From: Thermocoleostomius sinensis A174
GTDB taxonomy: Bacteria > Cyanobacteriota > Cyanobacteriia > Elainellales > Elainellaceae
Assembly (NCBI RefSeq): GCF_026802175.1
Contig: NZ_CP113797.1
Coordinates: 3,945,026-4,009,025 of the forward strand
Direction of reading: 5' to 3'
Length of the DNA: 64,000 nt
Position numbers and translations under genes: made by a program. Below, piece after piece: positions 1-64,000 of the stretch; the stretch's first letter is position 1; every line of letters begins with the position of its first letter. A model generated the notes under the pieces. That model had not been told where the DNA came from and did no database searches. It worked only from the letters and a program-made list of their open reading frames with translations.

Positions 1-522
1 AAACCCATTAAAAGCCTGCATTCCCCATTTCAAGAACTGATAGCGGGCTTGGTTGCGCGCAAATTCCATTTGCATATTTAGTCGCAGGGCTGCATCTAGC
101 TGGCTAAAATCCACCTGCACCGAGTGATCGACCACTAAATCGACGGGCACCAATGGTTCTACAATGCTTGGATCGTGACCCATGCGATCGGCCGCCGATC
201 GCATGGCAGCCAAATCCACCAACACCGGCACCCCTGTAAAATCTTGTAGCAGAATTCGCGCCACCACAAACGGAATTTCAGCCGTGCGCTCTGCCTGCGG
301 CTGCCAGTTGGCTAGGGTGCGAATGTCGTCTTCTGTAATGCGCTGGTCATCATAGTTGCGCAACACGGACTCTAATACCAGCCGAATGCTGACAGGCAAC
401 TGGGCGATCGGGCCGATTCCGGCTTCCTCAAGCTTAGGCAACGAGTAGAACCAAGCCGGCTGATTTCCCATTGGAGTAAAGCGTTGCAGCGTATCAAACA
501 ACTGATGAGGTGAGTCCATCAT
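1..522 (-). CDS. acnA: aconitate hydratase A, N-terminal part (runs off the window)
   Basis: Aconitase interconverts citrate and isocitrate in the TCA cycle through a 4Fe-4S cluster. Only the first 174 codons are present; the gene continues left of base 1. The translation shows the AcnA/IRP1 signature [18 protein letters not shown] followed by [13 protein letters not shown] and, at the window edge, FLKWGMQAF. These match the AcnA/IRP1 type, not the AcnB type that I know as the usual cyanobacterial enzyme. The start is the first of two ATGs at 522, with a GAGGAG ribosome site just upstream. The cluster-binding cysteines lie outside the window, so activity cannot be judged. Family assignment is secure. 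Confidence 0.93.
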
Positions 523-646
523 CTTTGTTCTCCTCGGAAGTTCGTTATCAGATCAGTTAATAGCGTTGCACTGATGCTAAAAGTCTAGTTGTCTTGCGTC
601 CTGCAAAATGTTCTAGGATAGCGATAGTTCATTCGTTAGATAAATC

Positions 647-844
647 ATGGCTAGTCGCGCCGAGCAAGAAGAATATTTGGCATCGATCGCCCAAGCAGTT
701 GACGTGGGTGATTTTGATTATTTACCGCCCGACCAAATTCGGGTGCTGAATGATCTAATTGCCGCCGCTTGGAACGCTCTAAAACAAGGCGAAGATGTTG
801 CTCCTCACATTGATAAAATTGAACAGGTTCGGGAACGGCGGTAG
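647..844 (+). CDS. small conserved hypothetical protein
   Basis: A 65-residue acidic, cysteine-free soluble protein with no signal peptide or membrane segment. It reads as two or three amphipathic helices, with a central DYLPPDQI turn and a charged RERR tail. Codon use resembles the neighbours and it is divergent from acnA with a 124-base gap, so it probably has its own promoter. No clear Shine-Dalgarno sequence precedes the ATG at 647. I recognise it only as the kind of short uncharacterised protein common in cyanobacterial genomes; no function is proposed. Confidence 0.7.
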   Translation: MASRAEQEEYLASIAQAVDVGDFDYLPPDQIRVLNDLIAAAWNALKQGEDVAPHIDKIEQVRERR

Positions 845-998
845 TTCATCGGTAGAATGGCGGTGCTTGGCAGATCGCTGCCTCTCTTGCCCAAGAGGCA
901 AGACTTGGTGCGGTAAGCTAAAAGAGATACGTTGCTTTTCTTAGCGGTTTCATTAATTTATCTATCATTTATCCATTGTCATCTATTAGTGTCATCCT

Positions 999-1259
999 AT
1001 GCCTCCTCGTTGGCCCCGACAACCCACTCGCTCTGATCCGGCCTACCGCAAATTAGACGATCGCATGAACTTTGCGATGCATGTTGCCATCTTCGCGGCA
1101 ACTAACTCTGGGATTTGGTTTGTGCGCACGTTGCGATCGGCATCTTGGAGTTGGTCGGTTTGGTTGACCGGACTGTGGGTATTGGCACTGGTGGCTCATG
1201 CTGTTTTTATCTTTGCGTTAGCTAACTATTCTGATTCAACGTCTGCTTCAGGCGAATGA
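999..1259 (+). CDS. 2TM domain-containing small membrane protein
   Basis: An 86-residue protein with a basic, proline-rich N-terminus (residues 1-22) followed by two hydrophobic segments, roughly residues 23-45 and 52-76, separated by a short polar turn. This matches the layout of the 2TM domain family (short proteins with two membrane spans). A Trp-rich stretch SASWSWSVWL begins the second segment. The N-terminus is predicted cytoplasmic from its arginines. Role unknown. It sits among other short conserved genes on the same strand, spaced too widely to call an operon. Confidence 0.75.
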   Translation: MPPRWPRQPTRSDPAYRKLDDRMNFAMHVAIFAATNSGIWFVRTLRSASWSWSVWLTGLWVLALVAHAVFIFALANYSDSTSASGE

Positions 1260-1318
1260 CTTTAATGACTTTAGAAGCCAGATAATCTCCCATCGAAATC
1301 ATAGAGGGTCTGTATCCT

Positions 1319-1624
1319 ATGGCATATTCCAGCACTGAAACGATTGAAAAATTAGCGGCGGCGATCGGTGAAAATGTCTACATTGATATTGCCAAATGGC
1401 ATCTTTATTTGCGCGATGCTCACCTCCACACTCCCCTAGCCGAACAACTCTATCCCATGATCACCGCCGGGAGTTTACAAGAAAACCAAGTGCTTGAGGT
1501 ATTAAAGCAAATTTCCGTCAAATTAGGCGGCGGCAAGCTGGAGGTTCCTTTATCAGATTTATTGCCAATGCAGGCACAAGTCCATTTAATGGATGTGCTT
1601 GAAGAGTTTCAGCGCGATTTATAG
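1319..1624 (+). CDS. DUF3181 family protein
   Basis: A 101-residue soluble protein of the cyanobacterial/plastid-lineage DUF3181 family, recognised from the N-terminal ETIEKLAAAIGENVYIDIAK and the conserved WHLYLRDA stretch. It is predicted to be all-helical with a C-terminal LMDVLEEFQ helix. Function is not known for the family. The ATG at 1319 follows the preceding gene by 59 bases, and a hairpin terminator lies 30 bases after the stop, so this gene probably ends the short transcript that may start at 647 or 999. Confidence 0.82.
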   Translation: MAYSSTETIEKLAAAIGENVYIDIAKWHLYLRDAHLHTPLAEQLYPMITAGSLQENQVLEVLKQISVKLGGGKLEVPLSDLLPMQAQVHLMDVLEEFQRDL

Positions 1625-1654
1625 CACTCTTTGAAGGCAACGAAACTCAGTTAG

Positions 1655-1684
1655 TAGGGTGGGCAATGCTCACCCTATTTGTTT
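1655..1684 (+). terminator. intrinsic terminator after the DUF3181 gene
   Basis: Arms TAGGGTG (1655-1661) and CACCCTA (1671-1677) pair perfectly; inner G-U and G-C pairs extend the stem to about 10 bp around an AAT loop. A T-rich tail follows. The stem also resembles a hairpin sequence dispersed in many cyanobacterial genomes, so it may double as a repeat copy. Confidence 0.65.
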
Positions 1685-1888
1685 CATGTTTGTTTCATCA
1701 CACTCCTTGATCGTTAGTTTTTAGGTTCATTCACAGTATCTCTATACAGTTTCATAACTTTTGTAAAAAATATCTGAAACCATTCCAACTAGTAGTTCGT
1801 TCTTGATATATTTCTTTACCTAAAACTGTTTCTGACTATACATTTAGAGCGATGTTTTCGGTGCAGTACCTCCCTAAAGTTAGGGATA

Positions 1889-3388
1889 TTGGTTGATTTT
1901 TCAGATGTTGTTATGTCACCGGGTGTATTAATTCTGATTGCGGTAATCGGCATCGCACTGTTACTGTTTTTAGTCATTAAACTGCGAATGCAAGCATTCC
2001 TTGCATTGCTGATTGCTAGTTATTTTGTCGCGATCGCGGCTGGAATTCCCTTAAATGAAATCGCTCAAACGCTGCAAGAGGGCATGGGAAATACGCTTGG
2101 CTTTATTGCCATTGTTGTAGGCATTGGCACGATGCTAGGCGAAATGTTGCGGGTGTCGGGAGGCGCCGAACAGCTAGCCCGAACCTTAGTCAACAAGTTT
2201 GGCGAAGAGAGAGCACCCTGGGCTTTGGGGTTGACGGGTGTGATCGTCTCGATTCCCGTCTTTTTTGATGTGGGGTTAATTATTTTGATTCCGCTGGTTT
2301 ACGGTTTAACTCAGCGCACCGGGCGATCGCTGCTCTACTATGCCATCCCACTGGCGGCGGGTTTGGCGATCGGTCATAGCTACATTCCTCCTACTCCGGG
2401 TCCGGTTGCTGTGGCCTCTCTGATTGGAGCCGATCTAGGGTGGGTGATTTTGTTTGGATTGATTGCTGGCATACCCGCTATGATTGCCGGAGGCATTCTA
2501 TTTGGCAATTACATTTCCAAGCAAATTCACGCCAAAGTACCAGAATATATGATTCTGGAGAACTACAACATCTCGGCGGTTGATGATAACGACGAACCAG
2601 AAACGATCGCAGCACACGAGCAGTCTGCCCTAGCACCCCAAGGACGGGCTGTCGCCACGCAAGAGCGGGTTGAGACCAATTACCCCGTTGAAACTGATCA
2701 TCCTAGAGCCAAAGACTTACCCAGCTTCGGCTTAGTATTAGGGTTAATTGCCATTCCCCTCGTGTTGATTCTGCTCAATACCGTATCGGGTGTGCTGTTA
2801 CCAGAAGGCAATGCTGTACGCAACTTCTTGAACTTCATTGGGCATCCCTTCTTCGCACTCCTCGTTGCCACATTGTTGGGGTTCTATACATTAGGAACTC
2901 GTCGTGGTTATTCGCGCCGTGAAATTCAAGAAATTGCCACCAAATCCCTAGAGCCAGTCGGGCTGATTATTCTCGTTACTGGTGCAGGTGGTGTATTTGG
3001 GCGAACGCTGGTAGCAACCGGAGTGGGTGATGCCTTAGCCAATGCGATGACTGCCTTTAATATGCCAATCATTGTGCTAGCTTTTCTAATTGCAACCGCC
3101 GTGCGCGTCTCGCAAGGTTCAGCTACGGTGTCTATGGTGACAGCCGCCGGGCTAATGGCTCCCGTGATTGAAAGCGGCAGTTATTCTGCCCCCATGTTGG
3201 GACTAATTACGATCGCCATTGCATCAGGAGCTACTGTTCTTTCCCACGTCAATGACTCTGGATTCTGGCTAGTCAGCCGATATTTAGGCATTTCTGAAAA
3301 GAACACACTGCGGTCTTGGACAGTGCTAGAGACCATTTTGGGTGGTGTGGGTTTCTTAATTGCGTTGATTATTAGTTTCTTTGTTTGA
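1889..3388 (+). CDS. gntP: GntP-family gluconate:H+ symporter
   Basis: An inner-membrane permease of the GntP family, which imports gluconate or related sugar acids with protons. It has about a dozen hydrophobic segments over 499 residues and family motifs such as PVFFDVGLIILIPL, HSYIPPTPGPVAVA and a C-terminal SHVNDSGFWLVSRY. A hydrophilic loop of about 60 residues (roughly 222-285), rich in Glu, Asp and Ala, separates the two halves and seems longer than usual. The listed start is TTG at 1889; ATG at 1913 would shorten it by 8 residues and neither has a good ribosome site. The gluconokinase gene 132 bases downstream makes gluconate the likeliest substrate. Confidence 0.9.
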   Translation: MVDFSDVVMSPGVLILIAVIGIALLLFLVIKLRMQAFLALLIASYFVAIAAGIPLNEIAQTLQEGMGNTLGFIAIVVGIGTMLGEMLRVSGGAEQLARTLVNKFGEERAPWALGLTGVIVSIPVFFDVGLIILIPLVYGLTQRTGRSLLYYAIPLAAGLAIGHSYIPPTPGPVAVASLIGADLGWVILFGLIAGIPAMIAGGILFGNYISKQIHAKVPEYMILENYNISAVDDNDEPETIAAHEQSALAPQGRAVATQERVETNYPVETDHPRAKDLPSFGLVLGLIAIPLVLILLNTVSGVLLPEGNAVRNFLNFIGHPFFALLVATLLGFYTLGTRRGYSRREIQEIATKSLEPVGLIILVTGAGGVFGRTLVATGVGDALANAMTAFNMPIIVLAFLIATAVRVSQGSATVSMVTAAGLMAPVIESGSYSAPMLGLITIAIASGATVLSHVNDSGFWLVSRYLGISEKNTLRSWTVLETILGGVGFLIALIISFFV

Positions 3389-3520
3389 TCTCCGGGCTAA
3401 TTGGTAATTGGTAATCGGAAATTAGTAATTCGGGATGAATTGTAGCAGGAGTACATACTCCCTATTCTCTACTCCCTCCCCTTCTCCTAATCTAAATGGC
3501 GTGCACTATAGTATCCAACG

Positions 3521-5047
3521 ATGAACAACAGTTACTTCATTGGCGTCGATGTTGGCACAACCAGTACAAAAGCGATCGTCTTTAGCGTGACTGGCGAAAT
3601 GAAAAGCATTAGCAATCGCGGCTATCCGATCGCGGTTCCACGTCCCGGTTGGGCGGAACAAGATCCAGAAGAAATTTTTAGCGATGTGCTGTTGGCAGTG
3701 CGGGAAGCGGTGCGACAGGCCAATATTGCTAAATCTGAGGTGGCGGCGATCGGCTTTAGTGGAGCGATGCACAGTTTGATTGCTGTGAATGCCGAAGGAC
3801 AACCCTTGACACCTGCCATCATTTGGGCTGATAACCGCAGCATTGCGCAAACTACGCGCCTCAAGCAAGATGGAACTGGGCAAGCGCTGTATCGACGCAC
3901 AGGTACTCCCATTCACCCCATGTCGCCTTTGACAAAGCTGCTATGGATGCGCGAAGAAGCCATCGAAATGTTTCAGCAAGCCGCCCGGTTTATTTCTATT
4001 AAGGAATATATCTTCTATAAGCTGTTCGATCGCTTTATTGTAGACTACTCGATTGCTTCGGCTACAGGGTTATTTAACCTGAAACAGCAACAGTGGGATG
4101 CAGAAGCCCTAGACTATGTGGGAATTGCTCCCGATCGCTTAAGCGAACTGGTTCCTACGACCTATGTGCTGCGGGGCTTTAAGCGCGAATATGCCGAAAC
4201 AATGGGTATCGATGCTGACACGCCGATGGTGGTTGGGGCCAGCGATGGAGTGTTAGCCAACTTGGGCGTAGGCGCGATCAATCCACGCCAAGTGGCCATC
4301 ACCTTGGGAACTAGCGGAGCCGTGCGCACGGTTGTTCCTACTCCCTTGACCGATCCACAAGGACGAACCTTCTGCTATGCTCTCACCGAAAATCATTGGG
4401 TGATCGGTGGCCCGTCTAACAATGGCGGCATTGTGCTGCGCTGGTTGCGAGACGAGTTTTGCCAAACCGAAGTAACGTTGGCTAAACAAATGAACGCCGA
4501 TCCTTACGAAATTATGATCAAGGCTGCTTCAGAAATTCCATTGGGGGCAGAGGGTTTGATTTGTCTGCCGTTTTTATCTGGAGAGCGGGCCCCTTACTGG
4601 AACGCAGAAGCGCGCGGAATTTTCTTTGGAGTTGGGCTGCATCATCATCGCGCCCACTTCATTCGTGCCGTTTTAGAGGGAATTTTGTTCAGTGTGTATA
4701 GTATCAATTTGGCGTTGCAAGACTTAGTAAATCCGGCTGAGGAAATTCGCGCGTCGGGTGGATTTGCACGATCGGGCATTTGGCTACAAATGGCAGCCGA
4801 TGTGTTTGGTTATGATGTGGTTGTCCCACAAGTTTATGAAGGCAGCAGTTTTGGGGCGGCTGTCTTGGCAATGGTCGCAGTGGGACAGCTTTCCCAACTA
4901 GAAAATGTAGAATCCCTGATTCAAGCAGGCGATCGATATCATCCTCATCTAGATTACACGCACCGCTATCATCAATTGTTCGATATTTACGATCGACTTT
5001 ATCGCACCAATGTCAACGACTTTTCGCTACTCAATCAACTGCGATAA
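3521..5047 (+). CDS. gntK: gluconokinase, FGGY carbohydrate kinase family
   Basis: Phosphorylates gluconate to 6-phosphogluconate, feeding the pentose phosphate or Entner-Doudoroff route. It is a full-length FGGY kinase (508 residues): N-terminal ATPase-fold motif GVDVGTTSTKAIVF (residues 8-21), substrate region GFSGAMHSL and IIWADNRS, second-half GASDGVLANLGVG and ITLGTSGAVR, and C-terminal RASGGFARSG nucleotide-binding loop. The A-M-H-S and W-A-D-N-R pattern is the gluconokinase type rather than xylulokinase or glycerol kinase. Start is ATG at 3521. It follows gntP on the same strand, giving a self-contained uptake-plus-activation cassette. Substrate is inferred from family and neighbour. 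Confidence 0.9.
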   Translation: MNNSYFIGVDVGTTSTKAIVFSVTGEMKSISNRGYPIAVPRPGWAEQDPEEIFSDVLLAVREAVRQANIAKSEVAAIGFSGAMHSLIAVNAEGQPLTPAIIWADNRSIAQTTRLKQDGTGQALYRRTGTPIHPMSPLTKLLWMREEAIEMFQQAARFISIKEYIFYKLFDRFIVDYSIASATGLFNLKQQQWDAEALDYVGIAPDRLSELVPTTYVLRGFKREYAETMGIDADTPMVVGASDGVLANLGVGAINPRQVAITLGTSGAVRTVVPTPLTDPQGRTFCYALTENHWVIGGPSNNGGIVLRWLRDEFCQTEVTLAKQMNADPYEIMIKAASEIPLGAEGLICLPFLSGERAPYWNAEARGIFFGVGLHHHRAHFIRAVLEGILFSVYSINLALQDLVNPAEEIRASGGFARSGIWLQMAADVFGYDVVVPQVYEGSSFGAAVLAMVAVGQLSQLENVESLIQAGDRYHPHLDYTHRYHQLFDIYDRLYRTNVNDFSLLNQLR

Positions 5048-5080
5048 GTTCCTACCTATTCCGCTAGAAGGTACGCTGAA

Positions 5081-5113
5081 TGGTATCACGACATTTTTTT
5101 AGGCGTGATACCA
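5081..5113. repeat. perfect 10-bp inverted repeat with T-rich loop
   Basis: TGGTATCACG (5081-5090) and CGTGATACCA (5104-5113) are perfect inverted repeats around a 13-base loop that contains seven T. The stop codon of the AraC remnant lies inside the left arm. It could terminate gntK transcription, although no T-run follows the right arm, or be an operator-like palindrome. Confidence 0.5.
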
Positions 5114-5235
5114 TAGAATTCCTTGAATTGTTTGATCAAATGACTTTGATTGCCAAAGCCACATTCTAGGGCAGTATCAGCAATGGTTTGATCGCGACGT
5201 TCTAACAATAGCCGTGCCCGTTCTGCTATGACGAG
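5086..5235 (-). pseudogene. AraC-family regulator, C-terminal HTH remnant
   Basis: About 49 codons remain of the second helix-turn-helix of an AraC/XylS regulator. The translation contains AERARLLLERRDQTIAD, then the family hallmark LECGFGNQSHLIKQFK and the closing FYGITPKK before a TGA at 5086-5088. The upstream part (ligand-binding domain and first helix-turn-helix) is missing: coding similarity stops near 5235, where a long hairpin begins. There is no start codon in a suitable place, so it is a truncated relic. It lies tail-to-tail with gntK; whether it once regulated that cassette is unknown. Confidence 0.75.
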
Positions 5236-5245
5236 CAATAATAAA

Positions 5246-5301
5246 ACCTGCTCTTCGAATCAGTGATTCCTGGAAGACCACTGCGTCGAAAATGAGCAGG
5301 T
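5246..5301. repeat. long imperfect hairpin at the AraC breakpoint
   Basis: ACCTGCTC (5246-5253) pairs with GAGCAGGT (5294-5301); TTCGA (5254-5258) pairs with TCGAA (5286-5290); CAGTG (5261-5265) pairs with CACTG (5279-5283). Together they fold into an 18-bp interrupted stem, flanked by AT-rich sequence. The position exactly beside the truncated gene suggests a small mobile-element relic or MITE-like insertion, or else a structured RNA. I do not recognise the family. Confidence 0.45.
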
Positions 5302-5387
5302 ATGAACTTATTGATACGGTTTAATTACCCAATAAAGGAGACGCTCGAAAAGGCTAGCTATTGCCTTTTCACGTTAATGGTTAAGTT

Positions 5388-5819
5388 CTAGTTGCTAAAA
5401 GTGTCCCTAATATTGTCAACGGCACGTTCAACAACATTCTTCGTGTCGTCGATCGCCTTTTGAGTGCGGGCTGCATCTTCTTCGGCTCGCTTCTCAATGC
5501 GGGCAGCGTCACGCTGAGCTTTACGTCCAATAGCACTGCCATTGTCCGTTGCATCATCCACACGGTCAGCATTCTTATAGGCTGTTTCTTCTAGCTTATC
5601 GGCTGTTTCACGCACAAAGCTTTTGGTGCGACCCGCATCTTCGCGAGCTTTGTCTTGGACATCATTCGCTGATGCAATCAGAGTGCTAGTCGGCTCAGCC
5701 ATAGCCGTCATTGAGAATCCACTTTGCCAAACAAGCGTCATCGCCGATACACAAAGCAGGGCAACAGCCATGCAGCGTCCAATGATCGAGAGGGGTTTTA
5801 CAAATCTATTTAGTCTCAT
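5388..5819 (-). CDS. exported or membrane-anchored helical protein, unknown
   Basis: Starting at ATG 5819 the product is 143 residues: a basic N-terminus and one hydrophobic segment (about residues 15-35, ending near TAMA), then a highly charged Ala/Asp/Glu/Lys/Arg region with heptad-like repeats such as REDAGR, QRDAAR and EEDAAR. This is a long amphipathic helix of the LEA/apolipoprotein-like kind. The hydrophobic segment reads as a signal peptide or N-terminal anchor with cleavage near AMA-EP. An upstream in-frame ATG at 5846 would add 9 residues; neither has a clear ribosome site. Function is unknown; a stress or envelope role is only suggested by composition. Confidence 0.65.
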   Translation of the reverse strand: MRLNRFVKPLSIIGRCMAVALLCVSAMTLVWQSGFSMTAMAEPTSTLIASANDVQDKAREDAGRTKSFVRETADKLEETAYKNADRVDDATDNGSAIGRKAQRDAARIEKRAEEDAARTQKAIDDTKNVVERAVDNIRDTFSN

Positions 5820-6125
5820 AGGATACAGTCTTAGTAAGATTGGCATTCTAGTTCTACTGCATTTGATTACACGACTAAATCGTTCCTGGGGCAGAGGTTT
5901 GAGGAGTGGATTCTCAGGCGCGGGAGAGAAGCTCGATCGGTTTCTGGATAGGGAATAGGGAATCGGCTATTGGGAATACATAAAGATGACGTTTTATTCC
6001 AACCCTTAACCCTCAACACCCTTCAAATCTCTCTTTGGGGGGACGCTAAGCTTGCCTACGATCGCTAGCGTAGAGGGCGGTATGCTGCGGTTTAACCCTG
6101 TTGCGAGCAAGAGTGAGGATTAAAT
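5820..6125. other. intergenic, no gene recognised
   Basis: This gap separates the minus-strand helical protein from the plus-strand SDR gene and must hold both promoters. An open frame reading through the signal-peptide region from 5623 to 5958 is a shadow. I see no structured RNA. A GAGTGAGGAT stretch just before 6126 may be the SDR ribosome site. Confidence 0.5.
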
Positions 6126-6908
6126 ATGCAACTGGCGGGAAAGGTAGCGCTAATTACAGGTACAGGATCAGGAATCGGAAAGGCAGCGGCGTTGCTAATG
6201 GCGAAAGAAGGAGCGAGAGTTGCGGCGATTGACCGGAATTCAGCCGAAAGCCAACAAACAGTGGAACAGATCCAGCAACAGGGGGGCGAAGCGATGACGG
6301 CTGTTGCCGATATTTCTCAGCCAGACCAGATGCAACAGGCGATCGAGCAGGTAGTAGCTACGTTTGGACGTCTTGATATTGTGTTTGCGAATGCAGGTAT
6401 CAATGGCGTTTGGGCACCTATTGAGGAGTTACAACCGGATGAATGGGACAAGACGATCGACACCAATTTGCGTGGCACATTTTTGACGGTGAAATATGCA
6501 ATTCCTTATTTGAAGCAACAGGGCGGCGCGGTGGTGATCAATTCTTCGGTGAATGGAACTCGAATTTTTAGCAACACTGGTGCAACGGCCTATGCCTGTT
6601 CTAAGGCAGCACAGGTGGCGTTTGCCAAGATGGTAGCCCTAGAGCTTGCCAAGTACCGCATTCGTGTGAATGTCATTTGTCCTGGGGCGATCGAAACGGA
6701 TATTGACGAAAGTACCCAACAACGCAATGTAGAGCAGGAAAAAGAACCGGTAGAGTTTCCGTCTGGGCGCATTCCTTTGACCGATGGCAAGCCTGGTTCT
6801 GCTCATCAAGTGGCCCAATTAGTGCTGTTTCTCGTCTCTGACGCCGCTAGCCACATCACGGGCACAGAACTATGGATCGACGGCGGTGAATCGTTGCTGC
6901 AAGGATAA
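6126..6908 (+). CDS. short-chain dehydrogenase/reductase (SDR)
   Basis: A classical SDR of 260 residues, a cytoplasmic NAD(P)-dependent oxidoreductase. Visible motifs are the cofactor loop TGTGSGIGKA (TGxxxGIG), acidic residues near the end of beta-2 (AAIDRN, suggesting NAD preference), the structural NAG, and the catalytic Ser-Tyr-Lys set in INSSVNGT...YACSK. The C-terminal ITGTELWIDGGE is the usual closing motif. Substrate cannot be read from sequence; sugar or alcohol dehydrogenases and FabG-like enzymes share this pattern. The GH31 gene begins 37 bases downstream on the same strand, so the two may be cotranscribed. Confidence 0.88.
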   Translation: MQLAGKVALITGTGSGIGKAAALLMAKEGARVAAIDRNSAESQQTVEQIQQQGGEAMTAVADISQPDQMQQAIEQVVATFGRLDIVFANAGINGVWAPIEELQPDEWDKTIDTNLRGTFLTVKYAIPYLKQQGGAVVINSSVNGTRIFSNTGATAYACSKAAQVAFAKMVALELAKYRIRVNVICPGAIETDIDESTQQRNVEQEKEPVEFPSGRIPLTDGKPGSAHQVAQLVLFLVSDAASHITGTELWIDGGESLLQG

Positions 6909-6945
6909 CTTTGCCCGTAAATGCTTTTTGTAATTCTCAACTCGT

Positions 6946-9261
6946 ATGCCACAGTATTTTGGACAATTGCCCACAACCGCCCAAGCTTGGACAACGCCCG
7001 ATCCAATCGCGTCTGTGCAAACGCATTCGCAAGGAGTGGATTGCCGCAGCGGCCCAACCTGTTTAACCGTAACAATCTTAGCAGCCAACTTAATTCGAGT
7101 CCGCTTTACCCCAACGGGTGAGTTTCTGCCGCGTCGATCGTGGAATGTGACCAGGAATGATGCCGAGTGGCCTGCTGTTTCGGTTGAGGTTACAGAGGAT
7201 GCAGATTCGATCGAACTGAAGACAGAACAACTAACAGTACAAATTCAGCGAGCGACTTGTCAAATTACCTGCCTTGACCCAACGGGAATGCCCTTTGCTC
7301 AAGATGCTGATCCGGCGATCGGTTGGTCGGACAGCGGGATAGCGGCTTGGAAGCACATTGCGGCAGATGAGCATTTTTATGGGTTTGGCGAACGAACTGG
7401 CTTGTTGGATAAATTGGCAGAACGCAAAACCAACTGGACCGTAGATGCGCTGGATTACAACTCGCAAACTGACGAGATGTACCAGGCGATTCCATTTTTT
7501 ATGGCGCTGCGTCCAGGCTTGGGGTATGGGATGTTTCTCAACTCCACCCACTGGAGTCAGTTCGACATGGGGGCTAGCGAGCCAGGTGTTTGGCAAATGC
7601 ACACTCATGCCCACGAACTGGACTACTACATTATTTATGGGCCAAACCCTGCGCAAATTTTAGCCACTTATGCCCACTTAACCGGACATATGCCTTTACC
7701 ACCTAAGTGGGCCCTAGGCTATCATCAGTGCCGTTGGAGCTATGAATCATCAGCGATCGTTCGAGAATTAGCGAACGAGTTTCGTCAACGCCGCATTCCC
7801 TGTGATGTGATTCATCTCGATATTGATTACATGCAGGGATACCGAGTATTTACCTGGCATCGACAGCGATTTGCCGATCCCAAAGCATTAATTGGTGATC
7901 TAAAAGTAAATGGATTTAAGGTTGTTACGATTGTTGATCCGGGTGTGAAGTATGAACAAGAAGCGGATTATGCAATCTTTGACGAAGGATTAGAACAGGA
8001 TTGTTTTGTGCGGCGGGCCACAGGCGAACTGTTTCATGGTTATGTCTGGCCCGACAAAGCAGTGTTTCCCGATTTTATGCGTGCTGATGTGCGGCAATGG
8101 TGGGCTAATCAGCACCACGTCCTTACCGATGTGGGGGTAGCAGGCATTTGGAATGACATGAATGAACCTGCGCTTGACGATCGACCATTTGGCGATGGTG
8201 GCAACAAAATCCCCTTTCCAATGGACGCCCCCCAAGGAGCAGCCGACGAACGCACAACGCACACAGAAGTGCACAATCTCTATGGCTTGATGATGGCCCG
8301 ATCGTCTCACGAAGCCTTAGAGCAGCTACGTCCAAAGCAGCGATCGTTTGTGTTGACGCGATCGGGCTTCGCAGGCGTACAGCGTTGGTCATCAGTGTGG
8401 ATGGGTGACAATCACTCCCTATGGGATCATCTGGAAACGTCACTGCCGATGCTCTGTAATATGGGGCTATCCGGTGTCCCTTTCGTCGGATGTGATATTG
8501 GCGGGTTTGCAGGCAATGCCACAGCAGAACTGTTTGCCCGTTGGATGCAAGTAGGAATGCTGTATCCCTTGATGCGCGGTCATTCAGCCATGACCACAGC
8601 CCGCCATGAACCGTGGGTGTTTGGCGATCGAACCGAGCGCATTTGTCGCGAATACATTGAGTTGCGCTATCGATTGTTACCCTACCTCTATTCGCTGTTT
8701 TGGGAAGCGGCAACCACAGGTGCGCCCATTCTGAGACCGTTGTTGTACCATTATCCCAACGATCGCCACACCTATGCCCTGCATGATCAGGTGATGTTGG
8801 GTCCCTTTCTGATGGCGGCTCCTATTTACCGCCCAGGTCAGGAATGTCGAGCCGTATATTTACCAGAAGGAACCTGGTATGACTGGTGGACGAACGATCG
8901 TTATGATGGCCCAACGCACATTCTGGCCCATGCCCCCCTGGAACGAATGCCACTCTATGCCAAGGCGGGAGCCATCATTCCTATGCAGCCTGTGATGCAG
9001 CATGTAAATGAGCTTCCACTGACAGAGTTAACCTTAAAGATCTATCCTGGCAACGAGCAATGGACACTTTATGAAGATGATGGCGAAACGTTTGATTACA
9101 AAAATGGAGTTTGGCAAACGACGACGTATCGTACCATTCAAGAGACCGATCGGGTGATTTTGGAAGTACTCGATCGTCAAGGGAATTGGCACAGCGAGCA
9201 AACTATTCAGGCAGCATTAGCGGGTAACACGAATCTAGTGTTGGAGGTGCGTTCTATCTAA
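6946..9261 (+). CDS. glycoside hydrolase family 31, alpha-glucosidase-like
   Basis: A 771-residue GH31 enzyme that hydrolyses terminal alpha-glucosidic bonds. Domain order is an N-terminal beta-sandwich (about 30-230), a TIM barrel (about 230-590) and C-terminal beta domains. The catalytic nucleophile Asp lies in GIWNDMNEPA, the acid/base Asp in VWMGDNHSLW, and substrate-pocket motifs HLDIDYM and GCDIGGFAG are intact. No signal peptide is seen, so it is probably cytoplasmic and acts on maltooligosaccharides or glycogen breakdown products. Start is ATG 6946; no strong ribosome site is visible. GH31 also contains alpha-xylosidases and transglycosidases, so the exact substrate is not certain. 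Confidence 0.9.
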   Translation: MPQYFGQLPTTAQAWTTPDPIASVQTHSQGVDCRSGPTCLTVTILAANLIRVRFTPTGEFLPRRSWNVTRNDAEWPAVSVEVTEDADSIELKTEQLTVQIQRATCQITCLDPTGMPFAQDADPAIGWSDSGIAAWKHIAADEHFYGFGERTGLLDKLAERKTNWTVDALDYNSQTDEMYQAIPFFMALRPGLGYGMFLNSTHWSQFDMGASEPGVWQMHTHAHELDYYIIYGPNPAQILATYAHLTGHMPLPPKWALGYHQCRWSYESSAIVRELANEFRQRRIPCDVIHLDIDYMQGYRVFTWHRQRFADPKALIGDLKVNGFKVVTIVDPGVKYEQEADYAIFDEGLEQDCFVRRATGELFHGYVWPDKAVFPDFMRADVRQWWANQHHVLTDVGVAGIWNDMNEPALDDRPFGDGGNKIPFPMDAPQGAADERTTHTEVHNLYGLMMARSSHEALEQLRPKQRSFVLTRSGFAGVQRWSSVWMGDNHSLWDHLETSLPMLCNMGLSGVPFVGCDIGGFAGNATAELFARWMQVGMLYPLMRGHSAMTTARHEPWVFGDRTERICREYIELRYRLLPYLYSLFWEAATTGAPILRPLLYHYPNDRHTYALHDQVMLGPFLMAAPIYRPGQECRAVYLPEGTWYDWWTNDRYDGPTHILAHAPLERMPLYAKAGAIIPMQPVMQHVNELPLTELTLKIYPGNEQWTLYEDDGETFDYKNGVWQTTTYRTIQETDRVILEVLDRQGNWHSEQTIQAALAGNTNLVLEVRSI

Positions 9262-9281
9262 GTAGAAACCTCGGTAAGCAG

Positions 9282-9348
9282 CGCCCACCAAGCAAAACCG
9301 GAGACTGGATTAGAAACCTCCAGAATCTCTAGAAAGTAGAGGGTGGCG
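9282..9348 (+). ncRNA. candidate structured RNA element, three-stem junction
   Basis: An outer stem pairs 9282-9289 with 9342-9348 (CGC-CACC type pairing with a one-base bulge). It closes a junction holding two perfect 5-bp hairpins: CTGGA (9305-9309) with TCCAG (9319-9323), and CTCTA (9327-9331) with TAGAG (9337-9341). It lies in the 206-base gap between the GH31 gene and the IMPase-like gene. Further downstream, TTAAGCAG and CTGCTAAG near 9395-9430 can form another stem. I do not recognise a known riboswitch class; the element could also be a chance fold. Confidence 0.3.
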
Positions 9349-9467
9349 AAAGCTAACCCCTGTTCTCTTAGCTAAGTAGTCAATTTTCTCGGTTAAGCAG
9401 GTGGCACGAAAGGAATTTATCTGCTAAGAGTAGACATTGGTTATCACCACTAAGGGAAATGTCGCCA

Positions 9468-10349
9468 ATGTCGCACACACCTACACCTCGTTTAATTCTG
9501 GAAACGTTGCTTCCTCACCTAAAAGTTGCAGCGGCATATGCCCATCAGATTCAAACTCAAATTGCCACTCGTCCCGAAAAGGAGGGATATGATAACTTCT
9601 TTGCTACGGCTCTAAGCGATGCAGATTTGTCAATTCAAACGTTTGTTGAAGTGTTGTTATTAGGGTATTTCCCTAATATTCGGTTCTATGGCGAAGAACA
9701 TGAACAAACCTACAACACCAAGTATTTTCGATCGATCGAGCTTGGTCCACCGGATGATTACTTAGTGACCCTTGATCCGATCGATGGTACCCGCTTTTAC
9801 CTAGATGGACATACTAACTATCAAATTATTCTGAGTGTATTAAATCGAGATGAGTTTGAAGCTGTATTAGCGATTTCGCCGGGTCAGAACATTTACTATT
9901 ACGGTTTGCGAGGGCAAGGAACATTTCAAGGCACGTTGGCAGATACGTTGGAGGCGTGTCATCCGCTCAAGCTGGCGCCGAGCGGGGAAACGATCGTCTT
10001 GGGGTGGGGAATGGAAACCTTGGCCGAACCGTTGCGCCCTAAATATCGGGTGATTGATGTAGCCAATTCCTATTCCAGAGAGCAGGAAATTCCCGGTTTC
10101 AGCAGTATTTTGCAAGGGGAAGTGGTTGGCTCTGTCAATCGGGCTGGTCAGTTTATTGACAGTGCCGCCTTAGCCTTTTTGGCCCAGGAAGCTGGTTGTA
10201 TCGTTACAACCTTAGACGGCAATCCGCCGCCGCCGCTATACACCTGCCACCACTATCGTCGGGGGGGGTTAGTAACGGCCGTGTCCGAGTCGGTGCATCA
10301 GGACATTTTACGAGCGATTCAAATGACTCAGCTAACTTCCCAAAAGTAA
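9468..10349 (+). CDS. inositol monophosphatase family protein
   Basis: A metal-dependent sugar phosphatase of the inositol monophosphatase / FBPase superfamily (293 residues from ATG 9468). The magnesium-site Glu is in FYGEEHE and the hallmark LDPIDGTRFY (DPIDGT) is intact. The C-terminal metal Asp motif is less canonical: around GQFIDSAALAFLAQEAG, where the usual WD is replaced by ID. Its substrate could be inositol phosphate, 3'-phosphoadenosine phosphate or a sugar phosphate. ATG 9468 is preferred over ATG 9459 because the AAGGGA ribosome site at 9452-9457 is too close to the first. A possible structured leader lies upstream. Confidence 0.8.
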   Translation: MSHTPTPRLILETLLPHLKVAAAYAHQIQTQIATRPEKEGYDNFFATALSDADLSIQTFVEVLLLGYFPNIRFYGEEHEQTYNTKYFRSIELGPPDDYLVTLDPIDGTRFYLDGHTNYQIILSVLNRDEFEAVLAISPGQNIYYYGLRGQGTFQGTLADTLEACHPLKLAPSGETIVLGWGMETLAEPLRPKYRVIDVANSYSREQEIPGFSSILQGEVVGSVNRAGQFIDSAALAFLAQEAGCIVTTLDGNPPPPLYTCHHYRRGGLVTAVSESVHQDILRAIQMTQLTSQK

Positions 10350-10465
10350 CCCCCATCTCCGGGCAGGGAAATAGGGGCGATCCAATATGGAGTATTTCTT
10401 ATCCTCCCATCAAATGAGTTGAGCGGGACAGTTTGTAACAGAATGTTGTAACGTCGCTATAGCTA

Positions 10466-11524
10466 TTATGGCAATGCCGCTTGAATGATCGATCGCACGT
10501 CTTGGGCTTGACGATAGGTACTTGCGCGAGTTGATTGGTTGCCTGTGGCTCGATCGATGGTTTTCCAGGGTTTATAGAGCGGTAGGACATAGTACCGTAG
10601 ACGGGTGCGATTCGCCCAAAGTCCCATCGATGGAAACAGCAAAAACAACCCTAGGAATCCAGAGAGCGGAAACATGGGTAAGCCCACCCACCGCGCTAAC
10701 CGTTTGACATTCATCGTCCACGGATGTAACCCTTCATTGCCAACGCAAGCAATTGGCAGAATTGGCACGTGATGACGATTGCTCAACTGAATGAAACTGG
10801 GGTCAAACCGCTGCAATTGGTAGCGCTGTTGCCAGCCTTTGGCCAACCCGCGCCAACCTTCTGGGGCCACCAAGATAACCGATTGATTAGAGGGCGATTG
10901 AAAAGCCGCATCAAACTCGTTTTTGGTCGCTCGGATACCGCCCAATACCTGTGACCAGCCACTTGGCAACCACCAACGTAGCCAGGGATGATCGAAAAAA
11001 ATGTCGTGAGCTAGGGGTTGCACAAACCAGCCTTGGGACTGGCTCAACAGCACGCCTAAGCTAATCATGTCCCATGGGAAACACATGCCAGCGTGGTTCA
11101 TGACCACAATCAATGGCCCGGTGTCGGGTAGGGGGGCACTCAAATGCAATTCTGCTCGAAAATAGCGCTGGACGATCGGTGTCAGAATTTCCTGACGAAA
11201 GGATTGCTGATAAGCGGGATTGATAGTCGGAGGCTGGGAACGCGGCGCCCGGCAACCCAATCGCAACCAGCGAATCAATAACGCTAGATAGAATCCGCCC
11301 GGAATTAGAAATAATAAGTATTCAAACCCCCTCCAGCCATCGGGATCAGCATGATAGTGCTGCCAGTGGCGATTGAATAAAATCAGCCACCCAGGAGGAT
11401 ACCAAAGACAAAACCAGTCAAACCAGCTAAAGCGGTAGCCCGTTTGCGCGAATGTTTTCCCTATTTGATTCGGGGGTGGTTCGGGTAAGGGCGATAGTGG
11501 CTGCGAAGTGTCTGAAGAAATCAT
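10466..11524 (-). CDS. PlsC-like 1-acyl-glycerol-3-phosphate acyltransferase family protein
   Basis: A membrane-associated acyltransferase-like protein (352 residues from ATG 11524, preceded by a GAGG ribosome site at 11532-11535). It has a hydrophobic stretch near residues 65-85 and an acyltransferase block. The usual NHxxxxD reads NHAGMCFPWD, the later glycine motif reads APEGWRG (compare PEGTRS), and a downstream P-I-L-P-I-A motif completes the domain. It probably acylates glycerol phosphates or another lipid acceptor at the inner face of a membrane. It may not be the primary PlsC because it is longer and the motifs deviate. Its start lies 171 bases from the end of cofG on the same strand. 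Confidence 0.78.
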   Translation of the reverse strand: MISSDTSQPLSPLPEPPPNQIGKTFAQTGYRFSWFDWFCLWYPPGWLILFNRHWQHYHADPDGWRGFEYLLFLIPGGFYLALLIRWLRLGCRAPRSQPPTINPAYQQSFRQEILTPIVQRYFRAELHLSAPLPDTGPLIVVMNHAGMCFPWDMISLGVLLSQSQGWFVQPLAHDIFFDHPWLRWWLPSGWSQVLGGIRATKNEFDAAFQSPSNQSVILVAPEGWRGLAKGWQQRYQLQRFDPSFIQLSNRHHVPILPIACVGNEGLHPWTMNVKRLARWVGLPMFPLSGFLGLFLLFPSMGLWANRTRLRYYVLPLYKPWKTIDRATGNQSTRASTYRQAQDVRSIIQAALP

Positions 11525-11681
11525 GGCAGTCCCTCGATCGTCACGTCGCATGCAATCATTCCAGTTCCTATTTTGTCCAGTTAAGGCGATCGGATGAATG
11601 CACGACATCCCTATCTAGAAGGATAAAAGATGAAAAGATAGAGGAGTTCAAAGGTGAAGGAGTTCAAGAGCCGGTCTCATC

Positions 11682-12695
11682 TTAGGTAGAAAGCCGATCG
11701 CGCCAAGCTTGTACCCGTGCGCGGAGATGCGGAGATAGCCATGCATCATAGGCTGGATAAACCGGCAAGCGAGGAATCAGTCGCCATCCTACCGCTTGTA
11801 ACCAATCTGCCAGCGCTGCATCGTGCGGATGCGGATAATCCGGATTGACTTCATCTTTAGGGCCAATGCCGCCCAAATCGCGAGCACCTGCTTGCAAGCA
11901 GCGCCATAGTTGCTGGCGATCGGCAATCAGATTCGGGGGAATTTGTAGCGTGATTTCGGCTGGAAGAATTTGACGCGCTAGTTTGACCACGGTAGCAAGA
12001 TTTTCGTTCGGAAAGGCATCGCCCTGCCAAGCTTGGGTAGAACCGGGGCAATGGGGCTGCAAAATGACTTCCTGAATGTGTCCCCATTGTCGATGCACCT
12101 GCGCAATCGTTTCTAGGGTTTCAATACGATCGGATTCCGTTTCGCCGATGCCCAACAGTAGCCCCGTGGTGAAGGGAATCCGGAGTTCTCCGGCCCACTG
12201 GAGTTGCTGCAAGCGCAAGGCCGGCACTTTACTGGGGGCATGACGATGTACCGTGCTCAGTAGGGCTGGAGTCATTTGCTCTAGCATCAACCCCATCGAC
12301 ACGTTAACGGCTTTTAGCTGGGCCATTTCTTCGTAGCTCAGCGGGCCAACATTGGTATGGGGCAAAAAGCCCAGCGATAATGCTAGGTCTGCCAACTTGT
12401 AAATCCGCTGAAACCAATCTGATCGCCGCCAACTGTGGGGATGCACTTCGCCACTCAGAATCAGAACTTCAATCACACCGCGATCGTGCAACTCTCGGAG
12501 TTGACGGTCGGCTTGCTCTAACGTCAGCCAAGCACTTTGACCCGGCTCAGCACGAAAATTGCAGTAGCTACAGCGGTTAAAACACTCGTAGGTGGGAACA
12601 ATCGTATAGGCAGGGCTATAGGTGACATAAACGGGGGGCGGTGGCTCCCCCGGTTGTCTTAGCTCCTGTGTTTGCCCATCAACTAAAGGCTGCAC
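11682..12695 (-). CDS. cofG: 7,8-didemethyl-8-hydroxy-5-deazariboflavin synthase subunit CofG
   Basis: A radical-SAM enzyme that, with CofH, builds the deazaflavin chromophore Fo (8-HDF), used as photolyase antenna in cyanobacteria and as F420 precursor elsewhere. The 337-residue product has the radical-SAM cysteines as CX3CX2C in ECFNRCSYC near residues 37-45, then LILSGEVHP, GLLLGIGE and the CofG-type C-terminal PDYPHPHD. The start is GTG 12695, two bases after the TAA of the Ycf23 gene, so translation is probably coupled to it. No ATG is available nearby and no ribosome site is obvious. CofH is not in this window. Confidence 0.92.
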   Translation of the reverse strand: MQPLVDGQTQELRQPGEPPPPVYVTYSPAYTIVPTYECFNRCSYCNFRAEPGQSAWLTLEQADRQLRELHDRGVIEVLILSGEVHPHSWRRSDWFQRIYKLADLALSLGFLPHTNVGPLSYEEMAQLKAVNVSMGLMLEQMTPALLSTVHRHAPSKVPALRLQQLQWAGELRIPFTTGLLLGIGETESDRIETLETIAQVHRQWGHIQEVILQPHCPGSTQAWQGDAFPNENLATVVKLARQILPAEITLQIPPNLIADRQQLWRCLQAGARDLGGIGPKDEVNPDYPHPHDAALADWLQAVGWRLIPRLPVYPAYDAWLSPHLRARVQAWRDRLST

Positions 12696-12697
12696 GG

Positions 12698-13447
12698 TTA
12701 CAGGCGGGTGTAAGCACGGCTGACGCTGGACAACGCCTCGACCAAGCTTTGCACCGCTGCGATCATGGCTACTTCGCTATTGAGTTTGTTGATCGCCGAG
12801 CCGACACCAATACCCGACGCTCCCGCCGCGATCGCCATCGGAGCCGTAACGTTTGACAGCCCAGAAGCACACAGCACCGGCACATCGACAGCCCGAGAAA
12901 TTTCGTAAGTGGCTGCCAGTGTTGGAGATGCCTTTTCAATTAGGCCCAGCGTACCAGCATGAACAGGTTGGCTGCTGGTTCCTCCTTCAGTTTGAAGGAT
13001 ATCTGCCCCTGCCTTTACCAGTGCTTCTGCTAATTGCACTTGTTGATCCAGTCGCAGCGTATGGGGAACCGTTACCGATAGCGTAATCGTTGGCAGCAGC
13101 AACCGAGTTTGCCGCGTCAATTCCAAGACTTCTACTGCATCAAATTGGCGTCCCTGGCTGTAGAAGGCATCGTAGTTGCCAATTTCAATTAGATCTGCTC
13201 CGGCATCCACTGCTCGCACAAATGCTTCAGGGTCGATCGCCGATACGCAAACTGGCAAATGAGTGAATTGCTTTGCCATCCGCACTAGAGCCGGATCAGC
13301 GGCAATGTCTACAAACGTGGCGCCGCCGCGATCGGCTGCTTTTACCGTTGCTGCAACCCGATCGGCATTAAAGTTCGTCAAACCACTAATAATTTTGAGC
13401 GCGTTTCCCTGCTTAAACGCTGTTTGAAGTTTGGGATGAATCATCAT
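12698..13447 (-). CDS. ycf23: Ycf23 / DUF561 family TIM-barrel protein
   Basis: A 249-residue protein of the Ycf23 (DUF561) family found in cyanobacteria and in red-lineage plastid genomes. Sequence features are NALKIISGLTNF at the N-terminus, ADPALVRMAK, DLIEIGNYDAFY, LQTEGGTSSQP and the C-terminal phosphate-site-like AAGASGIGVGSAINKL. The pattern is that of a (beta/alpha)8 phosphate-binding barrel, but the reaction is not known. The start is taken as ATG 13447, with a GGAAAG ribosome site; an in-frame ATG at 13459 would add four residues. It is tightly followed by cofG (two-base gap), so the two are almost certainly one transcript. Confidence 0.88.
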   Translation of the reverse strand: MMIHPKLQTAFKQGNALKIISGLTNFNADRVAATVKAADRGGATFVDIAADPALVRMAKQFTHLPVCVSAIDPEAFVRAVDAGADLIEIGNYDAFYSQGRQFDAVEVLELTRQTRLLLPTITLSVTVPHTLRLDQQVQLAEALVKAGADILQTEGGTSSQPVHAGTLGLIEKASPTLAATYEISRAVDVPVLCASGLSNVTAPMAIAAGASGIGVGSAINKLNSEVAMIAAVQSLVEALSSVSRAYTRL

Positions 13448-13554
13448 GGGTCTTTCCAAGGGTCAACAAATGAAGTCACTTCATTGTGCCACTGTTGGGA
13501 ACCGGAGACTAGGGGAAGAGGAAAGAAGACAGGCTTTGAAAGCCGCGTCATTGT

Positions 13555-14514
13555 CTATGACAACGTACAGCGATTTACTTCTTGAAACCCACCTACTTCT
13601 GCTAGGGTATATAACGGTCTACCTTTGATTTCTTCGTATATGCGCCCGATATACTCCCCCAAAATACCAATGCTGATTAGCTGAACGGCTCCTAAAAAGA
13701 ACACAACAATCACGATCGTGGCATAGCCAGTCAATGGAGAGTTAGGCGAAAACAGCCGCCAATATACTACTAAAATCGCCATTAGTAGGGCTATGGCGGC
13801 TGCTACCAGTCCCAAATAGGTAGAAAGCCGCAGTGGTACTCTGGAAAAAGACACCAGACCGTTGATTGCCAACCCCAGAGATTTGCGAAAGGTGTATTTC
13901 ACAGGCCCGGCAAAGCGCGGATCACGATCGAAAAGAATCGCAGTTTGACGAAACCCTACCCAAGCCCGTAGACCCCGAATATATCGGTTGCGTTCGGGCA
14001 TTGCATTAAGTAAATCTACTACGCGCCGATCCATGAGGCAGAAGTCGCCCGTGTCCGTAGGAATTTCTACATCTGCTAAATGCCGCAGCACGCGATAAAA
14101 GCCGTAGGCCATCAGTCGTTTGAACCAGCTTTCGCGATGGCGTTGGTTTCGTTGGGCATAGACGACATGAAACCCGCACTGCCACCGTTCCGCCATCTTT
14201 GGAATCAGTTCAGGAGGATCTTGTAAATCGGAATCCATGACAACAATGGCGTCGCCACGGGCAAAATTAAGACCGGCTGTCACAGCAATTTGATGACCAA
14301 AATTACGTGCAAAACTGAGATAACAAATGCGCGGATCACGATGATGTAAATCGCGAATCAACGACAGCGATCGATCGCGGCTACCGTCGTCTACAAATAG
14401 AATTTCAGCATCTCCATCGAGGTAATTTATAACTTGACTTAAGCGGCGATAAAGCTCTGGGAGATTGGCTTCCTCGTTATAAATTGGTAGAACAATAGAG
14501 TAGCGAGGACTCAT
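13555..14514 (-). CDS. family 2 glycosyltransferase, DPM1/GtrB-like
   Basis: A polyprenyl-phosphate glycosyltransferase-type GT2 protein (319 residues). The GT-A domain (about 1-230) begins [14 protein letters not shown], has [11 protein letters not shown] and the metal-binding [10 protein letters not shown], and ends with the [12 protein letters not shown] amphipathic helix. Two C-terminal membrane spans follow (about 232-255 and 268-292). Such enzymes transfer a sugar from a nucleotide to undecaprenyl or dolichyl phosphate at the inner membrane face for export or glycan decoration. ATG 14514 has a GGAG ribosome site six bases upstream, better than the in-frame TTG 14526. The methyltransferase gene upstream is on the same strand. 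Confidence 0.88.
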
Positions 14515-14591
14515 GAATGGCTCCAAGTGAAGTTGAGAGTGAGGAGGGGTCGGGAGTCGGGAATAGGGCTTCTGGCGTTGGGTTTATCGAG

Positions 14592-15392
14592 TTATTTTTT
14601 AGCGACTACCGCTAGATTCCAAGCAAACCGTTTCATGAAGGGCAGTTTCTTCAAGACCTTATCTAGTGTTTCTAAACGCAAATATTCTTTTTCTAACCTT
14701 TGTTGTTCAACGATAATTTTTTTCCAATAACGCTCTTCATTCGGATTGACTCGCTCAATTAGATAAAACTGAAGAAAAATCCATAAAGAAGCGAGCCAAA
14801 ATGTATCATATAGAGTTTGTGAAAACAGCGATCGAATGAAATCAACGATTTGAATATCGAGGGGCATTTCATCGGCGGTACGAACGTCTGTAGCCATGCG
14901 GCGATAGACGTTAATGATAGGATTATGCTTCAGTGGGTCCCAAAAGCAAGCGATTCCTCCTGGTTTCAGGACTCGGTGCATTTCCTGTAGTGTCAGTTTG
15001 GGGTCGGGGATATGGTGCAATAGATTAGAAGCATAGACGATATCAAAGGTATTATCGGGAAAGTCAATGGCCATTGCATTGATGACTCGTCCCTGGATGG
15101 TCACTTGGTTTGTTGCTGCCAGTTTCAGCGCCACTTCCACCATGCCTGGCGAATAGTCGCTCGCGACACAATTGGCTCCACGACTGGCAAAATAAACGCT
15201 ATTTTCTCCGGCTCCACACCCCAAATCTAATAAGTATTTGCCGCGCACATCACCTAGATGCTGAAGAATGAAGCGATTTTCTGGGGCCGTGCAAGCTTCA
15301 AAATAGTCGCTGACCCGAATCCCTTCTACATCGATCGCGGCAGCCCAGCGATCGTGAAATACTTGTTCTTTTTTGAGGATTTCGTCTTGCAT
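14592..15392 (-). CDS. class I SAM-dependent methyltransferase
   Basis: A 266-residue Rossmann-fold methyltransferase. Motif I is LLDLGCGAGENSVYFA, followed by motif II-like CVASDYSPGMVE, the acidic FDIVYASNLLHHIPDP and post-II VLKPGGIACFWDPL. The C-terminal third (about 175-266) carries a hydrophobic stretch and basic residues suggesting membrane association. The substrate is not readable; proximity to a polyprenyl-type glycosyltransferase 77 bases downstream suggests a glycan, lipid or quinone precursor. Start is ATG 15392; codon use resembles the surrounding chromosome. Confidence 0.88.
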   Translation of the reverse strand: MQDEILKKEQVFHDRWAAAIDVEGIRVSDYFEACTAPENRFILQHLGDVRGKYLLDLGCGAGENSVYFASRGANCVASDYSPGMVEVALKLAATNQVTIQGRVINAMAIDFPDNTFDIVYASNLLHHIPDPKLTLQEMHRVLKPGGIACFWDPLKHNPIINVYRRMATDVRTADEMPLDIQIVDFIRSLFSQTLYDTFWLASLWIFLQFYLIERVNPNEERYWKKIIVEQQRLEKEYLRLETLDKVLKKLPFMKRFAWNLAVVAKK

Positions 15393-15707
15393 AGGAGTTT
15401 GGGCATCAACGATGGTTACTGAGGTTCAATGGCCTAATTAGGAGCATAGATTGTTTCACATTGCTATTTATCTCCCGTCCATGAGTTGGGCATGATGGGA
15501 TGATCAACCGACAATGTAGGGGATTGTTGATTTAGAGTCAAGCGACTGAAGCTTTTAGAGCAAATCGCAATGGTAACTAAAGCTTTGGAAAAACAAATTC
15601 TAAAAATCGTGAAAGGTTTATAGCGTCAATTAACAACGTTTTTATGAATTTGTTAATTATTCTAAGATGATATTTAATTGAGAAAAAAATTACTTTCAAA
15701 ATCCTTT
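15393..15707. other. intergenic, AT-rich, no gene recognised
   Basis: The segment upstream of the methyltransferase gene is AT-rich, particularly 15580-15700. A minus-strand open frame of 68 codons (15577-15783) overlaps the small membrane protein gene in another frame and has no coding character. The methyltransferase promoter should lie here. Confidence 0.45.
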
Positions 15708-15863
15708 TTAGGACTCTGGAAGCGACATCACCCAAACTCCTAAGGTAAGCCATGCGCCCAAGGTAATTAAGGTGATTGCCCAACCAATCGGATTTGTGTG
15801 CAACAAAGGATAGGTGACAACAACAAAGAAAGTGAAGAGACTAGATGCCACAACCTTAAGCAT
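15708..15863 (-). CDS. 51-residue two-span membrane protein, unknown
   Basis: ATG 15863 opens a 51-codon frame ending in TAA at 15708. The product has a short N-terminus, a first hydrophobic segment (about residues 6-22), a polar turn with HTNPIGW, and a second segment (about 27-46), then a short MSLPES tail. The hydrophobic pattern, lack of rare codons and sensible ends suggest a true small membrane protein of the kind found around photosynthetic and respiratory complexes. No known subunit is recognised. There is no strong ribosome site, which is common in cyanobacteria. Confidence 0.6.
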   Translation of the reverse strand: MLKVVASSLFTFFVVVTYPLLHTNPIGWAITLITLGAWLTLGVWVMSLPES

Positions 15864-16216
15864 AGATTTCTAAGGACATCACACGAACAGGACAGCGTAG
15901 AGATCGTCCTAAATTCACTATTCCATAAGGAGGTGGCTGTATCCGGAAACCTAATCAACAGCATGGCGATTGTTAAAACAGGTTGTAGAAACAGGGGCGC
16001 AGCCATTCAGAGAATGCAATCGGTAAACTAAAGAAAGTTGGTGTAGTTGGTGTTGCTAATGGGATGGATGGATCTCATCAGAGTGTTTCGTAAATTGTAA
16101 CTATCATTCGATAGCCGAGGTGGATACGCTTGCCGATCGAAGTATCGAAGCCTTATCTTTCGAGATTAAGAGAGAATAATTGCAGGGAATGCAGTTTAAA
16201 TCATTTTTAGCAGCAC
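15864..16216. other. intergenic, no gene recognised
   Basis: A divergent intergenic region between the small membrane protein gene and the HAD phosphatase gene. Overlapping open frames on both strands (15767-16031) have no recognisable protein character. It probably holds two promoters; an AAGAGAGAATAAT stretch near 16168 is a candidate -10 region for the downstream gene. Confidence 0.4.
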
Positions 16217-16933
16217 ATGACTCAATTTGATCACGCTCAGCCTATTACGGGACAATCTATCCATACAGCTTCTATAGCCTTCATATTTGATATGGATGGC
16301 ACAATGATCGACAACATGGCGTTTCATCAGCAAGCCTGGCAGCAGTTTTTAACCAGCTTGGGAATTGAAATGACCAACGAAGAACTCGATCGCCACAACC
16401 ACGGTACGATCACAGAGGTGTTGCGTCGCATCTGTGGAAATCATTTGACTGATGCAGAGGTAGTGGAATTAGGCAATCACAAAGAGCGGATCTATCGTGA
16501 GCTTTATCGCCCTCATCTCAAATTAATTGCCGGGCTACCAGCGTTTCTTGAACAGGCAAAGCAGCTTGGTATTCCGATGGCCCTTGCTACGTCTGCTGGT
16601 AAAGCCAATATTGATCTGCTGCTCGATGGATTAAAGCTGCGCTCCTACTTTGACACGGCTGTTGGCGGAGATGATGTAACGTTTGGCAAGCCGCATCCTG
16701 AGACGTTTTTAAAGGCGGCTCAACAGTTACAGCGTGCTCCTACACAGTGTCTTGTATTTGAAGATACGCTCAGTGGTGTTGAAGCAGCCCAAAATGCCGG
16801 TATGAAGGCAATTGCAGTCACAACGACCCTTCCGCCTGGAGCCTTTCAAGCGTACTCGAGTGTGCAACAAACGATCGAGGATTTCACCACGTTGCAGCCT
16901 AGTTCCTTACTGAAGCAATTTACTATGAACTGA
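16217..16933 (+). CDS. HAD-superfamily phosphatase / beta-phosphoglucomutase-like
   Basis: A subfamily IA haloacid-dehalogenase hydrolase of 238 residues. Motif I is FDMDGTMIDN (nucleophile and acid/base Asp), with a helical cap (about 40-105). Motif II is LATSAG, motif III is the Lys of GKPHPETF and motif IV is VFEDTLSGVEAA. The cap sequence and HQQAWQQFL region resemble beta-phosphoglucomutases and sugar-phosphate phosphatases. It is probably a cytoplasmic sugar-phosphate phosphatase or mutase. The start ATG 16217 has no strong ribosome site; the N-terminal 20 residues before the first strand are longer than usual. Confidence 0.88.
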   Translation: MTQFDHAQPITGQSIHTASIAFIFDMDGTMIDNMAFHQQAWQQFLTSLGIEMTNEELDRHNHGTITEVLRRICGNHLTDAEVVELGNHKERIYRELYRPHLKLIAGLPAFLEQAKQLGIPMALATSAGKANIDLLLDGLKLRSYFDTAVGGDDVTFGKPHPETFLKAAQQLQRAPTQCLVFEDTLSGVEAAQNAGMKAIAVTTTLPPGAFQAYSSVQQTIEDFTTLQPSSLLKQFTMN

Positions 16934-16960
16934 ACAAATAATTAGTTTTGGAGTCAATCT

Positions 16961-17233
16961 TCAAATTCTAAAACAATAGGTTAGCCACGTTTCAAATTCC
17001 TCTGCCGAGAGTAGAAGCGTTGTTCGACCTGTTTTGGCATCAAAAATATTCCAGTACACATGCCCCGATTCACTGATTGTTTTCCAAACAAAAGGAATGG
17101 TGGGTTTTGTTAGCGCAGTTTTTAATCGTGCCCAGCTTCGGCAAATCCAGGAAGTATTTTCAGACGACTGAATGTGCTTTAATGCTTCATCAGGAATTAG
17201 TTCAAGGGCTTGGTATACTGTCCAATTGGTCAT
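16961..17233 (-). CDS. hypothetical protein, 90 aa
   Basis: A 90-residue protein with many Trp residues, a basic middle (WARLKTALTK) and a C-terminal WNIFDAKTGRTTLLLS strand pair. It reads as a small alpha/beta protein without signal peptide or membrane span. The ATG at 17233 has a GGAG ribosome site eight bases upstream, which supports it being real. It is convergent with the HAD phosphatase gene (27-base gap). I do not recognise a family. Confidence 0.6.
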   Translation of the reverse strand: MTNWTVYQALELIPDEALKHIQSSENTSWICRSWARLKTALTKPTIPFVWKTISESGHVYWNIFDAKTGRTTLLLSAEEFETWLTYCFRI

Positions 17234-17483
17234 TGATGCTACTCCATGTCCTGCTTTAAAATTCTCGATCGGACGATACCTCCTGTTAATCGCTCGATCG
17301 GCAGAAGTCTGGTTTACTGAAACACATCAATAAAAGTTGAGCGCTGGTTCATTAGCAAGCTCATCGGCAACAAAAAGCTCCACCTTGTCAACGCAGATAG
17401 AGCTTTAGAGGATAATTGCTTTTAGAGTCGCTTATCGATCGCGAGATTAATGGTGTCTATTGAGCCATGGCTAAAATTTGGGC

Positions 17484-18740
17484 TTATCGGTACTTCTTAA
17501 AAGCCAAAGTGACGTTGTGTCCACCAAAGCCAAACGAATTGGACAGTGCCACCTCTACAGGCAGGGATCGGCTTTGATTGGGAACATAGTCGAGATCGCA
17601 AGCTGGGTCAGGGTTGATGATATTAATAGTGGGCGGAACGCTGTCGTTTGCTACTGCCATTACTGTGGCCACAGCTTCAATGCCGCCTGATCCTCCCAGC
17701 AGATGTCCAGTCATTGATTTGGTCGAGCTAATGGCTGTTTGGTAGGCTCGATCGCCCAGCGCTGTTTTAATCGCGGTGGTCTCTGTTGAATCGTTTGTTG
17801 GTGTACTGGTTCCATGCGCGTTGATATAGCTGATCTGATCGGGCGTCACGCCAGCATCTTTCATGGCCAACTGCATAGCTCGGGCGGCTCCTTCACCACC
17901 GGGAACCGGAGAGGTGATGTGATAGGCATCGCAGGTCATGCCATAGCCAATAATCTCTGCATAGATCTTCGCTCCTCGGCTGAGGGCATGTTCCAATTCT
18001 TCCAAAATCAGGATGCCAGCCCCCTCCCCTAAGACAAAACCATCCCGATCGCGATCGAACGGACGACTGGCATGAGCCGGATCATCATTACGGGTAGACA
18101 TGGCTTTGCAAGCACAAAATCCTGCCACCGATAGGGGGGTAACGGCCGCTTCTGTCCCACCACAGATCATGGCTTGGGCATAGCCCCGCTGTACCAACCG
18201 AAAAGCATCACCGATGGCGTTTGAGCCAGCCGCACAGGCTGTAACGGTGCAATTATTGGGGCCTTTGGCTCCAGTATGAATGGCTGTTAGACCAGCCGCC
18301 ATATTGGCAATCATCATCGGCACCATAAAGGGACTACAGCGATCGGGGCCTCGGCTCAGATAGATTTCTTGCTGGTCTTCCATTACCTTCAACCCACCGA
18401 TGCCCGTACCAATAATTACCCCAACCTGTTCTGCGTTGAGATCGGTGATGACCAATTTAGCATCCATCAAAGCCTGCTTACTGGCCGATACCGCAAACTG
18501 GGCAAATCGATCCATGCGTTTTGCTTCCTTGCGATCCATGTAGGCTTGCGGATCAAAGCCCTTCACTTCTCCCGCAATTTGGCAATCGTGCCGAGAGGCA
18601 TCAAATAGGGTAATGGGGCCGATGCCATTACGACCTTCCAATAGCCCTTCCCAATAATCGGAGAGCGTGTTGCCGATAGGCGTGATTGCACCTAACCCGG
18701 TGACTACAACTCGCTTCAATCCAGAATCAGAACTTGTCAT
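17484..18740 (-). CDS. fabF: beta-ketoacyl-[ACP] synthase II (FabF)
   Basis: Condenses malonyl-ACP with acyl-ACP in fatty acid elongation. From ATG 18740 it is 418 residues, the normal FabF length. A longer frame to 18827 adds 29 residues with no homology-like content. The catalytic triad is visible: Cys in [10 protein letters not shown], His in [11 protein letters not shown], His in [12 protein letters not shown]. The N-terminal [16 protein letters not shown] and C-terminal NSFGFGGHN are family hallmarks. It lies 153 bases downstream of acpP on the same strand, the conserved acpP-fabF arrangement, so both probably share a transcript. Confidence 0.96.
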
Positions 18741-18893
18741 GACAGCAGTTTTAAGAGGGCTTTCACCCGAAACGCACAACAGAGGTGAGGTAAACAGAGA
18801 AAGTTGGGGGTTGGGAACCATCCGCACACAGGATCAAACCACCTTAAACAACGGTCTGTTTCTTAGCGAATCCCTAACCCCTAACCTCCATGA

Positions 18894-19139
18894 TTAAGCG
18901 GCAACCTTATCTTGAATGTAATCGACAGCAGCCTGAACGGTGGCAATGCCCTCGGCAGCTTCATCGGGGATTTCAATATCGAATTCTTCTTCTAGCGCCA
19001 TCACCAGTTCAACGGTATCGAGGGAGTCAGCCCCTAAATCGTTGGCAAAACTTGCTTCTGGAGTCACTTCACCTGGATCGACACTGAGCTGTTCCGCCAC
19101 AATTTTTTTGACCTTCTCAAAAATCTCTTCCTTACTCAT
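18894..19139 (-). CDS. acpP: acyl carrier protein
   Basis: Carries growing acyl chains on a 4'-phosphopantetheine arm. From ATG 19139 it is 81 residues and strongly acidic. The attachment Ser is in [19 protein letters not shown] and the whole four-helix ACP pattern is intact. The AGAAGAG stretch just upstream is the ribosome site. An upstream in-frame ATG at 19163 would add eight basic residues and is less likely. fabF follows, as usual. Confidence 0.97.
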
Positions 19140-19344
19140 ATGACTCTTCTTGTTTGGATGCAAATGCTGTGTAGGTCAGCCCAAGTGCCTCAGACCCTGT
19201 GTGGATGAGAGAAACCGCAAAGCTCCCGTCCAGATACCGAGCGATCGCAAGCGGGCATCTCTTCATCTTACGCTAAACCGTGACGGGATTAGCAAAAGGC
19301 GCTAGGGATTAGCACCAGACAGCGGTTTATCGGCGCAGAAGCCG

Positions 19345-20406
19345 CTAGTCCATTTCTGAGAGCTTAATGCGGGGATCAACTGCCTTAAGGGCGAGATCAG
19401 CCAACAAATTTCCCACAATCAGCATTACGGCTCCAATCATCAAACTTGCCATAACAACATATAAATCTTGCGCCTGAAACGCCTGCAAAATTAGTCTGCC
19501 CAGTCCTGGCCAGTTGAAATAGGTTTCGGTAATAAACGCACCGCCCAACAAGCTCGCAAACTCAAACCCGAGTAAGGTAATCAACGGGTTGACGGCATTG
19601 CGAAGGGCATGGACATAAATCACGCGGTTTTCCGATAAGCCCTTGGCTCGAGCCGTTTGAATATAGTCTTGACGCAACACATCTAGCAATTCGCCGCGCA
19701 TCAACCGTTGTAACCCAGCAAAGCTAGTGATGCTGAGGGCCAAGGTTGGCAAGATCATGTGCCAACCGATATCTAAGATCTTGCCCAGTGGCGTTAAATC
19801 GGCATGGTTAATACTAGTCATGCCGCCGATTGGAAACAGCGGTGAAGTCAGTTGGGCAAAAAACAGCAGCAGCAAACCAGTAATGAGCGTGGGAAACCCT
19901 TGTCCTAAGTAGCTAATGAAGCGCAGCACGCGATCGGCCTGCTTATTTTGATGCACGGCTCCCACAATCCCCAATGGAATGGCAATAGCCCACGTCACAA
20001 TCAACGACGAGATGGATAGCAGCAAGGTTGCGCCTACCCGCTCCCATAGCAGCGACGAGACTGGACGTTGATAAGCAAAACTAATACCAAAATCGCCCTG
20101 CGTCACCACTCTTGTTAGCCAGAGCCAGTATTGTTCAATGAGTGATTTATCCAACCCAAATTGCTGCCGAAACTGTTCGATCGTCTCCTGCGAAATTTGC
20201 GGATTTTCTAGATAGGTATCCAGATAATCCCCCGGAGCCAATTGAATGATTGAAAAACACAAAATTGAAGCCAATAACAGTGTCGGAATCGCTTGCAGCA
20301 ATCGCTTCAGGGTGTAGCTGAACATGTCGCCAGTGATAACACGAGCGATCGAGTCCCTCAAAGATTGAAACCGTTGCTGAGTAGAAGAAGCGCGGGTAGA
20401 AGTCAT
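19345..20406 (-). CDS. ABC transporter permease, DppB/OppB type
   Basis: A binding-protein-dependent inner-membrane permease of 353 residues with six predicted spans. It contains family signatures QAIPTLLLASILCF and LAPGDYLD at the N-terminus, AIPLGIVGAVHQNK, and the EAA loop region RQDYIQTARAKGLSENRVIY that contacts the ATPase. C-terminal FNWPGLGRLILQAFQAQDLY is typical of dipeptide, oligopeptide or nickel importers. No partner permease, ATPase or binding protein is encoded nearby, so the rest of the transporter must be elsewhere. The first 30 residues are a hydrophilic extension; the start ATG 20406 is uncertain within that. Confidence 0.9.
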   Translation of the reverse strand: MTSTRASSTQQRFQSLRDSIARVITGDMFSYTLKRLLQAIPTLLLASILCFSIIQLAPGDYLDTYLENPQISQETIEQFRQQFGLDKSLIEQYWLWLTRVVTQGDFGISFAYQRPVSSLLWERVGATLLLSISSLIVTWAIAIPLGIVGAVHQNKQADRVLRFISYLGQGFPTLITGLLLLFFAQLTSPLFPIGGMTSINHADLTPLGKILDIGWHMILPTLALSITSFAGLQRLMRGELLDVLRQDYIQTARAKGLSENRVIYVHALRNAVNPLITLLGFEFASLLGGAFITETYFNWPGLGRLILQAFQAQDLYVVMASLMIGAVMLIVGNLLADLALKAVDPRIKLSEMD

Positions 20407-20560
20407 TGACGGTTGGCAAGTGGAGGAAGTGCAAGGTTGGGAAAAGAGAGGCTAGAGAATAGGAGAGCGGGAAAAAGAGAATTTTTGATCTTGAATCTGA
20501 ATCCTAATTGATTTTTCTTTTTTGCCTAAATCTCTACGCCTAACGCCTAGCCCCCGATTC

Positions 20561-21076
20561 CTAATATTGAACTAGCGTAACAATTGGAACGTCAGACGGC
20601 AGGCTTTTTCGTCCCTCTAAAAACGTTAGCTCGATGATAAACCCAAATCCAGCGATCTCGCAGCCAACCTGCTGCACAAGTTGGGCAGTTGCTCCGGCGG
20701 TTCCGCCTGTGGCAATTAGATCGTCTACAATCAGTACTCGGCTGGCAGGATGAAGCGCATCTTGATGAATTTCTAGGCGATCGGTGCCATATTCCAACGC
20801 GTATTCAACCGAGTAGACATCAGACGGCAGTTTACCGGCTTTTCGCACCGGAATGAAACCTGCGCCTAACTTGTAAGCCAGCGGAGTTCCGATGATAAAG
20901 CCTCTGGATTCCATTCCCAGCACGTAATCAATAGATGCATCAGCAAAATGGTCTGCCATTACATCTACTGTGTAGCGCAGTCCGTCTGGGTCTCGTAGCA
21001 AGGTAGTAATGTCCCGAAACAAAATACCAGGTTTGGGAAAATCGGGAATATCGCGGATCAGAGACTTCAAATCCAT
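20561..21076 (-). CDS. apt: adenine phosphoribosyltransferase
   Basis: Salvages adenine to AMP using PRPP in the cytoplasm. The 171-residue product has the whole family pattern: [15 protein letters not shown] at the N-terminus, the adenine-side [10 protein letters not shown], the flexible loop region [21 protein letters not shown], and the PRPP-binding [16 protein letters not shown]. Length and motifs are canonical. Start is ATG 21076. It is flanked by unrelated genes on the same strand with gaps of about 100-150 bases, so it is probably transcribed alone. Confidence 0.96.
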
Positions 21077-21174
21077 ACAACTAGCGTGTGATTGCAGTAG
21101 AGGGTCGTAGCAATCCTACCAAAGCCAGGGGAGGTGGAGATTGGGGATAAGAAATTAGGGTTGAGAATTGAAGA

Positions 21175-22359
21175 TTAATGTTTAATGCCGGAAAAATTAT
21201 CGAACCAGCCTCGTCGTTTGAAGTAAAGAATCAATGCGCCTGCAATCGCTAGCATGACAATCCAACAAATTACGTAGGCGTAGGGTATTTCGAGTTCTGG
21301 CATGTTGCCTGGTAACTCCGGGTTGAAGTTCATGCCGTAGACCCCTGCAATAAACGTGAGGGGAATAAAGATGGTTGAAATAATAGTCAGAACTTTCATC
21401 ACCTCGTTCATTTTATTGCTGATGGAAGATAAGTACACATCCATTAAGCTAGAGGCTAGTTCTCGATAGTTTTCAATAATTTCTAAGACTTGAACAACAT
21501 GGTCATAGCAATCGCGCAAGTAAATTCGCACAGTATCACCCATCAGCGCAGTCGTATCTCGCAGTAGCGAATTGATCACTTCTCGCTGGGGCCAGATAGC
21601 ACGGCGCAGACCTAATAAGTCTCGTTTCACTTGGTGAATTCGCTCTAGTGTGGCGCGAGAAGGATTATCAACCACGTCATCTTCTAGGGTTTCCAACTCC
21701 TCGCCGTAGGCTTCTAGAACCGGAAAGAACCCATCGACGATCGCATCAATCAAAGCATAGGTCAGGTAATCAGCCCCGTGCCGACAGATCATGCCTTTGT
21801 TAGACCGAATTCGCTCCCGAACTGGACCGAAGGGATCATAGTCCGGTTCTTCTTGGACGGTTAGCAAGTAGCGATCGCCCAAAATGAAGCTTACCTGTTC
21901 GCTAACGAAGCGCTTGCCATCTTCTTTGGGGGTCACCATACGCAGAACAATGAGCAATTGCTTGTCATATTCTTCCACCTTTGGGCGTTGAGGAACGTTG
22001 ACAATATCCTCTAAGACTAGGGGGTGTAAGCCAAACACTTTGCCAAGTCGCCTCAGCACGTCTTCATTACCCAACCCTTGCACATCAATCCAAGAAACAG
22101 AGTCACTATCAAGGTAGGGACTGATTTCTTCAGGGGTATTCAGTTTAGAGCGGGTTGCACCTTCTTCGTTATAGTCAATCAGAAATAGAACAGGTGGAGC
22201 CGCATCGTCTTCAATTAGCAACGTACCGGGGATGCTTCCGGGTTCATTGTAAAAGTAATCAAAATAGTCTTCTTCCTCCACTTCGATCGGCAGGTTCATT
22301 GAAGCTTTAGAAGGCGGGTGGCTTGTTTCATTGGGCGATCGCAGCGGACGGTTCATCAT
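21175..22359 (-). CDS. corA: magnesium/cobalt transporter CorA
   Basis: A pentameric divalent-cation channel. The 394-residue protein has a hydrophilic N-terminal funnel domain, a long stalk helix (about 230-325) and two C-terminal spans separated by the signature YGMNFNPELPG, where GMN forms the selectivity loop. The basic C-terminus RRGWFDNFSGIKH is also typical. Both CorA spans lie at about 332-352 and 368-388. The first 25 residues are a variable extension; ATG 22359 and 22356 are both possible starts. I see no M-box-like leader in the upstream region. Confidence 0.95.
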   Translation of the reverse strand: MMNRPLRSPNETSHPPSKASMNLPIEVEEEDYFDYFYNEPGSIPGTLLIEDDAAPPVLFLIDYNEEGATRSKLNTPEEISPYLDSDSVSWIDVQGLGNEDVLRRLGKVFGLHPLVLEDIVNVPQRPKVEEYDKQLLIVLRMVTPKEDGKRFVSEQVSFILGDRYLLTVQEEPDYDPFGPVRERIRSNKGMICRHGADYLTYALIDAIVDGFFPVLEAYGEELETLEDDVVDNPSRATLERIHQVKRDLLGLRRAIWPQREVINSLLRDTTALMGDTVRIYLRDCYDHVVQVLEIIENYRELASSLMDVYLSSISNKMNEVMKVLTIISTIFIPLTFIAGVYGMNFNPELPGNMPELEIPYAYVICWIVMLAIAGALILYFKRRGWFDNFSGIKH

Positions 22360-22666
22360 AGATCTCGATTGAGTATCTCGGTTTAACCTGGTTTGACAAA
22401 AGAATCTAAACAGTTGTATGCAATTCTGACATCAATTCATGGAAGATGGTGTCGTGCCAATTCCGAAAATTAGAGAAATCAGGTGGCTGAGGAGATGTCC
22501 TAGTTGACCGACTTCACTCAGGCTCTTAAAGCCATCAACCTTCGCAGAGCGGCGATTAATCATAAGGGTAAGAAACACTCGTGATTCATTCTTACAGAAA
22601 ATATTGACTCGCTCTTTTGGGGTCATGGCGTCTTATAGTGGAATTGCTGCTAATTCTTAATTGATT
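22360..22666. other. divergent promoter region between corA and dxr
   Basis: Both flanking genes point outward, so this gap must contain two promoters. A minus-strand open frame of 64 codons (22432-22626) has no recognisable protein character and is not called. No riboswitch fold is obvious. Confidence 0.4.
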
Positions 22667-23875
22667 GTGAAAGCGATTACTCTGCTCGGCTCAACAGGAT
22701 CGATCGGGACTCAAACCCTAGACATCGTGGCTCAGTATCCCGATCAGTTTCAAATTGTGGGACTGGCAGCCCGCAGCAATGTGGAATTGTTGACGCAGCA
22801 AATTCGGCAATTTCGACCTCAAATGGTGGCCATTTGTGACGAAACGCAGCTTCCTCGGTTGCAAGCCGCGATCGCCGATCTCACTCCTCAACCCCTGCTG
22901 TTGGCTGGAGAAGCCGGAGTCACAGAAGTTGCTCGCTATGGTCGCTCTGAGGTAGTAGTGACGGGGATTGTTGGCTGTGCCGGGTTATTGCCAACCATTG
23001 CGGCGATTGAAGCTGGAAAGGATATTGCCCTTGCCAATAAAGAAACGTTGATTGCGGGTGGCCCAGTGGTGCTGCCACTCGTGAAAAAGCACGGGGTCAA
23101 GCTATTGCCGGCCGATTCTGAACATTCTGCTATTTTTCAATGCCTGCAAGGTGTGCCTGATAAAGGGTTACGGCGGATCTTGCTAACAGCATCTGGGGGC
23201 GCGTTTCGAGATTTGCCTGTCGAGAAGCTATCTGGTGTCACCGTGGCAGATGCGCTCAAACATCCAAACTGGTCAATGGGGCGCAAAATTACGATCGATT
23301 CGGCCACACTGATGAATAAAGGGCTGGAGGTCATTGAAGCTCATTTCTTGTTTGGTATGGACTACGATCACATCGATATTGTGATCCATCCACAGAGCAT
23401 TATTCATTCGCTGATTGAACTACAAGATACGTCGGTATTGGCGCAACTGGGCTGGGCTGATATGCGCTTACCGTTACTTTATGCTCTCTCCTATCCCGAT
23501 CGCATTGCGACTAATTGGGAACCGCTGGATTTGGTCAAAGCGGGGACGCTGACATTCCGCGCTCCCGATCATCAGAAATATCCCTGTATGCAGCTTGCCT
23601 ATGCAGCCGGGCGGGCGGGTGGAACAATGCCAGCTGTGCTAAATGCCGCCAATGAACAAGCAGTAGCGCTGTTTCTAGATGAGCGCATTGGGTTTTTGGA
23701 TATTCCTCGATTAATTGAAACGGTTTGCGATCGCCATCACCCCCACAACCAATCGCAACCAACCTTAGACGACATTTTGGAAGCCGATCGATGGGCCAGG
23801 CAGGAAGTGCTGGTGTCCAGTCGTCAACTGGCAAATCAAGCTGTCTCTAGCCATCCAACCACGGTCGCCTCATGA
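22667..23875 (+). CDS. dxr: 1-deoxy-D-xylulose 5-phosphate reductoisomerase
   Basis: Second enzyme of the MEP isoprenoid pathway, making 2-C-methyl-D-erythritol 4-phosphate with NADPH; the target of fosmidomycin. From GTG 22667 the product is 402 residues. Motifs are the NADPH loop [26 protein letters not shown], the metal/substrate region [21 protein letters not shown] and the flexible-loop flank [21 protein letters not shown]. An in-frame TTG at 22661 adds two residues; GTG fits the family N-terminus [11 protein letters not shown] better. No ribosome site is evident. It is followed by a long non-coding gap. Confidence 0.96.
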
Positions 23876-24429
23876 CACTTGCCTGATCCAGGTTCCAATC
23901 ATAGGAATAGGGATTAGAAGGGAAACAGCATCTGGCATTGTCCCTTCTGTATTGGGATTAGTGCGTAGGATTAGGGTGGCAACTGAGAGGAGCTTCAACA
24001 AAATCTGAATAAAATAGGCTAGAGCGAAATAACTGTCTACTGTGACAGAGCAGATCACGTGTGAACGAGAATACAACGATAAGATTAGGATTGAGTTAAG
24101 TATAGAAGAGCGGATATTTGCCATACGCTTACGCAACCATCCGATTCCTCAACTTCAACCGCCAGGGTAATAGCAACGATCGGTTAACAGCGACCCATTC
24201 GCTGCGTTCGACAGTTCAAGGTTCGGCAACCGCATGTTCGGTGACTTTGGTTCAACGGCATTCGCCCCCGCTTTTTCTAAACTAGGTCTAAACTAGGGAC
24301 GCATCTACTAGCCTTGCATCTACAACTAGGCTGTATGCATGACCCCGCATACTCTAAATGCCTAAGTGACTGCCTGAATCAAGCGCACGTGTCTCAGCGT
24401 CTGATTGTGACTGAATTTCGACGATACCA
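23876..24429. other. intergenic, no gene recognised
   Basis: A gap of about 550 bases between dxr and the first Ser/Thr kinase. A minus-strand frame (23870-24136) overlaps the dxr end and looks non-coding. The segment 24140-24330 has several short direct repeats (for example CTAAACTAG-like words near 24280) but no clear hairpin terminator. It should hold the kinase promoter. Confidence 0.45.
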
Positions 24430-26364
24430 ATGCAATCTATGAGTCGTTCAACTCCCCAGATCAACTCAAATCAACCTCTGGGCGGGCGCTATAAAGTGAT
24501 CAACCAGTTAGGTGTAGGTGGGTTTGGTCGAACTTTCCTAGCTGAGGATCTGCATCTGCCAGGACATCCTCGTTGTGTAGTCAAACAATTAAAACCTCAG
24601 TTTCGCAGCGATGACACGTTGCAAATGGCGCGGCGCTGCTTTAATACCGAAGCAGAGGTGCTCTATCAGCTAGGTAATCATGAACAAATTCCGCGGCTGC
24701 TGGCTCACTTTGAGGATCAGCAGGATTTTTACTTAGCTCAAGAATTTATTGAGGGGGTTCCGCTCACTAAAGAATTAAAAGAAGGCCGACCTTGGTCAGA
24801 GGCGCGGGTCGTGGCACTATTGCAAGACATTTTGCAAGTATTGACCTTTGTTCATCAACAGAATGTGATTCATCGCGATCTAAAACCCTCAAATCTAATT
24901 CGACGCTCGACCGATGGCAAAATCGTTTTAATTGATTTTGGGGCTGTTAAGCAGGTTAGTACGGCAGTTTATGAACCGGACACCGGAGAAACAAACCTAA
25001 CGATTTCGATCGGCACACAGGGCTACATGCCCAACGAACAACTGGCCGGAAAGCCACGGTTTAGCAGCGATATTTATGCGGTTGGAGTACTGGGCATTCA
25101 GGCACTAACGGGCATTCACCCAAAACACCTAATCGAAGACGAGAAGGGCGAATTGGCATGGCGGCATCGAGCTGGTCATGCGCATCCCGAATTAATGGAC
25201 ATCCTAGAACGGATGGTACGCTATGATTTCCGCGATCGATTTCCAACAGCCGTTGAAGCGCTGGTGGCAATGGAACAGCTACCTCCTGCTTTTAATACAG
25301 TTCCTCCCGCTTTCCATGCCCCACACTCAGAGGATTCCTTGGAAACAGATCTTACCTACCAATCACACCATCACTCACTGCCTCGGACAGAAGCCAGTTC
25401 GTCAGATTTGACAGTCACGGGTGAAGACGGCGCTTCGACCGCAATCTGGGTACAATCGTCATCTGAGCAAGCGGTCCCTTCAACGAACAGAACAGGCAAC
25501 TTTGGTAGAACAGACGGCGCTGAACTGAATCTGGAATTCAGCGAAACTAGTTTAACGCAGGCGATCGATCGACCCCGTCGAGATCCCAACATTATGATCG
25601 AGGTTCCTACCAAGCTCCAAAAGCCAGCCCATTCGGTGCTGTGGATAGGGCTTGCCGCCGCCGTTGCGGCAATAACAACCTCGGTGTTGGTGATTGCCTT
25701 GCTGCCGCGCATGGGGCCTTGGATGCAAAATGCAGGTGGTCGCTCGCCCATTCCGTCGCCGTCAGAGTCTCCCGCTCCACCAGACTTATCCTCTACTAAT
25801 GCCACCGAGGTGTATGACTATGCCAATCAGTTGATGGAACAGCAGCAGTACGAGACCGCCTTGTCGTTTTACGATCGCGCGATTGAACTGTCGCCAGATG
25901 ACGCCGCTGCCTATGCCGGGCGATGCGAAGCGCTGAATCAACTCAATAGCCCAGAATCAGCCATTGTGGCTTGTAATGATGCGTTGGCCTATGAGCCTGA
26001 CTCTGTTCAGGCGTTGTGGAGCAAAGGTAATGCCTTGCTGTTGCAAAATCGTACCTACGAGGCCCTGAGCTTATACGAAACCGTCACTGAAAAAGATGCC
26101 AAATTTGAGCCAGGTTGGGTGAAGCGGGGGGTGGCGCTGCAACGTTTGGGACGATCGTCCGAAGCCCTCGATGCCCTCGATCAGGCCATCGCCCTCGAAC
26201 GAAATTCTGCCGAAGCTTGGAGCACAAAAGGGGAAGCCCTGGTAAATTTGCAGCGATATGATGAAGCGAGCATTGCCCTCGATAAAGCCTTGCAACTTCA
26301 AGATCCCAACGATCCAAAAACCATGGAACTGCGCCAGCAAGTCAGAGCTATTCTGAATCGATAA
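24430..26364 (+). CDS. Ser/Thr protein kinase with C-terminal TPR repeats
   Basis: A membrane-anchored Hanks-type kinase of 644 residues. The kinase domain (about 18-285) has glycine loop LGVGGFGRTF (27-36), catalytic Lys52 in VVKQL, HRDLKPSN with Asp150 and Asn155, and DFG at 169-171. It should therefore be active. A low-complexity linker leads to one membrane span (about 405-427), then a Pro/Ser spacer and four or five TPR units (about 455-640), for example AYAGRCEALNQL and GWVKRGVALQRLGR. With the TPRs after the span they are probably on the far side of the membrane, as protein-binding sensors. This architecture is common in filamentous cyanobacteria. Confidence 0.92.
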   Translation: MQSMSRSTPQINSNQPLGGRYKVINQLGVGGFGRTFLAEDLHLPGHPRCVVKQLKPQFRSDDTLQMARRCFNTEAEVLYQLGNHEQIPRLLAHFEDQQDFYLAQEFIEGVPLTKELKEGRPWSEARVVALLQDILQVLTFVHQQNVIHRDLKPSNLIRRSTDGKIVLIDFGAVKQVSTAVYEPDTGETNLTISIGTQGYMPNEQLAGKPRFSSDIYAVGVLGIQALTGIHPKHLIEDEKGELAWRHRAGHAHPELMDILERMVRYDFRDRFPTAVEALVAMEQLPPAFNTVPPAFHAPHSEDSLETDLTYQSHHHSLPRTEASSSDLTVTGEDGASTAIWVQSSSEQAVPSTNRTGNFGRTDGAELNLEFSETSLTQAIDRPRRDPNIMIEVPTKLQKPAHSVLWIGLAAAVAAITTSVLVIALLPRMGPWMQNAGGRSPIPSPSESPAPPDLSSTNATEVYDYANQLMEQQQYETALSFYDRAIELSPDDAAAYAGRCEALNQLNSPESAIVACNDALAYEPDSVQALWSKGNALLLQNRTYEALSLYETVTEKDAKFEPGWVKRGVALQRLGRSSEALDALDQAIALERNSAEAWSTKGEALVNLQRYDEASIALDKALQLQDPNDPKTMELRQQVRAILNR

Positions 26365-26481
26365 CGATCGTTTCTGATTCAGGGTTTGCCTACTGTTTCC
26401 CTTTGCTTCTTAAGAGGGTTTTTAGCCAATTGCCAAAAACTTGCCGTTAAACTAGAGAGTGGCGTCTGGAAGAAAATGTAG

Positions 26482-27135
26482 ATGGCAGACCAAATGGAAG
26501 CACGTGAATTAATGCGAGCCGCATACGAGAATCGGTATACCTGGGACAAAAACTTCCCTGGTTACACAGCTGATGTCACCTTCAAACGCGGTCAACAAAC
26601 CAATACTGGCAAGGTGCGCGTCAATCCGAATCTCAGTGTTGAAGTATTAGACGTGGCGGATGAGCAAGTTAAGCAAGAGATTTTAGGTCAGTTGCAAGAA
26701 ATTGCGATTCACCGAGTGCGTCGCTCGTTCGATGAGACTCATGGCAAAAATACCTTTTCCCTTGGCAAAACCGATGAGACGGGGGCTGTCGAAATCCTCG
26801 TAGGTGGTAAATCCGAAGGCGATCGCTACAAAGTGCGCAACAACGAAGTGTGTATGGTGCATCGTCACATTCATGGGGTTGTTGTCACCATCAACACCTT
26901 CAGTAGCCATGACACTGGCGAAGGCTATTTGTCCCATCGGTATGATTCGATCTATCACGATCCTAAAACGGGTGAGCAGAAAGCACCCCAAAGCGACTTT
27001 GAAGATAATTACCAAAAAGTTGGAGACTACTTCATTCTGACGCAACGCATCATCTGTTCTGGTGAAGAAGACGAAGAAACAACCGATTTCAGCTTCTCGA
27101 ATATCAAGTTGCTGCAACCTGCTGTTGTGTCCTAA
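26482..27135 (+). CDS. DUF3386 family protein
   Basis: A 217-residue soluble protein of the cyanobacterial DUF3386 family. Visible features are an N-terminal helix ARELMRAAYENRYTW, then beta-rich sequence with FPGYTADVTF, KNTFSLGKTDE, and a C-terminal HRYDSIYHDPKTGEQ followed by YFILTQRI. The mostly beta pattern with repeated short strands suggests a barrel-like ligand-binding fold, but no catalytic motif is visible and the function is unknown. Start is ATG 26482. A stable hairpin follows the stop, so it is likely a single-gene transcript. Confidence 0.85.
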   Translation: MADQMEARELMRAAYENRYTWDKNFPGYTADVTFKRGQQTNTGKVRVNPNLSVEVLDVADEQVKQEILGQLQEIAIHRVRRSFDETHGKNTFSLGKTDETGAVEILVGGKSEGDRYKVRNNEVCMVHRHIHGVVVTINTFSSHDTGEGYLSHRYDSIYHDPKTGEQKAPQSDFEDNYQKVGDYFILTQRIICSGEEDEETTDFSFSNIKLLQPAVVS

Positions 27136-27159
27136 TTTCGCCAGTCCTGTTTGCACTCC

Positions 27160-27184
27160 GTAAGGGCAGGTGATTTGCCCTTAC
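27160..27184 (+). terminator. hairpin after the DUF3386 gene
   Basis: GTAAGGGCA (27160-27168) and TGCCCTTAC (27176-27184) form a perfect 9-bp stem with a 7-base loop, 24 bases after the stop codon. No T-run follows, so it may act as an mRNA 3' stabiliser or be a copy of a dispersed palindrome rather than a standard intrinsic terminator. Confidence 0.5.
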
Positions 27185-27313
27185 CAATGGGTTCTAAGCA
27201 AGGCAAGAAACGTTAAGATGAGGATACTAGGGCGATCGGGTTCCCTGTCAAACGCTCCATTTTATACAATTGAGTGTTAACTAAGTGTCAACGTGAATTT
27301 CCACCAGTGAATT

Positions 27314-27556
27314 ATGCCTCAAACCATGGAACTCACTTCTGAAAACGTCGAAAAAGTTTTAGACGAACTGCGACCTTACCTAATGTCCGACGGCGGCAAT
27401 GTGGAATTGGTTGAATTGGATGGCCCCATCGTGAAGCTGCGCTTGCAGGGAGCTTGTGGTTCTTGCCCCAGTTCAACTATGACCCTGAGAATGGGCATTG
27501 AGCGCAAGCTCAGAGAATCAATTCCAGAAATTGCCGAGGTTGAGCAAGTGCTGTAG
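27314..27556 (+). CDS. nfuA: NifU-like iron-sulfur scaffold (NFU domain)
   Basis: An 80-residue single-domain NFU protein that assembles and passes 4Fe-4S or 2Fe-2S clusters; in cyanobacteria and chloroplasts such proteins serve photosystem I and ferredoxins. The cluster-binding CXXC is in [15 protein letters not shown] (about residues 48-51). The N-terminal [19 protein letters not shown] is canonical. Length is that of the stand-alone cyanobacterial NifU C-terminal domain proteins. Start is ATG 27314. It is transcribed alone between DUF3386 and GH57 genes. Confidence 0.93.
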
Positions 27557-27782
27557 GCAAATGTTGTAGCTCCATCGATCGGTGCTATCGCCAAAATCGG
27601 ATAGGAACTCTACAAGTGCCTCCATGTCGAATCGTCTCTTTTTTTTAGTAGAGATTGGTAATCTGTGTTGAACCATATAGAGTTGAGAACAGGGAAAGCA
27701 GCGATGTTTTCCCTGTTTGTCTTTCTGCTTAGGCTGGTTGTAATTTCCACGCGAGTCATCTCTTGTCACGATCCTTGTCGCT

Positions 27783-30014
27783 ATGTCCTATCCTCTTTAC
27801 GTTGCGTTCATTTGGCATCAACATCAACCTCTGTACAAAAGTTATCTCGATGGTGAATACCGCCTCCCTTGGGTACGACTGCATGGCACGAAAGATTATC
27901 TCGATTTGGTGTTACTGCTAGAACAGTTTCCTAGACTTCATCAGACGGTCAACCTAGTTCCTTCATTGCTGTTGCAGATCGAAGATTACGTCGCAGGAAC
28001 AGCCTTTGATCCCTACTTGTCAGCCGCCTTGACTCCCACGGAAGCACTGCAAATTGGGCAAAAGCAGTTCATCGTTGAGCATTTCTTTGATGCCCATCAT
28101 CGCACCATGATTGATCCTCATCCGCGCTATGCCGAACTCTATGAACAGCAACAACACAATGGGAAAGCGTGGTGCTTGGAACACTGGAGCTTACAGGACT
28201 ATAGCGATTTACTGGCGTGGCATAATTTGGCCTGGTTCGATCCGTTGTTTTGGCAGGATGCGGAGATTGCTTGTTGGTTAGAGCAGGGCAAGAACTTTAC
28301 GCTTAGCGATCGACAACGCATTTATTCTAAGCAGCGAGAAATTCTGAGTCGCATCATTCCCCAGCACCGCCGAATGCAGGAAAACGGACAACTGGAAGTG
28401 ACCACCACCCCCTATACACATCCCATTTTGCCGTTGTTGGCTGATACCAACGCTGGACGGGTGGCTGTACCGCAAATGACCCTGCCCACCCAGCGATTTC
28501 AATGGCCCGAAGACATTCCACGCCATCTCCGCAAAGCCAAGCACCTGTATCGCAATTGGTTTGGTTGTAACCCTAAAGGGCTTTGGCCATCCGAACAGTC
28601 TGTGAGTCCTGCCATTTTGCCCGATATTGCCGAACAAGGATTTCAGTGGATTTGTTCAGATGAGGCTGTCTTGGGCTGGACATTACAACACTTTTTTCAC
28701 CGGGATGCGATGGGTACCGTGATGGAACCGGAGTTGCTCTATCGCCCCTATCGGCTGGAAACTCCACACGGCGATCTGGCGATCGTGTTTCGGGATCACC
28801 GCATTTCAGATCTGATTGGCTTCACCTATGGCAACATGCCTCCTCGTCAAGCGGCGATCGATTTGGTGGGACAACTAGAAGCCATCAGCCGCACGCTAAA
28901 GTCTCGGCAATCCGGCGGCGTGGCGCTCGATCGCCCTTGGCTGGTCACGATTGCCCTCGATGGCGAAAACTGCTGGGAATACTACACCCTCGATGGCAAA
29001 CCCTTCTTAGAGTCGCTCTACCAAATTCTGAGTGAGCATCCCAGCATTCAGCTAGTGACAGTTTCTGAGTATTTGGATAAGTTTCCACCGACTGAAACCT
29101 TGCCCAGCCATCAGTTGCACAGTGGTTCTTGGGTAGATGGGAGTTTCACTACGTGGATTGGTGATCCGGTGAAAAATCGCGCCTGGGATCTACTGACCGA
29201 GGCTCGGAAAACGCTAGATGCCTGTCCGGAAGCGACCGAGGAGAATAATCCAGAAGCGTGGGAGGCTCTCTATGCAGCCGAGGGATCAGACTGGTTTTGG
29301 TGGTTTGGTGCCGGACATTCGTCTAACCAAGACGCTATGTTCGATCAACTTTTCCGAGAACACTTAATGACGCTCTACCGAGCATTGAATAAGCCTGTTC
29401 CTGATTCAGTGCGCCGCCCCGTTGACGATCGCATCATACCAGCCGATTGCCGTCCCTCTGGGTTCATCCACCCAGTCATCGATGGACAGGCCGACCCACA
29501 GGACTGGGATCGAGCCGGGCGAATTGAAGTAGGTGGTTCTCGAGGTACTATGCATCAAAGCACTGCCATTCAGCGGCTATGGTACGGTGTAGATCACCTG
29601 AATCTGTATTTACGAGTTGATTTCAAGACAGGAGCAAAACCGGGTGTTTCTTTGCCATCAGAACTGCATCTATTTTGGTTCTACCCCGATCGACCAGTGG
29701 CTATCAGCCCAATCCCCCTAGAAAACCTACCAAATACTGCCCCGCTTAATTATTCCTATCATCATCATTTGGGGATCAACTTAATGACTCAATCTGCCTG
29801 GTTGCAAGAGGCCGTAGAGAGCAATCAATGGCATTCGCGCATGACTCGCGCCAATGTGGCGTTTGGGGACTGCCTAGAGGTATCCATTCCTTGGGCAGAT
29901 TTGTCTACCGTTGAACCGGATTGGTCCTTGCGGTTGTTAGTCATTCTGGCAAATAACGGTAGTTATCAAAATCATGTGCCAAATGATACACTGATTCCTG
30001 TGGATGTCCCATAG
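27783..30014 (+). CDS. glycoside hydrolase family 57 protein
   Basis: A 743-residue GH57 enzyme of the alpha-amylase / glucanotransferase type. Motif 1 is WHQHQPLYKSYLDGEYRLPW, the nucleophile region is GLWPSEQSVSP with its Glu, SDEAVLGW follows, and the acid Asp lies in ALDGENCWEYY. The catalytic barrel occupies about residues 1-430. A C-terminal beta domain (about 560-743, starting near GFIHPVIDGQADPQDWDR) resembles a carbohydrate-binding module. No signal peptide is seen, so glycogen or maltodextrin metabolism in the cytoplasm is likely. Start is ATG 27783. Confidence 0.92.
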   Translation: MSYPLYVAFIWHQHQPLYKSYLDGEYRLPWVRLHGTKDYLDLVLLLEQFPRLHQTVNLVPSLLLQIEDYVAGTAFDPYLSAALTPTEALQIGQKQFIVEHFFDAHHRTMIDPHPRYAELYEQQQHNGKAWCLEHWSLQDYSDLLAWHNLAWFDPLFWQDAEIACWLEQGKNFTLSDRQRIYSKQREILSRIIPQHRRMQENGQLEVTTTPYTHPILPLLADTNAGRVAVPQMTLPTQRFQWPEDIPRHLRKAKHLYRNWFGCNPKGLWPSEQSVSPAILPDIAEQGFQWICSDEAVLGWTLQHFFHRDAMGTVMEPELLYRPYRLETPHGDLAIVFRDHRISDLIGFTYGNMPPRQAAIDLVGQLEAISRTLKSRQSGGVALDRPWLVTIALDGENCWEYYTLDGKPFLESLYQILSEHPSIQLVTVSEYLDKFPPTETLPSHQLHSGSWVDGSFTTWIGDPVKNRAWDLLTEARKTLDACPEATEENNPEAWEALYAAEGSDWFWWFGAGHSSNQDAMFDQLFREHLMTLYRALNKPVPDSVRRPVDDRIIPADCRPSGFIHPVIDGQADPQDWDRAGRIEVGGSRGTMHQSTAIQRLWYGVDHLNLYLRVDFKTGAKPGVSLPSELHLFWFYPDRPVAISPIPLENLPNTAPLNYSYHHHLGINLMTQSAWLQEAVESNQWHSRMTRANVAFGDCLEVSIPWADLSTVEPDWSLRLLVILANNGSYQNHVPNDTLIPVDVP

Positions 30015-30273
30015 TGAATAACGTCGATATGCCCGTATTCTAGACATGCCGAATACAATGCCGGATGCTAACCTTCTGCTAGTGTTTGAGTGAGTTTGTA
30101 TTGGCATCGATTCGCATCGAACCGATGTGCTTGAATGAAGCAAGCCTTGGGGATGATTTGCAATTGGGTGCATTCACGGCAAAAAAGATTGTCCCGTAAT
30201 TTCTACGGCACAGTCGGGTCAGCCCATCCCCATCCCGTACTATTTATGAGAGCCTCTAATGAAAAGGAGCTAG

Positions 30274-32895
30274 ATGGTGACGATAGGATCAGAGCTACCT
30301 CCCGGAACACTCATCGATCGGCGCTATCAAATTCAGCGTGTGTTAGGACGAGGCGGCTTTGGCAGAACGTACCTAGCCTCTGATCAGCGGCGATTCGGCG
30401 AACTCTGTGTTCTGAAAGAGTTCGTCCCCAAAAATCAAGGCGATTCGGTCGTAGCCCAAAAACTGCATGAACTGTTCCAGCGAGAGGCGCAGATTTTACA
30501 TCAACTCAATCATCCGCAAATCCCCAAGTTTTTTGCTGTGTTTGAGGAAAACGATCGTCTATTTATTGCTCAGGAATATATCAACGGCAAAACCTATTGG
30601 AAGCTTCTGCAAGAGCGGCAACAACGGGGAATTGCCTTCAGCGAAATGGAGGTATTTTGTTGGTTACGGCATTTGCTGCCGGTCTTGGACTATCTGCACA
30701 AGCAAAACATTGTGCACCGAGATATCTCTCCCGATAACATCATGCTGCCGCGTCAAGGGCGATTGCCTGTGTTGATTGACTTTGGTGTGGTCAAGCAAGC
30801 GGCCCCACACTGGTATGAAATCAGCACCATCAATCCGGATGGCTCGGTGGAAGCGTCGGTGTCGGTCGGGAAATTGGGCTATGCGCCCTATGAGCAGATT
30901 CGCATTGGGCAATGTTCTCCTCGCAGCGATCTATACGCCTTGGCGGTGACAGCCGCTGTGCTGTTGACGGCTAAAGCACCCAACTCGTTGATTGATCCGA
31001 AGTCACTGGAATGGCGGTGGCAGTCGTTTGTCAAAATTCATCCCACTTTTGCAGCCATTTTGGTGAAAATGATGGCTGAAAAGCCACAGGATCGCTATCC
31101 CTCTGCCCGAGCCGTCTTGGAAGAATTAGATGCCTTCGGAAAACAGTTAGCGCGATCGCGGCGGCCAACCGCGCACCAGCCTAAACTTGAGCGAGCGAGA
31201 ACCACGCTATCTCATTCCGTTCGCTCTAAAGAGGCAACTGCTAAAGCCCTACTCCTAGAATCCACTCGTTTGGAGAAACCCGTTTTAGCTGGGGTGTCAT
31301 CCCGACCAGCACAAGCCCAAACCGGTAGTGCGGTTACTTCCCACCCCCCATACCCTGGGCAGGGTTTTGTGGCTCGACCCGTTGCCGTTTCGTTCTCGGG
31401 TGCGGCTCAGCCAATTCGAACGCACAATCAGGCGACGACCTTAATCCTGCCCCCTTCAGGAATCCAGACATCGGTAAAATTACTTGCGGATACACCAGCC
31501 ACAAAGTTGACAGTTTTAACGGGGGCAGCGTCAAACAAAGCAGCCAGTCGCTTCCTTAAACCAACCTGGATAGTGAGCTTATTCACGCTGGTGTTGCTGG
31601 GTAGTGTGGCACTTGGGGTGCAATCTCCACAAATTATGGCGCTGTGCCAACCGCTTAATATATGCGCGGACTCACTAAACTATGATCAACTTCTTCGCAA
31701 CGGTGAACAGGCTAAACGGCTCATTAGCAGGGCGAAGAATTTAGAACAGTTAACGATTGCCCGCGATCAGCTCGCTGAAACGGTTGCACAGTTAACCACC
31801 CTTTCAACCTCCCCACCCGGCATGCGGGCTTCAGCAGGCACACTTCCCTCAATGCCAGATCTAGAACCACAACTGCTATCCTACCGGGAAACCCTCAGCC
31901 GCGTGGAGCAACGTCTGGAAAAAGAAAAACGCGCCACTGAGTTGTTGAATCGGGCTGGGACGGAAGCCCAAACCGCTGAACAGCAAACGAACGGTGCCAC
32001 CACGTTACCACAGCTAACGGCCGCTCGCTCGCAGTGGCGAAAAGCCCTAGCCACCTTGAGCGCTATTCCAACCTCTACTTATGTGGCTGATCAAGCTGTC
32101 GATCGAACCCGACAGTATGCTGCTCGGTTACAAACTGTGGATCAACAATTAGCGGCTATCAGTCCTGAGATTGAGCCATCCGCTGCGCCCCTGATGTCCT
32201 CTGCAAAACCTGCCGTTACGTCGGCTTCACCCGTAGCAGCAGCGGCAACCCCATCGCCGCTGCCTACTGCCCCAATTTTGGCATCACCCCCCGTGATTGA
32301 AGACACCTCTCCCACTGGTATCATTCCTGTTAAACCCGCTGCTCCGATGGGTGCTACCGATATTCCGCCTTCTAATCCAGCCCCCGAATCGCCTGCTGCT
32401 CAACCAGCGCGATCGTCCCCATCCTCGACTGCCACAACTGTAGCTGTAGTGCCGTCTCCACGTCGCGAGTTACCTGCTGCCATGAATCGCTTTCTCAGTG
32501 TCACCCAACCCATTACTTCAACACTGGCGGGTATAGCACCCGGTCGGGTTAGCTTGATAGCTGCTCAAACAGTCGATGACGTCTCGGTTCGTCTGGACGG
32601 AGCACGAGTCAGTACCAGAGGCACGTTTGTGGCAAACCTTCAAGTCGAAAACCGCAGCGATCGATCGTTTGGTTTTGTGCCGCTGTTTGTGGAAGTTCGC
32701 GATGCCAACGGACAGCCCGTGGCGTCTAGACTCCGGCTCAATAGTTCTGGTGATGGTATGGTTGCACCAGGTGAGACGCTGCAGGGAGAAGTTTATTTGC
32801 TCGATCGCTACTGGAATACAACTGGCTCTCAAGATCTGACGCTCGTGATTCGGGAAGGCACTAGTGGCAACCGCAATTTTCACGTTCATTTTTAG
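30274..32895 (+). CDS. Ser/Thr protein kinase with large C-terminal sensor region
   Basis: A membrane-spanning Hanks-type kinase of 873 residues. Kinase domain (about 13-290): glycine loop LGRGGFGRTY (24-33), Lys48 in VLKEF, HRDISPDN with Asp150 and Asn155, and DFG at 169-171. The ISPDN variant is a recognisable cyanobacterial subtype. A long linker precedes one membrane span (about 428-448), then a helical coiled region (about 465-625), a Pro/Ala/Ser-rich stalk (about 635-745), and a C-terminal beta-sandwich-like domain (about 765-873). Start ATG 30274 has an AGGAG ribosome site. The extracytoplasmic domain is likely to sense a ligand or envelope state; its partner is unknown. Confidence 0.9.
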   Translation: MVTIGSELPPGTLIDRRYQIQRVLGRGGFGRTYLASDQRRFGELCVLKEFVPKNQGDSVVAQKLHELFQREAQILHQLNHPQIPKFFAVFEENDRLFIAQEYINGKTYWKLLQERQQRGIAFSEMEVFCWLRHLLPVLDYLHKQNIVHRDISPDNIMLPRQGRLPVLIDFGVVKQAAPHWYEISTINPDGSVEASVSVGKLGYAPYEQIRIGQCSPRSDLYALAVTAAVLLTAKAPNSLIDPKSLEWRWQSFVKIHPTFAAILVKMMAEKPQDRYPSARAVLEELDAFGKQLARSRRPTAHQPKLERARTTLSHSVRSKEATAKALLLESTRLEKPVLAGVSSRPAQAQTGSAVTSHPPYPGQGFVARPVAVSFSGAAQPIRTHNQATTLILPPSGIQTSVKLLADTPATKLTVLTGAASNKAASRFLKPTWIVSLFTLVLLGSVALGVQSPQIMALCQPLNICADSLNYDQLLRNGEQAKRLISRAKNLEQLTIARDQLAETVAQLTTLSTSPPGMRASAGTLPSMPDLEPQLLSYRETLSRVEQRLEKEKRATELLNRAGTEAQTAEQQTNGATTLPQLTAARSQWRKALATLSAIPTSTYVADQAVDRTRQYAARLQTVDQQLAAISPEIEPSAAPLMSSAKPAVTSASPVAAAATPSPLPTAPILASPPVIEDTSPTGIIPVKPAAPMGATDIPPSNPAPESPAAQPARSSPSSTATTVAVVPSPRRELPAAMNRFLSVTQPITSTLAGIAPGRVSLIAAQTVDDVSVRLDGARVSTRGTFVANLQVENRSDRSFGFVPLFVEVRDANGQPVASRLRLNSSGDGMVAPGETLQGEVYLLDRYWNTTGSQDLTLVIREGTSGNRNFHVHF

Positions 32896-32907
32896 GAGCA
32901 AAAACTT

Positions 32908-32937
32908 AAGGGAAGGTCAGAACTCTTACCCTCCCTT
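32908..32937 (+). terminator. hairpin after the second kinase gene
   Basis: AAGGGAAGGT (32908-32917) pairs with ACCCTCCCTT (32928-32937) with one internal mismatch and a 10-base loop, 13 bases after the stop codon. The trailing sequence is only weakly T-rich. Likely a transcript end. Confidence 0.5.
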
Positions 32938-33140
32938 CCTAATCTTTAATGGTTCAGCGATGTTCAGCATAAAAATATTGGCATGGCTGCATCGAGCTAT
33001 GAATCGGACTGCGTCACCCTGACCCTAGCTTCCCCAACCGGGTGAGGGAACGATCGATCCAGCGCTCTGTCTGCCCCCAAAGTGAGAAGGGGTGGGGGAC
33101 GAGGGCAACTCCGATGTGAATGCAGCAACGCCGAAATACT

Positions 33141-34403
33141 CTAAATCGCTGCTCCAGACAAAGCTTGGCTCATCGCCGCTTGTAAAAGTGCGGCTTTGTC
33201 GGTTTGCTCCCAGGGTAGCTCTAGATCTGTGCGACCAAAATGACCGTAAGCCGCGACCTCTTGATAAAACCGACCGCCTCGTTCAGCTGGCAATCGCGAT
33301 AAATTGAATGTTTGAATAATGCCAGCAGGACGCAGTTCAAAGTGCTGTTTTACCAGTTCCAGTAGCCGATCGTCATCGATTCTACCGGTGCCGAAGGTGT
33401 CAATCATGATGCTTACGGGACGGGCCACCCCAATCGCATAACTCAGTTGAATTTCGCACTTTTCGGCTAAACCAGCTGCCACAATATTTTTAGCCACATA
33501 GCGGCAGGCATACGCTGCACTACGATCGACCTTTGTAGGGTCTTTACCTGAAAAGGCTCCACCTCCATGCCGCGAATAACCACCGTAGGTATCCACAATA
33601 ATTTTTCGCCCGGTCAGCCCGGAATCGCCTTGCGGACCACCCACTACAAACTTGCCAGTGGGATTGACCAAAAATCGCGTGCGGGCATCGGGTTTAATGG
33701 TGATATCTGCAAAGATGGGCTGTACCACCATTTCCCACAGGTCATCCTTGATCTTCGCCTGTACTTCAGCCGGATCGATAATGGCATCGATCGTAGCCGT
33801 ATGTTGAGTCGAGACTAAAATTGTATCAATACCAACGGGCTTACCATCTTCATAAATCACCGTCACCTGTGTCTTTCCGTCGGGGCGTAGGTAGGGAAGC
33901 TGCCCAGTTTTACGAACCGTGGCCAAACGCCGCGAAATACGATGCGCCAAGCTAATGGGTAAAGGCATCAGTTCAGGCGTTTCGTTGCAAGCAAAGCCAA
34001 ACATCAACCCTTGATCCCCAGCACCAATGCGATCGAGTTCTTCATCACTCGCTTGCTCGCGGGCTTCATGGGCTGCATCTACCCCTTGAGCAATGTCAGG
34101 AGACTGTTCATCTAGGGCAATCAACACTGCACAACTTGACGCCGCAAAGCCGTTATTGGAGTCTGTATAGCCAATCTCCGCGATTTTTTGGCGCACCAAG
34201 TCAACGTAATTCACTTGGGCAGACGAGGAAATTTCTCCTGTAATCAATACTAACCCCGTATTGACTACCGCCTCAGCCGCAACCCGGCTTTTGGGATCTT
34301 GAGATAAAAGAGCATCCAGAATTGTATCGGAGATTTGATCACAAATTTTGTCGGGGTGGCCCTCAGTAACAGATTCAGATGTGAAGAGATAGCGACGAGA
34401 CAA
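33141..34403 (-). CDS. metK: S-adenosylmethionine synthetase
   Basis: Makes S-adenosylmethionine from methionine and ATP in the cytoplasm. The 420-residue product has all signatures: [15 protein letters not shown] at the N-terminus, hexapeptide region [10 protein letters not shown], and the phosphate-binding [19 protein letters not shown]. Length is normal for cyanobacterial MetK. Start is ATG 34403. It is the last gene of the minus-strand block rpsA-HAD-metK but is separated by about 200 bases, so it probably has its own promoter. I saw no SAM riboswitch fold in that gap. Confidence 0.97.
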
Positions 34404-34606
34404 GGAAAGAACCTCTCTACTTACACTAAAGGAGCAATTTTAATAAAACCTAGAGTTAAGAATGGAGAATACCACAGTTCTGCCCCTAACTCCAAAATCA
34501 GAGCGGTAACCATTTGAATTTAAATCTTGCTTTACCAAAGGGTAAATACCTCTCTAGCAAACTCCGTTTAACCATGAGCATACCTGAATGAACTTTAGCT
34601 CAGCCA

Positions 34607-35356
34607 TCAATTGAATATCTTAATTTCATGAAGACTTCTGGCCACAGCCGTTGCTCCTAGTAGCTGGATTGGGGTGGCCCAACCGCCTGTCATGGCAATA
34701 CAGCCTGCCAAGCCAGCCCGATGAGCAATTTGAAGGTCAATCTCTGCATCGCCTACCATGAGAGTCTGAGCTGGTAATATTTCCAGTTTAGAAATTAATT
34801 GTTGCAGCAATTTCGGGTCCGATTTGTTAGCGTAACCATCTGTTCCGACTAAACAATGAAAGTACGATTCTAAGTTGTACTTTTTAACAAAATCCTGAAT
34901 CTGCTCTGTGCTATCTGATGACAAAATTCCTAACTTCAAATTAACAGACGATAACGATTGAATTAATTCAATGGCTCCCTCTATCGGCGGTGTTTGTTCA
35001 GCTTTGCGTGGTAGATTTCGCTGACTTGAATCATCAGCTTCTAAGAATGCCGATCGAGCAATTTCCATTGCTTGAACCCAGCCTCGACCTGTTTCAGCAA
35101 TATAAGCAGCCGCAGCAATTTCGTTCTCTAGGCGACTGCCAACTGCCATTAGTCCTGCCGGATTCAACCGATCGCCCTCTACGCCAAACGCCATCAACAG
35201 CGGCTCTTGCACCCCTGGAATTTGCGTATCAATTAAGCGTGCCCGCCGCTGGGCCAAGGTTCGCAAAAATACTTCAGAGTTAGCCAAGGTTCCATCTTTA
35301 TCAAAAATGATGGACTGAATGTTTTCAAACACAACGCCGTTGCAGCCGATTGTCAC
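34607..35356 (-). CDS. HAD-superfamily hydrolase, subfamily IA
   Basis: A phosphatase-like HAD protein of 249 residues from GTG 35356. Motif I is IIFDKDGTLANSE, motif II is LGILSSDS, motif III is a Lys in YANKSDPKLL and motif IV is MVGDAEIDLQIA. A helical cap lies between motifs I and II. The physiological substrate is unknown; phosphoglycolate-phosphatase-like enzymes look similar. A longer frame begins at TTG 35440, but that extension runs through the rpsA terminator hairpin, and a GGAAGG ribosome site sits six bases before GTG 35356, so the short form is preferred. Confidence 0.85.
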   Translation of the reverse strand: MTIGCNGVVFENIQSIIFDKDGTLANSEVFLRTLAQRRARLIDTQIPGVQEPLLMAFGVEGDRLNPAGLMAVGSRLENEIAAAAYIAETGRGWVQAMEIARSAFLEADDSSQRNLPRKAEQTPPIEGAIELIQSLSSVNLKLGILSSDSTEQIQDFVKKYNLESYFHCLVGTDGYANKSDPKLLQQLISKLEILPAQTLMVGDAEIDLQIAHRAGLAGCIAMTGGWATPIQLLGATAVARSLHEIKIFN

Positions 35357-35405
35357 CAATGTCCTTCCACCACAATTTGAAATGAGTTCACGCCCTGTCC
35401 TCACG

Positions 35406-35428
35406 AAAAAGGAGGGACACTCCCCTCC
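35406..35428 (-). terminator. intrinsic terminator of rpsA
   Basis: On the minus strand GGAGGG and CCCTCC (35411-35416 and 35423-35428 on the given strand) form a perfect 6-bp GC stem with a 6-base loop, followed directly by five T (35406-35410 as A). It lies 64 bases after the rpsA stop and 50 bases before the HAD start. Confidence 0.85.
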
Positions 35429-35491
35429 CAACCGTTGCAAGTGTGAATATTAATTTGAGGGTTGTTCACCCTTAAACAATCGAGAATCACC

Positions 35492-36475
35492 TTATTCGTC
35501 TTCCGCAGAAGGCAATTCTTCCTCAGCACTAATATCCTCAACCACTGCACTGACATCATCTGCCATCGCTAAATCTGGCTGAGCCTGTTGCAACATCTTC
35601 TCACGATATTTCGCAGCCATTTCCTCGGCCTTGTCATACACAACCTGAGGATTCTTAACCATGTCGCCAGGTTCTGGTTCTAGTTGCTTCGTAGACAAAG
35701 AAATACGTCCTCGTTCAGCATCTAGATCAATAATCATCACCTTCACCTCGTCGTTCACATTGAAGACGCTATGAGGCGTGTCGATGTGATCATGGGAAAT
35801 CTCAGAGATGTGCAGTAACCCACTGACTCCCCCAATATCGATAAAAGCGCCATAAGGTTTCAAACCGCGAACGGTGCCAATGACAACCTCACCCACCTCT
35901 AAACGGTTCATCTTACGCTCAACCAGGGCACGGCGATGGCTTAGCACTAGACGGTTCCGATCTTCATCCACCTCTAGAAACTTCAGGGGCAATTCTTCAC
36001 CCACCAAGTCTTCTTTGGGTTTGCGGGTACTAATATGAGAGCCGGGAATGAAGCCTCTGAGTCCCTCAATTCGAACCAGTGCTCCACCACGATTGGTGGC
36101 AAAGACAGCCGATCGCACCGTAGCATCTTCTGCCTGAAGCTGACGGACACGCTCCCACGCCCGCATATACTCAATACGTCGGATTGAAAGCGTTAACTGT
36201 CCGTCTTCATTTTCATCGGTCAGGATGAAAAACTCACGAGTTTCGTTGGATTGCAACACCTCCTCAGGGTTATCAATCCGATTGATAGACATTTCCTGAA
36301 TGGGAATGTAAGCTGCTGTCTTAGCACCAATGTCAATCAGAGCACCTCTTGGTTCAATGCTAAAGACTGTCCCAGCTACAATGTCTCCGGGACTAAAGTG
36401 GTAGTCGTATTGATCAAGAAGAGCAGCAAAATCTTCGTGGGTAAAGCCAATATCCGTTACTTCCTGATTGACCAT
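35492..36475 (-). CDS. rpsA: 30S ribosomal protein S1
   Basis: mRNA-binding ribosomal protein that helps translation initiation. The 327-residue cyanobacterial/chloroplast-size form has three S1 RNA-binding repeats, roughly residues 28-97, 115-180 and 196-265, with motifs such as GALIDIGAKTAAYIP, GALVRIEGLRGFIPGS and GAFIDIGGVSGLLHIS. An acidic Ala/Glu-rich tail closes the protein. The bacterial six-repeat form is longer, so this length fits cyanobacteria. Start ATG 36475 has an AGGAAA ribosome-like site. A strong terminator follows the stop. Confidence 0.95.
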   Translation of the reverse strand: MVNQEVTDIGFTHEDFAALLDQYDYHFSPGDIVAGTVFSIEPRGALIDIGAKTAAYIPIQEMSINRIDNPEEVLQSNETREFFILTDENEDGQLTLSIRRIEYMRAWERVRQLQAEDATVRSAVFATNRGGALVRIEGLRGFIPGSHISTRKPKEDLVGEELPLKFLEVDEDRNRLVLSHRRALVERKMNRLEVGEVVIGTVRGLKPYGAFIDIGGVSGLLHISEISHDHIDTPHSVFNVNDEVKVMIIDLDAERGRISLSTKQLEPEPGDMVKNPQVVYDKAEEMAAKYREKMLQQAQPDLAMADDVSAVVEDISAEEELPSAEDE

Positions 36476-36768
36476 GCGATATGTTTCCTGGTGGTTATCT
36501 CCGTAATAATAGTGGTCTGTTCACAATATATGCCCTGGACAAACAAACTAGCCACTGGACTAGCAACGACCAGCACCTTCGTATACCTGACTATTGAGAA
36601 ATCGAAATCTCAAACGTGTTAGACCCTAGGAGAACCATGATAACTTAGATCTGTCTATAAGCCAATCCCCATCACACTGGATCAGTGAATCTTCGCAACG
36701 ATTGGGGAAAGGCGACGGGTTGAAGCTAGCCTAGGGTAAAAATCTTTTCACACCGGAGGGCACAAAGG

Positions 36769-37356
36769 TCAATGATTGGACGAGGATACTGTCGTTTGCC
36801 AAGGTTGATCAGATTCGCGCAGCCGTTCACCCTGCTCGTCACGATGACCATCGCCATAACCAGTTGTGGCATGATTACTGCCGGGTTCAGCATCCGTTTC
36901 CAGCGACGATGTCTGCAAATGATTAAGAATTTCTAGAAAATCTTTAATCCCTTTGAACTGCTTGTAGACCGAAGCAAAACGAATATAAGCCACTTCATTT
37001 AACTGGCGCAAGTGTTTCAAAACCAATTCCCCAATTTCTTGAGTGTGAACCTCGCGCACTGCCTGTTGCTGCAATTCTGCTTCAATTTCGTCTACCAAAC
37101 CTTCTAACTGTGGATGAGGAATGCCAGTTTTTTCACAAGCCCTGACAATGCCTTTCAGCAGTTTCGATCGATCGAATGACTCTCGATCGCCGTTGCGCTT
37201 GATGACTATGATGGGGACAAACTCAATCCGTTCGTAGGTAGTAAAGCGGCGATTACATCGAAGGCACTCTCGCCGTCGCCGGACGCTTTGTCCAGATTCG
37301 GCCGATCGCGACTCCAAAACCCGGTTATCTGGAAACTGGCAAAATGGACATCGCAT
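36769..37356 (-). CDS. nrdR: transcriptional repressor NrdR
   Basis: ATP/dATP-sensing repressor of ribonucleotide reductase genes. The 195-residue protein begins with a zinc ribbon, Cys3, Cys6, Cys31 and Cys34, including [17 protein letters not shown]. An ATP-cone domain follows (about 49-139) with [18 protein letters not shown] hydrophilic C-terminal extension of about 40 residues (after 155) is longer than the usual 150-170 residue family length. ATG 37356 has a GGAGG ribosome site nine bases upstream. It lies downstream of the psbB-psbT terminator on the same strand. Confidence 0.95.
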
Positions 37357-37604
37357 AAAAAACGGCCTCCAGGTGAATTACTGCTGCCATACCTTGCCCA
37401 CCCAGAAGCCATCTTATCTGATGAACCGACCGACGCCGAACTCAGTATTGCGGAGAAGGGCGACTTGACCACTAAACTTTAGCAGTTCAACCTAGGAACC
37501 GAATGCAGATGTTGAATGATCAAAGTCGATCGCCTGGTGAAGCAAAACTTATTTTTACTTAGACTCTACTGATCTAATGTCATCATACTGCAATTGCAAT
37601 CTGT

Positions 37605-37677
37605 AAAAAACCTGGATAAGCACGGATGCAACTTCAGCGACAACTGAAATAACAGCATCTTTGCGACTATCCAGGTT
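37605..37677 (-). terminator. long terminator hairpin of the psbB-psbT transcript
   Basis: AACCTGGATA (37609-37618) and TATCCAGGTT (37668-37677) are perfect 10-bp inverted repeats. Inner arms GATGC/GCATC and TTCAG/CTGAA extend the structure. On the minus strand the stem runs directly into a run of six T (37605-37610 read as A), the classical intrinsic terminator. The rest of the 37357-37782 gap holds the nrdR promoter and no other gene. Confidence 0.85.
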
Positions 37678-37782
37678 AATCAATTGCTTTACAACTCGAA
37701 ATTCAATAGCAAGCAAGCTAACTCATATGAGTTGGGTCTATGTTGGGTTCAGAACAAAATATCTGTACTCTCACCCAAATTC

Positions 37783-37878
37783 CTATTTATTAATTCGAGG
37801 CGGTTCGCGGAAGGCAATCGCAAAGAACAGGACTCCGATCGCTAACGTCAGAACCAAAATATATGCCACGCTTTCCAT
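37783..37878 (-). CDS. psbT: photosystem II protein PsbT
   Basis: A 31-residue single-span subunit of photosystem II near the D1/D2 dimer interface. The frame starts at ATG 37878 with MESVAYILVLT and ends FREPPRINK before TAG at 37783. The whole sequence matches PsbT. It lies 118 bases downstream of psbB on the same strand, the conserved psbB-psbT order, and the pair is closed by a strong terminator. Confidence 0.97.
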   Translation of the reverse strand: MESVAYILVLTLAIGVLFFAIAFREPPRINK

Positions 37879-37996
37879 GACTTAAGTTCCTCCCAATCCA
37901 GCCAGTTACAGTCTACAAGTAAAAAGAGACATGGTCTAACAGGTTCAAGCAACTGCTGCACACTGCCAGACCAGTGCCTAAGAACGCTACAAGAAA

Positions 37997-39529
37997 TCAA
38001 ACAGCTTCCTTGCGGCGAGTTGTCTTGTCACCCACTTTCTGGAAGTAACCCCACTCCACCTGCTCTTCGGAAAGATCTGGATCAATTCCAGCAAATACAT
38101 CCCGAAACAGGGTCCGAGAACCGTGCCAGATATGACCAAAGAAGAAGAGCAGGGCAAAGACCGCATGACCATAGGTAAACCAACCACGAGGGCTAGTGCG
38201 GAAAACCCCATCCGAGTTGAGAGTTTCTTGATCAAACTCAAAAGGTTCGCCTAGCTGTGCTTTACGCGCATAGCGCTTTACAATAGCTGGATCGGAAAAA
38301 GTTTGACCATTCAACGCTCCACCATAGAAGCTAGCGGTGACGCCTACCTGTTCAAAGCTGTACTTTGATTCGGCACGACGGAAAGGAATGTCTGCCCGTA
38401 CTACCCCATCCTTGTCAGTTAAGACCACTGGGAAGGTTTCAAAGAAGTTGGGCATCCGGCGGACAAACAACTCGCGACCTTCGGCATCCTTAAATACTGG
38501 ATGTCCAAGCCATTCCTGAGCAATTCCATCGCCCTTCACCATCGGTCCGGTTCGGAACAAGCCGCCCTTGGCCGGGTTATTGCCAATGTAGTCATAGAAT
38601 GCCAACTTCTCAGGAATAGTGGAATAGGCTTCGGCCAGCGTTGCACCATTTGCCAATTCAGCCTGCACACGGCGATCGATTTCCTGCTGGAAGTAGCCAT
38701 TGTCCCATTGATAACGGGTTGGACCAAACAGTTCGATCGGAGTAGCAGCACTGCCATACCACATGGTTCCAGCTACCACAAATGCAGCAAAGAAGACTGC
38801 CGCAATGCTGCTGGAGAGCACTGTTTCAATATTACCCATCCGCAACGCTCGGTAGAGGCGCTCGGGTGGACGCACAGTTAGGTGGAAAAGGCCTGCAATA
38901 ATGCCAACAATGCCTGCTGCAATGTGGTGGGCTACAATGCCGCCCGGATTGAATGGATCAAACCCTTCTGGGCCCCAAGATGGAGCCACTGGCTGGACGC
39001 TTCCTGTCAATCCATAGGGATCGGACACCCACATCCCCGGTCCAAACAGACCCGTTAAGTGGAATGCTCCAAAACCAAAACAGAGTAGACCCGACAAAAA
39101 TAGATGAATTCCGAACATCTTAGGCAAATCCAAGGCGGGTTCGCCCGTGCGGGGATCTCTAAAAAGTTCCAGATCCCAGTAAACCCAGTGCCAACAGGCA
39201 GCTAGGAATAATAAACCAGACAAGATAATGTGAGCCGCTGCAACGCCTTCAAACGACCAGAAACCAGGATCAACACCCGTTTCACCAGTGATACTCCAGC
39301 CACCCCAAGAACCAGTGACACCCAAACGCGCCATGAACGGCAGCACAAACATGCCTTGCCGCCACATGGGGTTTAAAACGGGGTCGCTGGGGTCGAAGAT
39401 CGCTAGCTCATAGAGAGCCATTGAGCCAGCCCAACCTGCTACCAGAGCCGTATGCATCAGGTGTACAGCAATCAGTCGCCCTGGGTCATTCAGAACCACT
39501 GTGTGTACTCGATACCAGGGTAGTCCCAT
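37997..39529 (-). CDS. psbB: photosystem II CP47 chlorophyll apoprotein
   Basis: Inner antenna protein of photosystem II in the thylakoid membrane. The 510-residue product begins [18 protein letters not shown] and has six membrane spans with paired His residues for chlorophyll (for example in [14 protein letters not shown] and HFHL-like contexts), plus the large lumenal loop E between spans five and six (about 258-450). The C-terminus ends in [20 protein letters not shown]-type sequence. ATG 39529 has an AGGAGG ribosome site about ten bases upstream. Length and motifs are canonical. Confidence 0.98.
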
Positions 39530-39799
39530 CGACTACGCTCCTCCTATTTCGATATGTTTCAACGCTTCCTTCAGCTTTTTCTAAAGGGGCCTGATACTGG
39601 TAAGCCTACCAGATTAGAAGCCCTATAAAATAGCCATTGCCGACTGCTGCTTCTATTCAACCCTCGATCGTGTCAGAGACAACTCCAAACTAGAGCGCAA
39701 AAATGAAGCAAAGAAATATTTCTTTAGACAGTTTGACAATAAGCCTGTAAAAATGAAAGTGTATAAAGAAGTGTAACCAGTGTGAGAATCGTTTGCAAG

Positions 39800-40204
39800 A
39801 TGACTCAGACAGGCGCCCAGCAAGAAACTCAATTTGAAGATCACCAGGAAATCCAAGAAATTCAGGAGATCCAGCCAGAGGTGACAAAATCAACTGCTGC
39901 TTTTCCTTGTATTAAGTTTGTTAAAGAGAACAAGGAGGTTGTCGCAGCCGATGGAGCCAACCTGCGGTTCAAAGCTCTAGAAAATGGCGTAGATCTCTAC
40001 ACCTTCATGGGCAAAATGATGAACTGCGGCGGCTATGGTCAATGTGGAACCTGCATTGTTGAGGTGACGGAGGGAATGGAAAATCTATCGCCTCGTACCG
40101 ACGTCGAAAATCGCAAGCTGAAGAAGAAGCCAGAGAACTATCGTCTAGCTTGTCAAACGTTGGTGCATGGCCCAGTGAGCGTTGTGACAAAGCCTAGCAA
40201 ATAG
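39800..40204 (+). CDS. 2Fe-2S ferredoxin-like protein
   Basis: A ferredoxin-fold electron-transfer protein of 134 residues from ATG 39800 (GTG 39782 would add six). The cluster cysteines are in [13 protein letters not shown] and the later LACQT, the plant/cyanobacterial 2Fe-2S pattern. The N-terminus (about 1-40) is a Gln/Glu-rich, low-complexity extension that includes repeats of QEIQ. Divergent placement next to psbB and directly upstream of psbM is a familiar cyanobacterial arrangement and suggests a role near photosystem II, but the redox partner is unknown. Confidence 0.9.
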
Positions 40205-40297
40205 GTGGTTCCTAGCGTTCAGCTAATGCGTCTGTGCAGGTTGGGGTGTATTCTTAATCCTAGTAGTCCGTTAGTAAGCTAAGTTGGGAGGCTAAGG

Positions 40298-40411
40298 ATG
40301 GAAGTTAATGATCTAGGATTTGTTGCCACAATCTTGTTTGTGTTGGTACCTGCGCTTTTTCTCGTAATTCTCTATATTCAGACGGCAAGCCGCGAAGGAA
40401 ATAAAAGCTAG
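40298..40411 (+). CDS. psbM: photosystem II protein PsbM
   Basis: A 37-residue single-span subunit at the photosystem II dimer interface. The product begins [16 protein letters not shown] and ends REGNKS; it matches PsbM along its length. ATG 40298 has a GGGAGG...AAGG ribosome site, and the gene lies 93 bases after the 2Fe-2S gene on the same strand. A hairpin terminator follows about 150 bases later. Confidence 0.97.
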
Positions 40412-40560
40412 TAGCTGCCAGTAGCTGCCGGGTTGGACGAACGCTTGAGGCTGAGTGTGCAGTTCACATTAGAATTGTGAGCAGAATGGTCAGTCTAGTC
40501 AGTAGCTGCGACCGTTGCACTCCTTGTTTCGTCTGTTTGAGTCTTCAGAAATGACAGAGA

Positions 40561-40597
40561 GAGCGTCAACCAGTAGGTAATTGGCGCTCCTCTTTAT
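40561..40597 (+). terminator. terminator of psbM
   Basis: GAGCGTCAA (40561-40569) pairs with TTGGCGCTC (40581-40589) over nine positions with one G-U pair and an 11-base loop, then a T-rich CTCTTTATT tail. It closes the 2Fe-2S/psbM transcript. No gene is seen in the rest of 40412-40738. Confidence 0.7.
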
Positions 40598-40738
40598 TGC
40601 GACGGGTCCGCGTTGAGACGGTGACAACAGTTGAACAAAACAAAGCGAGAAAAATACTTGTTTGTAAATTTTTCTGTAAATTGTCTACCGTCTATCTACG
40701 CATCCTCAAGTAATGTCGCTACTCGACAAGTCGATCGC

Positions 40739-41587
40739 CTATGCCGGAGAACGAACCAGCAAGACAGGACAGTTGGCATAGACTCGAACGTAGTCTGAAA
40801 GCGACTGTCCCAGAAGTCGGTCAAGATCTGGTAAACCTTTAGCAATCGAAGGGCGGCGATCGGGCGAACCTAAAATTAGCAGATCAACCCCCAACTCTTC
40901 AGCCACTTGACAAATCCGTTCGCCGGGTTTTCCTTCAGGAGCTACACATTTGTAATTGATCCCCAGTTTTTTTGCTTCGGCGATGGCAGGTAGCAAAACT
41001 GGGTCTTCATTGGGGTTCGCAGTGATTTCACCGGGTTTAAGCTTTAAATCTGGGTTGGTATGTACCAGAACGAGTTGCCCGTTTTTAACATCGCGGATGA
41101 GGGCAATGGCCAGCTTCAAGCTCTGTTGCGAGGCTTCCGATTTATCGATCGCCACCATAATTCGATTAATTTTCTTGACATAGATATCGTCTTTCACTAG
41201 CAGCATGGGTCGCGACGCCAGTTGAAAAACATATTGACTCACCGAGTTTTCTAGGATCGATTGAATTCGCTTCAGCCCTCTTGAACCCATGATGATTAAA
41301 TCTACATCCAGTTCTTCTGCCACTCGACAGACAATATCCTTGGGATCGCCTTCACGCAGCATGGCTGTTACATGGGATGGATCAAGATTTAAAGTTTGAA
41401 TCGCTTTTGCGAGTGTTTTCCCTCCTTCTTCCCATTTCTCTGTCATCTCGTCGGCCGTAATCTGTGGAGAAACGACATGCAAAACTGTGACATTCGCTCG
41501 TTGAATTAACGGGATCTCCATTAATGCCTTGAGCATTTCTTCTGTTTGCCCAGTACCAGAATCTGCCAGCAAAATTTTTTCTATCAT
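40739..41587 (-). CDS. tandem universal stress protein
   Basis: Two fused UspA domains (about residues 1-140 and 143-282), cytoplasmic. The second domain has an ATP-loop-like GSPDRRPSIAKGL; the first has GSRGLKRIQSILENS, in which the usual glycine before S is Asn, so only one half may bind nucleotide. Each half ends with the family strand PMLLVKD or CPVLLVRS. Such proteins bind ATP or small signals and support survival in stress. Start is ATG 41587. The gene stands alone with an AT-rich upstream region. Confidence 0.92.
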   Translation of the reverse strand: MIEKILLADSGTGQTEEMLKALMEIPLIQRANVTVLHVVSPQITADEMTEKWEEGGKTLAKAIQTLNLDPSHVTAMLREGDPKDIVCRVAEELDVDLIIMGSRGLKRIQSILENSVSQYVFQLASRPMLLVKDDIYVKKINRIMVAIDKSEASQQSLKLAIALIRDVKNGQLVLVHTNPDLKLKPGEITANPNEDPVLLPAIAEAKKLGINYKCVAPEGKPGERICQVAEELGVDLLILGSPDRRPSIAKGLPDLDRLLGQSLSDYVRVYANCPVLLVRSPA

Positions 41588-41778
41588 AGCTACTCCTTAA
41601 TTAAAATTAATCAAACAATCGGGAGCACTTCGCAATTCAAACTTGGCGACGTAGTCATTTATTTACAGTCTATGGCAGCTTGGTGACTAAACTATTGGGG
41701 GACACAGACTTTAAATGAATTGTTTAGACCCGCTTAATTCTCATTGGGCACAGTGGGTGAGCATGATAAAAAATCCAC

Positions 41779-41812
41779 AAAAAAAGCTCCCCCTGACTAA
41801 CCTATCAGGGGG
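41779..41812 (-). terminator. intrinsic terminator of the sugar transferase gene
   Basis: CCCCCTGA (41789-41796) and TCAGGGGG (41805-41812) form a perfect 8-bp stem with an 8-base loop. On the minus strand a run of seven T (41779-41785 read as A) follows after GC. It is correctly placed 70 bases after the sugar transferase stop. Confidence 0.85.
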
Positions 41813-41881
41813 ATGTTTCAGTTGCAGAGACTTAACTCTAGCCGTGTACGTACACCCTGCAAACTCGTGAGTGGAAAACAG

Positions 41882-42586
41882 TTAGTATGCTCCGTCTTTG
41901 AAGATTACTGCCTTAATGGTTTTGAAAATTAGGACTAGGTCGTACGTCACCGTCCACTTTTGCTGGTAAGCAATATCCATTTGAACGATATCTTCAAAAT
42001 CTTCTACCTTCGATCGTCCATTTGCCTGCCATTCACCTGTAATGCCGGGTTTAACCTGAAGCCGTTGGAAGTGGTGCTGCTCATATCTACTCACTTCATC
42101 AAGTGTAGGTGGACGAGTTCCAACCAAACTCATTTCGCCTTTCAAGACATTCCAAAACTGCGGCAGTTCATCAAGGCTGGTTCTGCGCAGGAACCGTCCA
42201 ACTCTAGTAATACGAGGGTCATTACGATTTTTAAAGATTAGTCCTTGGGCTTCGTTCGTGACAAGATGCTTCATTTGGTCAGCATTTTTGACCATCGAGC
42301 GGAACTTCCAGATGCGGAAGGGGCGACCATCTAACCCACAGCGAATTTGGCTGTAGAAAATGGGACCTGGGTTGTCGAGTTGAATCGCAAGCGTGATCGG
42401 AATAAATGCCAGGGCTGTAATTGCCAGTCCAACGATCGCTCCTGCAATGTCAATGGCCCGCTTTACTTTGCTAGTTACAGACGGATGCGCTTGTGCCGGG
42501 TAAAGACCCACCGTTCGAGCGTGAGTCACCATAGCTGTGTTCGGTGAAGAATTGAGGAAGTTGGGTGTAATAATCACGGTTTGCAA
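41882..42586 (-). CDS. bacterial polyprenyl-phosphate sugar transferase
   Basis: Starts exopolysaccharide or O-antigen units by moving a sugar phosphate to undecaprenyl phosphate at the inner membrane. The 234-residue protein is the short form, with a single membrane hairpin (KRAIDIAGAIVGLAI, about 42-68) and the full catalytic domain: PIFYSQIRCGLDGRPFRIWKFRSM-like region (reads FRIWKFRSM), FLRRTSLDELPQFWNV and GEMSLVGTRPP. The frame starts at TTG 42586; ATG 42532 would remove 18 residues and is possible. It has its own terminator and a divergent candidate small RNA. Confidence 0.92.
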   Translation of the reverse strand: MQTVIITPNFLNSSPNTAMVTHARTVGLYPAQAHPSVTSKVKRAIDIAGAIVGLAITALAFIPITLAIQLDNPGPIFYSQIRCGLDGRPFRIWKFRSMVKNADQMKHLVTNEAQGLIFKNRNDPRITRVGRFLRRTSLDELPQFWNVLKGEMSLVGTRPPTLDEVSRYEQHHFQRLQVKPGITGEWQANGRSKVEDFEDIVQMDIAYQQKWTVTYDLVLIFKTIKAVIFKDGAY

Positions 42587-42639
42587 AGCTCCATACTGGT
42601 CAACCGCTCTGATGCCTAAGCACCATTACTGAAAATACT

Positions 42640-42768
42640 AAACGCCTTGATTTACAGAAGGGTAGGCAAACTCAGGGATTTTGCCTAAACTTTGAACTTG
42701 ATTCCGCTTTTGTGAAGTTTCCAGGGACGTACGATTAATAACACCGGAGGCTAGAGTGTTATTTTTTT
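42640..42768 (+). ncRNA. candidate small RNA ending in an orphan terminator
   Basis: On the plus strand a perfect 8-bp hairpin, TAGGCAAA (42663-42670) with TTTGCCTA (42680-42687), is followed by a linker and a classical intrinsic terminator: AATAACAC (42737-42744) with GTGTTATT (42756-42763), then seven T (42762-42768). No plus-strand gene precedes it; the nearest gene is the minus-strand sugar transferase, whose 5' end is at 42586. The terminator loop contains GGAGG. The 5' end is a guess. The fold could alternatively be part of the opposite gene's leader. Confidence 0.45.
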
Positions 42769-43062
42769 GACTAGTATCTACAAAACCAGTCGTGAGATGA
42801 CTTCGAGCGCACCCCTTCTATTTTTGAGTCGGTGTATCACGATAGAAACTCTAGAAAAGCTCCCCGGATATTGAGCTATAACTGATGGTCTATAAGTCTA
42901 GACGCTGTGTAGCACTATGCGCTCATGCTTTGGACGGAAGCACAATTGCACAAAAATGATGCACACGCATAACAAATGGTTTCGATGCAGCAGTCTAGGC
43001 AGGCACTGATCAAGTCGTAGGTGTGATTCAAAAGATTGGTTGAAGGAGTTTTTAGGTTATTC

Positions 43063-44574
43063 ATGAGATATTTTCGTGTCGATCGAATTTGGCAAGGACC
43101 GCAACGGATTGCCCACCGCTTTGTGGCCATGCTGATGGTGAGTGGATTAACTGTCCTGAGTTTAAGTAGTGTTGGTCAAGCTCAAACCTATCAAGTGAGA
43201 GCAAATGCCTTTTGTCAACTTTCAGCCGAGGCAATTGCCCAAACCGATGCCCTACGACAAGCCGCCCTCCAAGGAGACTTAAATGCCCAAAGCCAGTACA
43301 AAACTTTCATGAGTCAGCAAGCTGAGCAAATGCATCAATGTCGCCATCAGACTTGGCCACAGAATCAGGCGATTTGGCTACGGTTGTATCCGTGTGACGC
43401 TCAGCCAGGCGCGTTGGAAAAAGTGTTCGATCGAATTGTGGCCAAAGGATATAACCAGGTATACCTGGAAGTTTTTCATGATGGACAAGTGTTGCTGCCA
43501 GCGTCCGATAATCCCACCGCTTGGGCGTCAAAATTGCGCAGTCGGGGCTACGAAGACCGGGATTTGCTGCAAGAGGCGATCGTTAAGGGACACGAGCGCG
43601 GATTAAAAGTTTATGCCTGGATGTTTACGCTCAACTTTGGCTACTCTTACAGTTTGCGCCCAGAACAGGAACAAGCCTTGGCTCGCAACGGTCGAGGGGA
43701 AACCAGCTTAGCCGCTCTTTCAGCGGGCAACACCGGTGCAGTCAATAATAACGAGATTTTTGTTGACCCCTACAGTGCACAAGCCAAACGCGACTTTCAA
43801 ATCTTGCTACAAGCCATATTAGCTCGTAAACCAGACGGGGTACTGTTTGACTACATTCGCTATCCTCTTGGACAGGGAGCCGATTCGGTAGCAAGCCGTG
43901 TCCAGGATCTGTGGATTTATGGAACAGCATCTCAACAAGCGCTTTTCAATCGAGCCATGAATCAAAAAGGGTTGGCACTGATCGAACGTTTTGTTCGCAA
44001 CGGCCGAATTACGGCTGCTGATGTCTCTACTGTCAATTCCCGTTATCCCCAAGAGACAGTGCCTCTGTGGCAAGGACGTGCCAATCGGGCAGTTTCCACC
44101 GAGCAACTTCAAGAAGAATTGTGGCTATTGACCGTTGCTCATGCCGTTCAAGGCGTTTTAGATTTTCTCACAATGGCTGCCCGTCCAGTGCAACAACAGG
44201 GGATTCCCGCTGGAGCCGTTTTTTTTCCCGAAGCCAATCGGTTGGTGGGTGAACGTGGTTATGATTCGCGGTTACAACCGTGGGATCGATTCCCCAGTAG
44301 TTTAGAGTGGCACCCGATGGCCTATGCAACCTGTGGTGATGCCAGTTGTGTGGTAGCCCAGGTACAACGAGTGGTGTCATTAGCACCCAGTGGCACCCAA
44401 ATAATGCCAGTTTTAGCTGGAACCTGGGGACAAACCATTAGTGGTCATCCGCCCCTTGAACAGCAAATGTATGGTCTTCGTCAAGCCTTTCCCCAGATCA
44501 GCACCGTCAGTCATTTTGCCTACTCGTGGCAGGAATCGCAACACGATCGCGATCGACAAACTTGCCAGTTGTGA
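43063..44574 (+). CDS. exported GH10-like family protein
   Basis: A secreted protein (503 residues from ATG 43063) with a signal peptide of about 38 residues (basic start, hydrophobic core VAMLMVSGLTVLSLSSVG, cleavage near AQA). The body resembles the bacterial glycosyl-hydrolase-like-10 (YngK/DUF187-type) proteins: QVYLEVFHDGQ, the repeat GHERGLKVYAWMFTLNFGY, VDPYSAQAKRDF and DGVLFDYIRYP. It is probably an envelope or extracellular polysaccharide-modifying enzyme, though no activity is established for many relatives. It lies beside a sugar transferase and an HpsJ-like gene, consistent with an exopolysaccharide context. Confidence 0.8.
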   Translation: MRYFRVDRIWQGPQRIAHRFVAMLMVSGLTVLSLSSVGQAQTYQVRANAFCQLSAEAIAQTDALRQAALQGDLNAQSQYKTFMSQQAEQMHQCRHQTWPQNQAIWLRLYPCDAQPGALEKVFDRIVAKGYNQVYLEVFHDGQVLLPASDNPTAWASKLRSRGYEDRDLLQEAIVKGHERGLKVYAWMFTLNFGYSYSLRPEQEQALARNGRGETSLAALSAGNTGAVNNNEIFVDPYSAQAKRDFQILLQAILARKPDGVLFDYIRYPLGQGADSVASRVQDLWIYGTASQQALFNRAMNQKGLALIERFVRNGRITAADVSTVNSRYPQETVPLWQGRANRAVSTEQLQEELWLLTVAHAVQGVLDFLTMAARPVQQQGIPAGAVFFPEANRLVGERGYDSRLQPWDRFPSSLEWHPMAYATCGDASCVVAQVQRVVSLAPSGTQIMPVLAGTWGQTISGHPPLEQQMYGLRQAFPQISTVSHFAYSWQESQHDRDRQTCQL

Positions 44575-44688
44575 TGGTAAGTTTGTGCTGTGGGGCATTC
44601 TAGAGTAGAAGACCAAAGGCTCGATACGTCTTCTTGACTCGTTCACCCACTGCCCTAACCTAACCCCTAACCTCAACTCCTACTTGTA

Positions 44689-45498
44689 ATGAAAGCTGCT
44701 ACATCCTCTCCTTCTCCTTCGTTCACATCACTGATTTTGAAGCTAGCGGGACTGTTGTTGATTTTGGGTGTGCTGGTAGATGGACTCATTGCCGCATTTC
44801 CTCCCGATTTTACTAACAGTCAATGGGTAGCTACGTTAATCAATGAATGGGTGGGGCGAGGAAACATTGCGCTTGTGGGGCTAGCGCTCATTTTCTTTGG
44901 GGTATGGGTTGGTCACTATGCCGGAGGAGTAGAGCCGAGTCGGCAGCCTCTTGCAAAGGGTTGGCTATTTTGGTCGCTTGCTTTCTCGCTGCTGTTTGGC
45001 ACACTTTTTCTATTGATGGCTCCCATTTACGTGCGCAGCAGCCAACTTGCGAGCGCATCGGAAACTCGGCAGATCAATGAAGCCGCCGCTGCCGCTGAAA
45101 CGCAGTTAAACAACCAACTAGAAGCGCAGCGTAGTCAAGTATCAGCCGTTTTGTCGAATCAGGAATTACTTGCTCAATTGCAGCAACAGTTACAAGCTAG
45201 TAGTGAGCTTTCTGAGCAAGAACAGACCTTTTTGCAGGGGATTCAAGACATTTTGCAAGAAGTAGAGTCTGATCCATCTGCCCTCGATCGCAAAGTAGAA
45301 GAAGCCCGATCAGAAGGATTGCAGGAAATTCGAGCACAACAACAGCAGGCGATCGCGGATTTGACCACCGAAATGCGCAAGTCTCGATACCGTGTTACGC
45401 TCAACAGCCTTCTGTTTGCGGTGGCTGCTTTTGGATTAGCTATCAGCACGTTTCGCGCCCTACAGCAATCGTCGCGGTCGAAACGGATGGCACGTTAG
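44689..45498 (+). CDS. HpsJ-like membrane protein
   Basis: A 269-residue membrane protein with four hydrophobic segments: about 15-35 (LILKLAGLLLILGVLVDGL), 58-80, 93-115 and 240-258. A Gln/Glu/Ala-rich coiled coil (about 118-235) lies between the third and fourth. The layout resembles HpsJ-type proteins linked to hormogonium polysaccharide and exosortase systems in filamentous cyanobacteria. The assignment rests on pattern rather than a diagnostic motif. It follows the GH10-like gene by 114 bases on the same strand, so cotranscription is possible. Confidence 0.65.
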   Translation: MKAATSSPSPSFTSLILKLAGLLLILGVLVDGLIAAFPPDFTNSQWVATLINEWVGRGNIALVGLALIFFGVWVGHYAGGVEPSRQPLAKGWLFWSLAFSLLFGTLFLLMAPIYVRSSQLASASETRQINEAAAAAETQLNNQLEAQRSQVSAVLSNQELLAQLQQQLQASSELSEQEQTFLQGIQDILQEVESDPSALDRKVEEARSEGLQEIRAQQQQAIADLTTEMRKSRYRVTLNSLLFAVAAFGLAISTFRALQQSSRSKRMAR

Positions 45499-45608
45499 GA
45501 GGCACTCCCACCCCGCCTGTACATCAGGGCGAAGCATCAGCCACAGGATTACTGTTATCTCAGAAAATATGGTTGCGGCTGCTTCACTCTGACTGGTATG
45601 GCTTGCTG

Positions 45609-47141
45609 TTATGGCTCGATCGCGTCACTTCGATAAAATTCTTTCACACTGGGAAGATTCATAATTTTGGCATCGCCCGGATTCTCCTTTAGCAAATGAT
45701 GCACCAGTAAAAATCCAACGATCGTCCAAGTTTGGTGGAGTCTAGCCTGTTGCCCCATCCAATTACCTGTAGGCCCATCAAAATATTCTGCCCAATTTTG
45801 CCGGGGTAGCTGATATAACAGCAGTTGGTAAGACTCTTCCAACAACGTCTGCATCTCAGCCATTAAGTGTGGGGGTTGCTCAGAGTGGAATGGCTGTTGA
45901 CGTAATACTGCCACCACTAAAAACCAAAATAGACAGGGCCAGTGTCCAGCATTGTGATAGCACCAGGGCAGATTTTTGCGATCGTATCCCGTTTTTGTAC
46001 GCCAGTCAGTATCTTCCAAAGGCGGATGGCAAATTCGCAGCGGCATCTGTGCCACCAGATCTTGACGATTTTGCACAATCAACTGAAACAAATTCTGTTG
46101 TTGATGTGGACTAATAACATCAAAGATGGCGCCTAAGCAGTTACCTAAGGTGAAGAAGCGGAAATCGGGGCGTCCGGTACGAATGTTACCAATCAAGTAG
46201 CCGCCGCGATCGCCCAGCCACTCTTGCAGCCAGTGTGGAATAGTTTCTGTGTGAATATTGTACTCATTTTGGATAGCGTCGCCATATTGCTCGGTGGGTC
46301 GTCGCCGCAATACTTGAACGGTTTTGCTGGTAATCCAATATTGTTTCAGTAAATAACGGCGCAACCGACGGGCATAGTCCAAACTGCCGTGGAATTGGTC
46401 AATTTGCCGCTGAGTGAAGGCATCTGAAGGAGAATCAAATGCGTTGGAAGAGATCAATGCAGACTCATCGCTCTTTCGAGCCTGAACGGGATAGCCCTTG
46501 TGTTGTAAATCCATCTGAATCAGTTTGGCTGCACTCACTAGTGAACCATACAGCAACACTTGGATCTCTAGCGGTGTGCCCCACACGTCTAGAGGACGAT
46601 CGATCATAAACGCACCGTCAGGAACATAAAGCGTTGGGGCATCGCGGAAAGAGGGGCGTAGAATCAGATCCAGAAATCGCTGAAGCCCTTGCTGTACAGT
46701 TGGTTGTAAAGCAAAGGCTCGATCGCCTGTGCGTTGAACATAGAGATAGGTCAAAATGGCCCACCACAGGGTAGCATCCACTGAAATGACTCGTCCGATC
46801 GCCCGTTGTCCATAATCGGCAACGACTTGTCCGTTTTGTTCAATAAAGCTTGTGGGGAAAATGCCACGTGTTTGCGGTTGATTGCTCTGTAAACTTAAGC
46901 AGGTTTCCAAAAAATGCCGCACAACACTATATTTTTCCTGCGTTAGCAGATAAATCATCACAGGCACATTGTCCCGAATGAAAACCTCGTCATAGTTCAA
47001 ATCCAGCACTGCGCCGCCATGTTCGGGCACTTTGGGAATGGCAGCGATCGCTCCCACCCATTCTCCTTGAAGGCTCACCAACGCTCGGTTATAAAATAAC
47101 GACTGCGCCATGCGGACAACGGATTGTTCAGAAAAAACCAT
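45609..47141 (-). CDS. alkaline/neutral invertase, GH100 family
   Basis: Hydrolyses sucrose to glucose and fructose in the cytoplasm; the enzyme family shared by cyanobacteria and plants. The 510-residue product has the GH100 motifs LDLNYDEVFIRDNVPV, SVDATLWWAILTY, a DGAFMIDRPLDVWGTPLEIQ stretch (Asp, Glu of the active site in this region), and WCYHNAGHWPCLFWF. No signal peptide. Start is ATG 47141. It is divergent from a sucrose-phosphate phosphatase-type gene, giving a breakdown and a synthesis enzyme back to back across a 122-base shared promoter region. Confidence 0.93.
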   Translation of the reverse strand: MVFSEQSVVRMAQSLFYNRALVSLQGEWVGAIAAIPKVPEHGGAVLDLNYDEVFIRDNVPVMIYLLTQEKYSVVRHFLETCLSLQSNQPQTRGIFPTSFIEQNGQVVADYGQRAIGRVISVDATLWWAILTYLYVQRTGDRAFALQPTVQQGLQRFLDLILRPSFRDAPTLYVPDGAFMIDRPLDVWGTPLEIQVLLYGSLVSAAKLIQMDLQHKGYPVQARKSDESALISSNAFDSPSDAFTQRQIDQFHGSLDYARRLRRYLLKQYWITSKTVQVLRRRPTEQYGDAIQNEYNIHTETIPHWLQEWLGDRGGYLIGNIRTGRPDFRFFTLGNCLGAIFDVISPHQQQNLFQLIVQNRQDLVAQMPLRICHPPLEDTDWRTKTGYDRKNLPWCYHNAGHWPCLFWFLVVAVLRQQPFHSEQPPHLMAEMQTLLEESYQLLLYQLPRQNWAEYFDGPTGNWMGQQARLHQTWTIVGFLLVHHLLKENPGDAKIMNLPSVKEFYRSDAIEP

Positions 47142-47263
47142 TTCTATCCTGTGGTTGACTTAGAGCACTTAAAAATTAAAAATGCAAAATGAAAAATGTA
47201 GTAACCCAATTTCCTGGGTTTCATTGATTTTTTAAGGTTCTTGTTGTAAGCGTTAATTCTCTT

Positions 47264-48016
47264 GTGCCAGTGAAGTTTCTTCTTGTCACCGATTTAGACC
47301 ATACGTTAGTCGGCGATGCCCAAGCAACGCTGGCATTGAATCAAAAACTGGCAGCCATGCGCGATCGGCTATCTCTAATCTATGCTACTGGACGTTCCTA
47401 TCTCTCGGCTCGTCAGTTAAAACATGAAGCACAACTTCTAGAACCTGACTACTGGATCACGGGCGTTGGCACAGAGATTTATCATCAGGGCAATCGCGAT
47501 TCGGTGTGGGCGCAGCAACTTTCAGATAATTGGCAGCGCGAGCAAATTACCGCCTTGGTGCAGGGCTTTCCAGACTTGATTCCACAGCCAGACGACGCAC
47601 AAAATCCTTGGAAAATCAGTTATTTTTTGCACTCTTCTACGGCTGATGTGATCTTGACAACTCTGCGGTTGCAGCTAGTCCAAGCGAACCTACCCGCCAA
47701 AATTATTTTTAGCAGTAACCGCGACGTAGATATTTTGCCGCTGAGTGGTGACAAAGGGTTGGCAATGACGTATGTGCGTCAACAGTTACAGTTACCTTCA
47801 GAAGCCATGCTGGTTTGTGGCGATTCAGGCAATGACATCAGCTTGTTTCAGCACGCAACTCAGGGGGTGATTGTGCGCAACGCGCAACCCGAACTGCTTG
47901 ATTGGTATCGTCAATCGCAGCAATCCCCACAGTCTGAATTTTTTCGGCACTATTGGGCCCAGTCGGCTCATGCTTGGGGAATTTTAGAGGCGCTGTTTTA
48001 TTTTCGCTGGTTATAG
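47264..48016 (+). CDS. spp: sucrose-phosphate phosphatase (HAD family)
   Basis: Removes phosphate from sucrose 6-phosphate, the last step of sucrose synthesis. The 250-residue HAD-IIB protein has motif I TDLDHTLVGD, motif II YATGRSYLSA, ITGVGTEIYHQG (typical of S6PP proteins), a C2-type cap (about 90-170) and motif IV CGDSGNDISLFQ. Start is GTG 47264 (or GTG 47270). Mannosyl-3-phosphoglycerate phosphatases look similar, but the neighbouring invertase supports the sucrose assignment. No separate sucrose-phosphate synthase is in the window. Confidence 0.88.
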   Translation: MPVKFLLVTDLDHTLVGDAQATLALNQKLAAMRDRLSLIYATGRSYLSARQLKHEAQLLEPDYWITGVGTEIYHQGNRDSVWAQQLSDNWQREQITALVQGFPDLIPQPDDAQNPWKISYFLHSSTADVILTTLRLQLVQANLPAKIIFSSNRDVDILPLSGDKGLAMTYVRQQLQLPSEAMLVCGDSGNDISLFQHATQGVIVRNAQPELLDWYRQSQQSPQSEFFRHYWAQSAHAWGILEALFYFRWL

Positions 48017-48202
48017 TAGCAGTACTTCGGACAGGGTTTGTAAGAACACTGAACCCCCTCGCTATGCCGTCGATTTTAGTCCTCACTCTCAATCCCTCTC
48101 CTGAAAGGTGGGAACTTCAATCTGGCTCCCTTTCGTCCTGTTCGGGAAAAGGGGCTGGGGAATAAGGGCGAATGCCGCAACTTGCAAACGCGACAGGCTC
48201 CC

Positions 48203-48841
48203 TTATGGAACCATTTCCATAATCTCGCGAAACAGTTGATCAAACTCTTCGGCAGCTTCTACCGCCGCTTTGCCCAATAGCTCCCACACAGTGGCTGCTT
48301 GTCCAAAGGTGTCGGCGATCGCCTGTCTCTGGTGAATTACTGTGTCAAGCACTGGCACGCCAATATTATTAAGCAGCAGCATGGCCTCGTCTTTAAGCCG
48401 AGTGCCTTTGACAGCTCTTGACAGAAAGACAGCCGCTTTGGGTGCACCATTGCGTTCAGCTTGGGCTTGGCGAATCAACCGAATTGCATCCGAGGCCGAT
48501 CGCAAATCAACCCCAGATGGCTGACAAGGAATAATGGCGAGATCAGCCCGAAATAAGATGGATTTAGTGGCATCTGACAGTCCGGCTGGGCCATCTACCA
48601 CCACATAGTTATAGGCTTCAGCTAACTTGGGAATACGCTGCAACAGGGTTTCTGGCTCCTGTAGCACCTCACAGGGAATATTGTCTTCTAATGACTCTAA
48701 CCAGATGGAACTCGATCGCTGGGCATCGGCGTCTACAAGCAACACTTTATTACGGCGATGAACCAGCCAATAGGCCAAATGCACAGCGGTCGTTGATTTC
48801 GCACAGCCTCCCTTTTGATTAATAATGGCAATAACTGACAT
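48203..48841 (-). CDS. ParA/MinD-family ATPase
   Basis: A 212-residue stand-alone ParA-like ATPase with deviant Walker A INQKGGCAKSTTAVHLA, switch I-like LLVDADAQRSS, and Walker B region VVDGPAGLSDATK. These proteins segregate plasmids, chromosomes or protein assemblies (such as carboxysomes) on the nucleoid or membrane. No ParB-like partner, parS site or carboxysome gene is visible next to it. It is convergent with the phosphatase gene and its upstream side faces a decayed region. Cargo cannot be inferred. Confidence 0.9.
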   Translation of the reverse strand: MSVIAIINQKGGCAKSTTAVHLAYWLVHRRNKVLLVDADAQRSSSIWLESLEDNIPCEVLQEPETLLQRIPKLAEAYNYVVVDGPAGLSDATKSILFRADLAIIPCQPSGVDLRSASDAIRLIRQAQAERNGAPKAAVFLSRAVKGTRLKDEAMLLLNNIGVPVLDTVIHQRQAIADTFGQAATVWELLGKAAVEAAEEFDQLFREIMEMVP

Positions 48842-49221
48842 GCTCTCGAAACTCCCCTACTGCACTGAACAGTTCAACGAATGCCCTTGGCTTTCCATGA
48901 TGCCCATGTAGATTAACTTTATAATGTTATGACTCTTTGAGATACTTCGTGTGCTCATTACAGGCAATATCGAGCGAAATTGAGGCTCAATCTAGGGAGT
49001 TGCTGAATGAGCATATGGTTGACACAGGGACAGGCACATCATCCAATTTGAGGTAGAGCAGTAGCGATTGAATCCGAGTGATCTAACCGCTCTACGAATA
49101 TAGAAAAACACAACGTCTTGTACTGTAATCAAGCTAAATGGTGATTATGTCGTAACGTGGATTTTCTCCCTGCCCTTGAGTCATGGTTGTCTGAGAAATT
49201 TCATAAGCGGAACTTTTCCCA

Positions 49222-49353
49222 CTAGGGATCAAGATTGTGGGTGCCGCCAATTACAATTAATTCACTGACTGGATTGTGTTGGAACTGATCCAATAATCCA
49301 CCTAATACTCCATCGCTGTGGCAGCAAAGAATCATTGCCCTAATGCGAAAATA
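49222..49353 (-). pseudogene. protein-like fragment, unknown
   Basis: A 44-codon stretch between stops with protein-like composition, including ILCCHSDGVLGGLLDQF and SELIVIGGTHNLDP. It has no start codon in a sensible place. A hydrolase or peptidase fragment is possible, but no family is recognised. Confidence 0.3.
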
Positions 49354-49410
49354 CTAGGGCGACTAGCAAAGATAAAGATCTCGGTAATGTCGCCCGATCG
49401 CATAGCGAGT

Positions 49411-49614
49411 CTAAGAAGTCGAGTGTTCATGTCTAGCTAAATCACACCGCGTCATCTTCAACCAATAGCTTGACCAATACTGGCACTCAACCGCATCAAT
49501 ATCAATCTTTTCATGCTCGTCGGCAGGAATCATCCACTCTTGTTCATCTAAGTCAAAGGTGGTGGATGTTATACGATCACTCTTATGTTGAACCGGATAA
49601 AAAATAAATCCTGA
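49411..49614 (-). pseudogene. acidic protein fragment, unknown
   Basis: A 67-residue stretch closed by stops at both ends, with coding-like composition: FIFYPVQHKSDRITST, FDLDEQEWMIPADEHEK and VECQYWSSYWLKM. No start codon suits it and no family is recognised. It probably belongs to the same decayed set as its neighbours. Confidence 0.35.
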
Positions 49615-49859
49615 TTAACTGCCACTTCTCTACCGAGCATGAATTCCATGATTATTCTCAATACTGTTTATTCCATCTTCCTTTCTATGTTCTATTAAAC
49701 AATTAATAGTGCAAACCAAAATTTTAACAGAAAATCACAAAGCAAATGGATTGAATATCTTAAAAATCGTATTTTTACCTTAACTTTTTTATTCAAAAAA
49801 TTGATACATAAATTTCTAAAATTGATTAATTCATCGGTTCAAATTTAGTTTGAATGTAG

Positions 49860-50045
49860 TTTATACACTCGATCGGTATTTCTGCCTATTTGCTCACTCA
49901 GTAGTGCTAATAATTCCTTTCGTAGCGAAACTCCTTTCGACACATAAGCATTTGTGATAACTCAACCATCTGCATTGACAATGAAGCTAGATCCAACTCG
50001 TTCTGTTTGATGATCAGGTAAGTCAGGTAGTTGACTGCCAAAGAA
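49860..50045 (-). pseudogene. HtrA/HhoA-type serine protease remnant
   Basis: The translation reads FFGSQLPDLPDHQTERVGSS then FIVNADG, an in-frame TGA (49962-49964), and VITNAYV. This matches the N-terminal part of cyanobacterial Deg/Hho proteases (FFG...ERGxGSGFI...DG.I.TNAHVV), where the catalytic His of TNAHV is replaced by Tyr. The remainder (SLRKELLALLSEQIG...) does not follow the family. Nothing of the Asp/Ser half or PDZ domain remains, so this is a relic. Confidence 0.6.
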
Positions 50046-50142
50046 CTAATGAAAAAATAGTGCCAAAATCGTTTGAATCGAGCTACGGTTTGAGGCTAAG
50101 TATTAAGTCGCTTACAGCGATCGCGGCCCAATAGGTCATCTT

Positions 50143-50271
50143 TCATGCATTTTTTACATGGAAAATCTGTTTGTTTACTTCGCCTTTACAGGATGAATCG
50201 GCAATTCCTGTTAATCTCACTGTAGTAGGAAGAGTAAACCCGGTCTGCTGAGAAAGTGTGTGCGCCAGTTT
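50143..50271 (-). pseudogene. protein C-terminal fragment, unknown
   Basis: A 42-residue stretch between TGA stops with protein-like sequence, including TGFTLPTTVRLTGIAD and GEVNKQIFHVKNA. The family is not recognised. It lies just downstream of the AT-rich part and in the same orientation as the protease relic. Confidence 0.25.
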
Positions 50272-50688
50272 TCAAAGGTTAGAGTTGCTGTCCTTCACGC
50301 CAGTAATACTAAAGTTATTAACCCCACAATCCAACAGAGTTGAGCAATGAAAAGTCCGAATAAAAACTAGCTGCAATAGTACTATGAATTTCCTGTTTGA
50401 TGATTTGAAATAGTTTTGTAATTAGTTGATGACTCTGACGGCTTAAGTTGAGGAATAGCGACTGCTTAAGAAGCAACCGAAGAGGCAAATTCTTGAATGC
50501 AGTAAGCACAATTATTCTACTGAAATGAGTGGTTGCGTCTTAGCCACAGTCCTACCAGAGCAAGGCACAAGCAGCTTTGCTTAGGTTCTGTTTCAGCAAT
50601 GGAACTAAGCGGTAAGAGTAGGAATACTTTCGAGTGCAAATCAACTGCACATTTATCCATAAATATCTGTAAACCTAGAGGTAGTTGC

Positions 50689-51462
50689 ATGAAGGCAGTC
50701 ATTTTAGCTGGTGGTTTAGGAACCCGCATTAGCGAAGAAACGGCCATTAAGCCAAAGCCAATGGTAGAGGTAGCGGGACAACCCATTCTCTGGCACATCA
50801 TGAAGATCTATTCGGCTCATGGTGTTAATGACTTCATTATTTGCTGTGGGTATAAAGGCTACGTTATTAAAGAGTATTTTGCGAATTACTTTTTGCGCAT
50901 GTCGGATGTGACCTTTGATATGCGCTTTAATCAAATGAATATTCATTCTGGAAATGCTGAGCCTTGGCGTGTCACATTGGTGGACACTGGTGAGAAAACC
51001 ATGACGGGTGGTCGTTTGAAGCGAGTGCGTGAACACATCGGTAACGACACTTTTTGCTTCACCTATGGAGATGGGGTCAGCAATATCAATATTTCTGAGC
51101 TAATTGCTTTTCACAAGGAACAAAAGACCCTGGCAACGCTAACAGCGGTGCAACCCCCCGGACGCTTTGGTGCGATCGCCCTTGGACAAGAGCAAACCAA
51201 AATCACGAAGTTTCACGAAAAACCAGAAGGCGATGGCGCCTGGATTAATGGTGGTTTCTTCGTGCTAGAGCCAGATGTGATTGATTACATCAAAGATGAC
51301 TCTACTGTTTGGGAACAAGAGCCGCTGCAAAAACTAGCCCACGACGAGCAACTTTCCGCCTTCAAGCATGATGGTTTCTGGCAACCGATGGATACCCTGC
51401 GCGACAAAAACTATCTAGAGGGACTTTGGAACAGTGGCAATGCACCTTGGAAGGTTTGGTAA
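50689..51462 (+). CDS. rfbF: glucose-1-phosphate cytidylyltransferase
   Basis: Makes CDP-glucose from CTP and glucose 1-phosphate, the first step to CDP-linked deoxysugars. From ATG 50689 it is 257 residues, the normal RfbF length; a GAGG ribosome site is seven bases upstream, and a longer frame to 50533 is not needed. Motifs are the nucleotide loop [30 protein letters not shown], and the conserved [11 protein letters not shown] and [11 protein letters not shown]. It opens the five-gene operon-like run that continues with rfbG 82 bases downstream. Confidence 0.96.
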
Positions 51463-51544
51463 CGCGAGACTTCCAAAGAGTTGGAGAGAAACGACACCCC
51501 GTTCACCGGACAACACAACGTCCATTTGTATTTGAGGAGGCTCA

Positions 51545-52666
51545 ATGAAATTCTGGCAGGGCAAAAAGGTTTTTATTACGGGTCATACAGGTTTCAAAGG
51601 CAGTTGGCTATCGGTATGGCTGCAATCATTAGGAGCGATCGTCGTTGGCTATTCACTGCCTGCTCCTACTCAGCCCAATCTCTTTGAAGTGGCTAATGTA
51701 GCTAACGGCATGGACTCCATCACTGGCGATATTCGTGACCTATCAGCGCTGCAAGCAGCCATGTCTCAACATCAGCCAGATATTGTGTTACATATGGCAG
51801 CCCAGCCCCTTGTGCGCTATTCCTACCTCCATCCGGTAGAAACCTATGCCACCAATGTGATGGGCACAGTCAATGTCTTGGAAGCGGTTCGCCACACAGA
51901 CAGCGTTAAGGTTGTGGTCGTGATTACCACGGATAAGTGCTACGAAAACCGCGAGTGGGTCTGGGGCTATCGCGAACACGAACCGATGGGCGGCAAAGAT
52001 CCCTACTCCAGCAGCAAAGGCTGTGCCGAACTGGTAGTCAGCGCCTATCGGGATTCTTATTTCTCACCGGAACAGTACGATCGACACGGAGTCGCAGTGG
52101 CCAGTGCTCGTGCCGGAAACGTAATCGGTGGTGGAGATTGGGCGCTCGATCGCCTCATTCCCGACATTATGCGGGCCATTCAGGAAAACCGCCCAGTGCT
52201 AATCCGCAGTCCTCGCGCTATCCGTCCGTGGCAGCATGTGCTGGAACCCTTAAGAGGCTACCTGTGCTTGGCAGAACACCTGTGGCATCATGGTCCGGAA
52301 TTTGCCGAGGGCTGGAACTTTGGTCCGAACGATGAAGATGCAAAGCCCGTAGCCTGGATTGTTGAGCACCTCACCAAGCTATGGGGCAACGGCGCATCCT
52401 GGCAGATTGATGGGGCCTCCCATCCCCACGAAGCGACGTACTTGAAGTTGGATTGCTCCAAGGCTAAAGCACGTTTAGGATGGACACCTCGTACATCGCT
52501 TAGTACTGCCCTCGACTGGATTGTGGAATTCTATCGTGCCTATCAACGGCAGCAGAACATGCGAGAAGTTGTCGAAGGGCAAATCCTTCGCTTTCAGTCA
52601 CTAGAACCCCCCTCTGATGCTGTCGATTTGTCGGACATGATGGTGCCGCTTACATCTACAAAGTAA
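51545..52666 (+). CDS. rfbG: CDP-glucose 4,6-dehydratase
   Basis: Converts CDP-glucose to CDP-4-dehydro-6-deoxyglucose with bound NAD. The 373-residue extended SDR has ITGHTGFKGSWL (GxxGxxG), the family stretch MAAQPLVRYSYLHPVETYAT, VVVITTDKCYEN and the catalytic Tyr-Lys in DPYSSSKGCAE, then ARAGNVIGGGDWA. ATG 51545 follows a GAGGAGG ribosome site. Length is typical of RfbG. It sits second in the sugar operon. Confidence 0.96.
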   Translation: MKFWQGKKVFITGHTGFKGSWLSVWLQSLGAIVVGYSLPAPTQPNLFEVANVANGMDSITGDIRDLSALQAAMSQHQPDIVLHMAAQPLVRYSYLHPVETYATNVMGTVNVLEAVRHTDSVKVVVVITTDKCYENREWVWGYREHEPMGGKDPYSSSKGCAELVVSAYRDSYFSPEQYDRHGVAVASARAGNVIGGGDWALDRLIPDIMRAIQENRPVLIRSPRAIRPWQHVLEPLRGYLCLAEHLWHHGPEFAEGWNFGPNDEDAKPVAWIVEHLTKLWGNGASWQIDGASHPHEATYLKLDCSKAKARLGWTPRTSLSTALDWIVEFYRAYQRQQNMREVVEGQILRFQSLEPPSDAVDLSDMMVPLTSTK

Positions 52667-52719
52667 CTATCATCTACGCTTCCTGACACTGGCAAGAGTT
52701 GAGCTTCCTGGAGAAAATC

Positions 52720-53259
52720 ATGTTATTTACCGAAACCAAACTCAAAGGCGCGTTCATCATTGATCTGGAATTGAAATCCGACGATCGAGGGTTCTTTGCC
52801 CGTACATTCTGCGCCAAAGAGTTTGAAGCCCATGGGTTGAAGCCTCTCGTTTCCCAATGCAACCTGTCGTTTAACCACAAAGCTGGCACGCTGAGAGGGA
52901 TGCACTACCAAGTGGCTCCTGCCTGTGAAACAAAGCTGGTTCGCTGCACTCGGGGAGCGGTTTACGATGTGATCATCGATCTACGTCCAGACTCACCCAC
53001 CTATCGACAGCACATTGGGGTTGAGTTGAGTGCAGATAACCGTCGAGCACTATATGTCCCCGAAATGTTTGCCCACGGCTATCAAACACTGACCGACGAT
53101 GCCGAAGTTGCCTATCAGGTGACAGAGTTCTACACACCGGGCTACGAACGAGGAGCACGCTACAACGATCCAGCCTTTGGTATTGAATGGCCGGTTCCTA
53201 TCACGGTGATTTCAGAAAAAGATGCCAATTGGCCGTTGGTAGAAGCGGTTCCTGTCTAA
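52720..53259 (+). CDS. dTDP-4-dehydrorhamnose 3,5-epimerase family protein
   Basis: A cupin-fold sugar epimerase of 179 residues from ATG 52720 (GGAG ribosome site six bases upstream). Motifs are DDRGFFARTFC, the catalytic His region FNHKAGTLRGMHYQ, KLVRCTRGAVYDVIIDLRP and PEMFAHGYQTLTDDAEVAYQ with Tyr near FYTPGYERG. In this CDP-sugar context the substrate is more likely CDP-4-dehydro-6-deoxyglucose than the dTDP sugar, so it may act as 3-, 5- or 3,5-epimerase. It lies 54 bases after rfbG. Confidence 0.93.
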   Translation: MLFTETKLKGAFIIDLELKSDDRGFFARTFCAKEFEAHGLKPLVSQCNLSFNHKAGTLRGMHYQVAPACETKLVRCTRGAVYDVIIDLRPDSPTYRQHIGVELSADNRRALYVPEMFAHGYQTLTDDAEVAYQVTEFYTPGYERGARYNDPAFGIEWPVPITVISEKDANWPLVEAVPV

Positions 53260-53303
53260 TCCCCACTTAGATATCAAGACCCATAGAGTCACTAGGAGTC
53301 ACT

Positions 53304-54617
53304 ATGATCATTGTTGATACAGCGTTGAAAGCGCGTGCCGAAGCTGGTAATCCGGTCAGGGTTGGTATGATTGGTTCTGGGTTCATGGGCTGGGGCATTG
53401 CCAATCAAATTATCAATTCCGTGCCAGGAATGGATTTGGTGGCTGTCTCCAGCCGCCAACTCACCAATGCGAAACGAGCCTATGATGAGGCTGGCGTCGA
53501 GAGTGTTCGTGAAGTTAAAACGGTTGCTGAGTTAGAAGACGCGATCGCCCATGGGCAATATGCCATTACCGAAGACGCAATGTTGCTTTGTCAGGCAGAC
53601 GGTATTGATGCATTAATTGAAGTCACAGGCACAATCGAGTTTGCTGCTGGCGTTGTGCTGGAAGCGATCGCCCATAACAAACATATTGTTTTGATGAATG
53701 CGGAATTGGATGGCACAATCGGTCCAATTCTGAAAACCTATGCCGATCGGGCGGGCGTGATTCTGTCGGGTTGCGATGGCGATCAGCCGGGTGTAGAAAT
53801 GAACCTCTATCGCTATGTCAAAAGCATTGGTATGACGCCGCTGCTGTGCGGCAACATTAAAGGCTTGCAAGACCCGTACCGCAATCCCACTACACAAGAA
53901 GGTTTTGCCAAGAAATGGGGACAGAAAGCGCACATGGTAACGAGCTTTGCGGATGGTACAAAGATCTCGTTTGAACAGGCGATCGTCGCGAATGCAACGG
54001 GGATGAAGGTGGCAAAACGGGGCATGTTGGGCTATGACGTATCTGGACACATCGATGAGATGACCAACTTATACGATGTCGAGCAACTGAAAGAGTTGGG
54101 TGGTATCGTGGATTATGTTGTTGGCGCGAAGCCAGGGCCAGGCGTGTTTGTCTATGCCACACAAGATGACCCCAAGCATAAGCACTATTTGAGCTACTAC
54201 AAAATGGGCGATGGCCCGCTGTATAGCTTCTACACACCCTATCATCTCTGCCATTTTGAAGTGCCGCTATCTGTAGCACGGGTGGTGCTATTTAAAGATC
54301 CGGTGTTGGCTCCGTTAGCCGGTCCGATGGTGGATGTGGTTGCCACTGCCAAGATTGATCTCAAAGCAGGCGATACCCTCGATGGTATTGGTTACTACAT
54401 GACCTACGGGCAATGCGAAAACTCCGATATTGTTCTAGCTGAGCGGTTACTGCCAATGGGACTGGCCGAAGGTTGTCGCCTCAAGCGCGATGTACCTCGC
54501 GATCGGGTTCTCACTTATGATGATATTGAATTACCAGAAGGGCGGCTGTGCGACAAGCTACGGGCAGAACAAGACGCCTTCTTTGCTAAAGCGAAAGCAA
54601 CCGTAACAGCGGCCTAG
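53304..54617 (+). CDS. NAD(P)-dependent oxidoreductase with C-terminal SAF domain, homoserine-dehydrogenase-like
   Basis: A 437-residue dehydrogenase-like protein. The N-terminal Rossmann domain shows VGMIGSGFMGWGIA and DALIEVTGTIEF, resembling the homoserine dehydrogenase NAD-binding fold. A middle domain contains GCDGDQPGVEMNLYRYVKS and NIKGLQDPYRNPTTQ; the C-terminus (about 365-430) is a SAF-type domain with LKAGDTLDGIGYY and LPMGLAEGCRLKRDVPRD. The protein is not a standard CDP-deoxysugar enzyme. It may reduce or oxidise a C4- or branched sugar-acid intermediate; this is inference. ATG 53304 lies 44 bases after the epimerase, so it is in the same operon. Confidence 0.82.
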   Translation: MIIVDTALKARAEAGNPVRVGMIGSGFMGWGIANQIINSVPGMDLVAVSSRQLTNAKRAYDEAGVESVREVKTVAELEDAIAHGQYAITEDAMLLCQADGIDALIEVTGTIEFAAGVVLEAIAHNKHIVLMNAELDGTIGPILKTYADRAGVILSGCDGDQPGVEMNLYRYVKSIGMTPLLCGNIKGLQDPYRNPTTQEGFAKKWGQKAHMVTSFADGTKISFEQAIVANATGMKVAKRGMLGYDVSGHIDEMTNLYDVEQLKELGGIVDYVVGAKPGPGVFVYATQDDPKHKHYLSYYKMGDGPLYSFYTPYHLCHFEVPLSVARVVLFKDPVLAPLAGPMVDVVATAKIDLKAGDTLDGIGYYMTYGQCENSDIVLAERLLPMGLAEGCRLKRDVPRDRVLTYDDIELPEGRLCDKLRAEQDAFFAKAKATVTAA

Positions 54618-54727
54618 TTGACAACGCAGAGGGGCTGATTCCTAGATGATACTGATGAGATGGGTGGGATGCCCCGATCGATCTCATCAGTTTTCTAGTT
54701 TCTATTTGCCCTTTAACGCACCGCATC

Positions 54728-55474
54728 ATGCAGCAGCTTATTCGCATCAACGTCATCAACGGCAACACCTTTGACACCATGACACGCGGAATTAATGAAT
54801 CCGCGCAAGCCGCTCGCTTTCTATCCACAGAAATCATCACTACTCAACCCAGAACAGGGCCAGAATCGATCGAATCCTACTACGACGAGTATTTGGCAAT
54901 TCCCGGTATTCTGGAAGAAATTGTTCTTTCTGAAGCCAACTTCGATGCCTTTGTCATTGCCTGCTGGGGTGATCCAGGCATTGAAGCGGCCCGTGAACTG
55001 ACTACTAAACCGATTGTCGGCATTGCCGAAGCTAGCATGTATGTCGCCAATATGCTAGCGGCTCGCTGGGGGGTGCTTACCACTCAGCACCGCACCTTGG
55101 ATATGGTAGAAAAAACGATTCACAAAGCCGGATTTTCTCATCGTTGCGTGTCGATACGGACAACCGGGCTTGCCGTAGCCGAGACCGAAACCGCTCGTGA
55201 TGCTGCCGTCGATGCGTTGGAAGCGATCGGGCGGTTGGCAATCCTTGAAGACAAAGCGGAAGCCTTCTGCTTAGGATGTGCGGGCATGGGCCGACTGGAT
55301 ACGGAACTAGAACGGCGTTTGGGTGTTCCAATCATTGACTCAGTCGCCGCCGCCGTCAAAATGGCAGAGTCCCTCGTAGGACTGAGAAAACAAACCAGTA
55401 AAGCACTGACTTACAAACCACCAGAATCGAAGCTAATCAAAGGCTTTCCAAAACTAATGCAGCCAGGAGGATAA
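54728..55474 (+). CDS. Asp/Glu/hydantoin racemase family protein
   Basis: A 248-residue protein of the hydantoin/aspartate racemase superfamily, whose members use two cysteines for acid-base chemistry. The first Cys is in VIACWGDPGIEAAR and the second in FCLGCAGMGRLD; the N-terminal IRINVINGNTFDTMT is typical of hydantoin racemase-like proteins. It could racemise an amino acid or act as an isomerase or lyase on a small acid. It lies 110 bases after the SAF-domain oxidoreductase and is the last gene on this strand of the sugar run, which is unusual company for a racemase. Confidence 0.85.
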   Translation: MQQLIRINVINGNTFDTMTRGINESAQAARFLSTEIITTQPRTGPESIESYYDEYLAIPGILEEIVLSEANFDAFVIACWGDPGIEAARELTTKPIVGIAEASMYVANMLAARWGVLTTQHRTLDMVEKTIHKAGFSHRCVSIRTTGLAVAETETARDAAVDALEAIGRLAILEDKAEAFCLGCAGMGRLDTELERRLGVPIIDSVAAAVKMAESLVGLRKQTSKALTYKPPESKLIKGFPKLMQPGG

Positions 55475-55540
55475 GCCGCAAAAGGTTGATAGGATCTAGG
55501 CTGAACTCTACGCCCCTGATTGATTCAATCAGCGTTTGTG

Positions 55541-56764
55541 ATGCAATTTCCTTGTCTGCCTGCGATCGTCCACAACATTCAATTTGACAACCTCAGCCGC
55601 TTGCTTCGGCCTCGACTGGTGACACTGCTCTTCTTAATTTTGTTATCAGGCTGCACGTTGCCCCAGGTGAAAGCCGAGGATCGAGTGTTCCTACCTCTTA
55701 GCCTAGATTACTTGGGCGAATATACTCTCCCCAAGCAGGAATTTGAAGGAACTCCGGTGGGTGGACTATCGGGAATGACTTACAATCGGCAACGCGATCG
55801 GTTTTACGCCATTTCAGACGATCGCAGCCGACTTGCCCCGGCTCGATTTTATACCTTGAAACTGGTTCTAGATGTTGCTTCATCTTCAGACACTCAAGCA
55901 AGCCTTGGCATTCAATCTGTAGACATCGAGAAAGTAACCACACTATTGGCAAAGGATGGTAATCCCTATCCACCAGACTCCGTCGATCTCGAAGGCATCG
56001 CCCTGTCTCCGCAGCGATCGCTGTTCATTTCCAGCGAAGGCAACAGTCAGCAAGGCATTGCACCGTTTATCGCCGAGTTTGATTTAGAAACCGGGCAATG
56101 GCAACGGCAACTACCTATTCCAGACCGCTACTTGCCGCAGACAATCGATGGGCAGCCGATCGGAGTTCAGAACAACCTTGGGTTTGAATCGCTGACCCTA
56201 AATGCCGACGGTTCCACCGGAAATCCTCTAGAGCCGTTTCGGGTGTTTGCCGCCACAGAAGCGCCCCTTTACCAAGATTTATCCCTGGAATCGCCCTCCG
56301 ATGAAACCAACCCGGACCCCATTCGTTTCCTACACTATTTGATTGGTGACGATCGTTCTACTCTACTAGCCGAGCATCTTTACCTAGCTGAGCCTATTCC
56401 TGAAGGAGCCGAAGGCGGATTAACGGAGTTGCTGACGTTGGATCAAGGCGGTCATTTTCTCAGCTTAGAGCGATCGTTTGGCTTAACCACGGGACTGAAT
56501 GCCCAAATTTTTCAGTTAGCCACCGGAGGAGCCACAGATATTTCTGGCATTCCAGCGTTTCAAGGAGATTGGTCGGGCGTGACGCCCATTCACAAACGTC
56601 TGCTGCTGGATTTGACCGCGCTAAATATTCAGTTGGATAACCTAGAAGGAATGACGCTGGGTCCCCGTTTGCCAGACGGAACTCAAAGCTTGTTGTTGGT
56701 CAGTGATGATAACTTTAGTGATCTACAAATCACTCAGTTTTTACTATTTCGATTACGGCAATAA
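55541..56764 (+). CDS. esterase-like activity of phytase family lipoprotein
   Basis: A secreted lipoprotein (407 residues from ATG 55541; a TTG at 55520 adds seven). The lipobox is LLSGC in LFLILLSGCTLP, followed by a beta-propeller of the esterase-like/phytase-like family: GGLSGMTYNRQRDRFYAISDD, the DLEGIALSP motif, FISSEGN and LDNLEGMTLGPRL near the C-terminus. Such proteins are exported and many lie in phosphate or calcium contexts, but activity on phytate is not assured. It is separate from the sugar operon, with no ribosome site of note. Confidence 0.85.
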   Translation: MQFPCLPAIVHNIQFDNLSRLLRPRLVTLLFLILLSGCTLPQVKAEDRVFLPLSLDYLGEYTLPKQEFEGTPVGGLSGMTYNRQRDRFYAISDDRSRLAPARFYTLKLVLDVASSSDTQASLGIQSVDIEKVTTLLAKDGNPYPPDSVDLEGIALSPQRSLFISSEGNSQQGIAPFIAEFDLETGQWQRQLPIPDRYLPQTIDGQPIGVQNNLGFESLTLNADGSTGNPLEPFRVFAATEAPLYQDLSLESPSDETNPDPIRFLHYLIGDDRSTLLAEHLYLAEPIPEGAEGGLTELLTLDQGGHFLSLERSFGLTTGLNAQIFQLATGGATDISGIPAFQGDWSGVTPIHKRLLLDLTALNIQLDNLEGMTLGPRLPDGTQSLLLVSDDNFSDLQITQFLLFRLRQ

Positions 56765-57011
56765 GTACATATGCTAGATGATTCCTGGAAAGCAGAAAAC
56801 TTACTAAGCTCATTGTCTGAATTGGCGATTAGGCAAAGTCTAAAACTGTATCTTATCCCCATTTGTTGTCATGCGGCATGGCATTCACCCCCGCCTGCGA
56901 CTCCTTCCCTTGCCGAAGGAGGTTGGGAGGGGTCGGCATACGGTGTAACCGGATAGAGAGTTGGTATTATCCTAAACAGCGAATGTGAATACTACCTAAG
57001 ATGCGGCAATG

Positions 57012-57656
57012 TCATGGGTTAATTTCCTGAATTGTCCACTGAGTCTCGTTACTCGTTTCTATCCGATCGTAGCGGTGGCGATTTTGCGGATTGCCGCGTA
57101 ATTCCAAGTGATCAACCTGCGTGGGATTGAGCAGCAACAAACAAAAGTTATCAAGCGGTTGAGTAGCATCAGGTGCAGAGACATCAAACTGGGTAGACAC
57201 ATCTCTTGGGTTGCTGGGATGAGGCCAGGCGAATTGGAGTCGGGCGGCATCCGATAGATTTTGCCATTGCTCTGTTCTGGCTGTGGCTAATTCAATCTCT
57301 TGTGTGACGGAATTGACAATTGCCAAAGTCCCCAACAAGCGAAACTGTTCCCGCGTTTTCGGGAAGTACCAGCACAACTCACCCCACGGTTGCTGCACAA
57401 TTTGCCCGATTTTATCACTGCGATTGTCGGTGACAAACTTCAACTGATTGGTGTCGTTCAGAAAACCGCGAAAGACGATCGTCCGGTTGGCAGGGCGTCC
57501 ATCTCGTTGCACAGTTGCCAGTTGCGCATAACGGGAATAAGCCAACGATCGGTTACGGTACAGGGCATGGGCGAGGGGTTGTCGCCAAGGAGCAAGCTTC
57601 ATGAGCGAAGAGTAATGGTGATCTTTATCCATTGTGCCAAGCTGAGTTACAGTCAT
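57012..57656 (-). CDS. FMN-dependent PPOX-type flavoprotein
   Basis: A 214-residue split-barrel flavin-binding protein related to pyridoxamine-5'-phosphate oxidase (PPOX) family members. N-terminal MKLAPWRQPLAHALYRNRSL is a family-like start, then FATVQ-type strand ARYAQLATVQRDGRPANRTI (reads QLATVQRDGRPANRTIVFRG) and the FMN-contact RSDKIGQI. The C-terminal LLLLNPTQVDHLEL and the RYDRIE strand are also recognisable. It resembles the Npun_F5749 type found in cyanobacteria. The start could be ATG 57656, 57632 or 57602; the third begins directly with the conserved helix. Substrate is unknown. Confidence 0.85.
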   Translation of the reverse strand: MTVTQLGTMDKDHHYSSLMKLAPWRQPLAHALYRNRSLAYSRYAQLATVQRDGRPANRTIVFRGFLNDTNQLKFVTDNRSDKIGQIVQQPWGELCWYFPKTREQFRLLGTLAIVNSVTQEIELATARTEQWQNLSDAARLQFAWPHPSNPRDVSTQFDVSAPDATQPLDNFCLLLLNPTQVDHLELRGNPQNRHRYDRIETSNETQWTIQEINP

Positions 57657-57957
57657 AGTCCTGATTGACTGACAACTCGTTGCCCCCTCATCCCCACTCC
57701 TTTCTCCAGATAGGGTGAGGGGAGCGAGTGTTGTTCAGTCACTCAGAGTCACAAGCTCACATGCGATAAGGAGGTTGCTTTATTCTTGATTCCTTTATCC
57801 TTTAGGTTGGTTCGTCTCGTTAGCAGGTTGACTCCCGACGCTTACCAACCTAATCCTCTTCCCGACTCCCAACCACTCAATCAAAATTCGATAAGATGCT
57901 GAGACGAGCATTGTGCTTGATCCCCAATCTTGATTTGTAGAACCTCAAATTTCTTAT
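57657..57957. other. divergent intergenic region between flavoprotein and folC
   Basis: It should contain both promoters. A CCCCTCATCC/AGGGTGAGGGG-type pair near 57685-57725 resembles a decayed dispersed inverted repeat also seen near 33010-33100 and 48090-48165. No gene is seen. Confidence 0.35.
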
Positions 57958-59406
57958 ATGAGCACCGCCGATCGCCATAGAAACGATCCTTTTACAAATA
58001 CACCGATTATTAATAATCAGAGTATTGATCAGAACCACCACTCCACCCCAACCGATTACAACGCGGCGGCCCTAGCTGAAGTCAATGTTTTACTTGATCA
58101 ATTTGCGCACTTTGGTGTTGAACTCGGACTCGATCGCATTCACCGCCTATTAGCAGACTTAGGCAACCCACAACAGCAAGTTTCCATCCTGCACGTCGCC
58201 GGCAGCAACGGTAAAGGCTCTGTGTGTGCTTTCCTGTCTTCTGTTTTAACCGAGGCGGGCTACCGAGTTGGACGCTACACCTCTCCGCATTTAGTCACCT
58301 GGTGTGAACGTATTTGTATCAATCAGCAAGAAATTGCACCAACCACTCTTCTGCACCTGCTCAAACAAACCATTACCGCCATTCGACCAGACGCCCCATC
58401 TCCAACCCAGTTTGAAGTTATTACTGCTGCTGCCTGGCTATACTTTGCTCAACAGCGCGTTGATATTGCTGTCATTGAAGTTGGCTTAGGTGGACGCTTG
58501 GACGCCACCAATGTTTGCGATCGGCCGCTCGTCAGCATCATCACCTCCCTCAGCCGCGAACACTGGCAAAAACTTGGGCCTACCTTGGCAGACATTACCC
58601 GTGAAAAAGCAGGCATCTTAAAACCAGGATGTCCTGCTGTGATAGCCCCCCAACCTCCCGAAGCCACCGCCGTTTTGCAACAGCGCCTCACGGAACTCAA
58701 TTGCCCTGCTCTCTGGGTACAACCTTCGATCGCCACCCAATCAGGCTGGGCCACCTTTCAAAACAACCTATCCATCCCCTCCCATCCCCACTTCAAACTC
58801 TTGCCACTCACCTACCCCTTACCCCTACCGGGTCTACATCAACGGGTTAACTCTGCCTTGGCAATCGCTACCCTGCAATGGCTTCAGCACCAGGGGTGGA
58901 AAATCACCGAACAGCAAATTCAGCAAGGCATGGCAAAAACTCAATGGCCCGGGCGCTTGCAGTGGATCATGTGGCAAAACCACGACATTTTGATTGATGG
59001 CGCGCATAATCCAGCCGGAGCCGCCATGTTACGTCAATATCTTGATTACGAAATTGAACACAGCGATCGGGTTACACCCCCCATTCACTGGGTTATGGGC
59101 ATGTTATCCACCAAAGATCATGCAGATGTTTTCCAAGCCTTGCTGCGATCGGGCGATTCCCTCCACCTCGTTCCTGTTCCAGATCACCTATCTGCTAACT
59201 TAGAGGAACTAGCGGCCCTCGCTCAGAAAACTTGTCCTACCTTAAAAGATTGCCAAATTTATGATAATGCGCTGGCTGGCTTAGAAGCCGCCATACAATC
59301 TCGATCGAACTCAAAGCCAACTCTGGTACTCTGTGGATCGCTGTATCTTATTGGGTACTTCTTCAAACATCTAGCCAACGAGCAGTCGCTCAATGAACAG
59401 GCTTAG
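57958..59406 (+). CDS. folC: folylpolyglutamate synthase / dihydrofolate synthase
   Basis: Adds glutamate residues to folates and (as dihydrofolate synthase) to dihydropteroate. The 482-residue Mur-ligase-family protein has the ATP loop VAGSNGKGSVCAFL, the substrate region GRYTSPHLV, EVGLGGRLDATN and the C-terminal LIDGAHNPAG. The N-terminal 35 residues are a low-complexity, Asn-rich extension before the first conserved helix, so a later start is possible, although no ATG exists nearby in frame. It is flanked by unrelated genes. Confidence 0.94.
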   Translation: MSTADRHRNDPFTNTPIINNQSIDQNHHSTPTDYNAAALAEVNVLLDQFAHFGVELGLDRIHRLLADLGNPQQQVSILHVAGSNGKGSVCAFLSSVLTEAGYRVGRYTSPHLVTWCERICINQQEIAPTTLLHLLKQTITAIRPDAPSPTQFEVITAAAWLYFAQQRVDIAVIEVGLGGRLDATNVCDRPLVSIITSLSREHWQKLGPTLADITREKAGILKPGCPAVIAPQPPEATAVLQQRLTELNCPALWVQPSIATQSGWATFQNNLSIPSHPHFKLLPLTYPLPLPGLHQRVNSALAIATLQWLQHQGWKITEQQIQQGMAKTQWPGRLQWIMWQNHDILIDGAHNPAGAAMLRQYLDYEIEHSDRVTPPIHWVMGMLSTKDHADVFQALLRSGDSLHLVPVPDHLSANLEELAALAQKTCPTLKDCQIYDNALAGLEAAIQSRSNSKPTLVLCGSLYLIGYFFKHLANEQSLNEQA

Positions 59407-59579
59407 CCTGCATTATGCATAAGCAACGATAATAAACATCACCTAAATTCCGGTGCTCACTCTCCCCCAGAGGACACAGTGGAAGCCCGAGCAAAACCTG
59501 TTTAGGCAAGTAAGTTGAAATATCCGTAATGCCCTCTTTTCGATCGGTTCCAGTTAGCGGGTTCCAATTAACTAGTTAA

Positions 59580-61238
59580 TTAATTAGACGCTACTGCATA
59601 GTGTACTAACTGCGCCAATCGTTGACGTAAGGTTTCCAACCCCAGCCGATCGCTGGCTGAAATGAACACCGCCTGTGGATATTCTTCTTTGGCAAAGGCA
59701 AGGGTTTCGCTATCTACTTGATCAACTTTGTTAAACACCAACAGCGCCGGGCCAGGTGTGACGGGCATTTCCGAGAGAATCGTCATCACCGATCGAATCT
59801 GGCTTTGCCAAGCCGAGTGAGATAAATCCACCACATGCATTAACGCATCTGCTTCGGTGACTTCTTCTAAAGTGGCACGGAACGCATCCATCAGCGAAGG
59901 CGGCAAATCATGAATGAAGCCGACTGTATCTGTGAGGACAATTGATAATGGCTTGTGAGTTTCGGCATTGGTAATTGTCAGTCGCCGAGTGGTGGGATCA
60001 AGCGTCGCGAATAGCTGATCGGCAGTGTAAACCTCTGCATTAGTCAGCACATTCAGTAGGGTAGATTTGCCAGCATTGGTATAGCCCACAATCGCAATCG
60101 AGGGCACTTCTTGATGTTGCCGCTGTTGTCGCAGCCGCGATCGATGCGCTTGCAGTTGATTCACTTCTTGTTGCAACCGCGAAATCCGTCGTTGAATGGC
60201 GCGGCGTTCGGTTTCCAATTTGGTTTCACCGGGCCCCCGTGTGCCAATTCCACCCCCCAATCGAGACATAGCCCGTCCCCGTCCTGCTAGCCGCGGCAGC
60301 ATATATTCCAACTGTGCTAGTTCTACCTGTAATTTTCCCGCCCCAGATTGAGCCCGTTGCGCAAAAATATCTAAAATGACCTCCGTCCGATCGACGACTC
60401 GAAGACCAATCTGCATTTCCAAGTTGCGTACCTGAGCCGGAGACAAATCGCGATCGAACACAATTAAATTTGCACCAACTGTTTGAGCAGCCAGGGCAAT
60501 TTCCTGAACTTTGCCTTCGCCTACCACGGTTTGAGGATGGGGAGCCGGGCGCTTTTGTCGTAACACCTGAAGCACTTCGCCGCCCGCCGTTTCCACGAGT
60601 CGCGCCACTTCCAACAATCCATCCTGGAAGCGCTGAGCCGATAAATGATTGGTCATTAACCCCACCAGTAGCACGCGATCGTGCTCAGAGCTAATCTGTT
60701 GGGCAACATACTCTCGTCGAAATTCTTCTTCCAAGCCCTCTACAAGAGCGAGAAAGTCTTGCTGAGACAACACATCCAGATTAAGGGGAGGAGAAACCGT
60801 CCAGGTTACTTCTGGATGCGGAACCAAGTGCGCTAAATAGGTTTGCTTCACATATCCGGTTGCACCGCCGCCTCGTCGCTCAAACCCCCCTCCTGAGAGA
60901 GTAAGAGTCACCAATGCATCAAGTCGCTGAAGGACCATGGCAGTGAGGACGGCATCACTGGGCGCTTCTGATTTCAGTTGGGTCGCAATGCAGCGAATAC
61001 CGCTCAAGCGTTCTGCCCCATAGCGCGGCAATTCCAGGGGTGGAATTTGGGTTTGGCGAACTGTTCCTACACCGACCCGAATCACCTGTCCACGCCGATT
61101 GACATACGCACAGACAGGCTGATTTATATCGGTACTGATGGCAGCCAAACGCTGGGCAAACTCGAACGTAGTGATGCGATCGCCTGGCAATCGCTGGTGA
61201 TAGAGCCGCTGTAACTGCTTGATTTGGCTAGGCTTCAA
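59580..61238 (-). CDS. hflX: GTPase HflX
   Basis: A ribosome-associated GTPase that splits stalled ribosomes and binds the 50S subunit. The 552-residue protein is longer than the enterobacterial form because of an N-terminal extension (about 1-185), typical in cyanobacteria. The HflX domain has RQKRPAPHPQTVVGEGK and the glycine-rich RGPGETKLETERR. The G domain begins VGYTNAGKSTLLN (G1) with DTVGFI (G3) and NKVD (G4). Start is ATG 61238. It is adjacent to the TPR remnant on the same strand, 158 bases downstream of it. Confidence 0.95.
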   Translation of the reverse strand: MKPSQIKQLQRLYHQRLPGDRITTFEFAQRLAAISTDINQPVCAYVNRRGQVIRVGVGTVRQTQIPPLELPRYGAERLSGIRCIATQLKSEAPSDAVLTAMVLQRLDALVTLTLSGGGFERRGGGATGYVKQTYLAHLVPHPEVTWTVSPPLNLDVLSQQDFLALVEGLEEEFRREYVAQQISSEHDRVLLVGLMTNHLSAQRFQDGLLEVARLVETAGGEVLQVLRQKRPAPHPQTVVGEGKVQEIALAAQTVGANLIVFDRDLSPAQVRNLEMQIGLRVVDRTEVILDIFAQRAQSGAGKLQVELAQLEYMLPRLAGRGRAMSRLGGGIGTRGPGETKLETERRAIQRRISRLQQEVNQLQAHRSRLRQQRQHQEVPSIAIVGYTNAGKSTLLNVLTNAEVYTADQLFATLDPTTRRLTITNAETHKPLSIVLTDTVGFIHDLPPSLMDAFRATLEEVTEADALMHVVDLSHSAWQSQIRSVMTILSEMPVTPGPALLVFNKVDQVDSETLAFAKEEYPQAVFISASDRLGLETLRQRLAQLVHYAVASN

Positions 61239-61396
61239 GCCCTGAAGATGACCGTAGATCGTTTCGATAGGCGCATTTGACTCGCGATGGAGTCTACAAA
61301 CTCGACTGCGATTATTCTATCAATCCTCCGATCGATCGGGTTCAATTGATAACGGGTAGCCCTCACACTCAGGTATCAGTTTCAGATGTCAGTAGG

Positions 61397-61825
61397 CTAT
61401 CTATTAACCCATGCTTGCCGGAGCGACTCAAATTGCTGCTTAAGCCAGCGTCTGATTCTAGCTTTTGGAGACAGATAGTCCTGACCCACCGCGCGATCGT
61501 AACTGGCATAAGCTTCTTGATAGCGCCCCAAGCGGTGCAGAGCAACCCCCCGAAACGTCCAGGCTTCTGAATAGTCTGGGCTAATTGCAATCGCTCGATC
61601 GCAGCTTTCCAAGGCTTCTGAATACTGCTCTAGGTGAATTAGCATGACTGCCCGAAACACCCAGGCTGCCGTATCATTTGGCTGTAAGGCGATCGCACGA
61701 TCGAAACTGTCCAGTGCCTCAGCATAGTTGCCCAAATTGGCCAGATCGTTTCCGCGTAAAAACCAGGCTGCATTACTCTAGTCTAGTAATTCGGTTTGAT
61801 TAAAATCAGTAAGCACTCTCTTCAT
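61397..61825 (-). pseudogene. TPR protein gene with in-frame amber stop
   Basis: An ATG at 61825 opens a frame of 15 codons that meets TAG at 61778-61780. The same frame then continues at once into SNAAWFLRGNDLANLGNYAEA, the first helices of a TPR, and on through three TPR-like units to a stop at 61397. A start at the internal ATG 61735 would begin in the middle of the first repeat and is a poor N-terminus. The likeliest reading is a nonsense mutation in a short (about 142-codon) TPR gene, or an alternative TTG start after the stop. Stop-codon readthrough cannot be excluded. Its position next to the caspase-nSTAND gene may be incidental. Confidence 0.6.
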
Positions 61826-62683
61826 AGATGCTACAAGTTAAGGAATATAAGCACCCCTCAGTTCACTCATCCTAATCAGCCATGCCTGCTTAATCTGGAT
61901 TAGAAGTAACACTCGATCTAGTCTTACACAAGACGAGACTAAAGAACTTTATTCCAATCTATCTTTACTTTAAAAAAAACTAAAAAATCATTGTAAAGAA
62001 ACTGTAATCTTACTGAGGTCGAGTAGAAAGCGACCGAGATCACTGCCAAAGTTCAGAATTTCCTCTTAAGTAAAAACTGGGAAATCCTATTTTTTCTCCT
62101 ACCAATCATCGTATTTCAACGGAGAAATTAAATACAATTCATGTTTGTTATTTAAGCGTATTGCAAGTAGTTTCTCTCAACTAAAACCCACTGTTTAAAT
62201 AAGGGTTTTCACCCCCTTGTACAGAGTGTAAAAGTTTGGTTATTTTCATTTTAGAAGTTGTTCCTTCTCAAAAATTTAATGCAAGAGCAATTGTTGATCT
62301 TCATTGAAGTTTAGAAGCGGTGAAAGACCATTTTTAAGCGAGACGCTGATGGCAATCTACCTCTCTGAATTTTAACGAGAGGAAACTCAGTCTCTACGCT
62401 TCCATTCGGTGCGTAATCTTTAGCGAGGCTCAAATGAACTCGCAGATTCACACTGACTTTTATCGAGGGCAGACGCGAAATCGTTCGTTGATTGCAAGAA
62501 TCTTCTAGTTTTCCCTAACAACAGCTAGCCATGAGTTGGGGGACTTTGACAGGCGATTGCTCTGTCTTCAGAGAATCCAATTTTTTTAAGTCAATCAATT
62601 TAATACGCTAGTTCTAACAATTATTCATCGGCCCTTATTTTTGTCCTCAATCGTTGATTTCAATACAAAGGGGTAAGTGAATT
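61826..62683. other. long AT-rich intergenic region
   Basis: About 860 bases separate the TPR gene from the caspase gene; both genes are transcribed outward. It is AT-rich and contains no open frame of note. A short hairpin, CCTCTC with GAGAGG near 62360-62383, lies in a region that could be a long leader of the caspase gene. No known RNA family is recognised. Confidence 0.45.
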
Positions 62684-64000
62684 GTGCGGGATGCCTTGGT
62701 GGTCGGAATTAATACTTATCAATCTCTGCCGAACTTAAAAGCACCAGCTAGAGATGCGGAAGCGATCGCCCAAATGCTGCAATCCCAAGGCGAGTTTCGG
62801 GTGCATCGTGTGCCAGAAGTTATTCAAGCTGGCAAAACAGCGGTAGGTCAAAAAACGCAGGTGACACTGCGCGAATTAGAAACTGCCCTGATCAATTTGT
62901 TCAAACCAAAAGGCAATCACTGTCCACAGACGGCATTGTTTTACTTTTCGGGCCATGGGCTTCAGCGAGAAGCAGGTATCCAAGAAGGCTATCTAGCTTT
63001 GAGTGATTCTCACCCCGATAAGGGGTTCTATGGATTATCGCTATTTTGGCTGCGGCGGTTACTACAAGAAAGCCCTGTTCGACAACGCATTATTATGTTG
63101 GATTGTTGCCACAGCGGTGAATTGCTGAACTTTTTAGAAGCTGATCCGGGGGCACAGTCGGGCATCGATCGCCTGTTCATGGCAGCTTCTAGGGAGTACG
63201 AAACCGCATTTGAATCATTAGACAGTCCCTACAGTGTTTTCACGCAAGCCATTCTCACTGGCTTGGAACCGCGCCGGGTTGAATCGGGAATTGTCACCAA
63301 TCACTCTTTGACTGACTATGTGAATCATGCCCTCAAGGGTGAAATTCAACAGCCATTATTTGAAAGTTCAGGAAGTGAGATTGTCTTGACTCGGCAGACG
63401 GGTTTACCTACAGCTACCCCAACCGTCATTAAATCTACAGACATTTGCCCTTATCGAGGCTTGGAATCGTTTGATGAAGCACATGCTGATTTTTTCTTTG
63501 GACGAGAAGATCTAACCGAAACCCTCATCACCAAACTCAAAGCCGATCGCTTTGTAGCCGTTGTTGGGGCATCAGGCATCGGTAAGTCTTCATTGGTGCG
63601 AGCCGGCATGCTAACGCGGCTGCGACGAGAGAAAACCGCGACAGGAGACGATCGTTGGCGCATCAAGTTCATCACTCCAACTCGACATCCGCTCAAAGGT
63701 TTGGCCGCCACCTTCATCGATGCCGCAGCTTCAGATTTAGAACGGGCTGAACAACTGCGCCGAGCCGAGGAATTCTTACAAGACGGTGGTAATGGGCTAG
63801 CGCAACTGGTACGGGCCAGTCTACCAATTCACTCTACGTCGTCTGAATTGAATGTACGAGAACGATCGCGCTTATTGCTGGTTGTTGACCAATTTGAAGA
63901 GGTGTTTACCCTATCTCAAGGCTCGGAGGCAGAACAGGAACGCCAACAATTTTTTAATTGCTTGCTAGGAGCGGCTGAGCTTGCCAAAGATTGCCTCAGC
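62684..64000 (+). CDS. caspase-like protease fused to an nSTAND1 ATPase (5' part, runs off the window)
   Basis: Begins at GTG 62684 (AGGGG ribosome site about ten bases upstream) and continues past base 64000; 439 codons are seen. Domain 1 (about 1-240) is a peptidase C14 caspase-like domain with His91 in FYFSGHG and the Cys pair in MLDCCHSG (Cys142 presumed catalytic). Domain 2 starts near 255 with the nSTAND1 opening CPYRGLESFDEAHADFFFGRE, then Walker A VVGASGIGKSSL (295-303) and Walker B LLLVVDQFEEVF. WD40 or TPR repeats usually follow. Proteins of this layout act as ligand-triggered proteases in cell death and defence; which signal is unknown. Confidence 0.92.
   Translation, partial: MRDALVVGINTYQSLPNLKAPARDAEAIAQMLQSQGEFRVHRVPEVIQAGKTAVGQKTQVTLRELETALINLFKPKGNHCPQTALFYFSGHGLQREAGIQEGYLALSDSHPDKGFYGLSLFWLRRLLQESPVRQRIIMLDCCHSGELLNFLEADPGAQSGIDRLFMAASREYETAFESLDSPYSVFTQAILTGLEPRRVESGIVTNHSLTDYVNHALKGEIQQPLFESSGSEIVLTRQTGLPTATPTVIKSTDICPYRGLESFDEAHADFFFGREDLTETLITKLKADRFVAVVGASGIGKSSLVRAGMLTRLRREKTATGDDRWRIKFITPTRHPLKGLAATFIDAAASDLERAEQLRRAEEFLQDGGNGLAQLVRASLPIHSTSSELNVRERSRLLLVVDQFEEVFTLSQGSEAEQERQQFFNCLLGAAELAKDCLS

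Follow-up and report, generated by a model that had tools for sequence, protein, structure and literature searches.

A caspase-nSTAND1-WD40 gene beside hflX in filamentous cyanobacteria and the conserved promoter-like element ahead of it

The window analysed here, 64,000 nucleotides long, runs from base 3945026 to base 4009025 on the single 5.81-Mb contig of Thermocoleostomius sinensis A174. A gene for a protein with an N-terminal caspase domain followed by an nSTAND1 ATPase runs off its downstream edge (table 1). An initial annotation had proposed it as the best candidate in the window for an undescribed regulated-death or antiphage system, with sensor repeats and any partner proteins lying beyond base 64000. 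We followed the gene 4.0 kb past the edge and found a frame of 1787 aa with no stop (L002 4684-10047, L002 coordinates being window coordinates minus 58000). A broken gene was therefore rejected. A ribosome-binding-like AAAGGGG lies ahead of the start codon. The base composition of the gene resembles that of the rest of the window, it is present in a single copy, and it gives the only full-length nSTAND1 match in the genome.

Table 1. Features of the caspase-nSTAND1 locus (window coordinates).
Feature	Position	Strand	Remarks
hflX-type ribosome-binding GTPase gene	59580..61238	-	divergent conserved neighbour
Small TPR-repeat gene, divergent	61397..61735	-	several relatives have a homolog in the corresponding position
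Palindromic operator-like half, AAGGGTTTTCACCCCCT	62201..62217	+	unique in the 5.8-Mb genome; conserved ahead of orthologs
Promoter-like half: TGTACA, 17 bp, TATTTT	62218..62246	+	TANNTT spacing across ortholog regions
Presumed 5' leader, about 430 bases, AT-rich	62247..62683	+	neither sequence nor length conserved
Caspase-nSTAND1-TM (probable)-WD40 gene	62684..64000, continuing past the window to genome C1:4013072	+	ORF, GTG start, first 439 of 1787 codons in window
Caspase (Peptidase C14, p20-like) domain, residues 1-240	62684..63403	+	PF00656 E=7e-21, residues 4-228
nSTAND1 ATPase, residues 256-670 (in-window part)	63449..64000	+	PF20703 E=1.9e-120, profile 1-378/379

The catalytic dyad of the caspase domain is intact and lies exactly where the initial annotation had placed it, at His91 (FSGHG, residues 88-92) and Cys142 (DCCHSG, residues 140-145). 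The P-loop ATPase was also correctly recognised: the match to nSTAND1, a clade of STAND NTPases, is significant over the whole profile, and both Walker A (GASGIGKSS at 295, with Lys301 as its lysine) and Walker B (VVDQFEE at 400) are present. A hydrophobic segment follows at residues 718-740, with a 19-residue mean hydropathy of 1.79 (1.2-2.2 in orthologs). It is kept in 21/21 orthologs and is a probable membrane helix; lysine and arginine are in excess on its N-terminal side in all 21, hence an N-in topology is expected. The sensor repeats predicted beyond base 64000 were found as WD40 repeats at residues ~800-1275 and ~1431-1745, separated by a low-complexity insert and followed by a conserved tail (1746-1787, 62% median identity). 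The modelled C-terminal part (pTM 0.73) has ~56 strands in repeated fours, and its best Foldseek match is a repetitive propeller, followed by Apaf-1; other double propellers were matched too. This corresponds to two WD40 propellers with roughly 14 blades. With an intact dyad in the p20 domain, and ATPase and WD40 repeats C-terminal to it, the protein falls among the WD40 orthocaspases (cbMC-beta).

The N-terminal model is trustworthy for the ATPase part alone, which matches the STAND/ORC-like ATPases Cdc6/Orc1 (ORC), Apaf-1 and Avs4. The alignment was too shallow for the caspase part, which is poorly modelled. Since its pLDDT is about 30-66, the model does not confirm the geometry of the active site. 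A search by sequence returned no significant solved structure resembling the caspase domain.

Two other genes of this genome encode caspase domains, both in different architectures. One (L151 1016-6590; G000:C1:5595015-5600589) encodes 772 aa with the motifs FSGHG and DACHSG. Two genes follow it, one for a Ser/Thr kinase and one for a short protein, and the products of all three end in similar WD40 repeats, which makes this a caspase-kinase-propeller cluster. The other (L152 967-3240; G000:C1:1780466-1782739) encodes 757 aa and has FSGLG in place of FSGHG. Its dyad is seemingly lost and the product is probably a pseudo-orthocaspase.

The nearest named relatives are filamentous cyanobacteria (among them Filamentous cyanobacterium CCP2, Oculatellaceae, Elainella and Leptolyngbyaceae). 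Orthologous segments with 55-79% identity occur in 32/35 other genomes of the family; the three exceptions have a relative of 48% identity (G021), a distant match to the ATPase (G008) or no match (G002). Across the class, 66 of the 242 genomes match the protein at E<=1e-120. Dyad and Walker motifs are retained, and the dyad is invariant in all 21 full-length orthologs. Over these 21, median identity is highest in the caspase (80%), intermediate in nSTAND1 (64-71%) and lowest in the WD40 part (36-52%). The orthologs of family f13 keep the caspase, the ATPase, the helix and a degenerate form of the upstream element described below and have no WD40 repeats, and more distant relatives carry pentapeptide repeats or other tails at the C terminus. 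Hence, the sensor module is replaceable, and a sensor role of WD40 repeats is not universal. In all four f13 loci that were read (L146-L149), the WD40-less gene adjoins an SbcC/Rad50-like gene, so that its conserved neighbour there is not hflX.

The upstream neighbourhood is largely fixed. A divergent hflX lies beside the ortholog in 15/19 loci of the same family (15/21 ortholog loci in all), often with a small TPR gene in between; it does not adjoin the ortholog in families f25 and f19. Distances between caspase-nSTAND1 proteins and between HflX proteins show a moderate correlation (Mantel r=0.48, reached by 39/5000 permutations). In the small TPR gene of this genome (window 61736-61830, - strand), an apparent in-frame TAG lies near 61778, after MKRVLTDFNQTELLD, where the homologs of relatives read through; this is either a nonsense change or a sign of a later start codon. 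The partner proteins anticipated beyond base 64000 did not materialise, as the genes downstream are not conserved among the 21 ortholog loci and no partner gene is. Here they encode a FAD-binding oxidase, an NTF2-like protein and an orange-carotenoid-protein N-domain protein, followed by a DeoC/LacD-type aldolase, an Ap4A phosphorylase and a GMC oxidoreductase. The neighbours are housekeeping or photoprotection genes, and the only PADLOC hits among them are weak ones, in which models for GTPases and TPR proteins cross-match. The near-universal presence, the place beside hflX among housekeeping genes, the invariant dyad, and the protease being the most and the WD40 part the least conserved domain argue for a vertically inherited chromosomal core gene, and not for an undescribed mobile antiphage system.

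The region 5' of the gene is AT-rich, as the initial annotation had noted (GC is 0.37 in 61800-62683 and 0.486 in the window as a whole), and this is common to the orthologs (GC 0.32-0.47). No Rfam family matches L002, the 5' region included, and on that ground the leader was not taken to contain a riboswitch or another known RNA. The 5' regions of orthologs are almost unconserved except for one block: AGGGGT-N3/4-ACCCCCT, then TTTACA (or TGTACA, TGGACA), 17 bases and TANNTT. This element occupies 62201-62246 in the window, ~430 bases ahead of the start codon (170-700 in relatives). TANNTT lies exactly 17 bp past the hexamer in 29/43 ortholog regions and in at most three at any other tested spacing, three of the 43 having been retrieved with a pattern that contains the TANNTT box. 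Hexamers at a fixed 17-bp spacing beside a conserved palindrome correspond to the layout of a sigma-70 promoter with an operator, and we infer from this a working promoter. A generic promoter scan makes no call at the element and its hexamers are weak relative to the sigma-70 consensus; this would be in keeping with a promoter dependent on an activator at the palindrome.

Nearly every ortholog has the element. With up to 3 mismatches allowed, this genome contains no second copy of it. A strict version of the pattern has 14 matches in the 242 genomes, all 14 ahead of an ortholog and on the correct strand; the reversed-pattern control has none. A looser version has 20 matches, of which 18 precede an ortholog (families f1, f6, f16 and f25) and two fall within ORFs and were put down to chance, against about ten for its reversed-pattern control. 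The palindrome core is present by rule in 38/41 ortholog upstream regions, a count that omits five further regions found by the pattern itself, and by eye in a 39th (L061); it is present in 0.8% of shuffled regions. Families f16 and f13 played no part in deriving the element, and the core was found in 12/12 and 4/4 of their regions, respectively. The element is still there in f25 and f19, where hflX is not adjacent. Searching five genomes with the core palindrome for a regulon revealed no likely target common to genomes; its other matches in these genomes are without the promoter tail, many of them inside ORFs. These sequence patterns lend support to the special regulation that had been suspected from the long 5' region, now in the form of a conserved, locus-specific and apparently dedicated promoter-like element.

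Palindromes sharing this core also occur away from the locus. Two resembling GGGGGGTGTCACCCCC lie 220 bases apart, at G000:C1:3163168 and 3163388 (L162, L167), behind an amidohydrolase-like gene, and a similar one lies behind an amidohydrolase-like homolog in another genome (G010:C181:10005, L160). These are probably hairpin terminators that share the core of the caspase element.

We think it fairly probable that the locus encodes an orthocaspase of filamentous cyanobacteria that works as a single protein, anchored in the membrane and gated by ATP, and that is vertically inherited beside hflX under a dedicated operator-promoter with a long leader. Sensing, oligomerisation, proteolysis and outcome are the inferred parts. 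The protein would be silent until its propellers meet a signal, which the C-terminal WD40 repeats probably sense. The nSTAND1 domain would then bind ATP and oligomerise, bringing the caspase domains together and activating them. By analogy with other orthocaspases, the active caspase would cleave cytosolic proteins after arginine or lysine, and the cell would as a result undergo regulated death or mount a strong stress response. The membrane helix would put the propellers outside the cytoplasm, as an earlier study suggested for similar proteins (PMC7475262). Propellers on the far side of the membrane would be unable to hold the ATPase in a clamp of the Apaf-1 kind. Either signalling runs through the helix, then, or segment 718-740 does not span the membrane. 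The fixed place and the locus-specific promoter-like element suggest that the gene is a core switch for stress or cell death under tight control, and not a mobile antiphage system.

Other functions have to be weighed against this one. In antiphage abortive infection, the propellers would detect some component of the phage, and the infected cell would be killed by the caspase. Defence by STAND proteins with an N-terminal effector is well established, and Avs4 is among the fold matches. The PADLOC caspase model matches residues 4-187 (E=1.6e-17), the WD40 part varies most, as an evolving sensor would, and some relatives exchange the C-terminal part for pentapeptide repeats or other tails. Yet known defence genes tend to be patchy and to occur in clusters, and what we found is a single-copy gene of window-like composition, present in nearly the whole family at a fixed site among housekeeping or photoprotection genes, and not a patchy, defence-island or mobile one. 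The antiphage part of the initial proposal is unlikely on these grounds; the regulated-death part is plausible. A protease for proteostasis or acclimation would account for the vertical inheritance, the putative dedicated promoter and the conserved divergent hflX: it would cleave a few regulatory proteins, possibly together with HflX ribosome rescue, and would not kill the cell. Tolerance of oxidative stress has been connected with a pseudo-orthocaspase in a cyanobacterium (PMC7889975). The families in which the element persists away from hflX speak against this coupling, and we hold such a role to be somewhat improbable.

The upstream element might also be a short terminator or RNA hairpin instead of a promoter. 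The palindrome AGGGGT-N-ACCCCCT is followed by T-rich bases, its loop varies between 3 and 4, and plain palindromes with the same core can sit just behind genes elsewhere in the genome. This is nonetheless quite improbable: TANNTT at a constant 17 bp is expected of a promoter and not of a terminator, a terminator scan found none at the element, and the C side is constant (CCCCC) whereas the G side opposite varies between A and G, which breaks the pairing. If the element is a promoter, a broader proposal can be made, which we put forward tentatively, as a possibility rather than an expectation. In filamentous cyanobacteria a core apoptosome-like protease would be under a promoter of no other gene, with a palindromic operator directly 5' of the -35, conserved across several families despite changes of neighbours and sensor, so that one regulator would serve the death protease alone. 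At stake is whether cyanobacterial caspase homologs really execute programmed death; the presence of several such homologs in many strains is one reason why this is still an open question. With its fixed place and locus-specific element, a single-copy ortholog offers one gene and one promoter to work on and, in the DNA-binding factor, a handle on when cells commit to the switch.

Several known systems resemble this protein. Antiviral STAND proteins of the Avs type (e.g. Avs4) share the effector-STAND-sensor layout and the ATPase fold, whereas here WD40 repeats stand in place of a TPR-like sensor, the effector is a caspase, and the gene has a fixed place and a near-universal family presence. 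The two-gene EACC1-caspase conflict system (Kaur 2020, PMC7159879) also has an N-terminal caspase, varied C-terminal domains and membrane association, and the NCBIfam model caspase_w_EACC1 scores 102, below its cut-off of 140. That system has a co-directional 5' EACC1 gene. It was rejected since no such gene occurs here, where the TPR gene and then hflX lie on the other strand, or in most relatives. The Apaf-1 apoptosome with procaspase-9 shares a mid-chain STAND ATPase, two C-terminal WD40 propellers and a caspase output. However, the caspase is fused here and recruited by CARD there, the ATPase is nSTAND1 here and NB-ARC there, and here a probable membrane helix stands between the ATPase and the propellers. 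By this analogy, the protein would be an apoptosome-like switch in one chain; an Apaf-1-like logic was outlined earlier for cyanobacterial orthocaspases (PMC2853523 and PMC7475262). The closest likeness is to the cbMC-beta orthocaspases, described in the accessible portions of three surveys (PMC2853523; PMC8283722; PMC7475262) as having, as here, an N-terminal caspase with intact His-Cys, a P-loop ATPase and 13-15 WD40 repeats, in some with a membrane helix between caspase and WD40, and with a proposed role in programmed death. The surveys label the ATPase NACHT or AAA_16, and here it is nSTAND1. In the same portions, NACHT-WD40(13-15) caspase forms are already listed in 2010 (Jiang 2010, PMC2853523), and in a set of 473 putative orthocaspases from cyanobacteria, WD40 and AAA_16 are the domains most often joined to the caspase. 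The system can therefore not be called undescribed. These portions hold no mention of a fixed hflX neighbourhood or a promoter-like element, and the literature searched, which covered few subscription journals, gave no description of the promoter of such genes, or of a fixed position with near-universal family presence. Thus, the protein type has been known since 2010, and what looks new is its fixed place together with a conserved, locus-specific element.
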